A DNA stretch of 31,447 nucleotides from a virus, in IMG/VR virus record IMGVR_UViG_3300008113_000357, positions 1-31,447 of that record. The stretch is one strand, 5' to 3'. The notes beneath the pieces were generated by a model that saw only the letters and a program-made list of their open reading frames with translations, ran no database searches and had not been told where the DNA came from. The position numbers were made by a program, and so were the translations under genes. Each line of letters opens with the position of its first letter. The stretch's first letter is position 1. Positions 1-31,447 of the stretch are shown one piece after another.

Positions 1-460
1 CAAGCCTGTTCAAGTTTGCCTACAACGTGCAGTCATTCGTGGGTGGATTCCAACCCAACAAGAAGATTCGTGCAGCCATGTGGGAGGATGGGGTCCAAGT
101 GTTCAGCGGTGCGATGCAGTTGCTCTCTATGTCCAAGACCAAGGGTGATGTAACTTACGAGGTCGGGATGTTTAGCGAGGACGTGAGCCTATTTCAAGAC
201 ATCCAAAACAACCTGCTTGTGAACACGGCTGGGGTTACAGGGATGAACCACACGCTGACCTCTGCTCATGTTTCTGCGACTTGGACCGCATCGGGTGCGA
301 GCGGTTACGTTTACGGCTTGGTGGATGCCTACGGAGCCACCGATGTAATCACGCAAGGTTGGTTTGCGGTTCCTTATTGGAAGATGGGGCCGTCCATTTA
401 CGTCAAGAAGATGGTGGATTTGATTTTTGCACAGGCAGGCTATCGGTACTCTTCCAACTT
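1..460. repeat. Left copy of imperfect terminal overlap
   Basis: Bases 1-460 align without gaps to 30988-31447. I count 38 mismatches, about 91.7% identity. Most fall at synonymous positions of the tail gene; the visible amino-acid changes are D/E, V/I, A/S and I/V. This fits a circular or permuted genome assembled from two close strains, though a true tandem gene duplication cannot be excluded. Confidence 0.85.
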
Positions 461-2063
461 CTTTAATTCGACCCTATTCAAGAAACTGGTCATTCCTTAC
501 TCTGCTGGGACGATTCCTGTCAACCTTTCGGGGTCGAACATCTTTGCGCAGTCAACTGGAAGCGTCAACTTCATGGAGGACGCTAACACAACGATACTTT
601 TCAGCAAAGACACTCCTGCACCTTACTTTGACAATGGAGGCTATTGGGTCGCATCCTCCAGCACCTTCGTCGCTCCATCCGTTCCAACCCGTTGGGACGT
701 TGAAGTGGCCCTAACGGTCAGCGGTTCCTTTGCGGTCAATGCAGGATTCTTTGCGAATATGTCTATCCGCAATCTCACGGATTCGACTGACAACGCGGTT
801 ATCACCAATATAAGTGCAAGGACGCAAAGGCAGTTTGTGGTTAGATTCCAAAACGTAACCATACCGGCCAACACGACGGCAAATATTGGGTTCGTAATTA
901 CGCAGGATACATCGGTGCTGACGACCCAATTCTCTATCCTTTCGGGGGCAACCGTTCTATGGACTTGCCTTGAAAACCCCCAAAGCATCGGAGTCGTTGA
1001 TATGCGGACCGCCCTGCCTGCTGACGTGAAGCAGAGCGACCTGCTCGTTGACCTGCAAAAGATGTTCAACCTTTACTTCATGCCCGATGCACAGGACCCT
1101 AAACTCCTATACATCGAGCCGTTCAAGGACTTCTACTCCAGCGGTGTGGTTGACTGGACGCAGAAGGTTGACGAGAATCAAGAGCAGTTGTTGACCAATG
1201 GCGACCCGAACCAATACAAGTCGCTTGTGTTTAAGTACAAAGACATGGGCGATTACCTGTCCAAGACCTACAAGTCAAGCAATCCGCTTGCGAAGGAAGG
1301 CTACGGAGGCCGTCAGTTCTTGACGCAAAACTTCTACGGCAAATCCGAGTTTGTGTGCGAAACCATGGCCGGGACGTTGATACCGGGTTCGTTCACAACC
1401 GACAAGGTCATCGGCAGGGCTTGGGACTTGGAAGGCAGCACGGCAAGCGGTACGGTCAAGCAGTTGAACACGGGCTACCGATTAGCGCAGTACAACTCAA
1501 TCGCTCAAGGCACAACGTCTTGGTTCTATCAAACAGGCGTGAGCGGTTCGTTTGCTACGGGCGAATACGTCGCCAACGTTCCATTCGTGAGCCACATTGA
1601 CAACCCCTATGCACCCACCGAGGACCTTGCCTTTGGTATTCCGAGGCAGGTCTTCTACAATGCGGTCAACGCAAGCGGTACGCCAATCACCTACACGAAC
1701 AACAACCTCTACAACAAGTATTGGCTGAATTACATCACCGAAACGACCTCCAAGGAGGCGTTGCAGTTGGAGTTGACCATGGTCTTGAACTGCGTGGACA
1801 TCTACCAACTTGACTTCCGAAAGCCGATTTATTACAACGGAATCCGCTGGCGTTTGCTTGAGATTCGGGACTACACCGTAGGCGAAGCAAAGCCTTGCCG
1901 GGTAACGCTCCGAAGGATTCTCAACCTCGCAGAGTTCGTGCCTATAACGAGCGTCCCAATAACAAGCGACCCTGCTGGATTACCGAACGGCCCTATTGAC
2001 CCCGACCCAGCAGACCCCGACTACGAACCACCCATCAACCCTGAATTACCAACCCCCGGATAA
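3..2063 (+). CDS. Phage tail structural protein, 5'-truncated by the window edge
   Basis: The reading frame is already open at base 3, so the visible GTG at 27 is internal and not the start. The missing N-terminus is supplied by the copy at 30690-31447, giving a protein of about 779 residues if the genome is circular. Just before this fragment that copy carries a KTIELPNTTTN stretch, a motif I associate with Bacteroidota phage tail or baseplate proteins. The C-terminus is rich in Pro, Asp and Glu, ending near DPDYEPPINPELPTPG. The stop overlaps the tape-measure start (TAATG at 2061-2065), suggesting translational coupling. Its place next to the tape measure suggests a tail-tip or baseplate role; this is inference from position. 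Confidence 0.8.
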   Translation, partial: SLFKFAYNVQSFVGGFQPNKKIRAAMWEDGVQVFSGAMQLLSMSKTKGDVTYEVGMFSEDVSLFQDIQNNLLVNTAGVTGMNHTLTSAHVSATWTASGASGYVYGLVDAYGATDVITQGWFAVPYWKMGPSIYVKKMVDLIFAQAGYRYSSNFFNSTLFKKLVIPYSAGTIPVNLSGSNIFAQSTGSVNFMEDANTTILFSKDTPAPYFDNGGYWVASSSTFVAPSVPTRWDVEVALTVSGSFAVNAGFFANMSIRNLTDSTDNAVITNISARTQRQFVVRFQNVTIPANTTANIGFVITQDTSVLTTQFSILSGATVLWTCLENPQSIGVVDMRTALPADVKQSDLLVDLQKMFNLYFMPDAQDPKLLYIEPFKDFYSSGVVDWTQKVDENQEQLLTNGDPNQYKSLVFKYKDMGDYLSKTYKSSNPLAKEGYGGRQFLTQNFYGKSEFVCETMAGTLIPGSFTTDKVIGRAWDLEGSTASGTVKQLNTGYRLAQYNSIAQGTTSWFYQTGVSGSFATGEYVANVPFVSHIDNPYAPTEDLAFGIPRQVFYNAVNASGTPITYTNNNLYNKYWLNYITETTSKEALQLELTMVLNCVDIYQLDFRKPIYYNGIRWRLLEIRDYTVGEAKPCRVTLRRILNLAEFVPITSVPITSDPAGLPNGPIDPDPADPDYEPPINPELPTPG

Positions 2064-3730
2064 TGGCAGACGTAAACAAAGAAATTGCGATTAAGGTAAC
2101 CGCTACGGATGCGAGCGGTCCAGCACTTCAGTCCCTTGAGGATAAACTGAATGCTGCAAAGAAGCGGATGATTGAACTTGCCGTTGCTGGCAAGCAGAAT
2201 ACCGAAGAATTTATCAGGCTTCAACAAGAGGCAGGAGAGTTCAAGCGAACCATTGAAGGCGTTGAGCAGTCCGTTGATTCGGTCGCAAAGTCAGGAACGC
2301 AAGGAATGCAGTTGTTCTCGGAGGCTTTGACCGCAGTAACCGCAGGGTTCACGATTGCGACAAGTATGTCGGCTTTGTATGGCGAAGAAAACGAAGACCT
2401 TCAAAAAACAATGATGAAGGTTCAAGCGTCTATGGCTTTGCTTCAAAGCATACAGGCTCTGCTTGCCATTACGACCAAGACGAGTGCCGTAGCAACAACG
2501 GCTAACAGGATTGCCTTGGCCCTCTACGACAAAACGCTGAAAGGAACCATCGTAAGCCTTCGCCTCTTTAGGACCGCCTTGATTTCAACGGGTATCGGTG
2601 CAGCGATTGTTGGTGTTGGATTGCTTGTTGAGAACTGGGAAAAACTCACAAAAGTCGTCAAGGATTTCTTAGGCATTGAAACGAAAGACCTTAAGGCCGT
2701 ATCCGAATTAGCACAAAGGCAGGTTGAACTTGCAGAGGCAAGAGGCGAAAGCGAGGCAAAGGTTCAGAAACTATTGATGGCGGCTTATGACGCAAGGATT
2801 GCAGCGGCCGAGAAAGAAGAAGAACGAGCGCAACTTAGCCATGAGAAAGAGGTCGCAAGGCTGACTTATCAAACCAAACTGCGAACCGATGCAATAGAAA
2901 AGCAGAAGAAAGATGCAGAAGATTTGAGGGCGATGGATTCGGCAGCCAGTCAAGAAGCCGAGAATTTTCGCTTGGCTAAAATTGGCAGGATAAACGATGA
3001 ACTCGCAAGGGAAAAGGCTTTGCGAGACGAGAAACTTGCAATCCTTCGAGAAGAGAAAGCCGAAAGAGAGGCAGACCTCAAAAAGAGATTCACGGATGCG
3101 GACGAGTTTGCTAAAGCCTACATCCTACTGACCGAGGAAATGCGATTTAAAGAGCAATCAATTGCTGAGGAAAGTGCTGCGAAGATTGGGGAAATTGAAC
3201 GCAATCGCAGACAACAGGACTTGCAGATGGCCTCAAATGCCATTGGGGCGCTTGGTGATTTGCTGACCGCTGGCTTGGGGCAATCCGAGAAAGACCAAAG
3301 AAAAGCCTTTGAGATTAACAAGAAGGCCAGCATGGGTCAAGCCCTCATCAATACCTTCATGGCCGTAACCGCTGCTTTGACGGCTGGAGGAAACCCGATT
3401 AAACTCGCAACAGGTCGTCAGTTCATTGACGCAGGTATCGCCCTTGCAACAGGTTTGGCGCAGGTCGCTAAAATCAGTAAGACACAATTCCAAGGCGGTT
3501 CGGCAAGCGGAGGCGGTGGAGCGTTGACTGCTGGAGGTGGCGGAGGCGGAGAGGTTGCTCCGGCCCCAATCTTTGCAAATCCTCAAACAACTATGTTTGG
3601 AACCGATGGTGCTGCAATGGGCCAAGGCCAAGGCTCATCACCAATGCGAGCCTATGTGGTAGAACGGGACATCACCCAAAGCACTCGCAGGGTCAGGAGG
3701 CTTGAGGAATTTGCAACTCTTGGAGCCTAA
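2063..3730 (+). CDS. Tail tape measure protein
   Basis: At 555 residues this is a short tape measure, predicting a tail of roughly 80 nm by the usual 0.15 nm per residue rule. The N-terminus (IAIKVTATDASGPALQSLED) is typical of tape-measure starts. Hydrophobic segments lie near residues 85-190, including a Gly/Ala/Val-rich helix around 170-190. A long charged coiled coil spans about 205-385. A Gly-rich linker near 480-505 precedes a C-terminus containing AYVVERDITQSTRRVRRLEE, an ending common in Bacteroidota phage tape measures. It starts at ATG 2063, overlapping the upstream stop by one base. Its role is to set tail length and enter the host envelope during DNA ejection. Confidence 0.85.
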   Translation: MADVNKEIAIKVTATDASGPALQSLEDKLNAAKKRMIELAVAGKQNTEEFIRLQQEAGEFKRTIEGVEQSVDSVAKSGTQGMQLFSEALTAVTAGFTIATSMSALYGEENEDLQKTMMKVQASMALLQSIQALLAITTKTSAVATTANRIALALYDKTLKGTIVSLRLFRTALISTGIGAAIVGVGLLVENWEKLTKVVKDFLGIETKDLKAVSELAQRQVELAEARGESEAKVQKLLMAAYDARIAAAEKEEERAQLSHEKEVARLTYQTKLRTDAIEKQKKDAEDLRAMDSAASQEAENFRLAKIGRINDELAREKALRDEKLAILREEKAEREADLKKRFTDADEFAKAYILLTEEMRFKEQSIAEESAAKIGEIERNRRQQDLQMASNAIGALGDLLTAGLGQSEKDQRKAFEINKKASMGQALINTFMAVTAALTAGGNPIKLATGRQFIDAGIALATGLAQVAKISKTQFQGGSASGGGGALTAGGGGGGEVAPAPIFANPQTTMFGTDGAAMGQGQGSSPMRAYVVERDITQSTRRVRRLEEFATLGA

Positions 3731-3740
3731 CCACATTTAC
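3711..3740 (+). promoter_or_regulatory. Candidate promoter, TTG-N18-CACATTTAC
   Basis: TTG at 3711-3713 is followed after exactly 18 bases by CACATTTAC (3732-3740), five bases before the protease ATG at 3745. The same architecture and spacing occur at 7665 and 11879. It resembles the Bacteroidota -33 (TTTG) and -7 (TAnnTTTG) promoter with a variant -7 box. It would drive the capsid assembly genes. Confidence 0.5.
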
Positions 3741-3744
3741 CTGC

Positions 3745-4344
3745 ATGGAACTACCCATTTACAGGATGACCGTGGACGAGGTGGATGAAGGGGTCCAATT
3801 CGTGGCCCTGACCGATATGCCCGCCATCGAACGGCCATTCCAAGCCTTCGCAAAGACACCACAAAAGTTCACCGAAACAGGCGAACGCAGGGTCCTGACT
3901 GGCCCTCTCATGCTTGCTGACACACCCATCTTTCGCAAGGACGAAACCTACGGGGAGTACTACGTTGTTTTTGACAAGGCGACCATCCGCAAAATCGTGC
4001 AGAAGTACTTCAAGCAAGGCAACCAGCACAACGTCAACGCTTACCACAACGCTGAACTCGATGGCGTGTTCATGTTCGAGTCCTACATCACCGACTCCGA
4101 GCGTGGCGTGATGCCTCCCAAAGGCTACGAGGACACCCCCGACGGCTCTTGGTTCGGGTCCTTCAAAGTCGAGAACGACGAGGTGTGGGACAACCGCAAC
4201 CTGTTCCGGGGTTTCTCCGTTGAGGGCCTGTTCGGAATGGACAAGACCGAATCCGAACTGGAGGTCGCACTCGCTGGCCTTGCTGACGAATTAACCGCTT
4301 TTTTGCAACAATTAACCCCCACCTACAAATCCAATCAACTATGA
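3745..4344 (+). CDS. XkdF-like prohead serine protease
   Basis: This 199-residue protein resembles the XkdF/S78-type capsid maturation proteases. Visible hallmarks are an N-terminal statement of the type VQFVALTDMPAIERPF, a histidine in the NVNAYHN segment (near residue 100), and SWFGSFKVENDEVW followed by FRGFSVEGLF, whose serine is the probable nucleophile. Its length fits the family. It sits directly before the scaffold and major capsid genes, the usual order for head assembly, where it would trim scaffold and capsid during prohead maturation. The stop overlaps the next start as ATGA at 4341-4344. The catalytic assignment is inferred from motifs. Confidence 0.8.
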   Translation: MELPIYRMTVDEVDEGVQFVALTDMPAIERPFQAFAKTPQKFTETGERRVLTGPLMLADTPIFRKDETYGEYYVVFDKATIRKIVQKYFKQGNQHNVNAYHNAELDGVFMFESYITDSERGVMPPKGYEDTPDGSWFGSFKVENDEVWDNRNLFRGFSVEGLFGMDKTESELEVALAGLADELTAFLQQLTPTYKSNQL

Positions 4345-4976
4345 ACCTGAAAAACGCAATCGAATCCCTGCGAAGTGAACTTCGTAAATTCAGCACCCAA
4401 AAGCAGTCCTTCGCTGACTACAAACTCGTTGACGGCACGGTTGTCCGTGTGGATGGCGACCTCGTTGCCGGAACTGCCGTTTACGTTGTAGCCGAGGACG
4501 GCACTCTACCTGCCCCCGATGGCGAACACGTCGTTGAAGGCGTTGGAACTATCAAAACCGAAGGAGGCAAAATCGTTGAGGTCATCGCTGCTGAAGTGGC
4601 AACCCCCGAAATTGAAGCGTTGCCAGTTGCTGCTGAAATCACTCCCGAAGTGGCCGTTGAGGTTACCGAGGAAATCAAAGAAGCCTATCCTGCTATGACC
4701 CCCGAAGTTGTTGAGGCTATCGTCGCCAAGCACCTCGGAGCCATCATGGAAGAACTCAAAGCAGCATACGCCGAGATGGGAAAGATGAAAGAGAAAATGT
4801 CTGCATTCGCATCGCAGGTTGAAACCATGGCCGACATCGTTGAGAAGGTCAGCGAACTCCCAGCCGAAGCCCCCAAGGCAAGCGGTTCCGCAATCGTCGA
4901 GCAACGCAAGGCTCAGGCATCGCAGAACTTCAATGCTCTCGCACAAGCACTACAAACCCTTAAATCCAAAAACTAA
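4341..4976 (+). CDS. Capsid scaffold-like protein
   Basis: This 211-residue, acidic and Ala/Glu-rich protein lies between the protease and the major capsid gene. The N-terminal part carries a small beta-rich repeat (DGTVVRVDGDLVAGTAVYVV, then VVEGVGTIKTEGGKIVEV). The second half (about residues 110-205) is predicted helical or coiled coil with many Lys and Glu residues. Composition and position match head scaffolding proteins cleaved by XkdF-type proteases. It starts within the preceding stop codon (ATGA). Alternative: a fused decoration and scaffold protein. The role is inferred from gene order and composition, since scaffold sequences are poorly conserved. Confidence 0.65.
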   Translation: MNLKNAIESLRSELRKFSTQKQSFADYKLVDGTVVRVDGDLVAGTAVYVVAEDGTLPAPDGEHVVEGVGTIKTEGGKIVEVIAAEVATPEIEALPVAAEITPEVAVEVTEEIKEAYPAMTPEVVEAIVAKHLGAIMEELKAAYAEMGKMKEKMSAFASQVETMADIVEKVSELPAEAPKASGSAIVEQRKAQASQNFNALAQALQTLKSKN

Positions 4977-4997
4977 ACCCCTAAACCCCCACTAACC

Positions 4998-5918
4998 ATG
5001 GCATTTACTTTTGCAGGATTAACCTCCTACACCGACCAAGAGAGGCTTCCTCTCATCACCAAGGCCGTGTTCTCGGCCCGTTCAGCAGCCCTGTTCACCA
5101 AGCAGGTGGGCATCAAGTTCGCTGCTGCGTTAAACCTCATGGACACCGATGCAGTATTGCAGAGCGGTGACACTTGCGGTTACACAACTTCAGGCACGAC
5201 TGCGTTCACACAACGCAACATCACCGTTGGCCGTATGAAGGTTCAAGAAACTTTGTGTCCTCGCTCCTTGGAGCAGTATTGGATGCAGACCCAGTTGACT
5301 GCTGGCTCTACCTACGACGGTGTTCCTTTCGAGCAGGCTTTCTCCGAGCAGAAGGCTCTCCGTATCGCAGAGGCGTTGGAAAACGCTATTTGGCAGGGTA
5401 ACGCTTACTTCAGCGGTATCAACCAACTCTTGAACGCTGCTTCGGGTTCTACAATCAGCGGTAACACAGGTGCGGTTTCTGCATCCGTTGGTATCACTAC
5501 AAACAACGTTATTGCCATCTTCGACGGCATCTACAACCAAATCCCACAGGCCATTCTGACAAGAACTGACCTCGTAATCTTCTGCGGTTGGAATAACTTC
5601 CGTACCTTGATTGGTGCTTTCAAAGCCTCCACAGGCGTTATGTACAACCAAGTTGACTTGGCTGGACTTGCTGACGGGGACATCATCTATCCCGGAACAA
5701 ACGTCCGTGTAATTGCGGTCCCCGGCTTGACCAACACCAACCGCATCGTTGCAACCTACCTCGGCAACCTGTTCTACGGAACCGACTTGTTGAGCGACGA
5801 GGAGCAGTTCTCAATCTGGTTCAGCAAAGACAACGACGAAGTCCGCTTCCAAGCAGCCTTCAAAGCAGGTGTCCAGTTCGCTTATCCCGACCAGATTGTT
5901 GACTTCCGCTTGACCTAA
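4998..5918 (+). CDS. Major capsid protein (HK97-like fold expected)
   Basis: This 306-residue protein follows the protease and scaffold genes and is followed by a strong terminator, as expected for the most abundant virion protein. It has the features of Bacteroidota siphophage capsid proteins: FTFAGLTSYTDQERLPLITK at the N-terminus, a central helical segment (EQAFSEQKALRIAEALENAIW), a Gly/Ser/Thr-rich loop near residues 145-170, and a beta-rich C-terminal domain ending DQIVDFRLT. The start at ATG 4998 follows an A/C-rich leader with no Shine-Dalgarno. No obvious signal or membrane segment is seen. Assignment rests on gene order, length and sequence character. Confidence 0.85.
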   Translation: MAFTFAGLTSYTDQERLPLITKAVFSARSAALFTKQVGIKFAAALNLMDTDAVLQSGDTCGYTTSGTTAFTQRNITVGRMKVQETLCPRSLEQYWMQTQLTAGSTYDGVPFEQAFSEQKALRIAEALENAIWQGNAYFSGINQLLNAASGSTISGNTGAVSASVGITTNNVIAIFDGIYNQIPQAILTRTDLVIFCGWNNFRTLIGAFKASTGVMYNQVDLAGLADGDIIYPGTNVRVIAVPGLTNTNRIVATYLGNLFYGTDLLSDEEQFSIWFSKDNDEVRFQAAFKAGVQFAYPDQIVDFRLT

Positions 5919-5924
5919 TGTGTA

Positions 5925-5954
5925 GGGGGGAGGGAAACCTCCCCTCACTTTTTT
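5925..5954 (+). terminator. Rho-independent terminator after the major capsid gene
   Basis: A 9-bp stem (5925-5933 with 5938-5946, one G-U pair) closes a GAAA tetraloop at 5934-5937 and is followed by six T at 5949-5954. It begins six bases after the capsid stop and separates the capsid transcript from the tail genes. Confidence 0.9.
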
Positions 5955-5985
5955 GTTCCTTGAAACTTAAACCCCAAATACACAT

Positions 5986-6516
5986 ATGTCCTGCGCCCTA
6001 ACAACTGGTTACACACTCGGCTGCCGTGATTCAGTCGGTGGCATCAAAGCAATTTACGTCCAAAACTGGATTTCTACCGGGTCCTGCAACACTAACCTTT
6101 CAGGTGCGGTTACGGGGTTCACCGGATACAATGCAAGCGGTTTTTTTGAGTACGACTTGACTAAGGCGACTTCGTCGATGACGGAAACGCTGAATGCAAG
6201 CATGGAGAATGGTACAATCTTCTACTCACCTGAAGTAACCTTCACCATCAACAAACTGCAAGTCGCAGTACGCAATGAACTCCGTTTGCTCGCTCGTAGT
6301 AAAGTCATCGTCATCGTTCAAGACAACAACAGTCGTTACTGGTTGCTGGGTGCTATAAATGGCCTTGAGGCAACCGCTGGAACCGCTGGAAGTGGTACTG
6401 CATTCGGCGACCGAAATGGCTACGAAATAACGCTTTCCGGGATGGAGCCTGACCCGATGTTCCTGATTGCATCCACAGTCTTTTCACCATCGACTGCACA
6501 GATACTCGGCTCGTAG
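5986..6516 (+). CDS. Virion structural protein, probable major tail tube protein
   Basis: This 176-residue protein begins MSCALTTGYTLGCRDSVGGI, a start I associate with conserved structural proteins of Bacteroidota siphophages. It is beta-rich and has a central helix (VAVRNELRLLARSKVIVIVQ). Length and position soon after the major capsid protein fit a tail tube subunit. It stands alone between two terminators (5925-5954 and 6554-6587), so it may be expressed as its own strong unit, as expected for an abundant tail protein. No membrane segment is seen. The tail-tube role is inferred; another abundant structural role is possible. Confidence 0.6.
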   Translation: MSCALTTGYTLGCRDSVGGIKAIYVQNWISTGSCNTNLSGAVTGFTGYNASGFFEYDLTKATSSMTETLNASMENGTIFYSPEVTFTINKLQVAVRNELRLLARSKVIVIVQDNNSRYWLLGAINGLEATAGTAGSGTAFGDRNGYEITLSGMEPDPMFLIASTVFSPSTAQILGS

Positions 6517-6553
6517 TATCTTTGACTTAGGTTTTCATCATCTGAGGTTTGGG

Positions 6554-6587
6554 AGGGCAGTCAGCAATGGCTGCCCTTCTTATTTTT
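6554..6587 (+). terminator. Rho-independent terminator before the glycosyltransferase gene
   Basis: The stem AGGGCAG (6554-6560) pairs with CTGCCCT (6571-6577) around a 10-base loop and is followed by a T-rich tract at 6578-6587. It ends six bases before ATG 6594. This argues that in-frame ATG codons further upstream are not the real start of the next gene. Confidence 0.75.
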
Positions 6588-6593
6588 ACGGCC

Positions 6594-7670
6594 ATGAAGA
6601 TTTGTATAGTTTACAACGCCCATCCAACCGGGTGCAGTTACTACCGCCTTGAAATGCCGAACGCTTACCTTGGCGACAACTACCCGGAGTTTGATTACGT
6701 CTGCGTTGAGAACATCACCACGATTAGCGACGAGGGGCTTCGTTCGATAGACCTGTTCCTGTTCAGCCGTTTGTGGTGTCAGGGAACCATGGAGCAAGTT
6801 GAAAATGTTTACAAAGCCCTGACCCAATTCGGAGCGAAAGTCATCCTTGACTTGGACGATTACTGGGTCCTTGAGAGTGGCCACATCATGTATAGGCACT
6901 ACCACGAGTCCAAACTTGCAGAGGTCATCCGTAAGCACATTAAATTGGCTGATTGGGTTACCTGTACCACCGAGCATCTTGCTGCTCGCATACGGCCTCT
7001 AAATGCGAATGTGAGCATTTTGCAGAATGAACCCTACGAAGCGTACCAGCAGTTCATTCCCCACCCGGAGGAAGAACCCGACAAGCACCTCGTCAAGTTC
7101 GGTTGGTTCGGAGGTGCGCAGCACGGGGAAGACATGGAGTTGCTTAGGGAAGGGATGCAGAAGTTACGCTGGGACGCAAACTTGGACGGCAAATACCGCC
7201 TCTACTTGGGAGGATGGAACGACAACAACCCTGTTTACGAAGGCTACGAGAAAATCATCAGCGACCAAGGGAATAACCCGAACTACGGCCGCATTCAGGC
7301 TGCTGACATCTATTCCTATGTGGGAGGCTACAACTTCGTGAACGTAACCCTTGCACCTTTGCGAGATACCAAGTTTAACAAACTCAAGTCCGAGTTGAAG
7401 GTGGTGGAAGCAGGTTGGATGAATAAGGCCATCATTGCAAGCGAAACCATCCCCTACACCGATGTCATCCGGCACGGAGAGAACGGGTTCTTGGTCCCTT
7501 ACAACAAGCCGAAAGATTGGTACAAATACATCAAGCAATTGATTCTTGACCCCGACCTGCGTAAGGGCTTGGCTGACAACCTTACGAGGGACATCAAAAA
7601 GCGGTTCAATGTGGCCGAAACCGCCAAGAAGCGAGCCGAACTATACAGGCAGATTGGGCGCAAATTGTGA
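6594..7670 (+). CDS. Glycosyltransferase, GT4/GT-B-like
   Basis: This 358-residue protein begins MKICIVYNAHPTGCSYYRLE, a GT-B-like N-terminus. A second Rossmann-like half starts near VKFGWFGGAQHGEDMELL. The nucleotide-sugar region reads KSELKVVEAGWMNKAIIASE and then IRHGENGFLVPY, which matches the conserved E-x7-E region of GT4 enzymes. It probably transfers a sugar to a virion protein, to host surface polysaccharide or to a nucleic acid; the acceptor cannot be told from sequence. Start 6594 is chosen because the upstream in-frame extension would run through a terminator hairpin. It sits among structural genes, separate from the sugar cluster at 25842-28140. Confidence 0.8.
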   Translation: MKICIVYNAHPTGCSYYRLEMPNAYLGDNYPEFDYVCVENITTISDEGLRSIDLFLFSRLWCQGTMEQVENVYKALTQFGAKVILDLDDYWVLESGHIMYRHYHESKLAEVIRKHIKLADWVTCTTEHLAARIRPLNANVSILQNEPYEAYQQFIPHPEEEPDKHLVKFGWFGGAQHGEDMELLREGMQKLRWDANLDGKYRLYLGGWNDNNPVYEGYEKIISDQGNNPNYGRIQAADIYSYVGGYNFVNVTLAPLRDTKFNKLKSELKVVEAGWMNKAIIASETIPYTDVIRHGENGFLVPYNKPKDWYKYIKQLILDPDLRKGLADNLTRDIKKRFNVAETAKKRAELYRQIGRKL

Positions 7671-7694
7671 AATTCGGGGGCATCGCACATTTAC
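7665..7694 (+). promoter_or_regulatory. Candidate promoter, TTG-N18-CACATTTAC
   Basis: TTG at 7665-7667, 18 bases, then CACATTTAC at 7686-7694, six bases before ATG 7701. The 11 bases TTGTGAAATTC that begin this element recur exactly at the promoter at 11879, with the same distance to ACATTTAC. It would drive the appendage and portal gene run. Confidence 0.6.
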
Positions 7695-7700
7695 AAGCAG

Positions 7701-8099
7701 ATGCTTTACCTGAACCCTGACACGACCAACACGATTACCGTTACTTGGACCGAGCGAGCCAGCACGGGGAGCAGGTACATCCTGCGACTCACGAGCATCG
7801 CTAAGAACACGACTACCGACTTCACCCTGCTGAAATCCGCCAACCTTTCCAACTATACGAATCGCTATGACCAATTTTCGCTTGCCGTGGGGTCGCTTGA
7901 AACGGGTTCCTATAAGTATGAAGTTTACGATACCAATAGCACGGTTGCCGCTGCTTTGGCGGTCGTTGAAACGGGCTTGGCTTTTGTACAAACCGCAACG
8001 ATAGGCTTCAACACCTACGCCAATACGATTACTTACAATGTTTACGAGGCATCCGACGAGGGTGTCTTTGACCTAACCTTTGACTCAACTTTCGCATAA
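7701..8099 (+). CDS. Small virion-associated protein, beta-rich, unknown role
   Basis: This 132-residue protein begins MLYLNPDTTNTITVTWTERA and is predicted to be almost entirely beta strands, with alternating Thr, Val and Tyr. That suggests an immunoglobulin-like or similar small beta domain. Proteins with this type of start occur in Bacteroidota phages between tail and portal genes. No catalytic motif, signal peptide or membrane segment is seen. It overlaps the next start by one base (TAATG at 8097-8101) and shares a transcript with the following genes. A virion appendage or accessory head/tail role is inferred from its neighbours. Confidence 0.6.
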   Translation: MLYLNPDTTNTITVTWTERASTGSRYILRLTSIAKNTTTDFTLLKSANLSNYTNRYDQFSLAVGSLETGSYKYEVYDTNSTVAAALAVVETGLAFVQTATIGFNTYANTITYNVYEASDEGVFDLTFDSTFA

Positions 8100-8653
8100 T
8101 GAGCGTACAAACACGAAGCCAACTCCAAGTGAGTGCCTTAACCATCACCAACGAAACCGCTGCCGGGGCGAACACCGCTTCAAGGGTTGGTGGTCTATTT
8201 GACGACCTCGCAGACACCGCAACGCTTGACCGGGAACGGGGCTTTGCGAACCTTTACATTGATACCGATACGGCCTTTACCCCGACGCAGGGGCAAAGGG
8301 TCAAGTTGACAAGCACGATGAAATCAGGCGTTTTGTCAACCTACAACTTTTCAAGAACCACCAACTCGCTGACCTACACAGGCACAACAAATGCGACCCT
8401 TCGCATCGCTGCGTCTATGGTCTTGGCACAGAATAACAACACGCAAATCAAGGTTTACATCGCCAAGAACGGCACGACCATCGACCAGTCAATGACTGAC
8501 ATCACGACGAGTCATAGCAACGGCCATGCGATTTACACCGAGACCTACGTTACAGGTGCGGTCAACGATGAGTTCACTATCTATATCTACGCAGTTGATA
8601 GTGGCTTAAGTATCACGATTTCGGCCCTTTCATTTACCATCCACACGCTATGA
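8099..8653 (+). CDS. Tail fibre or appendage protein, jelly-roll-like
   Basis: This 184-residue protein has a short helical N-terminus (TNETAAGANTASRVGGLFDD) followed by a beta-rich C-terminal domain of about 130 residues with repeated Thr, Ser and Asn. This layout resembles trimeric appendages with a C1q/TNF-like or jelly-roll head. The N-terminal segment would anchor it on the virion. It lies between the small beta-rich protein and the portal gene, with overlapping starts and stops on both sides, so it is likely made at structural-protein levels. Receptor binding is an inference from fold type only. Confidence 0.5.
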   Translation: MSVQTRSQLQVSALTITNETAAGANTASRVGGLFDDLADTATLDRERGFANLYIDTDTAFTPTQGQRVKLTSTMKSGVLSTYNFSRTTNSLTYTGTTNATLRIAASMVLAQNNNTQIKVYIAKNGTTIDQSMTDITTSHSNGHAIYTETYVTGAVNDEFTIYIYAVDSGLSITISALSFTIHTL

Positions 8654-10773
8654 GTAATAAATCTACTCAACACTTCACCCAATGGTTGGGGATAGAGCAT
8701 AAGGTCCCTGTAATGCTGGAGAACCGCTCCGGCAAGTACATCACCTACGGCTTTGCGAACGAGTACCCCTACTACCTGCTTGACAACTATCGCAGGTCGT
8801 CAAAACACAACGCCATTGTCAACGGCAAAGTCAACTACATCATGGGCGGTGGCTGGCAGGCAGGCGACAACCTGACCGTTGAACAAGAGGCCCGGTTCAT
8901 CAAGTTTTTTGACGGAATGTCAAGCACCGAGGACTTGAACGACATCACCGAGAAACTGGTCCTTGACTTGGAGTTGTTCAACGGATTTGCGGTTGCGGTT
9001 ACTTGGTCGAAACTTGGGACCATCGCCAAGATGGAACACGTTCCCTTTGAGAAAATCAGGGTGGACAAGGAGGAGAAGATGTTTCAGGTCGCTGACTGGT
9101 ATAACGACGACATGATGCAACTCTTCCCCAAGGTGGGCGACATCGAGAAGATTCCTGCATTTGACCCGGAGAATCGCCTCGGAAAGCAGTTGTTCTACTA
9201 TCGGGTGTACGCAGCAGGCGTGAAGCACTATCCTTTGCCCGAATACATCGGTGGCAACGCTTGGATTGAGGCAGATGTGCAAGTCGCTAACTTCCACAAC
9301 AACAACCTCCGCAACAATTTTTGGGGCGGTTACTTGATAAACTTTAACAACGGAATCCCAACTCCTGAAGAGCAAGGCGACATTGAGCGTCAAATCAAAC
9401 GCAAGTTTTCGGGAACCGACAACGCTGGTCGCTTTGTGGTTACATTCAACGACGATGCAGCCAAGGCCCCGACTTTGGAACCGCTCACACCGTCTGACAT
9501 GGACAAGCAGTTCGAGATACTGAACAAAGCAATCCAACAAGAAATCTTTATCGCACACCGTGTAACCAACCCGATGCTATTCGGAGTAAAGACCGAAGGC
9601 CAATTGGGTGGACGCAACGAATTGGTTGAGGCCTACGAACTATTCAAGGCGACATATGTGAACGACCGGGTCCGCAAGGTGGAGCGGATGATTAACTACC
9701 TCGGCTCCTTCAATGGCGTGGAAGGGATGGAATTAATCCCGGTGGAGCCTATCACGGAGCGACTAAGCGAACAGGCTCTCTTGCAGATAATGACCCAAGA
9801 CGAATTGCGTGAAAAAGCAGGTCTGCAACCGCTTGAAAAGCCTGCCGATGTGGTTGGACCTAACCCCCAACCCGACGAGCAACCCCAAGCCGTGGAAGCC
9901 TTGCAGAGCAACGACAACATCAAGAAACTATCGGGCCGAGAGTATCAAAACCTGATGCGAATCGTCAGGCAGTATATGCAGGAGAAAATCACCCTTGAAA
10001 TGGCTCGGACCATGTTGTCAGCAGGGTTCGGTTTGTCTGCCCAAGAGATTGACACGATGCTCGGAGTGCAGTCCCAAGAGTTCAGCGAGCCTCAATGGGG
10101 CCAAGAGGACGACGAGGACTACGGATGGGGCGATGAGGAGTTCAAGGTCTTGGAGGTCGTTGCAAGCAAGTTCGGATGTCATGCCGACGACTACCACGTC
10201 ATGCACTCCAAGCCGATGCGGTTCGACACCAACATCGACGAAAACATACGGTTGGCCTTTGCCGAACTTGGCGAGGAGGAGAAAGAACTGGACAAGAAGA
10301 TTGAGGCCTATCGCAAGAAGAACCGGGACGCAAGCGTTGAAGAAATGGCAAAGGAGTTCGGGGTCAGCAAGGCCAAGGTTGCCAAGCGAGTCGCTTACCT
10401 AATCACAAAGGACCGCTATCCTATCAGCCGGGCGGTGGACAAGATTGCCGAGCAGAACCTACCCAAGGGCGTGAAGGAAGTTGCAGAGCCTGTACTGGAG
10501 GTCCGCTATAAATACGCATGGGCCACGGGTTTCAGCAACAAGGACAAAGGCTCCAGTCGTGAGTTCTGCAAGGTCATGCTTGACTTGGCTGGGCAGGGCA
10601 AGGTTTACACAAGGGAGGACATCGACGGGATTTCTGCAATCATGGGATATTCGGTATGGAATCGCAGAGGCGGTTGGTATCACACACCGAGCGGAGTGAA
10701 TCGCCCCCAATGCAGGCACGTGTGGGAGCAGCAGTTGGTCATCCGCAAAGGCAATAAAATCAGCAAGGCATGA
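8650..10773 (+). CDS. Portal protein with C-terminal extension containing a helix-turn-helix-like segment
   Basis: Residues 1 to about 400 have the character of a phage portal: an N-terminal region with YPYYLLDNYRRSSKHNAIVN, a central beta/alpha core, and IQQEIFIAHRVTNPMLFGV followed by the long stem helix NELVEAYELFKATYVNDRVR. Beyond about residue 425 the protein continues for 280 residues, unusually long. The extension includes an acidic linker, a helix-turn-helix-like segment (561-585, SVEEMAKEFGVSKAKVAKRV) and a C-terminal domain at 615-695 with Cys and His (QCRHVW at 687-692). The portal forms the dodecameric DNA gate of the capsid. The extension may be a tethered minor head protein or DNA-contact module; its function is unknown. 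Confidence 0.8.
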   Translation: MSNKSTQHFTQWLGIEHKVPVMLENRSGKYITYGFANEYPYYLLDNYRRSSKHNAIVNGKVNYIMGGGWQAGDNLTVEQEARFIKFFDGMSSTEDLNDITEKLVLDLELFNGFAVAVTWSKLGTIAKMEHVPFEKIRVDKEEKMFQVADWYNDDMMQLFPKVGDIEKIPAFDPENRLGKQLFYYRVYAAGVKHYPLPEYIGGNAWIEADVQVANFHNNNLRNNFWGGYLINFNNGIPTPEEQGDIERQIKRKFSGTDNAGRFVVTFNDDAAKAPTLEPLTPSDMDKQFEILNKAIQQEIFIAHRVTNPMLFGVKTEGQLGGRNELVEAYELFKATYVNDRVRKVERMINYLGSFNGVEGMELIPVEPITERLSEQALLQIMTQDELREKAGLQPLEKPADVVGPNPQPDEQPQAVEALQSNDNIKKLSGREYQNLMRIVRQYMQEKITLEMARTMLSAGFGLSAQEIDTMLGVQSQEFSEPQWGQEDDEDYGWGDEEFKVLEVVASKFGCHADDYHVMHSKPMRFDTNIDENIRLAFAELGEEEKELDKKIEAYRKKNRDASVEEMAKEFGVSKAKVAKRVAYLITKDRYPISRAVDKIAEQNLPKGVKEVAEPVLEVRYKYAWATGFSNKDKGSSREFCKVMLDLAGQGKVYTREDIDGISAIMGYSVWNRRGGWYHTPSGVNRPQCRHVWEQQLVIRKGNKISKA

Positions 10774-11351
10774 AGGCACTATTCATAAGCGAAGAAACGC
10801 TGCTCGACAACTCTATAATCAACGAGAACGTCAGTTACACCCAAATCCGTCCAACGGTTGTCAAGGTGCAGGAGATGCGGATTCAGCCCATCGTTGGCTC
10901 TCCGTTGTATGGGGAACTCGTCAGCCAAGTGGTCAGCGGTTCAACGTCTGTTCTGAACCAAACACTCTTGGAGGACTACATCCAGCCTGCTATGATTCAA
11001 TGGCTTTACTACGAGTTGCCCATGGTCCTTGCATTCAAGTACATGAACAAGGGAATGGTCCGTAGAACAAGCGAAGAGTCTTCCCAAATGAGCATGGAAG
11101 AGATTACCCGGCTGACCGATAAGGTCAAGAACGATGCCGAGTGGTACTCCGAACGCATTACCCGCTACCTCATGGAGAACCGCAACTCCTACCCTCTTTG
11201 GAACTCGCCTCCGTCTGCTTTGGATACCATCTACCCGAACGCAACGAACTACCGAACCGGGATGGTCTTGGACCGCAACAGGAGGATGGGAATCAGCAAC
11301 CTTGACTACCCCTACCCCTACGGACAATTCGGGGCTTGTAATGACTGCTAA
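10770..11351 (+). CDS. Head-tail connector protein, DUF6712-like
   Basis: This 193-residue protein immediately follows the portal, overlapping as ATGA. It begins MKALFISEETLLDNSIINEN and has QEMRIQPIVGSPLYGELVSQ, then a mostly helical body with TDKVKNDAEWYSERITRYLM. This matches the DUF6712-type connector proteins I associate with Bacteroidota phages, which act like gp6 adaptors between portal and tail. The C-terminus is rich in Tyr and Pro and ends ACNDC. No enzymatic motif is seen. Assignment comes from sequence character together with its position between portal and neck genes. Confidence 0.65.
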   Translation: MKALFISEETLLDNSIINENVSYTQIRPTVVKVQEMRIQPIVGSPLYGELVSQVVSGSTSVLNQTLLEDYIQPAMIQWLYYELPMVLAFKYMNKGMVRRTSEESSQMSMEEITRLTDKVKNDAEWYSERITRYLMENRNSYPLWNSPPSALDTIYPNATNYRTGMVLDRNRRMGISNLDYPYPYGQFGACNDC

Positions 11352-11393
11352 CGATGGGAGCGCATAAAAAAAACATACTGAAACTGCAGACTT

Positions 11394-11897
11394 ATGTCAT
11401 GGATAAAAATCAAGCAAGCCCTGCTGGACCTTGCAAATGCTCATCCACAGGTCAACTCCTTCGGGACGGGCGACCCGTTGGCGATAGGCACGGACAACAC
11501 CATCAACCTGCGAACCCCAAGCCGTGAGCGTATCGTCTATCCGCTCGTGTTTGCGGACGTTCAGTCTGCAAATACTGACGCTGGTACTTTGGACTTGGTG
11601 GTTGGGGTATATTTTAGTGATAGAGTTGAGTCCATTAAGCCGATGGGCGGAGTGGTTTCGGGCAGCCCTACGCTGGGTTGGCAGGATAACGAGGATGAGG
11701 TCCTAAGCGACCAGTTACAAATCGCACAGGACTTCATTTCAGCCCTTACAAACGACCCAAGCGAGGACTGGACCCTAAGTGCCTCCGTATCGCTTACACG
11801 CTTCGTAGAGAGCCGAGACGACCGCACCGCAGGCTGGCAGGCGACGATGACCTTTGAGATTCCATTTGGCCATTCAGTTTGTGAAATTCCAAGTTAA
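11394..11897 (+). CDS. Neck or tail-completion protein
   Basis: This 167-residue protein lies two genes after the portal. It has an N-terminal helix (SWIKIKQALLDLANAHPQVN), a beta-rich middle (RIVYPLVFADVQSANTDAGT) and a helical segment with DQLQIAQDFISAL. The fold pattern, one helix packed on strands, fits tail terminator or neck proteins of siphophages. A 42-base gap with an A-run at 11367-11374 precedes it. Its last codons contain the -33 part of the promoter at 11879. The exact structural role is inferred from gene order. Confidence 0.5.
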   Translation: MSWIKIKQALLDLANAHPQVNSFGTGDPLAIGTDNTINLRTPSRERIVYPLVFADVQSANTDAGTLDLVVGVYFSDRVESIKPMGGVVSGSPTLGWQDNEDEVLSDQLQIAQDFISALTNDPSEDWTLSASVSLTRFVESRDDRTAGWQATMTFEIPFGHSVCEIPS

Positions 11898-11908
11898 AAG
11901 ACATTTAC
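11879..11908 (+). promoter_or_regulatory. Candidate promoter, TTG-N18-GACATTTAC
   Basis: TTG at 11879-11881, 18 bases, then GACATTTAC at 11900-11908. It starts inside the end of the previous gene and lies 16 bases before ATG 11925. The shared TTGTGAAATTC with the 7665 promoter and identical spacing support a real element. Confidence 0.6.
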
Positions 11909-11918
11909 AATTAAACGC
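11901..11918 (+). repeat. 18-bp exact repeat, copy 1
   Basis: The 18-mer ACATTTACAATTAAACGC occurs here and again at 18444-18461. It covers the -7 part of a candidate promoter and the likely transcription start. An exact 18-base match at two intergenic sites 6.5 kb apart is unlikely by chance in a 31-kb genome. Confidence 0.7.
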
Positions 11919-11924
11919 TAAAAA

Positions 11925-12200
11925 ATGCCTACACCTATTCTGCAACAAATGCTCGGTCAGGGCGGTACGATGGAGTTTGTCGATGCTGCCGTTACCGGGA
12001 AGAATTACGACTTCCTTGTAGTCAACACCGCTGCGACCTTCACAACCCTTACTGGAACTGGAAGCGAGAACCTGCTAACCGCTTACGCTATGAGTGGCAA
12101 GTCCGTTTCCGCTGGCATCGTGATAAGCGGTCGCAATGGCGGTAAGATTACTGCCGTCACTCCATCCGCAGGTTCAGTCATCGGTTACACCTTCCTCTAA
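11925..12200 (+). CDS. Small virion protein of unknown role
   Basis: This 91-residue protein begins MPTPILQQMLGQGGTMEFVD and then forms a beta-rich, Gly/Thr-rich domain (FTTLTGTGSENLLTAYAMSG, VISGRNGGKITAVTPSAGSV). It looks like a small beta-barrel or head-fibre type domain with no catalytic motif. It is preceded by a candidate strong promoter and followed two bases later by the 56-residue gene, so it leads a short structural run ending in the receptor-binding candidate. A minor head or tail decoration role is possible. I do not recognise a named family. Confidence 0.6.
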   Translation: MPTPILQQMLGQGGTMEFVDAAVTGKNYDFLVVNTAATFTTLTGTGSENLLTAYAMSGKSVSAGIVISGRNGGKITAVTPSAGSVIGYTFL

Positions 12201-12201
12201 G

Positions 12202-12372
12202 ATGCTAATCGGCTACGGCTACGGCTATCCGACCAATATGCTCCAAGGTGGCGTTGCTGCTGGAGTTTGGGCCTTGTTCAACGCAAGGGCAACCGCTGAC
12301 GGAGCAACCGCTGCCGAGGCTGCCGTGGATGGGTGCCTGTTCAACCGCTTCGCTGCAATCTACAATTTCTAA
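12202..12372 (+). CDS. 56-residue protein sharing a motif with the tail protein at 30690
   Basis: The gene starts at ATG 12202, one base after the preceding stop, and ends just before the next start at 12375. After a Gly/Tyr-rich start it carries W..FN.RA.ADGAT..E.A..GCLF..FA..Y. The same pattern, about 19 of 32 positions identical, occurs near the N-terminus of the tail protein starting at 30690. This suggests a shared small virion module, perhaps a helical docking segment. No membrane helix or catalytic residue is evident. The function is unknown. Confidence 0.6.
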   Translation: MLIGYGYGYPTNMLQGGVAAGVWALFNARATADGATAAEAAVDGCLFNRFAAIYNF

Positions 12373-12374
12373 CA

Positions 12375-13643
12375 ATGCCAACCCCATCGCTGATTTTAGT
12401 ACCTGCACGCTTTAAGACAGGCAAACTCTACACACCCTTAGCAACGACTTCGGGCGGTGTGGTATTGGGTGCATCGGGCGACTTCAATGTTACCCGGGGG
12501 ACTACTGCGACCCGTGTGAATGCAAACGGCTTGATTGAGTCGGTGGCTTCGGGGATTCCGAGGTTGGACTATCCGATTGGCGGTGGCTGCCCTGCTCTCT
12601 TGGTGGAGCCGAGTGCGCAGAACTCTTTGTTGCAAAGTGAAGCTTTTAATACAACTTGGGTTCGTTCGGGTCTTAATGCCTTTGGTTCGGGTAGCGTTGC
12701 AAATTCAACAGGCACAACCGACCCATTTGGAGGTACAAATTCCGATTACATTCAGGAAACCGCAGCTTCTGGTACGCATATTCTTATACAAACTCCAGCA
12801 GGGCAAGTTAGCGGAACGACCGTTACCCTTAGTTGTTTTGCAAAGTCTGCTGAAAGAACGCAAATAAATTTTCTTAATAACGGAGGAGGATTAGGTAGTG
12901 CCACTTTTAATTTAACAGCAGGGACGGCAACGCTCGTAAATGGAGTGTCAGCATCTATCCAAAATTATGGCAATGGATGGTATCGGTGCATCTTGACTTA
13001 CACGCCCGGTTTAAGTGGGAATTTTAACGTACAAATCCGACTTGCGGACGCTTCGGGAAACACATCATACACAGGCACAGGCACATCGGGTCTTTATGTC
13101 TTTGGCGCACAACTTGAAACAGGCTCCATCGCCACCTCCTACATCCCCACAACCACCGCAGCGGTAACCCGTGGCGCAGACGTGGTAACCCTATCAGGCG
13201 CAGTCAGCGGTTGCATCGGGCAGACCGAGGGGACGATTTATGCGGAGTTTGAGTACAAGACTAACACAGCAGAAAGGCGTTTGATTGCATTAAGCAATGG
13301 CACGGCTTCGGACAGGGTTATGATTTGGACACTAAACAATATTTTATACGCTCAAGTTGAGGGCAATTCAGTAATATTAGCAAACCCAATATCGGCAGGT
13401 TATCACAAAGTTGCCTTTGCCTATCAGCAAAACGGAGTGAGCGGTACGCTCTTCGCAAGTTTAGATGGAGGGGCAGTAGTATCGGGAACAAGTGCAGCCT
13501 TCCCTGCGTCTTTGACCGATATAAACATTGGTAAGAGCGAGGCAACCGCAATATCTGCTTTCTTTTGGAACGCTAACATCCGTGCTGCTGCCCTCTACAC
13601 CACTCGCTTAACCAACGCAGAACTCGCTGCCCTTACAACCTAA
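12375..13643 (+). CDS. Probable receptor-binding tail protein with lectin/LamG-like domains
   Basis: This 422-residue protein starts at MPTPSLILVPARFKTGKLYT. The N-terminal 90 residues (to CPALLVEPSAQNSLLQSEAF) form a conserved attachment-like segment. Residues about 95-255 are a beta-sandwich ending GLYVFGAQLETGSIATSYIP, a motif common at the end of carbohydrate-binding domains in phage adhesins. The C-terminal 160 residues resemble a LamG/concanavalin-type sandwich (GTIYAEFEYKT ... GYHKVAFAYQQNG ... FWNANIRAAALYTTRLTNAE). It probably recognises a host surface glycan. The central DNA (about 12640-13080) is more AT-rich than its flanks, which suggests module exchange. It overlaps the next gene as TAATG. 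Confidence 0.65.
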   Translation: MPTPSLILVPARFKTGKLYTPLATTSGGVVLGASGDFNVTRGTTATRVNANGLIESVASGIPRLDYPIGGGCPALLVEPSAQNSLLQSEAFNTTWVRSGLNAFGSGSVANSTGTTDPFGGTNSDYIQETAASGTHILIQTPAGQVSGTTVTLSCFAKSAERTQINFLNNGGGLGSATFNLTAGTATLVNGVSASIQNYGNGWYRCILTYTPGLSGNFNVQIRLADASGNTSYTGTGTSGLYVFGAQLETGSIATSYIPTTTAAVTRGADVVTLSGAVSGCIGQTEGTIYAEFEYKTNTAERRLIALSNGTASDRVMIWTLNNILYAQVEGNSVILANPISAGYHKVAFAYQQNGVSGTLFASLDGGAVVSGTSAAFPASLTDINIGKSEATAISAFFWNANIRAAALYTTRLTNAELAALTT

Positions 13644-13909
13644 TGGCTACCTTCCGAAAATACGAATTTGCAGTTTACGCTGACTTCCGAACCATTAACG
13701 ACTCGGAGGTCGAGCCTCGCACCGTTGTTGAACTCGGACATATCAACCCTGCAAATCCAAAGGCTTGGTGCGTTGATATCCTTTGGGAAGGCGATGAACC
13801 GAAGAACTGGACGAAGTATCAAACTTGGCCCGAACCCGTCGGAATCCACACCTTTGCAGGATGGGATGAGCAATACACCAAGGACTACAACCATCACAAA
13901 TCCCTATGA
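13643..13909 (+). CDS. Hypothetical 88-residue protein
   Basis: I do not recognise this protein. It is rich in Trp (6 of 88 residues), Tyr and acidic residues, for example NPKAWCVDILWEGDEPKNWT and HTFAGWDEQYTKDYNHHKSL. No membrane segment or signal peptide is visible. It overlaps the preceding receptor-binding candidate by one base (TAATG) and the following holin-like gene by four (ATGA). It is therefore translated with the end of the structural run and the lysis genes. It may be a chaperone or accessory of the tail adhesin, by position only. Confidence 0.55.
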   Translation: MATFRKYEFAVYADFRTINDSEVEPRTVVELGHINPANPKAWCVDILWEGDEPKNWTKYQTWPEPVGIHTFAGWDEQYTKDYNHHKSL

Positions 13910-14124
13910 GATTATTTCGCAAACGCAACACCGAAACCCCAAAACTCCCTTTTATGAAATCAGCCGTCATCGCTTTACTTCGCCACCTGTTAACCTTCAT
14001 CGGTGGAACCCTCGTCGCTAAAGGCTTGTTAGACACCGAAACTTTGCAAGAGATTATCGGTGCATTAATCACCTTGCTTTCAGTTGGTTGGATGGCTTTG
14101 GATAAAACAAAGGTCGAGAAGTGA
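13906..14124 (+). CDS. Holin-like small membrane protein (Pam3-gp28-like)
   Basis: This 72-residue protein has a short basic N-terminus (MRLFRKRN) and two hydrophobic stretches, about residues 19-40 (SAVIALLRHLLTFIGGTLVA) and 46-65 (LQEIIGALITLLSVGWMALD), joined by a short loop. The LRHLLTFIGG...AKGLL pattern resembles the Pam3-gp28 family of phage membrane proteins. It lies in an overlapping run with the coiled-coil membrane protein and close to the amidase, so a holin role in inner-membrane permeabilisation is plausible. A second in-frame ATG at 13954 could give a shorter form, as in dual-start holins. Confidence 0.6.
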   Translation: MRLFRKRNTETPKLPFMKSAVIALLRHLLTFIGGTLVAKGLLDTETLQEIIGALITLLSVGWMALDKTKVEK

Positions 14125-14396
14125 ATCTAATCGAAACAAGTGTTGTAACGACCCTCGGTGCAATAGCCGGGGGTGTTGTCGCTTGGTTTACAAAAGGCCG
14201 ATTTGAATCGGAGTCCCTTCAAGTAAAGCAGGCTCAAGCGGTCCTCGCTATGTGGCAGGCGACTGCCGAAGCACAAAACAAAGAATTGGTCGAATTACGA
14301 AATGAGGTTGTAAGTTTGCGTCAACGACTTGAGGAAATGGAACATACCATCCACGAACTCCAGTCCGAGAATGCCAAACTTAAAAACCTCAAATGA
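14121..14396 (+). CDS. Membrane-anchored coiled-coil protein, spanin-like
   Basis: This 91-residue protein starts at GTG 14121, overlapping the preceding TGA. One N-terminal transmembrane helix (about residues 6-24, SVVTTLGAIAGGVVAWFTKG) is followed by a long coiled coil rich in Glu, Gln and Leu up to the C-terminus (VELRNEVVSLRQRLEEMEHT). This layout matches inner-membrane spanin subunits that link membranes during lysis, although no partner outer-membrane lipoprotein is seen. It could instead be a holin partner or an unrelated anchor. Position directly after the holin-like gene supports a lysis role. Confidence 0.55.
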   Translation: MNLIETSVVTTLGAIAGGVVAWFTKGRFESESLQVKQAQAVLAMWQATAEAQNKELVELRNEVVSLRQRLEEMEHTIHELQSENAKLKNLK

Positions 14397-15283
14397 AAAC
14401 AACCAAACACCACAAAAATGTCCACGCCATTGAGTGCGGACGAACCCAAGAATTCCTGCTCCTGTCCGACCTGCATTGGGACAACCCCAAGTGCGACAGG
14501 GCCTTATTGACCAACCACCTCGAAGAAGCCAAGCGCAGAGGGGCCGGAGTCCTCGTTAACGGGGACTTTTTTTGTTTAATGCAAGGCAAGGGCGACCCTC
14601 GCAGGAGCAAGGACGACATCCGACCCGAACACAACAACGGCAGGTACTTGGATTCCATCGTGGACACGGCCGTCGAATGGTTCCGACCCTATGCGGACCT
14701 CCTGCTGGTCCTTGGCTATGGCAACCACGAAACATCAATAATTCAGCACCAAGAAACCGACATACTGCTACGCTTCGCAACCATCCTCAATCACACCTGC
14801 AAGACCGACGTTCAGGTAGGAGGCTATGGCGGTGTTATTGATTTCAGGATGCAGTACGACGACATCCGTTCGTGCAATTTTATTACTCATTACTATCACG
14901 GCTCCGGGGGCGGTGGACCCGTAACCAAGGGAGTCATCCAAGACCAGCGCATCCTTGCAAGCATCGAAGGCTACGACTGCACATGGCAGGGCCACGTTCA
15001 CGAACTATATTATCATCAAAATATAATTCACCGCTATGACCGTTCGACCAAAACCCTCATTCAAAAAGCTATTCATCAAGTGCGCACGGCAACGTACAAA
15101 GAAGAATGGGCAGGAGGCTACATGGGCTTTCACGTTGAGCGTGGAAGAGGCCCGAAGCCTCTGGGCGGATATTGGATGACTCTTGAGGCAGGGCGATTTA
15201 CGGGCAAGGACCGCAGAGGTCCTGAATTACAGGTCTTTGCCTCCTTCGCCCCCTGCGACCGGTTCTACACCGCTGGCAGTTAG
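14393..15283 (+). CDS. Calcineurin-like metallophosphoesterase
   Basis: All signature motifs of the metallophosphoesterase fold are present in order: SDLHWD (D26, H28), NGDFF (N56-D58), GNHE (N111-H112), THYYHG (H166) and GHVH (200-203). These bind two metal ions and hydrolyse phosphodiesters or phosphomonoesters. The 296-residue length fits a single domain. Gene order does not reveal the substrate; nucleic acid, nucleotides or a host signalling molecule are possible. It overlaps the spanin-like gene by four bases. Its last 57 bases overlap the 3' end of the amidase gene on the other strand, an unusually long convergent overlap. Confidence 0.85.
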   Translation: MKTTKHHKNVHAIECGRTQEFLLLSDLHWDNPKCDRALLTNHLEEAKRRGAGVLVNGDFFCLMQGKGDPRRSKDDIRPEHNNGRYLDSIVDTAVEWFRPYADLLLVLGYGNHETSIIQHQETDILLRFATILNHTCKTDVQVGGYGGVIDFRMQYDDIRSCNFITHYYHGSGGGGPVTKGVIQDQRILASIEGYDCTWQGHVHELYYHQNIIHRYDRSTKTLIQKAIHQVRTATYKEEWAGGYMGFHVERGRGPKPLGGYWMTLEAGRFTGKDRRGPELQVFASFAPCDRFYTAGS

Positions 15284-15679
15284 GTACAGGTAGCCGTACT
15301 CTTTCTCAGCATTAAACTGGGGACAGGCCTTGGTAACGCCCGGAAAGTCCCTGTGTCCGCATATCCTTGCGGTAGGGTACTTCTTAAGCCAATCAAGAAG
15401 CACCACGGCAATCGCTTGACGCTGCCCGATAGTTCGGTCATCTTTGTCCTTGCCTCCGATATAACTCACGTGGAGGCTCGTAGCGTTGTGTCCTTGAACG
15501 CCATTCGTTACGGCCGAATCAGGAGCCAAGACCGTTACGTTCCCAGTCGAGTCTATAATCTTGTGATACCCCACCGACTTCCATCCAAGGGCCTCCTTCC
15601 AATGCTTGCGGATGGAGGCGATGGTCGTGTTCTTCGGGGTTGCCGTGCAATGGACGACGAGGTGGGTGATGGTTCTCAT
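15227..15679 (-). CDS. N-acetylmuramoyl-L-alanine amidase endolysin (Amidase_2, T7 lysozyme-like)
   Basis: This 150-residue amidase carries the T7-lysozyme zinc site: H10 (LVVHCTAT), H109 (ICGHRDFPG) and C119 (KACPQFN). Catalytic-type Y38 (GYHKII) and K117 lie at spacings close to those of T7 lysozyme. HVSYIGG (70-76) is also typical. It cleaves the peptide from MurNAc in peptidoglycan for host lysis. There is no signal peptide, so it would depend on a holin, consistent with the holin-like gene nearby. It is the second gene of a short minus-strand operon, overlapping the upstream gene by four bases, driven by the promoter at 15948-15977. Its 3' end overlaps the metallophosphoesterase by 57 bases. 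Confidence 0.9.
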   Translation of the reverse strand: MRTITHLVVHCTATPKNTTIASIRKHWKEALGWKSVGYHKIIDSTGNVTVLAPDSAVTNGVQGHNATSLHVSYIGGKDKDDRTIGQRQAIAVVLLDWLKKYPTARICGHRDFPGVTKACPQFNAEKEYGYLYLTASGVEPVAGGEGGKDL

Positions 15680-15933
15680 TCTTCGGGGTTTAGAGCGTGA
15701 AAATAATTAACCTGCACTTCGTCCGCAAGGTTCTGCTGACTTGCGATGCTGACCTCTTTGGTCGCTGCCCATTGAGCCATCGCAGGGTCATAGCCCAATA
15801 GTTCGCAGGCTTTCCGGTATTCGAGCAGGAGGGCGTGGTTGCCTTCCAAATCAGCGTTGTCAATGGCTATCATCAGCCGTTCCAAGGCGTTCGTGAGGGC
15901 CTTGGCAGGTCGTAGAGAGTGGTATTCGTGCAT
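15676..15933 (-). CDS. Hypothetical 85-residue helical protein
   Basis: I do not recognise a family. The protein is mainly helical and rich in Ala and Leu (AKALTNALERLMIAIDNADL, HALLLEYRKACELLGYD), with no membrane segment. It is the first gene of the minus-strand operon and overlaps the amidase start by four bases, so the two are translationally coupled. A well-formed Bacteroidota-type promoter lies just upstream at 15948-15977. It could be a lysis regulator or an accessory to the amidase, by position only. Confidence 0.6.
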   Translation of the reverse strand: MHEYHSLRPAKALTNALERLMIAIDNADLEGNHALLLEYRKACELLGYDPAMAQWAATKEVSIASQQNLADEVQVNYFHALNPEE

Positions 15934-15947
15934 GGGTTAGGTTTGTA

Positions 15948-15977
15948 CAAATGTATGGAAATAGCCCCAAATCGCAA
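15948..15977 (-). promoter_or_regulatory. Minus-strand promoter, TTG-N19-TACATTTG
   Basis: Read on the minus strand, TTG (15975-15977) is followed after 19 bases by TACATTTG (15948-15955). This is a full match to the Bacteroidota TAnnTTTG -7 box with proper spacing. It lies 15 bases upstream of the start codon at 15933 and would drive the amidase operon. Confidence 0.75.
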
Positions 15978-16037
15978 TAAAACGAGGGATGAATAATTTT
16001 TTTGCTACGAGGTGGCACAAATTAGGAAAAGTCGTTG

Positions 16038-16045
16038 TACCTTTG
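16038..16045 (+). promoter_or_regulatory. Plus-strand -7 box TACCTTTG for early genes
   Basis: TACCTTTG matches TAnnTTTG and lies 32 bases before ATG 16077. No clear TTG is found 18-20 bases upstream; the nearest, TTTGC at 16001, is too far. With the minus-strand promoter at 15948 it forms a divergent control region of 143 bases between 15933 and 16077. Confidence 0.5.
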
Positions 16046-16063
16046 ACATACAAACCAACCACT

Positions 16064-16079
16064 AAACCTCAAAACCATG
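16064..16079 (+). promoter_or_regulatory. Repeated translation leader AAACCTCAAAACCATG
   Basis: The 16-mer ending in the start codon occurs exactly three times: here, at 16374-16389 and at 16505-16520. In each case it precedes a gene with no Shine-Dalgarno. Similar C/A-rich leaders precede 21539 and 21780. It probably acts as an unstructured ribosome entry leader of Bacteroidota type. Confidence 0.6.
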
Positions 16080-16328
16080 AAAAACACAACAATCGGAACC
16101 GAAGTAGTAAGGAGCAAAGGCGACTACGTTGTAGGGCGTACAGGCATTGTAATCGGCATTGACACAGAAAAGAACAGAGCACAAGTCGAATGGCATAATG
16201 CAGACAAGTCTTGGGTTAAAATGGAAGTAATAGAGCCTACATCAATACCTTATGAGATTTTACCCGCAAAACCAATGTGCCGCAGAACTGGCAGAATGTT
16301 CAATCCGACCTACAAGCGGTTAGCCTAA
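16077..16328 (+). CDS. Hypothetical early protein, SH3-like barrel candidate
   Basis: This 83-residue protein is the first gene of the rightward early region. The core GRTGIVIGIDTEKNRAQVEW followed by WVKMEVIEPTSIPYEI has the spacing of a small KOW/SH3-like beta barrel, with a basic C-terminus (CRRTGRMFNPTYKRLA). Such folds often bind nucleic acid or protein partners, but no family is recognised. The start is set by the repeated A/C-rich leader and by the -7 box at 16038. It is likely expressed early in infection and may be a host-takeover protein. Confidence 0.65.
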   Translation: MKNTTIGTEVVRSKGDYVVGRTGIVIGIDTEKNRAQVEWHNADKSWVKMEVIEPTSIPYEILPAKPMCRRTGRMFNPTYKRLA

Positions 16329-16386
16329 ATCAACCGAGGGGTGCGACTCGCCAACGCACATTCTTTAAACCTCAAACCTCAAAACC

Positions 16387-16506
16387 ATGAACCACGAAAC
16401 CCAAGCCAAACTCAAAGCAGCCCTCGTTACGGGATACATCCTCCTCGCAACCATGACCGGCATCGCCTTCTTCGGGCGTTTCCTCTTCGCACTTATCACC
16501 AACTAA
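16387..16506 (+). CDS. 39-residue single-pass membrane protein
   Basis: A short frame starts at ATG 16387, directly after an exact copy of the repeated leader, and stops at TAA 16504-16506. The product has a polar N-terminus (MNHETQAKLKAA) and one transmembrane helix of about 24 residues (LVTGYILLATMTGIAFFGRF). The stop codon is part of the next copy of the leader, so the genes are tightly packed. It may be an early membrane-acting peptide, for example in superinfection exclusion. That role is a guess; the leader is the main evidence that the gene is real. Confidence 0.6.
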   Translation: MNHETQAKLKAALVTGYILLATMTGIAFFGRFLFALITN

Positions 16507-16517
16507 ACCTCAAAACC

Positions 16518-17075
16518 ATGCACAAGTTTAAAACCACCAACATCAAAGGCAAGGACTACGTTGAAGTCAACCAACGCCTCCTGTACTTCCGCAACGAACC
16601 AACCTACGCTGGATGGTCGTTGGAATCAGAACTCATTGACCTGCAACCCGACCGCTGCTGCGTCCGTGCAGTCATCCGGGACAACGAGGGTCGCATCCGT
16701 GCTACGGGCCACGCATCCGAGGACCGTACCTCATCAATGATTAATAAGACGAGTTATGTCGAGAACTGCGAAACATCCGCTTGGGGCCGTGCTTTAGCCT
16801 GCATCGGAATCGGAATCGAAACAAGCATCGCATCGTCCAACGAGGTGCAGATGGCTATCGCCCAGCAGGGCCTTGTGGACCTCAACGACAAACTTGGACT
16901 GGTCCCTTCCTACGATGAACTGACCACCGCAACGCTAAAGGCCGACTTCCTTGCCTTGGTTGATAAACTCCCAGCGGAGCAGCAAGCCAAGTACATGAAG
17001 GACATCGACCACATGACCCCTGCCCGATTCGAGAAAGGCATCCAATTCATCCAAAACCAACTTGCAAAGCCATGA
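16518..17075 (+). CDS. Rad52/ERF-like single-strand annealing protein candidate
   Basis: This 185-residue protein starts at ATG 16518 after the third copy of the leader. A longer upstream in-frame reading has no leader and runs across the 39-residue gene. The segment VNQRLLYFRNEPTYAGWSLE, then VRAVIRDNEGRIRATGHASE, then SYVENCETSAWGRALACIGI resembles phage Rad52/DdrA-type annealing proteins, where the ENCETSA-GRAL motif is conserved. Such proteins pair complementary single strands during phage recombination and replication. Its place upstream of the replication genes supports this. Family assignment is from memory of motifs and should be taken as probable only. Confidence 0.6.
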   Translation: MHKFKTTNIKGKDYVEVNQRLLYFRNEPTYAGWSLESELIDLQPDRCCVRAVIRDNEGRIRATGHASEDRTSSMINKTSYVENCETSAWGRALACIGIGIETSIASSNEVQMAIAQQGLVDLNDKLGLVPSYDELTTATLKADFLALVDKLPAEQQAKYMKDIDHMTPARFEKGIQFIQNQLAKP

Positions 17076-17293
17076 ACCTACTCGAACAAATGAACGCTGA
17101 CGAGTTTCGTAAACTCCTTGAATTCAAAGAGAAATTCCCGACTATTGGCCTTGACTTGGTAAGGGCCTTGACCGAGAAAACCCTTTGCATCCAACTGACC
17201 CTTGGCGAGTGCATCGACCTGTCGAATGCCATCGGCATCCCTTACGGTCAGTACTGCAACCAAATCTTTGATGCTTTTAAATCCAAGCCATGA
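17072..17293 (+). CDS. Hypothetical 73-residue protein
   Basis: I do not recognise this protein. It is predicted to be mostly helical (NADEFRKLLEFKEKFPTIGL, EKTLCIQLTLGECIDLSNAI) and slightly acidic, with two Cys residues and no membrane segment. It overlaps both neighbours by four bases (ATGA at 17072 and 17290). It is thus translated in a coupled run with the annealing protein candidate and the 149-residue protein. A replication or recombination accessory role is inferred from position only. Confidence 0.6.
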   Translation: MNLLEQMNADEFRKLLEFKEKFPTIGLDLVRALTEKTLCIQLTLGECIDLSNAIGIPYGQYCNQIFDAFKSKP

Positions 17294-17739
17294 CCTATCC
17301 AACCCTCATAACCATCCCCAAGAGCGACATCTGCAAGGCAGAGATAGCCCAAATCGCCCAGCAATTGACCGAACGAATCAATGATGGCGAGGTCAACCCG
17401 GTGGAGGCCCACATCAAACTAAAGGCCATCGTCAAGGCTTTGGAAGCAACCATCAAGGCCACCGAGCAGACCGTAGCCGACGAAGCAGCAAAGCACGGCA
17501 AGACCTTCCAAGCCTTCGGAGCGGAGATTACCCTGAAGGAAGGGAGCCTTACGCCTAACTACGAGGAGGACCCTATCTACGCAGACCTTAAATCGCAAAT
17601 CAAAGCGAGGGAGGAACTGCTGAAGATGGCGTTCAGGCAAGCAGGGAAGACCGCTATCTTTGACGAATCAACGGGCGAGCAGGTTCCAGTATGTTCAGCC
17701 AAGGCCACCAAAGCGTCCATAGCCGTATCTTTCCGATGA
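17290..17739 (+). CDS. Hypothetical 149-residue early protein, Gp157-like character
   Basis: The first two thirds are helical and rich in Ala, Glu and Lys (AEIAQIAQQLTERINDGEVN, VEAHIKLKAIVKALEATIKA), probably a coiled coil. This is followed by GAEITLKEGSLTPNYEEDPI and a C-terminal beta segment (KATKASIAVSFR). This arrangement is seen in a group of phage recombination-region proteins loosely similar to Gp157. It overlaps both neighbours by four bases. A partner of the annealing protein is plausible but not shown. Confidence 0.6.
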   Translation: MTYPTLITIPKSDICKAEIAQIAQQLTERINDGEVNPVEAHIKLKAIVKALEATIKATEQTVADEAAKHGKTFQAFGAEITLKEGSLTPNYEEDPIYADLKSQIKAREELLKMAFRQAGKTAIFDESTGEQVPVCSAKATKASIAVSFR

Positions 17740-17933
17740 AGCAAGTCATCAACACCATCAAGGCTTTGCGGTTATTGTCGCAGAAGCCTCTAAGAGCCTC
17801 ACAGTTGCAAGATATTCTTGGAACGAGCAAAGGGGCCACCTACCGAATAATAAGGGATTTACGGGCCTCTGGAGAGGTCGTAGAGAAAACCCTTTGCACT
17901 TACTCAATAAAAAACAAAAATCAAGAACAATGA
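17736..17933 (+). CDS. Small winged-helix DNA-binding protein
   Basis: This 65-residue protein starts at ATG 17736 inside the previous stop (ATGA). A longer in-frame start upstream would lie deep in the previous gene. LLSQKPLRASQLQDILGTSK, then GATYRIIRDLRASGEVVEKT, is a clear helix-turn-helix plus wing, like the N-terminal domain of IclR-type regulators. It lacks any effector domain. It may regulate early transcription or bind the replication region. It is the only stand-alone regulator-like gene in the early region. It overlaps the next gene as ATGA at 17930-17933. Confidence 0.7.
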   Translation: MKQVINTIKALRLLSQKPLRASQLQDILGTSKGATYRIIRDLRASGEVVEKTLCTYSIKNKNQEQ

Positions 17934-18193
17934 AAAACGGACAAACAATCGGCCAATGGCTGAAATGGGACTTTATGGCCAATGGGAACCTTATTATTAG
18001 AGAAGAGAATGACAATCTCATTTACCAAGAAGGTCTAAGTGGCTTTTGGGATAGGCGGGAATTTGATTCGAATGGCGTTGTCATCTACTATGAAAATTCA
18101 GATGGTGTCATTACTGATAACCGCACCCCCCAAATCATCGAACACAACGGACGTAAATATCAACTAATCCCTAACCAAAACCCCCAACCATGA
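17930..18193 (+). CDS. Hypothetical 87-residue protein, AT-richer than its neighbours
   Basis: The start at 17930 overlaps the preceding stop by four bases. The protein has short repeats of the type N(G)-x-(I/V)-x-(Y/E)-E, for example GNLIIREENDNLIYQEGLSG and NGVVIYYENSDGVITDN, which suggests a small beta-hairpin repeat like those in toxin-antitoxin MORN-type proteins. Base composition is visibly lower in GC than the genes on either side, which may indicate separate acquisition. It overlaps the next gene by four bases. The function is unknown. Confidence 0.6.
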   Translation: MKNGQTIGQWLKWDFMANGNLIIREENDNLIYQEGLSGFWDRREFDSNGVVIYYENSDGVITDNRTPQIIEHNGRKYQLIPNQNPQP

Positions 18194-18423
18194 GTTACAC
18201 CCCCCAACCCAACACCTTCACCCTGTTCGTCAACGACAAAGGCGACAACCCTAAGCGTCCCGATTACCGGGGCGACGTGGTTCTCCCCGATGGAACCAAG
18301 ATGCGCCTCTCCGGGTGGGTCAAGGAATCCAACGGCAAGCGGTTCATATCCGGCAAAGTCGAGCCGATTGACCAAAAGGCCAAAGAAAGTATGGAACACC
18401 AAGCACATGATTTGCCATTTTAG
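18190..18423 (+). CDS. Small DUF736-like or ssDNA-binding-like protein
   Basis: This 77-residue protein reads NTFTLFVNDKGDNPKRPDYR, then GTKMRLSGWVKESNGKRFIS, then GKVEP. The lysine-aspartate stretch with K(R/H)PDY and the GWVK(..)GK-F-S-G segment resemble DUF736-type and small OB-fold-like proteins found next to replication genes. It ends with DLPF, similar to the acidic DDLPF tail of ssDNA-binding proteins that recruits partners. It directly precedes the regulatory leader at 18424-18558. A single-strand binding role is a reasonable inference, not proven. Confidence 0.55.
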   Translation: MSYTPQPNTFTLFVNDKGDNPKRPDYRGDVVLPDGTKMRLSGWVKESNGKRFISGKVEPIDQKAKESMEHQAHDLPF

Positions 18424-18443
18424 TGTAAATTTGCAGGCATACT

Positions 18444-18461
18444 ACATTTACAATTAAACGC
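18444..18461 (+). promoter_or_regulatory. 18-bp exact repeat, copy 2, with -7-like TACATTTA
   Basis: ACATTTACAATTAAACGC is identical to 11901-11918. TACATTTA at 18443-18450 differs from TAnnTTTG only at the last base. A perfect TAAATTTG lies just upstream at 18426-18433. No TTG with 18-19 base spacing is seen for either box. Transcription from here would start near 18457 and produce the structured RNA downstream. Confidence 0.5.
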
Positions 18462-18463
18462 AT

Positions 18464-18555
18464 CCGCTTGAATTCCGGCCAAGCAGGTGTTAGATAAAGG
18501 GTTCCTCCATTTAACCCTGCCCTCAACTGCCGGAATCAGTTGGGGGCTTTTTTTT
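18464..18555 (+). ncRNA. Structured leader or small RNA: three hairpins with 9-nt loops and a predicted kissing interaction
   Basis: Hairpin 1: GCTTG (18466-18470) with CAAGC (18480-18484), loop 18471-18479. Hairpin 2: AGGGTT (18498-18503) with AACCCT (18513-18518), loop 18504-18512 containing CCTCC. Hairpin 3 is a terminator, 18519-18528 with 18538-18547, loop 18529-18537. Each loop is 9 nt. Loop 1 contains ATTCCGGC and loop 3 contains GCCGGAAT, an 8-bp perfect complement. The element lies between a promoter-like repeat and the replication initiator gene, so it may be an attenuator or a free RNA of about 95 nt. Confidence 0.55.
18519..18555 (+). terminator. Rho-independent terminator just before the initiator gene
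   Basis: A 10-bp stem (GCCCTCAACT with AGTTGGGGGC, one G-U pair) and a 9-nt loop are followed by eight T at 18548-18555. The start codon of the next gene is at 18559, so transcription of that gene from upstream must read through it. Confidence 0.85.
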
Positions 18556-18558
18556 ACC

Positions 18559-19299
18559 ATGGAAAATAGTTGGTACAAACACTCTCCCAGCGATTGGCTT
18601 GCAGGTCGAATCAGTCGCAAATCCTTTGAAGTGCAGGGAGCCTTCATTCACATTTGTCAACTTTACTGGGTAAAGCATGGGCAGTTTACGGCCCATCAAG
18701 CAAGCCTTGAGATAGGCAAAGACCTCCTTCAAAAACTAATTGAGTCCGAAATCATCAAGACCGAAGGCGAAGAAATCCGCATCGACTTTCTTGATTTGCA
18801 GATGGAGGACCTTAACAGGTTAAGCGAAAGAAGGAGGGAGGCAGGTCGTAAAGGAGGCGAAGTGAAGGTCCAAGCAAGTGCTAAGCAAACTGAAGCAATT
18901 GCTAAGCAAACGGAAGCAAGTGCTAAGCAAAACCAAGCAAGTGCTAAGCAAACGGAAGCAGATAAGATAAGATTAGATAAGATAAGAGAAGAAGAGATAA
19001 CAAACAAAGAAGAGATAAAGAACACTTGTGCAATCTTTGACCAATTCTGGGCTATCTATCCACGCAAGACCGGCAAGCAGGCAGCGTCAAAGTCCTTTGC
19101 AAAGTTGTCCAATGCAGACCAGCAAGAAGCCCTTAACAACATCTCAAGGCTCTACTCTCAAACCCCCGTGCAGTTCGTGCCTCATGCAGCCACCTACCTC
19201 AACGGCAAAAGATGGGAGGACCAAGCCATCCAACGTACACCTAACTTCGCCTACTCAAACCTAACCTCCGATGATGAACCCTTACCAATTGTCCGCTGA
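18559..19299 (+). CDS. Replication initiator-like protein (DnaD/Lin1244-like) with embedded iterons
   Basis: Start 18559 (MENSWYKHSPSDWLAGRISR) is chosen because a longer frame from 18487 would translate the terminator hairpin. Residues 1-90 form a helical winged-helix-type domain of the Lin1244/DnaD-associated kind. Residues about 90-135 are a charged linker made of repeats of A-x-AKQ-x-x. The C-terminal part (CAIFDQFWAIYPRKTGKQAA to VPHAATYLNGKRWED) is a segment commonly found in phage replication proteins. It likely binds the origin and recruits the DnaB helicase encoded next, with which it overlaps by 29 bases. DNA repeats in its middle look like origin iterons, as in the lambda O gene. 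Confidence 0.7.
   Translation: MENSWYKHSPSDWLAGRISRKSFEVQGAFIHICQLYWVKHGQFTAHQASLEIGKDLLQKLIESEIIKTEGEEIRIDFLDLQMEDLNRLSERRREAGRKGGEVKVQASAKQTEAIAKQTEASAKQNQASAKQTEADKIRLDKIREEEITNKEEIKNTCAIFDQFWAIYPRKTGKQAASKSFAKLSNADQQEALNNISRLYSQTPVQFVPHAATYLNGKRWEDQAIQRTPNFAYSNLTSDDEPLPIVR
18872..18955 (+). repeat. Four tandem 21-bp repeats (candidate replication iterons)
   Basis: Units start at 18872, 18893, 18914 and 18935, each beginning AAGCAAGTGCTAAGCAAA or a one-base variant, with a partial fifth unit at 18956. Each unit contains the inverted repeat AGCA-NN-TGCT; in unit 2 it is the perfect palindrome AGCAATTGCT. Twenty-one bases is two helical turns, which places the sites on one face of the DNA. 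Confidence 0.85.
18956..19022. other. Purine/AT-rich GATAA-rich stretch, candidate DNA unwinding element of the origin
   Basis: Right after the iterons, repeated GATAAG-type words form a stretch with almost no C and a strong purine bias on the plus strand. It encodes a Lys/Glu/Ile-rich linker. An AT-rich tract beside iterons inside the initiator gene is the arrangement of the lambda origin. The origin assignment is inference. Confidence 0.5.
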
Positions 19300-20539
19300 A
19301 CGAAAGTTACTCGGCTGCCTTATGGACAAGTTCGTAAACCGAACCGTCCTCCTAACCCAAATCCCGGAACGCCTATTTACAGGCAACAACGTCCTCCTGT
19401 ACCGGGCCATCGAGTCCCTCCACAAAGCAGAGCGAGAGGTCGATGTCGTAACCGTTTACAAGTACCTCGCAGACCAAGGCCAAGCCCATGTCTTGCTCGA
19501 AGGCATCGACCCCGAAGCAGGGCTGGTCAGTAACTGGAAAACCTACGCATCCGACCTTCACGACCTTTGGAAGGAGAGGGAGGAAGCAAGAATCATGGAA
19601 GAACTGGCCCATGACCGGGACATACCTAAAGCCTTCCAACGCTACCAATCCATCCAAGCCGTTGAATCCAACGCCTCCGAATCATCGGCCCATGAACTGG
19701 CAAAGGACTTTCTCGTTAATATGAACGAGGTCCGGGAAGGCAGACGCAAGGACCAAATCTACCCGACCTTAATCCGACCGCTCGACAACATTTGTACCGG
19801 GTTTAAGCCATCCGAGTTCATCCTCGTGGGTGGTAGGCCAGCGATGGGCAAGACCCTGCTTGCTCTCCAAATTGCCATGAACCAAGCCATGGCCGAGATT
19901 CCCGTCGTGTTCTTCACGATGGAGATGTCAGCAGACCAACTGACCCAGCGGATGCTGTCCAATCTCGGAATGATGGACGGGTCTGCATTCCTAAAGCCTG
20001 ACGAGCGAATCAGCACCGAGCAGTACCTATCCTTGGCGCAAAAGGCTGACCAACTCAAAGGGAAGCCTCTTTACATCGTTGACCTGCATCAAGCAAACCT
20101 CGACCGAATCGAGGGCGAAATTGCTAAACTCAAGGCCAAGTTCGGAATCGTTGGGTTTTACCTTGACTATCTGCAACTCGTGGAACCTGCGAAGATTGAC
20201 AAGCCAAAGCCCAAAATCGAGCAGATGACCAACATCTCCAAGCAACTGAAAGCAATCTGCAAACGCCAAAAGGTGTTCGGAGTCGTTGTTTCTTCGCTCT
20301 CAAGGGCAACCGAAGGCAGGTCCGACCATCGTCCTATCATGTCCGACCTGCGAGAAACCGGGCAACTGGAGTTCGATGCCGACAAAATCGCCTTTGTCTA
20401 TCGCCCCTACGAACACGACAAGAGTGCAGAGCAAGACCTGATGGAGGTCATCTTCCGAAAGAACCGGAACGGAAGCCTTAAAAACGCTCAAGTCCAATGC
20501 CAACTGCCTTATACCAAAGCCAACGAGTATCCACTATGA
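19271..20539 (+). CDS. dnaB: Replicative DNA helicase, DnaB family
   Basis: This 422-residue protein has the DnaB layout: an N-terminal domain (AERKLLGCLMDKFVNRTVLL) and a RecA-like motor. Walker A is GGRPAMGKT (187-195), Walker B lies in GFYLDYLQLV (D299), followed by VVVSSLSR and DLRETGQLEFDADKIAFVYR, and FRKNRNGSLKNAQV near the C-terminus. It unwinds DNA ahead of the host polymerase. It overlaps the initiator gene by 29 bases and the next nuclease gene by four, forming a replication operon. ATG 19274 is an equally possible start. No primase domain or separate primase gene is seen. Confidence 0.92.
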   Translation: MMNPYQLSAERKLLGCLMDKFVNRTVLLTQIPERLFTGNNVLLYRAIESLHKAEREVDVVTVYKYLADQGQAHVLLEGIDPEAGLVSNWKTYASDLHDLWKEREEARIMEELAHDRDIPKAFQRYQSIQAVESNASESSAHELAKDFLVNMNEVREGRRKDQIYPTLIRPLDNICTGFKPSEFILVGGRPAMGKTLLALQIAMNQAMAEIPVVFFTMEMSADQLTQRMLSNLGMMDGSAFLKPDERISTEQYLSLAQKADQLKGKPLYIVDLHQANLDRIEGEIAKLKAKFGIVGFYLDYLQLVEPAKIDKPKPKIEQMTNISKQLKAICKRQKVFGVVVSSLSRATEGRSDHRPIMSDLRETGQLEFDADKIAFVYRPYEHDKSAEQDLMEVIFRKNRNGSLKNAQVQCQLPYTKANEYPL

Positions 20540-20862
20540 CACCCGAATACACCCTGCAAGCAGCCTGCGTCAAGTTGTTCAAACTCCTAAGGCCCCACGA
20601 AGAAGGACGGTTGTTCCTGAACCTTAACAACCCCCGAAGCCGAACGAACGGTCATTTTCTAAAGGGTATTGGCCTGACCGCTGGGGTTGCTGATATGACC
20701 TACCTATCGGACAAAGGGGCTATTTTCTTGGAGTTCAAGGCCGAGAAAGGCAAGCAGTCCCTCTCGCAGAAGTGGTGGCAGGGTGTGGTCCAAGATGCAG
20801 GCTACCGATACGAGGTAATCAGGAGCGTTGAGGATTTTCAAAGAATAATTACTCAACTATGA
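20536..20862 (+). CDS. VRR-NUC domain nuclease
   Basis: This 108-residue protein starts at ATG 20536 in the preceding stop (ATGA). It shows the VRR-NUC form of the PD-(D/E)xK fold: GLTAGVADMTYL (D53), LEFKAEKGKQS (E66-x-K68) and a downstream Q (about residue 78), ending in YRYEVIRSVEDFQRI. Stand-alone VRR-NUC proteins in phages are thought to resolve branched DNA during replication or before packaging. Length matches the compact viral form. It is translated with DnaB, which supports a role at replication or recombination intermediates. Confidence 0.85.
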   Translation: MTPEYTLQAACVKLFKLLRPHEEGRLFLNLNNPRSRTNGHFLKGIGLTAGVADMTYLSDKGAIFLEFKAEKGKQSLSQKWWQGVVQDAGYRYEVIRSVEDFQRIITQL

Positions 20863-21356
20863 TAATCATACAAATTTCAAACGAACAAAGGGCAAGAGCC
20901 AAGGAGTTGTACGAATTTAACGTTTTGAACAACTCAATCACAGAAGGGAAAAGCAACATTTACGGAGCGATTGGAGAAATAATTGTTTATGATTATTACA
21001 AAAACAAGGGTTTGGATATAAATAATAAAATTATAGGAGAGGATATATATCATTACGACTTAATTATTAGTGATTTTAAAGTTGATATAAAAACCAAAAA
21101 AACAACCGTTTATCCTGAAGAGCATTTTTTGTGCAGCATTTCAAATCATAATATCAACCAAGAATGCGATTTCTATTTTTTTGTTAGGGTGCTAAAGGAT
21201 ATGCAAATCGGGTTTTTGTTGGGCTATAAATCAAAAGAGGACTTTTTCAAAAACGCTAAATTCAATACAAAAGGAAGCACCGATATAAATGGGTGGGTTT
21301 TTAAGGGCGATTGCTGGAACCTTCAAGTCAAAGATTTAGATAAGTTAAAAAATTAG
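20859..21356 (+). CDS. Putative PD-(D/E)xK nuclease-like protein in an AT-rich island
   Basis: This 165-residue protein is much lower in GC than its neighbours: bases 21001-21060 contain 15 G+C of 60, against 34 of 60 at 20761-20820. The segment NIYGAIGEIIVYDYYKNKGL (E40), then HYDLII (D67), then VDIKTKKTTVY (D76-x-K78) fits the active-site order of PD-(D/E)xK endonucleases. It overlaps the VRR-NUC gene by four bases, yet its composition suggests recent acquisition. It may be a host-DNA degrading enzyme, a homing-type or restriction-like nuclease, or another defence-related protein. The fold assignment is moderately supported; specificity is unknown. Confidence 0.6.
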   Translation: MIIIQISNEQRARAKELYEFNVLNNSITEGKSNIYGAIGEIIVYDYYKNKGLDINNKIIGEDIYHYDLIISDFKVDIKTKKTTVYPEEHFLCSISNHNINQECDFYFFVRVLKDMQIGFLLGYKSKEDFFKNAKFNTKGSTDINGWVFKGDCWNLQVKDLDKLKN

Positions 21357-21384
21357 CAGAGATTATATTCGTTGAATAAGTGTG

Positions 21385-21392
21385 TATATTTG
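21385..21392 (+). promoter_or_regulatory. -7 box TATATTTG in the AT-rich intergenic region
   Basis: TATATTTG matches TAnnTTTG perfectly and lies 29 bases after the nuclease stop. No TTG at the usual distance is seen. It would drive the small genes from 21539 onward. The 182-base gap 21357-21538 holds this box and two direct repeats, and no gene. Confidence 0.5.
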
Positions 21393-21407
21393 TGCTATAC
21401 GCAAGAG

Positions 21408-21473
21408 CATACAATGAATGATAAATCTGTCAATAAGCACCCTTATCGCATATAATGAATGATATAACCGTCA
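21408..21473. repeat. Two 25-bp imperfect direct repeats, 41-bp period
   Basis: CATACAATGAATGATAAATC at 21408 and CATATAATGAATGATATAAC at 21449 begin 25-base units that match at 21 of 25 positions and both end GTCA. They lie 16 bases downstream of the -7 box. They could be operators for a regulator or remnants of an insertion. Confidence 0.6.
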
Positions 21474-21538
21474 GCCCACACGCTTACAAAACCTCCCCCA
21501 GCGTCAGCCTATAACCTTACCAACCAAACCCCAAACCG

Positions 21539-21739
21539 ATGAAACCGCTCCGAGAACACTACACCCAACCAACCGACCTTGACAAATTGCTTGACGATTT
21601 TCACGAATGGATTGAATTAAATGAATGGGATTTTTGTCCTGTGTCTTTCAATGGGGAGATAAAATACAGATGGAGTAATGAAACATACTCTCAAGCAACT
21701 ACTAAAGAATTGTACGAGATTTTTTTAAGTCAAAAATGA
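21539..21739 (+). CDS. Hypothetical 66-residue protein
   Basis: The gene follows a C/A-rich leader (CCAAACCCCAAACCG) of the same type as other early genes here. The product is acidic and rich in aromatic residues (DLDKLLDDFHEWIELNEWDF, RWSNETYSQATTKELYEIFL), with no membrane segment. The second half is AT-rich, like the preceding nuclease gene. No family is recognised. It is the first of a group of very small genes before the DnaA-like gene; an anti-host or accessory role is possible. Confidence 0.6.
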   Translation: MKPLREHYTQPTDLDKLLDDFHEWIELNEWDFCPVSFNGEIKYRWSNETYSQATTKELYEIFLSQK

Positions 21740-21779
21740 CCGCCAACTTCCTTATTCGTTAACACCAAACCCCAAACCC

Positions 21780-21932
21780 ATGAAAACCACACCAACCGAT
21801 TTCAGACGCTGGCAGATTCACATCCGCAAGGAGTGCGTCAACTGCAACCGTCCCGACAAAAGCGAAACCATCAAGCCTTGGTCCGTGAACTGGACCCTGC
21901 TCGGTCGTATCCTCCAAGCTAAAAACGCTTAG
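21780..21932 (+). CDS. Hypothetical 50-residue protein with a CxxC motif
   Basis: A short frame starts at ATG 21780 after a CCAAACCC-type leader and ends TAG at 21930-21932. The product contains CVNC at residues 19-22, a possible half of a metal site, and is basic (FRRWQIHIRKECVNCNRPDK). A downstream Trp-rich part reads PWSVNWTLLGRILQ. The next gene starts two bases after its stop. The leader and tight spacing support a real gene. No function can be assigned. Confidence 0.55.
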   Translation: MKTTPTDFRRWQIHIRKECVNCNRPDKSETIKPWSVNWTLLGRILQAKNA

Positions 21933-21934
21933 TC

Positions 21935-22114
21935 ATGGAATGGATTAAATGCTTGGACCGGATGCCGACACCTTACGAGCCTGTCCTGATTTTTACGACC
22001 GACATGAATCAAGCCTACGCATGGCTCGGAGATGGCCGTTGGTACTACGAGCATCAAACTTGGTTCCTAATTGAAGTCAGCCACTGGATGCCCCTACCCC
22101 CAAACCCGTTCTAA
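21935..22114 (+). CDS. DUF551-like protein, 59 residues
   Basis: The frame from ATG 21935 reads MEWIKCLDRMPTPYEPVLIF at the start and SHWMPLPPNPF at the end, which match the two ends of DUF551 (W-I-x-x-x-x-R-x-P ... HWMPLP.PP). DUF551 proteins are common small phage proteins of unknown function, usually among early genes. Length fits the family. It is packed between the CxxC gene (two-base gap) and the DnaA-like gene (two-base gap). Confidence 0.75.
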   Translation: MEWIKCLDRMPTPYEPVLIFTTDMNQAYAWLGDGRWYYEHQTWFLIEVSHWMPLPPNPF

Positions 22115-22116
22115 CC

Positions 22117-22416
22117 ATGGACCTAATCTCACGAACCATCCTCGGCTATACCGCAGAGGTCGTCGGAGTCAGCCCCGATGACATCTTGAGCGAAGTCAAG
22201 ACCCAAGAACTGGTCCTTGCTCGAAGCATCTTCGCAGACATCGCCTACTCGGAGTACCTCTACACCTACTGCCAAATCGGGCGTATCATCAAGAGGAACC
22301 ACGCAACGGTCATGCACAACCTCGAAATCCTTGCGATAAACATGAGAGCAAGGCCTGACATCAAATTCCTGCGTACACAGGTTCTCAACAGGACGAGAGA
22401 TTTTTTGCAACATTAG
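22117..22416 (+). CDS. DnaA domain IV-like DNA-binding protein
   Basis: This 99-residue protein resembles the C-terminal DnaA-box-binding domain. A first helix region (ILGYTAEVVGVSPDDILSEV) is followed by ELVLARSIFADIAYSEYLYT, CQIGRIIKRNHATVMHNLEI. The NHATVMHNLE segment corresponds to the D-H-T-T-V-x-H-A signature of DnaA domain IV. There is no AAA+ domain. It may compete with host DnaA for its boxes, or help phage initiation together with the DnaD-like protein. It is the last gene of the early region; the sigma-like gene follows 26 bases later. Confidence 0.75.
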   Translation: MDLISRTILGYTAEVVGVSPDDILSEVKTQELVLARSIFADIAYSEYLYTYCQIGRIIKRNHATVMHNLEILAINMRARPDIKFLRTQVLNRTRDFLQH

Positions 22417-22442
22417 GAAGAACCCCCTCCATCTTTGCGTGA

Positions 22443-22991
22443 GTGAACGCAGAGGCTACCATCCTTGACCTGTATCGAAGCGGAGAAATCCGCAAGGCTT
22501 GCCTCACCATCACGGGGGGCAATCCGCTTTGGAAGGACCTCGAGCAAGAGGTGGTCTTGATTCTGCTCGAAAAGGACCCCGACAAAATCATCAAGATGCA
22601 GGTCCAAGGCTACCTGCGTTTCTACATCGTTCGGCTCATCATGAACCTGTACCGGGGCAACAACAACCAATTTGCGAAGAAGTACCGCCATCACGACGAG
22701 CGAGTCGAGGTGGACCCCGAAACCCAAGAAGAGGGAAAAGACTACGATACCCTGCTTGACGACCTTTGGGCTATCGCCCAGCAAGAGATGGATTCTTGGG
22801 CCAAGGATGGGGCGTTCCCGTACGATAAAGAACTGCTGAACCTGCTGATGCAGACAGGCAACATGAAGGCTATGAGCCGTGAAACGGGCATCCCGTACCG
22901 TTCCATCATCTACTCCATCGAACAGGCCAAGGCCAAAATCAAAACCGCAATCGAAGCCAATGGATATACTGGTTTTTCCAATCCTGATTAG
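22443..22991 (+). CDS. Sigma-70/ECF-like transcription factor
   Basis: This 182-residue protein starts at GTG 22443. Residues about 27-85 look like sigma region 2 (WKDLEQEVVLILLEKDPDKI, then GYLRFYIVRLIMNLYRGNNN, then FAKKYR). Residues about 135-172 look like region 4 (MKAMSRETGIPYRSIIYSIE, then QAKAKIK), a helix-turn-helix. The acidic middle (ERVEVDPETQEEGKDYDTLL) fits an ECF linker. It could direct host RNA polymerase to the phage late promoters. TTTTTTGC at 22401 and CATCTTTG at 22430 may form its own promoter. The assignment is by motif pattern; a terminase-related helix-turn-helix protein is the alternative. Confidence 0.65.
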   Translation: MNAEATILDLYRSGEIRKACLTITGGNPLWKDLEQEVVLILLEKDPDKIIKMQVQGYLRFYIVRLIMNLYRGNNNQFAKKYRHHDERVEVDPETQEEGKDYDTLLDDLWAIAQQEMDSWAKDGAFPYDKELLNLLMQTGNMKAMSRETGIPYRSIIYSIEQAKAKIKTAIEANGYTGFSNPD

Positions 22992-23211
22992 TGCTTTAGC
23001 GACCCTTGCGGTCGTGGAGTTCCGGGTCCTGCCTTCGTGGTTCTACGCTTTGCCATTTGCGAAGCGGAAGCCGTTTTCGTGTATGACCTGCTTCGGGTTT
23101 TGGCTTGGCTTTGCCCTGACTCTGCCGACCTGCCAATGGTACTTGGCCCCGGTCCTTGGGCTTGCCTCATCTGCCACCGCAATAATCATCCGGGAATGGA
23201 CCTTCAAATGA
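22960..23211 (+). CDS. Small membrane protein with a CxxC-GFW motif (DUF1360-like)
   Basis: This 83-residue protein starts at ATG 22960, overlapping the sigma-like gene by 32 bases. A hydrophobic N-terminus (MDILVFPILISALATLAVVE) is followed by KPFSCMTCFGFWLGFALTLP and a third hydrophobic segment (YLAPVLGLASSATAIIIREW), so two or three transmembrane helices are likely. The CMTCFGFWLG segment resembles the C-x-x-C-x-G-F-W motif of DUF1360-type membrane proteins. It overlaps the next gene by four bases. The role is unknown. Confidence 0.65.
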   Translation: MDILVFPILISALATLAVVEFRVLPSWFYALPFAKRKPFSCMTCFGFWLGFALTLPTCQWYLAPVLGLASSATAIIIREWTFK

Positions 23212-23480
23212 CCAACGAGCAGTTCGTCGTGGCCCAAAAGCACCGCAAGTATTGGGACCAGTATGTGGCCTCGCTGACGATGCGACTGCCACCCGATGCG
23301 GTTGGTGAACTTCAAACCATCCTTACGGCTCACGGCCGACCTCCGACAAATTGGTGGTGTGCGGACTGCGTAAAATCGGCTCTTCAATACATTTACCTTC
23401 AAGCGGACTTGTTCCTCGAAGTCAACCAAAACACCGTCAATATACCCATAAGCAATGCCCCTACCAATCCCGAAGGATAA
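23208..23480 (+). CDS. Hypothetical 90-residue protein with a WWCADC motif
   Basis: The start at ATG 23208 lies in the preceding stop (ATGA). The protein is mainly helical with NEQFVVAQKHRKYWDQYVAS and NWWCADCVKSALQYIYLQAD. The W-C-x-x-C-x-x-A pattern may bind a metal, perhaps as a dimer. I associate such short proteins with the region upstream of terminase genes in Bacteroidota phages, but no function is known. The C-terminus overlaps the start of the next gene by 26 bases. Its sequence includes an ACATTTAC box at 23389-23396, without a matching TTG. Confidence 0.6.
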   Translation: MTNEQFVVAQKHRKYWDQYVASLTMRLPPDAVGELQTILTAHGRPPTNWWCADCVKSALQYIYLQADLFLEVNQNTVNIPISNAPTNPEG

Positions 23481-23925
23481 CGAAAGCAGAGAAGGCTTTA
23501 TTGGTCGTTGTATGTCGAACAACAACACGACAACGGAGTTTCCCGAAGCCCCGCAAAGGCTTGCCGTCTGCTCCCACCTTTGGGCCGAACACAAGCGTCA
23601 GCAGTTCGAGTCTTACTCCGACTACGGCCAAGAGATTCGGGCCAATGCAAAGAGGGGGATAGAATTGAACGAGCGGAACGGCAATAAGTGTGCTACCCAG
23701 ACAGGTAAGGTCAGGGCGCAGCAGTTAGCGAATGGCGAACCCATCTCGGTCGAAACCATCAAGCGGATGCACTCCTACCTCTCAAGGGCAGAAACCTACT
23801 ACGACAACGCAGACGATACCAGCGACTGCGGTTACATCTCCTACCTGCTTTGGGGAGGCAAGTCGGCTCTCTCATGGTCAAGAAATAAACTCCGAGAACT
23901 TGGCGAACTCGAAGGCGAAGGATGA
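23455..23925 (+). CDS. Conserved phage protein with DCGYISYLLWGG motif
   Basis: This 156-residue protein begins PLPIPKDNESREGFIGRCMS, then FPEAPQRLAVCSHLWAEHKR. That is a start seen in phage proteins, often joined to portal or minor head proteins, where an R-C-M ... F-P-x-x-x-Q-R-x-A-V-C signature recurs. The C-terminal half (MHSYLSRAETYYDNADDTSD, CGYISYLLWGGKSALSWSRN) matches another conserved phage module. The two together suggest a head-related or DNA-processing accessory. The function is not known. It overlaps the previous gene by 26 bases and sits two genes before the small terminase. Confidence 0.65.
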   Translation: MPLPIPKDNESREGFIGRCMSNNNTTTEFPEAPQRLAVCSHLWAEHKRQQFESYSDYGQEIRANAKRGIELNERNGNKCATQTGKVRAQQLANGEPISVETIKRMHSYLSRAETYYDNADDTSDCGYISYLLWGGKSALSWSRNKLRELGELEGEG

Positions 23926-23950
23926 CGAAGAGGCCCAAGTGCAGGCTCGG

Positions 23951-24091
23951 ATGGATTCGCTGATGATGGTCATTACGACCCTGTGCGACTGCATCGGAGC
24001 GGTGGACGATTCCAATGCTCCGAACCAGTACGAAGTGAAAATGAAAATCGTAAACAAGATAAGCGACCTAATAGACAAAATCGAATACTAA
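23951..24091 (+). CDS. Hypothetical 46-residue protein before the small terminase
   Basis: The frame MDSLMMVITTLCDCIGAVDD ... IVNKISDLIDKIEY ends TAA at 24089-24091 and shares one base with the terminase start (TAATG). It is helical. The start is uncertain: GTG 23939 would add four residues, and the frame stays open further upstream into the previous gene. Tight coupling with the terminase suggests co-expression. The function is unknown. Confidence 0.5.
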   Translation: MDSLMMVITTLCDCIGAVDDSNAPNQYEVKMKIVNKISDLIDKIEY

Positions 24092-24504
24092 TGGCAGGCC
24101 GACCCCCAATTTGGAATACGCCCGAAGAACTATGGGCTGCGTTTGAGCAATACCGAGCCGAGAACAAGGCCAACCCTTACCGGGTGCAGGACTATGTCGG
24201 CAAGGATGGGGTCATGGTTTACCGGGACAAGGAGCGTCCGATTACCTTTCGGGGCTTTGAGGGATACCTCGCAGAGAACGGGGTTTGCTATAATCTATCG
24301 CAGTATCAAAAGGGAGATAGCGACCATCACAAGCAATTCTTACCCATCATCACACGCATAAGGCTGACCTGCGACAAGGATATGCTGGAGGGTTCAAGTG
24401 CCGGGGTTTACTCGGCCAACATCGCCTCTCGTCTGCTTGGCTTGGTTGACAAGCAGGAGAACACGGTTCATATTGAGCAACCCCTATTCCCCGACAATGG
24501 CTGA
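24091..24504 (+). CDS. terS: Terminase small subunit
   Basis: This 137-residue protein starts MAGRPPIWNTPEELWAAFEQ, the typical opening of Bacteroidota small terminases. The PITFRGFEGYLAENGVCYNL segment corresponds to a helix-turn-helix used to recognise phage DNA, followed by a helical oligomerisation region and YSANIASRLLGLVDKQENTV, the usual end before the acidic tail. It overlaps the preceding gene by one base and lies 19 bases before the large subunit. It selects the DNA for packaging and stimulates the motor ATPase. It was chosen over a longer frame from 23983 because the N-terminus from 24091 fits the family. Confidence 0.85.
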   Translation: MAGRPPIWNTPEELWAAFEQYRAENKANPYRVQDYVGKDGVMVYRDKERPITFRGFEGYLAENGVCYNLSQYQKGDSDHHKQFLPIITRIRLTCDKDMLEGSSAGVYSANIASRLLGLVDKQENTVHIEQPLFPDNG

Positions 24505-24523
24505 TTCTATCGTTGAGGGATAA

Positions 24524-25734
24524 ATGGACTTTAGATTAACTACGGCCATCAAAAAGATTAGGCGGATGCAAGCCCGGAAGAAGGTAATTCAGGGCGGGAC
24601 ATCTGCCGGAGGTTAACCCCCGCTCGGCAACGGGTGGGGGTAGGAAAAACGCTCGCCATCCTTGCGGTTCTCATCGACATCGCAGCAAAGAAGAAGACCG
24701 AGATTTCGGTAGTTTCCGAATCCATCCCTCACCTACGAAGGGGTGCAATCAAGGACTTCGCCAAGGTCATGCAATGGACAGGCCGATGGGTCGCAGACCG
24801 ATGGAACAAGACTCTGCTGACTTACAACTTCGCAAACGGCTCGGTCATCGAGTTCTTTTCTGCTGATTCCGAGGCACGGCTCCGAGGTGCAAGGAGGCAG
24901 GTCGTTTACATCAACGAGGCGAACAATATCGACTTTGAGTCCTACTACCAACTTGCCATCCGTACCAGCGAGGCCATCTACATCGACTTTAACCCGACTC
25001 ACGAATTTTGGGCGCATACGGAGGTTCTTCATGAGGATGATTCCGAACTGATAATCCTAACCTACAACGACAACGAGGCCCTGCCCGATACCATCAAGCG
25101 GGATATCGAACTGAACCGCACCAAAGCCGAAACATCTGCCTATTGGGCGAACTGGTGGAAGGTTTACGGCCTTGGTCAGGTCGGGACGCTCCAAGGTGCG
25201 ATATACGAGGACTTTGAGGTCGTGGAGGGTATCGATGTCAGTCGAGCGAAATTCGTCGCCCTTGGGCTTGACTGGGGCTTCAGCAACGACCCTACGGCCT
25301 TGGTCGCTATATACCGTCAAGGGGACTGCCTGCTGATTCAGGAACTGCTCTACTCCACGGGCCTCACGAACCAAGACATCGCAGACAAGTTGCGGTCCTT
25401 GGGTATTACCCGGGCTTGGGAGATAGTTGCGGACTCAGCAGAACCGAAGTCCATCGAAGAAATCTACCGATTGGGATTCAACATCAAGCCAGCAGAGAAA
25501 GGTCCCGACTCGGTTCGGAACGGGATAGACATTCTCAAAAGGTTCAAATTGCAGGTTACCAAGGATAGTACCAACCTTATCAAAGAACTGCGGTCCTACA
25601 CTTGGGCTACCGACAAGGAGGGCAAGAACACGGGGGTCCCGATTGATTCGTTCAACCACGCCTGCGATGCGATGCGGTATGTGGCCCTTAACAAGTTACG
25701 GGTCAGTAACTCAGGGAAGTACGTTGTTGTTTAA
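24524..25734 (+). CDS. terL: Terminase large subunit, interrupted in Walker A; candidate translational bypass
   Basis: The gene reads in two frames. From ATG 24524 it encodes 30 residues ending VIQGGTSAGG and stops at TAA 24614-24616. From 24643 it continues in another frame as GKTLAILAVLIDIAA to 25734. Joining GGA 24608-24610 to GGA 24643-24645 gives GGTSAGKT, a perfect Walker A, and a 391-residue protein of normal length. Later motifs are intact: VVYINEAN (Walker B with catalytic Glu), IYIDFNPTHEFW, the nuclease motifs LGLDWGFSNDPTA and IVADSAEPKS, and FNHACDAMRYV. It is a Terminase_3/PBSX-type packaging motor. A gene caller would show only a GTG-started frame at 24634, which lacks half of the ATP site. 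Confidence 0.85.
24611..24645 (+). other. 35-nt hairpin insertion in terL Walker A (bypass or mobile-hairpin candidate)
   Basis: The insert starts GGTTAA (in-frame stop at 24614), then forms a 10-bp stem, 24617-24626 with 24631-24640, around the GNRA-type loop GCAA; A24616-T24641 adds an eleventh pair. It ends TAG then GGA at 24643-24645, repeating the GGA codon before it. Its length is not a multiple of three. A G-rich run lies a few bases upstream of the second GGA. These are the elements of T4 gene 60 bypassing. Confidence 0.75.
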
Positions 25735-25743
25735 CTTTGCCCC

Positions 25744-25845
25744 ATGAACCCCGAACGCATCCTTGACCTGCTCATCGAAATTGGGAAGACGCTTGCAGCC
25801 ATTTTCTTTATCCTCACCCTTCTAACCCTCCTTTGGACCTTATGA
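25744..25845 (+). CDS. 33-residue single-pass membrane peptide
   Basis: ATG 25744 begins a short frame ending TGA 25843-25845, which overlaps the next start (ATGA). The product has an amphipathic start (MNPERILDLLIEIGKT) and one hydrophobic helix (LAAIFFILTLLTLLWTL). A box TAACTTTG at 25732-25739 matches TAnnTTTG but is only five bases upstream. The overlap with the next gene supports that it is translated. The role is unknown; membrane anchoring of the sugar-modifying enzymes is one possibility. Confidence 0.5.
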   Translation: MNPERILDLLIEIGKTLAAIFFILTLLTLLWTL

Positions 25846-26495
25846 AAGTCGTTCACTACTATCACATTTACTGCGGAGGGAATTGGCAGTTAATCCTGAA
25901 CCAGCACATGATGGCCGTCTGCAACTACGGCCTCATCAACGTCTTGGACGAAATCAGGGTCGGCATCGTCGGTCCACCAGAGCAACGCAAGGCGGTCAAG
26001 GAGGTGCTGGAAGGCTCGATGGTTGCCGATAAGGTCAAAGTCGTAGTAACACGGACCAACGCTTGGGAGCAGGCGACGCTGACTGAAATGTACCGGGCCT
26101 CGCAGGAAGAGGATGCCGTGTACCTGTACGCTCACACGAAGGGGGCTGCGAATCCATCCTTGACCACCCAACTTTGGGGCAGGTCTATGCTGTTCTTCAA
26201 CGTCGTGGCTTGGGAGCGTTCCTTGCAAATGCTGGAGGGAGTCGATGCCGTCGGCTGCCATTGGATTACCAAGGAGCAGTTCCCTCACATGGCTGACCAA
26301 AACAACCCGGAAGGTTACCCCTACTTTGGGGGCAACTTTTGGTGGGCTAAGTCGAGCCACATCAAGGAACTCGGTGAGCCGAAACGGGACCATCGTTATC
26401 AAGCCGAGCATTGGATTGGGAAGAAACCCGACACCAAGGTCTTTGATTCTAACCCCGGCTGGCCTTCGCCTGAACGCTTTGTCATAACTTTTTAG
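25842..26495 (+). CDS. Glycosyltransferase-like protein
   Basis: This 217-residue protein starts at ATG 25842 in the preceding stop. It shows a GT-A-like layout: an N-terminal VVHYYHIYCGGNWQLILNQH, a middle with QEEDAVYLYAHTKGAANPSL and GVDAVGCHWIT, and a C-terminal GYPYFGGNFWWAKSSHIKEL. The YLYAHTKGA and GNFWWA motifs are typical of phage and bacterial proteins annotated as glycosyltransferases acting on surface polysaccharides. It is the first enzyme of a four-gene cluster between terminase and tail genes. It may modify virion proteins or mimic host glycans; the substrate is unknown. Confidence 0.6.
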   Translation: MKVVHYYHIYCGGNWQLILNQHMMAVCNYGLINVLDEIRVGIVGPPEQRKAVKEVLEGSMVADKVKVVVTRTNAWEQATLTEMYRASQEEDAVYLYAHTKGAANPSLTTQLWGRSMLFFNVVAWERSLQMLEGVDAVGCHWITKEQFPHMADQNNPEGYPYFGGNFWWAKSSHIKELGEPKRDHRYQAEHWIGKKPDTKVFDSNPGWPSPERFVITF

Positions 26496-26496
26496 C

Positions 26497-26904
26497 ATGA
26501 AAAAACACATCGACCAACTCAAGGCTTTGGATTACTCGCACATCTACACGACGGCGGTAGAGCATATCATTGAAATCTACGAGGAAGCCAAAAAACACAA
26601 GGGAGGCCACGCTTTGGAACTCGGCTCCTACCTCGGACACTCAACGCTCGCTATCGCCTTGGCTGGGCTTGACGTCGTGGTTTACGATACCGACACAACC
26701 GTAGAAGACAAACGCAAAGCCCTCCTGTCCAAGTTCAAGGTCGAATGGAACAACCAACCGAGCCACATGGCCGGTGGGACGATGGTCATCCACGATGCAG
26801 AACTGCTGACGATGGTCAACCTTACGAGCCAACTGCAAGCACACGAAGCCAAGGGGTCAACGGACCAACGAGGCAGAATGCTTTTAACTCTTTACAAGAA
26901 ATGA
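26497..26904 (+). CDS. Class I methyltransferase-like protein, shortened
   Basis: This 135-residue protein has the SAM-binding motif I (HALELGSYLGHSTLAIALAG) followed by an acidic loop (VVVYDTDTTVEDKRKALLSK) and a late-fold element (GGTMVIHDAELL). In full-length relatives about 40-60 residues separate these last two parts, so the protein seems to lack part of the Rossmann core, as if by an in-frame deletion. It may be inactive or reduced. It overlaps the next gene by four bases and starts one base after the previous stop. Confidence 0.55.
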   Translation: MKKHIDQLKALDYSHIYTTAVEHIIEIYEEAKKHKGGHALELGSYLGHSTLAIALAGLDVVVYDTDTTVEDKRKALLSKFKVEWNNQPSHMAGGTMVIHDAELLTMVNLTSQLQAHEAKGSTDQRGRMLLTLYKK

Positions 26905-27524
26905 AGGCAAAAACTTACATCTTCTGCCACGATACCGACATCGTGAAGCAATGCGAAGCCGAGGGAAGGTTCAGGGACTTCTTCCCCTACACTTGGGTCA
27001 TGCTTGGGTTCAAGGACTTCGACGGCATGGCTGAGTTTGACCATATCGTTGCAAGAGATGAACCCGACAACATCGAGAGCCACCGAAACCTCGTCGCTTG
27101 GACGGGGTGGTATGCTTTAGCCAAGAACGGCTACATCAAGAACGGAGATGTAGTGAACCTGTTTGAGTACGACCTAACCCGGAACGGGGACTTTGACCAA
27201 AGAGCCTACTGCGCTTACTTCCGAGTCCCTGTGGACGTTGTGCCTTACTGGTCGTGTGGCGATAATTACGAGCCTCACATCAAGCAACTTACTGGAAGGG
27301 GTGCAAAGGAGTTCTATCAACCCGTCGTGCCTATAACTTCCAATTACACGCTTACTTGGGACGATTCCTACCTTGACCTAACCATCGCTTGCATTGAGCA
27401 GAAGTTGGTCGCTTTTCCCCACGTCGGCCACATCCTTGAACGAGCCTACTCGCAGAGGTTCGCTGATATTCCCTACAACGTGGCTGCATTCAAGCACGCC
27501 TTCGCCAACTCTCACGGGTTCTAA
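26901..27524 (+). CDS. Hypothetical sugar-cluster protein, glycosyltransferase-like
   Basis: This 207-residue protein starts MKAKTYIFCHDTDIVKQCEA at ATG 26901, in the preceding stop. It has FRDFFPYTWVMLGFKDFDGM, then TGWYALAKNGYIKNGDVVNL and FEYDLTRNGDF. The FEYD acidic group is a possible metal-binding motif like those of GT-A enzymes. I do not recognise a precise family. Its place between a methyltransferase-like gene and another sugar-type gene suggests a role in the same modification pathway. Confidence 0.55.
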   Translation: MKAKTYIFCHDTDIVKQCEAEGRFRDFFPYTWVMLGFKDFDGMAEFDHIVARDEPDNIESHRNLVAWTGWYALAKNGYIKNGDVVNLFEYDLTRNGDFDQRAYCAYFRVPVDVVPYWSCGDNYEPHIKQLTGRGAKEFYQPVVPITSNYTLTWDDSYLDLTIACIEQKLVAFPHVGHILERAYSQRFADIPYNVAAFKHAFANSHGF

Positions 27525-27525
27525 G

Positions 27526-28140
27526 ATGTACTTAGTCGGGGTCAACTACGCAACGAGTGAATACCTTCCAGCAGCGAGGGCGCAGGCTAACCAGTATCCG
27601 TTCCCGATTACAACGACCGAGGACGAGAAACGTCCGGGCAGGGGCAACAACTGGTGGAGGTGGAAGCCTCAAATCATCCTCGATGCTCTCTTTGACTTGC
27701 AGGAGGACGAAGCCCTGCTTTACCTTGACGCTCAAGACCTTCACGGAGATGGCTGCTTTGAGTTTGCTAAGCAATACTTGCAGGATAATCCCATCCTGTT
27801 GCATCAAAACTTCCACAACCACATAAGTTACACGAAGGGCGACTGCTACGCCTTGATGGACTGCCTTCAATTCTTCAACGAGAAACCGATGCAGATAGAG
27901 GCAGGGTTCCTTGGACTACGCAAGACGGACTTCACGATTGACCTCATGTATGAATGGTCCAAGTGGCTCCACGTTGACAAGGCCGTGAATGACGACCCAA
28001 GCGAATACCCGAACCATCCCTCCTTCATTGACCACAGGCACGACCAAAGCATCCTGACCAACCTTGCGCTTTTGAATGACCTGCCTATGGTTGTCGTCCC
28101 CGAAATCCGTTGCAACTCAAGACCCAAATTATGGCTATGA
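27526..28140 (+). CDS. Glycosyltransferase-like protein (surface sugar modification)
   Basis: This 204-residue protein begins MYLVGVNYATSEYLPAARAQ at ATG 27526, one base after the preceding stop. NNWWRWKPQIILDALFDLQE followed by LLYLDAQDLHGDG resembles the W-x-W-K-P-x-x-I and Y-x-D-x-D elements of polysaccharide-related glycosyltransferases. The C-terminus holds SFIDHRHDQSILTNLALLND, another motif of this group, in which HDQS is conserved. It overlaps the tail chaperone gene by four bases. It may act on host or virion glycans. Confidence 0.65.
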   Translation: MYLVGVNYATSEYLPAARAQANQYPFPITTTEDEKRPGRGNNWWRWKPQIILDALFDLQEDEALLYLDAQDLHGDGCFEFAKQYLQDNPILLHQNFHNHISYTKGDCYALMDCLQFFNEKPMQIEAGFLGLRKTDFTIDLMYEWSKWLHVDKAVNDDPSEYPNHPSFIDHRHDQSILTNLALLNDLPMVVVPEIRCNSRPKLWL

Positions 28141-28706
28141 AACTCCAAGACCTCACCATCGACCAGTTCCAGCGTATCGGAGCCATTGAGTTTTCAAGCG
28201 TCCTTGGGGACTACGACAAGAGAGCAGGGGTCGTTTCAATCGTTGAGGGGGTCGATATATCACTCGTTCGAGAAATGCCCGCCAAGAGCGTCCTAAAGCG
28301 TTACAAGGCCATTATCAGCGAGTGGAACGCATTGCCTGCCCTTGGGTACAAGCGAAAGTTCAAAGCCGGGGGCAAGTGGTGGATTCCTACCGTGTTTACG
28401 GATGAGTTGACCGCTGGGCAGTTGATTGAGTTAATGGACATCAACACGACCGACGAGAAACAACTCCTGCAGAACCTTCACCGAATCATGGCGACCTTGT
28501 GCCGGGAGGGCGGTCTATTCGGATTATTCCCGAAAAAGTACGACGGGTCTGCCCATGCGGAACGGGCCGAGTTGTTCAAGAAGAACGCCAAGGTGGGCGA
28601 TGTTTGGGGCGTTGTCAGTTTTTTTTTGCTAAGTTCAGAATCCTACTTGAAAGTTTTGAGCGACTATTCCAAACACCTGATGACGAAGGCCGAGGGGCTG
28701 ACGTAA
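28137..28706 (+). CDS. Tail assembly chaperone, short form (G-like)
   Basis: This 189-residue protein starts MKLQDLTIDQFQRIGAIEFS at ATG 28137, overlapping the preceding stop; ATG 28131 is a less likely start. It is helical, with EWNALPALGYKRKFKAGGKW and LIELMDINTTDEKQLLQNLH, a pattern typical of Bacteroidota phage tail assembly chaperones. A run of nine T near its 3' end contains a slippery heptamer that would join it to a -1 frame extension, as in lambda G/GT. These chaperones guide tape-measure folding and tail tube polymerisation. The tape measure follows further along the circular map. Confidence 0.7.
   Translation: MKLQDLTIDQFQRIGAIEFSSVLGDYDKRAGVVSIVEGVDISLVREMPAKSVLKRYKAIISEWNALPALGYKRKFKAGGKWWIPTVFTDELTAGQLIELMDINTTDEKQLLQNLHRIMATLCREGGLFGLFPKKYDGSAHAERAELFKKNAKVGDVWGVVSFFLLSSESYLKVLSDYSKHLMTKAEGLT
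28619..28625 (+). other. -1 ribosomal frameshift slippery site T TTT TTT
   Basis: In the zero frame the codons are AGT TTT TTT TTG, giving a T TTT TTT heptamer at 28619-28625 within a nine-T run (28619-28627). A -1 slip here continues as TTT GCT AAG in the frame of the downstream extension. Confidence 0.75.
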
Positions 28707-28882
28707 GTCCTCTCGCAGGGTACGGGTGGCTGATGGTCGTGTGGCGGATGGCAAACAAAGACGTTCTCAAGTTCGATGCCATCTTTGCGATGAAGGCGGT
28801 GGAGTTTCTCAATTATGCGCTCCTGATTCACGATATTTTGGAAGCGGAGCGGATGGAGGCGGAGCGAGCAAGACGCAGATAG
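28625..28882 (+). CDS. -1 frame extension of the tail assembly chaperone (GT-like)
   Basis: In the -1 frame the reading from 28625 continues FAKFRILLESFERLFQTPDD, then PLAGYGWLMVVWRMANKDVL, and ends in a charged helix (EAERMEAERARRR) at TAG 28880-28882. Frameshifting would make a fusion of about 248 residues. The extension overlaps the short form by 82 bases. It has no good start of its own upstream of the overlap; ATG 28733 could start only a 49-residue piece. The Tyr/Trp-rich centre and helical end are usual for the T domain that contacts the tape measure. Expression by frameshift is inferred. Confidence 0.65.
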   Translation, partial: FAKFRILLESFERLFQTPDDEGRGADVSPLAGYGWLMVVWRMANKDVLKFDAIFAMKAVEFLNYALLIHDILEAERMEAERARRR

Positions 28883-28901
28883 ACACATTCCAGCACGGGG
28901 G

Positions 28902-28909
28902 ACATTTAC
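28902..28909 (+). promoter_or_regulatory. ACATTTAC box before the tail completion gene
   Basis: ACATTTAC lies four bases before ATG 28914, at a distance similar to the promoters at 3745 and 7701. No TTG is found 18-19 bases upstream, so support is weaker. Confidence 0.3.
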
Positions 28910-28913
28910 CCGT

Positions 28914-29513
28914 ATGGAGTTCAACGTCTTTGTAGGGGGGTCAGGCAAGAAACTGACCGACATCCAAAAGGAGGCCCTTGCCGACTTTGGTGTAGCCCTC
29001 GAAGATGGGGCCATTGAAAACAAGTCCCACGCCTTGGTGGTCAAGTGGCTTGAAGGAGTGGTCCGTCTTGCAAAGGAGAACCTTGCCAAGTCGAACGCCA
29101 TCGCAAGCAATGCACTTTCTCAGTCCATCACGGTTACACCCATATCCCTCAACGACCAGTCCTTCGTTGTCGCTATTGAGGCAGCGGATTATTGGAAGTT
29201 CGTGGACCTCGGTGTCAAGGGTGCAAACTCAACCAAGCGTGCGCCTAACTCTCCGTTCCAGTACCGGGACAAGCGTCCACCTATCCGTCCGATTCAGGAG
29301 TGGATTGCGTTCAAGGGCATTCCTCTTGAAGGTAGGGACAAGAAGGCAGCAAACAGGTCCTTTGCTATCAACATCGCCAACAAGATTCGGAGGGAAGGTC
29401 TGCGAGCGACCAACTTTATGAGCAACGCAGTATCCCCCGAAATGATAGAGGTCCTGACCGAGAATATCGCAGAGGTCCTTGGTAAATCCATAAGCGTAGC
29501 AACAACAAGATAA
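28914..29513 (+). CDS. HK97 gp10-like tail completion protein
   Basis: This 199-residue protein has a helical N-terminus (LTDIQKEALADFGVALEDGA) and a central beta segment (FVVAIEAADYWKFVDLGVKG), where Y-W-x-F-V-D-x-G-V-K-G is typical of gp10-like proteins. It continues PIRPIQEWIAFKGIPLEGRD, AINIANKIRREGLRATNFMS. These match the R-x-x-G-x-x-A-T-x-F ending of HK97 gp10 and related tail terminator/completion proteins. It sits after the chaperone and before a distal tail protein. It would join tail tube to connector. Confidence 0.65.
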   Translation: MEFNVFVGGSGKKLTDIQKEALADFGVALEDGAIENKSHALVVKWLEGVVRLAKENLAKSNAIASNALSQSITVTPISLNDQSFVVAIEAADYWKFVDLGVKGANSTKRAPNSPFQYRDKRPPIRPIQEWIAFKGIPLEGRDKKAANRSFAINIANKIRREGLRATNFMSNAVSPEMIEVLTENIAEVLGKSISVATTR

Positions 29514-29514
29514 A

Positions 29515-30693
29515 ATGGCAACAACCGTCCTTTCAGGGTCGCCCCAAGTGGCTACACCCGTGTACAACAAGATGCTCTTCAAAGTCAGCGGTTCGCTGAC
29601 TGCACAACCAAACTACCGCTACGTCTGCGATGTCAAGAACCCGGCAGGGACGACCCTTGCCCGGCTCAAGTGCGACAAGTTACCGACAACCAGTTACGGC
29701 TTCTTTGATGTTGCCAAAGTTGTGGAAATCTTGATAACTCCGACCAAGCCAACGCTGACCCAAACGGGCTTTGTTGACCACGCTGGCTATTATTCGGGAT
29801 ATCGCCTCGACTTCATGGAGGAATACGGGAATACGCCTGCCGTGCAAACGGGAACCGTTACCACCGTCAGCGGGGTCATGGGGTTTGCGGGTAACTTGGA
29901 GCAGTTAGAGTTCCAAGACTGGAGCCTAAGCCCCTACTTCCGAATCGGGTCCTCGTTCAACTCCGTTAAGCCACTGACAACACCTACGGCCTTCACCGTG
30001 TACCGTGGAGGCAATGCTTGGCTCGCTATCAATGCCACGAAATTCAGTGCCGTGTCCCCGAATGACACATGGCTCGTTTCGGGTCGGGTCGCTTACAAGG
30101 GGGTCAATTACGACATAGCGGTCAGCCCAAGTTTGTCAGGGACAACGGATTTCAATATCCAACGCTTTGGATGCGGACCTGCTCAACTTTCGGGGACCAT
30201 CGCAGCATTGAGCGGAGCCGTTGAGGGGGATTCGTACACCGTGCAATTTTTCTCTAACACGGGGGCGGGTTCGGCTATCACCACCTTCACCTTCGGACCT
30301 TGCGAGCGATTCAATTCCATCCCAGTTCACTTCCAAAACAAGTACGGGGGCATTGACTCCTACACCTTCACGCTCAAGAACCGCAAGAGAGCCAACATTA
30401 CCCGGCAGACCTTCGGCTACAACTCGGACGTTTATGCGACTACCACCTACGACAAGGTTTGGGCTGGGGAGTTCGACTACGTTTACGCACTCAACTCGGA
30501 CTGGCTGACCGATGCTGAATCCGCTTGGCTGATTGAGATGGTTCGCTCCGGGCAGGTATGGCTTGAACTGGATGGTCAACTCGTTGAAGCCATTGTGAAC
30601 GCTAATACTTACCAATTCACGACTCGCAGGAACGACCGTCTGACGCAGTTGCAGGTCGAGGTGGCCGTGGCTTACAAGAACAACATCCTATGA
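29515..30693 (+). CDS. Tail structural protein (distal tail or baseplate)
   Basis: This 392-residue, beta-rich protein starts at ATG 29515, one base after the preceding stop. Notable parts are FKVSGSLTAQPNYRYVCDVK, the helical insertion FFDVAKVVEILITP, GPCERFNSIPVHFQNKYGGI and TFTLKNRKRANITRQTFGYN, then LNSDWLTDAESAWLIEMVRS. This arrangement recurs in Bacteroidota siphophages directly before the large tail protein, where it is annotated only as structural. Gene order (chaperone, completion protein, this gene, tail protein, tape measure) suggests a distal tail component. It overlaps the next start as ATGA at 30690-30693. Confidence 0.6.
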   Translation: MATTVLSGSPQVATPVYNKMLFKVSGSLTAQPNYRYVCDVKNPAGTTLARLKCDKLPTTSYGFFDVAKVVEILITPTKPTLTQTGFVDHAGYYSGYRLDFMEEYGNTPAVQTGTVTTVSGVMGFAGNLEQLEFQDWSLSPYFRIGSSFNSVKPLTTPTAFTVYRGGNAWLAINATKFSAVSPNDTWLVSGRVAYKGVNYDIAVSPSLSGTTDFNIQRFGCGPAQLSGTIAALSGAVEGDSYTVQFFSNTGAGSAITTFTFGPCERFNSIPVHFQNKYGGIDSYTFTLKNRKRANITRQTFGYNSDVYATTTYDKVWAGEFDYVYALNSDWLTDAESAWLIEMVRSGQVWLELDGQLVEAIVNANTYQFTTRRNDRLTQLQVEVAVAYKNNIL

Positions 30694-31447
30694 GCGTAAC
30701 CCTCATCGCCTACCCGACCGCTGACTACACCACCGACTTGCAGGCTTGGAATGCGTTCAACGACCGAGCCGATGCCGATGGTGCTACAAGCCGGGAGGAC
30801 GCTTGCTACGGCTGCCTGTTCTCAACCTTTGCTTCCCTTTACGACCAACCCGAACTCGCTTATGTCCTTGACACCATGGGCGGCACGGATATCGCCATCA
30901 CGTTCAGCATCGATGACATCAACGATATTACCAAGCGGAGGGGGTCGTTCTCCAAGACGATAGAGTTGCCTAATACGACAACCAACGCAAGCCTGTTCAA
31001 GTTTGCCTACAACGTGCAGTCCTTCGTCGGTGGATTCCAACCGAACAAGAAGATTCGTGCTGCGATGTGGGAGGATGGGGTCCAAGTGTTCAGCGGTGCG
31101 ATGCAGTTGTTGTCCATGAGCAAGACCAAGGGCGAAATAACTTACGAGGTCGGGATGTTCAGCGAAGATGTGAGCCTATTCCAAGACATCCAAAACAACC
31201 TGCTCGTCAACACGGCTGGCGTTACCGGGATGAATCACACGCTGACCTCTGCCCACGTTTCTGCAACTTGGACCGCATCGGGTGCGAGCGGTTACGTTTA
31301 CGGCTTGGTGGATTCCTACGGAGCCACGGACGTGGTTACGCAGGGATGGTTTGCGGTTCCTTACTGGAAGATGGGGCCGTCCATTTACGTCAAGAAGATG
31401 GTGGATTTAATCTTCGCACAGGCAGGGTATCGGTACTCTTCCAACTT
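30690..31447 (+). CDS. Phage tail protein, 5' part, cut by the window end
   Basis: The frame from ATG 30690 has no stop before the end of the window. Residues 20-51 hold W..FN.RA.ADGAT..E.A..GCLF..FA..Y, shared with the 56-residue protein at 12202. SFSKTIELPNTTTNASLFKF follows at about residues 87-106. From 30988 the DNA repeats the window start at about 92% identity, so the gene continues as the fragment at 3-2063. Joined, it is about 779 residues. Upstream it overlaps the preceding tail protein by four bases. It precedes the tape measure in a circular map, so a tail-tip role is likely. Confidence 0.8.
   Translation, partial: MSVTLIAYPTADYTTDLQAWNAFNDRADADGATSREDACYGCLFSTFASLYDQPELAYVLDTMGGTDIAITFSIDDINDITKRRGSFSKTIELPNTTTNASLFKFAYNVQSFVGGFQPNKKIRAAMWEDGVQVFSGAMQLLSMSKTKGEITYEVGMFSEDVSLFQDIQNNLLVNTAGVTGMNHTLTSAHVSATWTASGASGYVYGLVDSYGATDVVTQGWFAVPYWKMGPSIYVKKMVDLIFAQAGYRYSSN
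30988..31447. repeat. Right copy of imperfect terminal overlap
   Basis: This is the partner of 1-460. The alignment has no gaps and 38 mismatches in 460 bases, most of them silent in the tail gene. It marks the probable joining point of a circular or permuted genome of about 30,987 bp. Confidence 0.85.

Follow-up and report, generated by a model that had tools for sequence, protein, structure and literature searches.

Hairpin-bearing inserts in the Walker A motif of phage large terminase genes as probable cassettes for programmed translational bypassing

The window, that is, the whole 31,447-nt stretch of viral DNA analysed here (IMG/VR record IMGVR_UViG_3300008113_000357), contains a gene of the terminase large subunit (terL), which is divided exactly in its Walker A motif (P-loop) by a short hairpin-bearing insert (Table 1). 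The translation of the first part (ORF1) up to the GGA codon at 24608–24610 is MDFRLTTAIKKIRRMQARKKVIQGGTSAG, with the C-terminal end ...KKVIQGGTSAG, and this codon is followed by GGT and by the stop codon TAA (24614–24616). The gene continues in a different frame from a second GGA (24643–24645) as GKTLAIL and ends at 25734, the distance between the two GGA codons being 35 nt (mod 3 = 2). The product of the second part (ORF2) matched Terminase_3C (E 1e-17) and Terminase_3, while in an uninterrupted close relative the N-terminal half including Walker A is aligned with the Sf6 terminase and the C-terminal domain with the SPP1 terminase. Thus the split of terL by a 35-nt hairpin insert, claimed in a preliminary description made from the letters of the window alone, was confirmed by direct observation of both ORFs, both GGA codons, the stem and the GCAA loop.

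In the window the hairpin is closed by an additional A24616–T24641 pair, and no repeats were found at the insert site in a repeat search. The preliminary description limited the feature to this hairpin insert; this part stands, while the real feature is larger and adds a conserved stem-loop inside ORF1, in which the lower stem is formed by GGCGGATG (24561–24568) and CATCTGCC (24600–24607) and the upper stem by GCCC/GGGC.

Table 1. Features of the interrupted terL locus (positions in the window)
Feature	Position	Strand	Remarks
Terminase small subunit gene (terS)	23983..24504	+	immediately 5' of terL
ORF1, 29 opening codons of terL	24524..24610	+	ATG at 24524; last codon is the putative take-off GGA; encodes Walker A part GGTSAG
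5' stem-loop inside coding sequence	24561..24607	+	directly abuts the putative take-off codon; missing from uninterrupted homologues
Putative take-off codon GGA (Gly)	24608..24610	+	
6-nt spacer (sense codon GGT and stop TAA)	24611..24616	+	6-nt spacing identical across 11/11 types
Hairpin	24617..24640	+	10-bp stem 24617–24626/24631–24640; GCAA loop 24627–24630
3' spacer TA	24641..24642	+	1–10 nt between types
Putative landing codon GGA	24643..24645	+	next codon to be decoded would be AAA 24646
ORF2, remaining terL (KTLAIL...)	24646..25734	+	rest of ATPase and RNase H-like nuclease domain

Some other observations concern the remaining part of the window. Its ends (1–460 and 30988–31447) share 91.7% identity across 460 nt, which looks like the assembly, from a mixture of strains, of a ~31.0-kb genome that is circular or terminally redundant, and one related insert-bearing contig has a length of 31,024 nt. 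The 22117–22416 region encodes a small protein of 99 amino acids consisting mostly of the DnaA C-terminal DNA-binding domain (Bac_DnaA_C). No Pfam nuclease is present beside terL in the window, where terS adjoins it; other phages were not covered in this respect. The ORF at 20859–21356 (165 amino acids, no Pfam or PHROG match) has a PD-(D/E)XK-like pattern (E...D...DIKTK) recognized by eye; considered as a possible homing nuclease upstream of terL, this ORF is not diagnostic, because its homologues are located near both interrupted and uninterrupted terL genes.

The exact 32-nt core of the window insert was found in 16 other IMG/VR stretches, and a looser pattern added two more (contigs L211 and L212), in which the sense codon of the spacer is GGC instead of GGT; hence the window insert, designated as type T1, is present in 18 other contigs from ~16 metagenomes. 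Most of the 80 closest terL loci possess an uninterrupted GGTSAGKT and the remainder carry the identical insert at the identical codon, so copies with and without the insert both exist, as the metagenome search proposed in the preliminary description was meant to reveal, and uninterrupted sister genes co-circulate with interrupted ones. Since the identical insert recurs at the same codon in IMG/VR contigs of many metagenomes, it is not an assembly artefact.

An initial loose DNA pattern returned chiefly unrelated matches. A degenerate scan for GG-T-S-A-G ... G-K-T with 18–48 extra bases resulted in 93 stretches, almost all of the same gene, with seven sequence types; T8 came from later scans, T9 and T10 from a search with the T5 terminase protein as query, in which no insert was demanded, and T11 from a gene-independent hairpin pattern. 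Altogether at least 11 insert types were identified in ~106 contigs (an approximate count of insert-bearing contigs with the window excluded), of which 10 types interrupt Walker A of one Terminase_3-type TerL family, while T11 interrupts the P-loop of a TerL without detectable BLAST similarity to that of the window. It should be taken into account that the per-type counts are affected by the search design, T1–T8 and T11 having been detected with patterns, that the types are not all independent and several of them probably share descent, and that every insert-bearing sequence comes from metagenomes.

The insert was not found in any isolate, and a search of genome contigs revealed no close relative; 395 Bacteroidota genomes contained no interrupted TSA-type site, and the generic hairpin pattern had no match in 247 Bacteroidota genomes. 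The nearest cultured phages are Flavobacterium phages FPSV-S2, FpV9, and 11b, Phocaeicola phage BV200P1, and Cellulophaga phage phi10:1, all with uninterrupted P-loops. When the hairpin was searched for in other genes, as the preliminary description had suggested, a signature search of 2.7 Mb of contigs and the gene-independent IMG/VR scan gave only chance matches outside terL P-loops. Among the results of the various scans, contigs L210, L243, L267, L272, L279, L386, L387, L389, and L392–L394 were judged to be chance matches. Within the sequences searched, the insert therefore does not appear to meet the criterion for a dispersed MITE-like mobile element, namely, copies in other genes.

The layout is common to all types: a 5' stem-loop, a take-off codon, 6 nt, a hairpin, 1–10 nt, and a landing codon. 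The gap from take-off to landing is 35 nt in T1, 32 in T2, 36 in T3 and T4, 37 in T5 and T8, 39 in T6, 44 in T7, 40 in T9, 42 in T10, and 41 in T11, so that it ranges from 32 to 44 nt with all three frame classes represented. Every type contains an in-frame stop and is followed by intact terminase sequence, the downstream frame being open to the TerL C-terminus wherever the contig reaches the gene end (~356–371 codons; 411 in T11).

A match of the take-off and landing residues is established in 11/11 types, being Gly in T1–T8 and T11 and Ala in T9 and T10, where the hairpin sits one codon earlier. The codon pairs are GGA/GGA (four types), GGG/GGA (two), GGT/GGA (two), GGA/GGT, GCC/GCA, and GCT/GCA; consequently the first two letters agree in all 11 types and full codon identity is restricted to T1–T4. 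The stem core starts exactly 6 nt past the take-off codon in 11/11 types, with one further pair possible on the 5' side of the stem in T1 and several others, while on the 3' side the spacing up to the landing codon is variable, as expected if a ribosome measures the 5' side only. The second spacer codon is a stop in 9/11 types, and in T2 and T9 the stops are located further inside the insert; the patterns that found T8 and T11 demanded a stop codon, and without that demand the proportion is 7/9.

These stops and frames bear directly on conventional recoding, according to which a −1/+1 frameshift or stop readthrough would produce a P-loop enlarged by ~11–14 residues. For some types this can be imagined, since the landing frame of T1, T2, and T9 is open back beyond the ORF1 stop and T3 and T10 require readthrough of just one stop; however, T4 requires three stops to be read through and T6 two, while in T5, T7, T8, and T11 the landing frame contains blocking stops, so that 6/11 types cannot be joined by one frameshift or one-stop readthrough. 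Furthermore, a separate event would be needed for each type, one frameshift cannot fit all three frame classes, and the added residues would break the Walker A spacing, which is invariant in all uninterrupted homologues. Recoding of this kind is thus very improbable, and the −1 frameshift offered in the preliminary description as an alternative is unable to account for the whole insert family.

Termination at the ORF1 stop with re-initiation near the landing codon would yield a TerL without its first strand and with only half of the P-loop. In T1 a GTG located in frame three codons ahead of the landing codon is compatible with this scheme, which is nevertheless scarcely tenable: there is no common start codon near landing (none exists in the landing frame of T5, T6, T7, T9, and T10), the matched codons and the 5' stem-loop are left unexplained, and an incomplete Walker A would be non-functional.

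The hairpin itself has a stem of 7–10 bp, C-rich on the 5' side and G-rich on the 3' side, and a GNRA loop in T1, T3, T4, T8, T9, and T11. Compensatory changes are evident: in five variants of the same length 100% of cells are paired with 6/10 pairs altered on both sides, the covariation score is reached by 0/500 shuffles, and within T9 and T10 the changes are confined to the loop, the spacer, and compensated stem positions.

Folding revealed a long stem-loop in ORF1 of interrupted genes, the 3' arm of which ends right before the take-off codon. The stability of the 66-nt flank exceeds that of 1000 synonymous recodings in 11/11 types (z from −1.8 to −7.3, p ≤ 0.045; z −4.2 for the commonest T1 flank), compared with a mean z of −0.18 in uninterrupted genes (n = 30 sequences). 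Among the types with a common register the proportion of paired cells is 98.8%, compared to 43.6% for uninterrupted genes and 34–47% after sliding of the partner, and four compensatory cells at two pairs were reached by 1/500 shuffles; T6, T7, T9, T10, and T11 possess an analogous stem in other registers, and in T5 it is weaker. Serine is encoded by TCN in the interrupted genes of the GGTSAGKT family, and the 5' stem-loop may be the reason for this; several scans required TCN, which makes this preference only partly independent evidence. In three uninterrupted relatives of T9 (L327, L328, and L335) the 5' flank contains another long complementarity (GTATTCGTG/CACGAATGC), which may be either chance or a relic of a lost cassette.

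The insert and this flank are transferred together. In the tree of the downstream protein T1, T9, and T10 alleles are intermixed with uninterrupted ones, some of them being identical in the downstream protein compared, and T2 falls into two separate clades. Over the 90 nt upstream of the insert the divergence between T1 and uninterrupted alleles is 0.25–0.38 versus 0.02–0.23 within groups, and almost immediately 3' of the insert it drops to the within-group level. Therefore the insert moves with ~65–80 nt of its 5' flank, that is, the part containing the 5' stem-loop, and recombination is free on the downstream side. In one contig (L268, ~9514–9568) the 5' flank next to a T2 insert (ACGACCGCCATCAAGAAGATTCGGGCG...) does not resemble that of the other T2 genes, and the terminase is truncated by the contig end; this is possibly a recombinant between alleles.

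Codon-level comparison demonstrates selection on both halves of terL, with strong purifying selection downstream across three frames: downstream dN/dS was 0.036 in T1, 0.025 in T9, 0.051 in T10, and 0.106 in T3, and was considered unusable for T2 and for the pooled uninterrupted genes because of mixed lengths and clades and the lack of a codon alignment. The conservation of the insert was also established. Variable sites in it number 1/35 in T1 and 0/36 in T3, whereas 106/139 (T1) and 82/93 (T3) four-fold sites vary downstream; due to recombination the downstream sites compared are only incompletely linked to the insert, and in the linked 5' flank of T3 pairs still differ by ~2.7 synonymous changes per 20 codons, the T3 insert being invariant.

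It can be supposed that the insert merely inactivates terL, and the genomes are defective, carry a decoy allele, or use a second terminase, in favour of which there are co-circulating uninterrupted alleles with near-identical downstream sequence. This is hardly credible in view of the purifying selection downstream in three frames and of RNA structures conserved with compensatory changes; in addition, a second intact terL, a finding that would have refuted the bypass reading of the preliminary description, was not found among the window ORFs examined. Both a defective variant and a recent one-off insertion, which that description had also admitted, are contradicted by the comparative evidence.

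As frameshifting, readthrough, and re-initiation fail, skipping of the gap remains, either by the ribosome or through removal of the RNA. In the latter case the insert would be excised from mRNA (as a mini-intron or by protein-catalysed RNA excision) and the ribosome would read a continuous terL message. The two flanking stem-loops, the fact that exact excision restores the frame in all types, and the location of the signals at the RNA level agree with this, and a structured RNA removed before translation would leave nearly the same comparative record, which counts against bypassing. Nevertheless excision, although the principal competitor of bypassing, seems unlikely: no described RNA family or group I or II intron was matched in the window by Rfam, 32–44 nt is, to our knowledge, far below the size of known self-splicing introns, splicing requires neither a spacing fixed on the 5' side only nor matched take-off and landing residues, and the 5' stem-loop lies in translated sequence, consistent with a T4-like motor. 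If true, it would represent a new class of 32–44-nt mini-introns with hairpin-defined ends in phage terminase genes.

The ribosome is favoured because the hairpin distance is fixed relative to the take-off codon only, because the landing residue tracks the take-off residue, Gly or Ala, and because the parts match those of T4 gene 60. According to these facts the insert is, with a probability of about 0.85, a programmed translational bypass cassette of the T4 gene 60 kind. This reading, already advanced in the preliminary description, passed all comparative tests run and was reinforced by the diversity of insert types in three frame classes, the covarying Gly/Gly or Ala/Ala pairs, a covarying hairpin at a constant 6-nt distance, and a 5' stem-loop that also covaries and that only interrupted genes possess. 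Bypassing itself, as opposed to skipping at the RNA level, is inferred in the absence of peptide, ribosome-profiling, or other protein or RNA data.

The order of events can likewise only be inferred, by analogy with T4 gene 60. Ribosomes would translate ORF1 as far as GGA 24608, where the hairpin 6 nt downstream would disturb the A site and the stop one codon on would end those ribosomes that decode forward. Peptidyl-tRNA-Gly may then detach from GGA and the mRNA slide, with the 5' stem-loop refolding behind the ribosome and pulling it along, until pairing of the tRNA is restored at the landing GGA (24643); the predicted product is a 391-residue terminase with an intact GGTSAGKT loop. Several facts count against bypassing, namely, the third-letter mismatches between take-off and landing codons (GGG/GGA, GGT/GGA, GGA/GGT, GCC/GCA, and GCT/GCA), the ordinary sense codon in the A site after take-off, and the lack of a second-codon stop in T2 and T9. 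An insert-specific nascent peptide was not found either: the basic peptide KKIRRMQARKK, which the preliminary description listed among the elements shared with T4 gene 60, is not specific to interrupted genes and has similar counterparts at the N-terminus of uninterrupted relatives (e.g., AISRIRRMTARKKVIQ).

So far programmed bypassing is represented chiefly by one well-studied gene, T4 gene 60, together with yeast mitochondria. The ~106 phage contigs provide at least 11 natural variants, for which uninterrupted sister genes can serve as controls, so that the requirements of ribosome jumping (codon match, hairpin spacing, and the 5' stem-loop motor) become testable by comparison and reporters; in addition, the variants indicate that an essential gene is probably decoded by bypassing in relatives of known Bacteroidota phages. 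The cassette is compact (~65–80 nt of 5' flank and the insert), is swapped by recombination, and occurs at the P-loop of two terminases dissimilar in sequence; gene-calling programs restricted to a single frame would annotate such interrupted terminases as truncated. In the open-access literature, with subscription papers and preprints outside the scope, no description of this insert family was found.

In T4 gene 60 matched GGA codons mark take-off and landing over a 50-nt gap, a stem-loop forms in the A site, and a 5' stem-loop refolds behind the sliding ribosome (PMC5009743, PMC11194080). The terL inserts share with it the Gly GGA take-off and landing (identical in T1–T4), a stop near take-off, a stem-loop just 3' of take-off, a frame-changing gap, the location in an essential phage enzyme gene, and a 5' stem-loop upstream of take-off. 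At the same time their gap is only 32–44 nt long with many sequence types, Ala serves for take-off in two types, the stop lies one codon later whereas in gene 60 it adjoins take-off, and the stem starts 6 nt after the take-off codon, which in gene 60 is included in the stem. Gene 60 also has the stimulatory nascent peptide KKYK ~30 residues from the P site, while no nascent-peptide signal was identified for the terL inserts, which moreover are located inside the terminase Walker A. Protection against a homing endonuclease has been reported as a possible role of the T4 insert (PMC5009743); by analogy such a role is conceivable for the terL insert, the difference being that no homing endonuclease was found adjoining terL of the window.

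In Magnusiomyces capitatus mitochondria short frame-breaking blocks (byps) are skipped in translation at 81 dispersed sites, reportedly largely independent of mRNA context (PMC5009743), in contrast to the terL inserts, which are located at one motif, in phages, and with conserved hairpins. Bypass decoding was proposed, and is reported as likely (PMC5009743, citing its ref. 161), for the terminase of Streptomyces phage Hau3; a terminase gene is concerned in both cases, and the Hau3 proposal differs in being tied to UUA codon decoding in Streptomyces. For the adhesin gene of Prevotella loescheii (Bacteroidota) a 29-nt hop was proposed, which was hard to reproduce in E. coli and had no follow-up (PMC5009743); like the terL gaps it is short, and its phylum is that of the hosts of the nearest cultured relatives. 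Finally, mycobacteriophage TerL P-loop inteins (TerL1-a/b) also target Walker A (PMC5050341). Unlike these in-frame protein elements the terL inserts carry in-frame stops and encode no protein; since both are found in the same motif, Walker A of the large terminase is a recurrent target of inserts.
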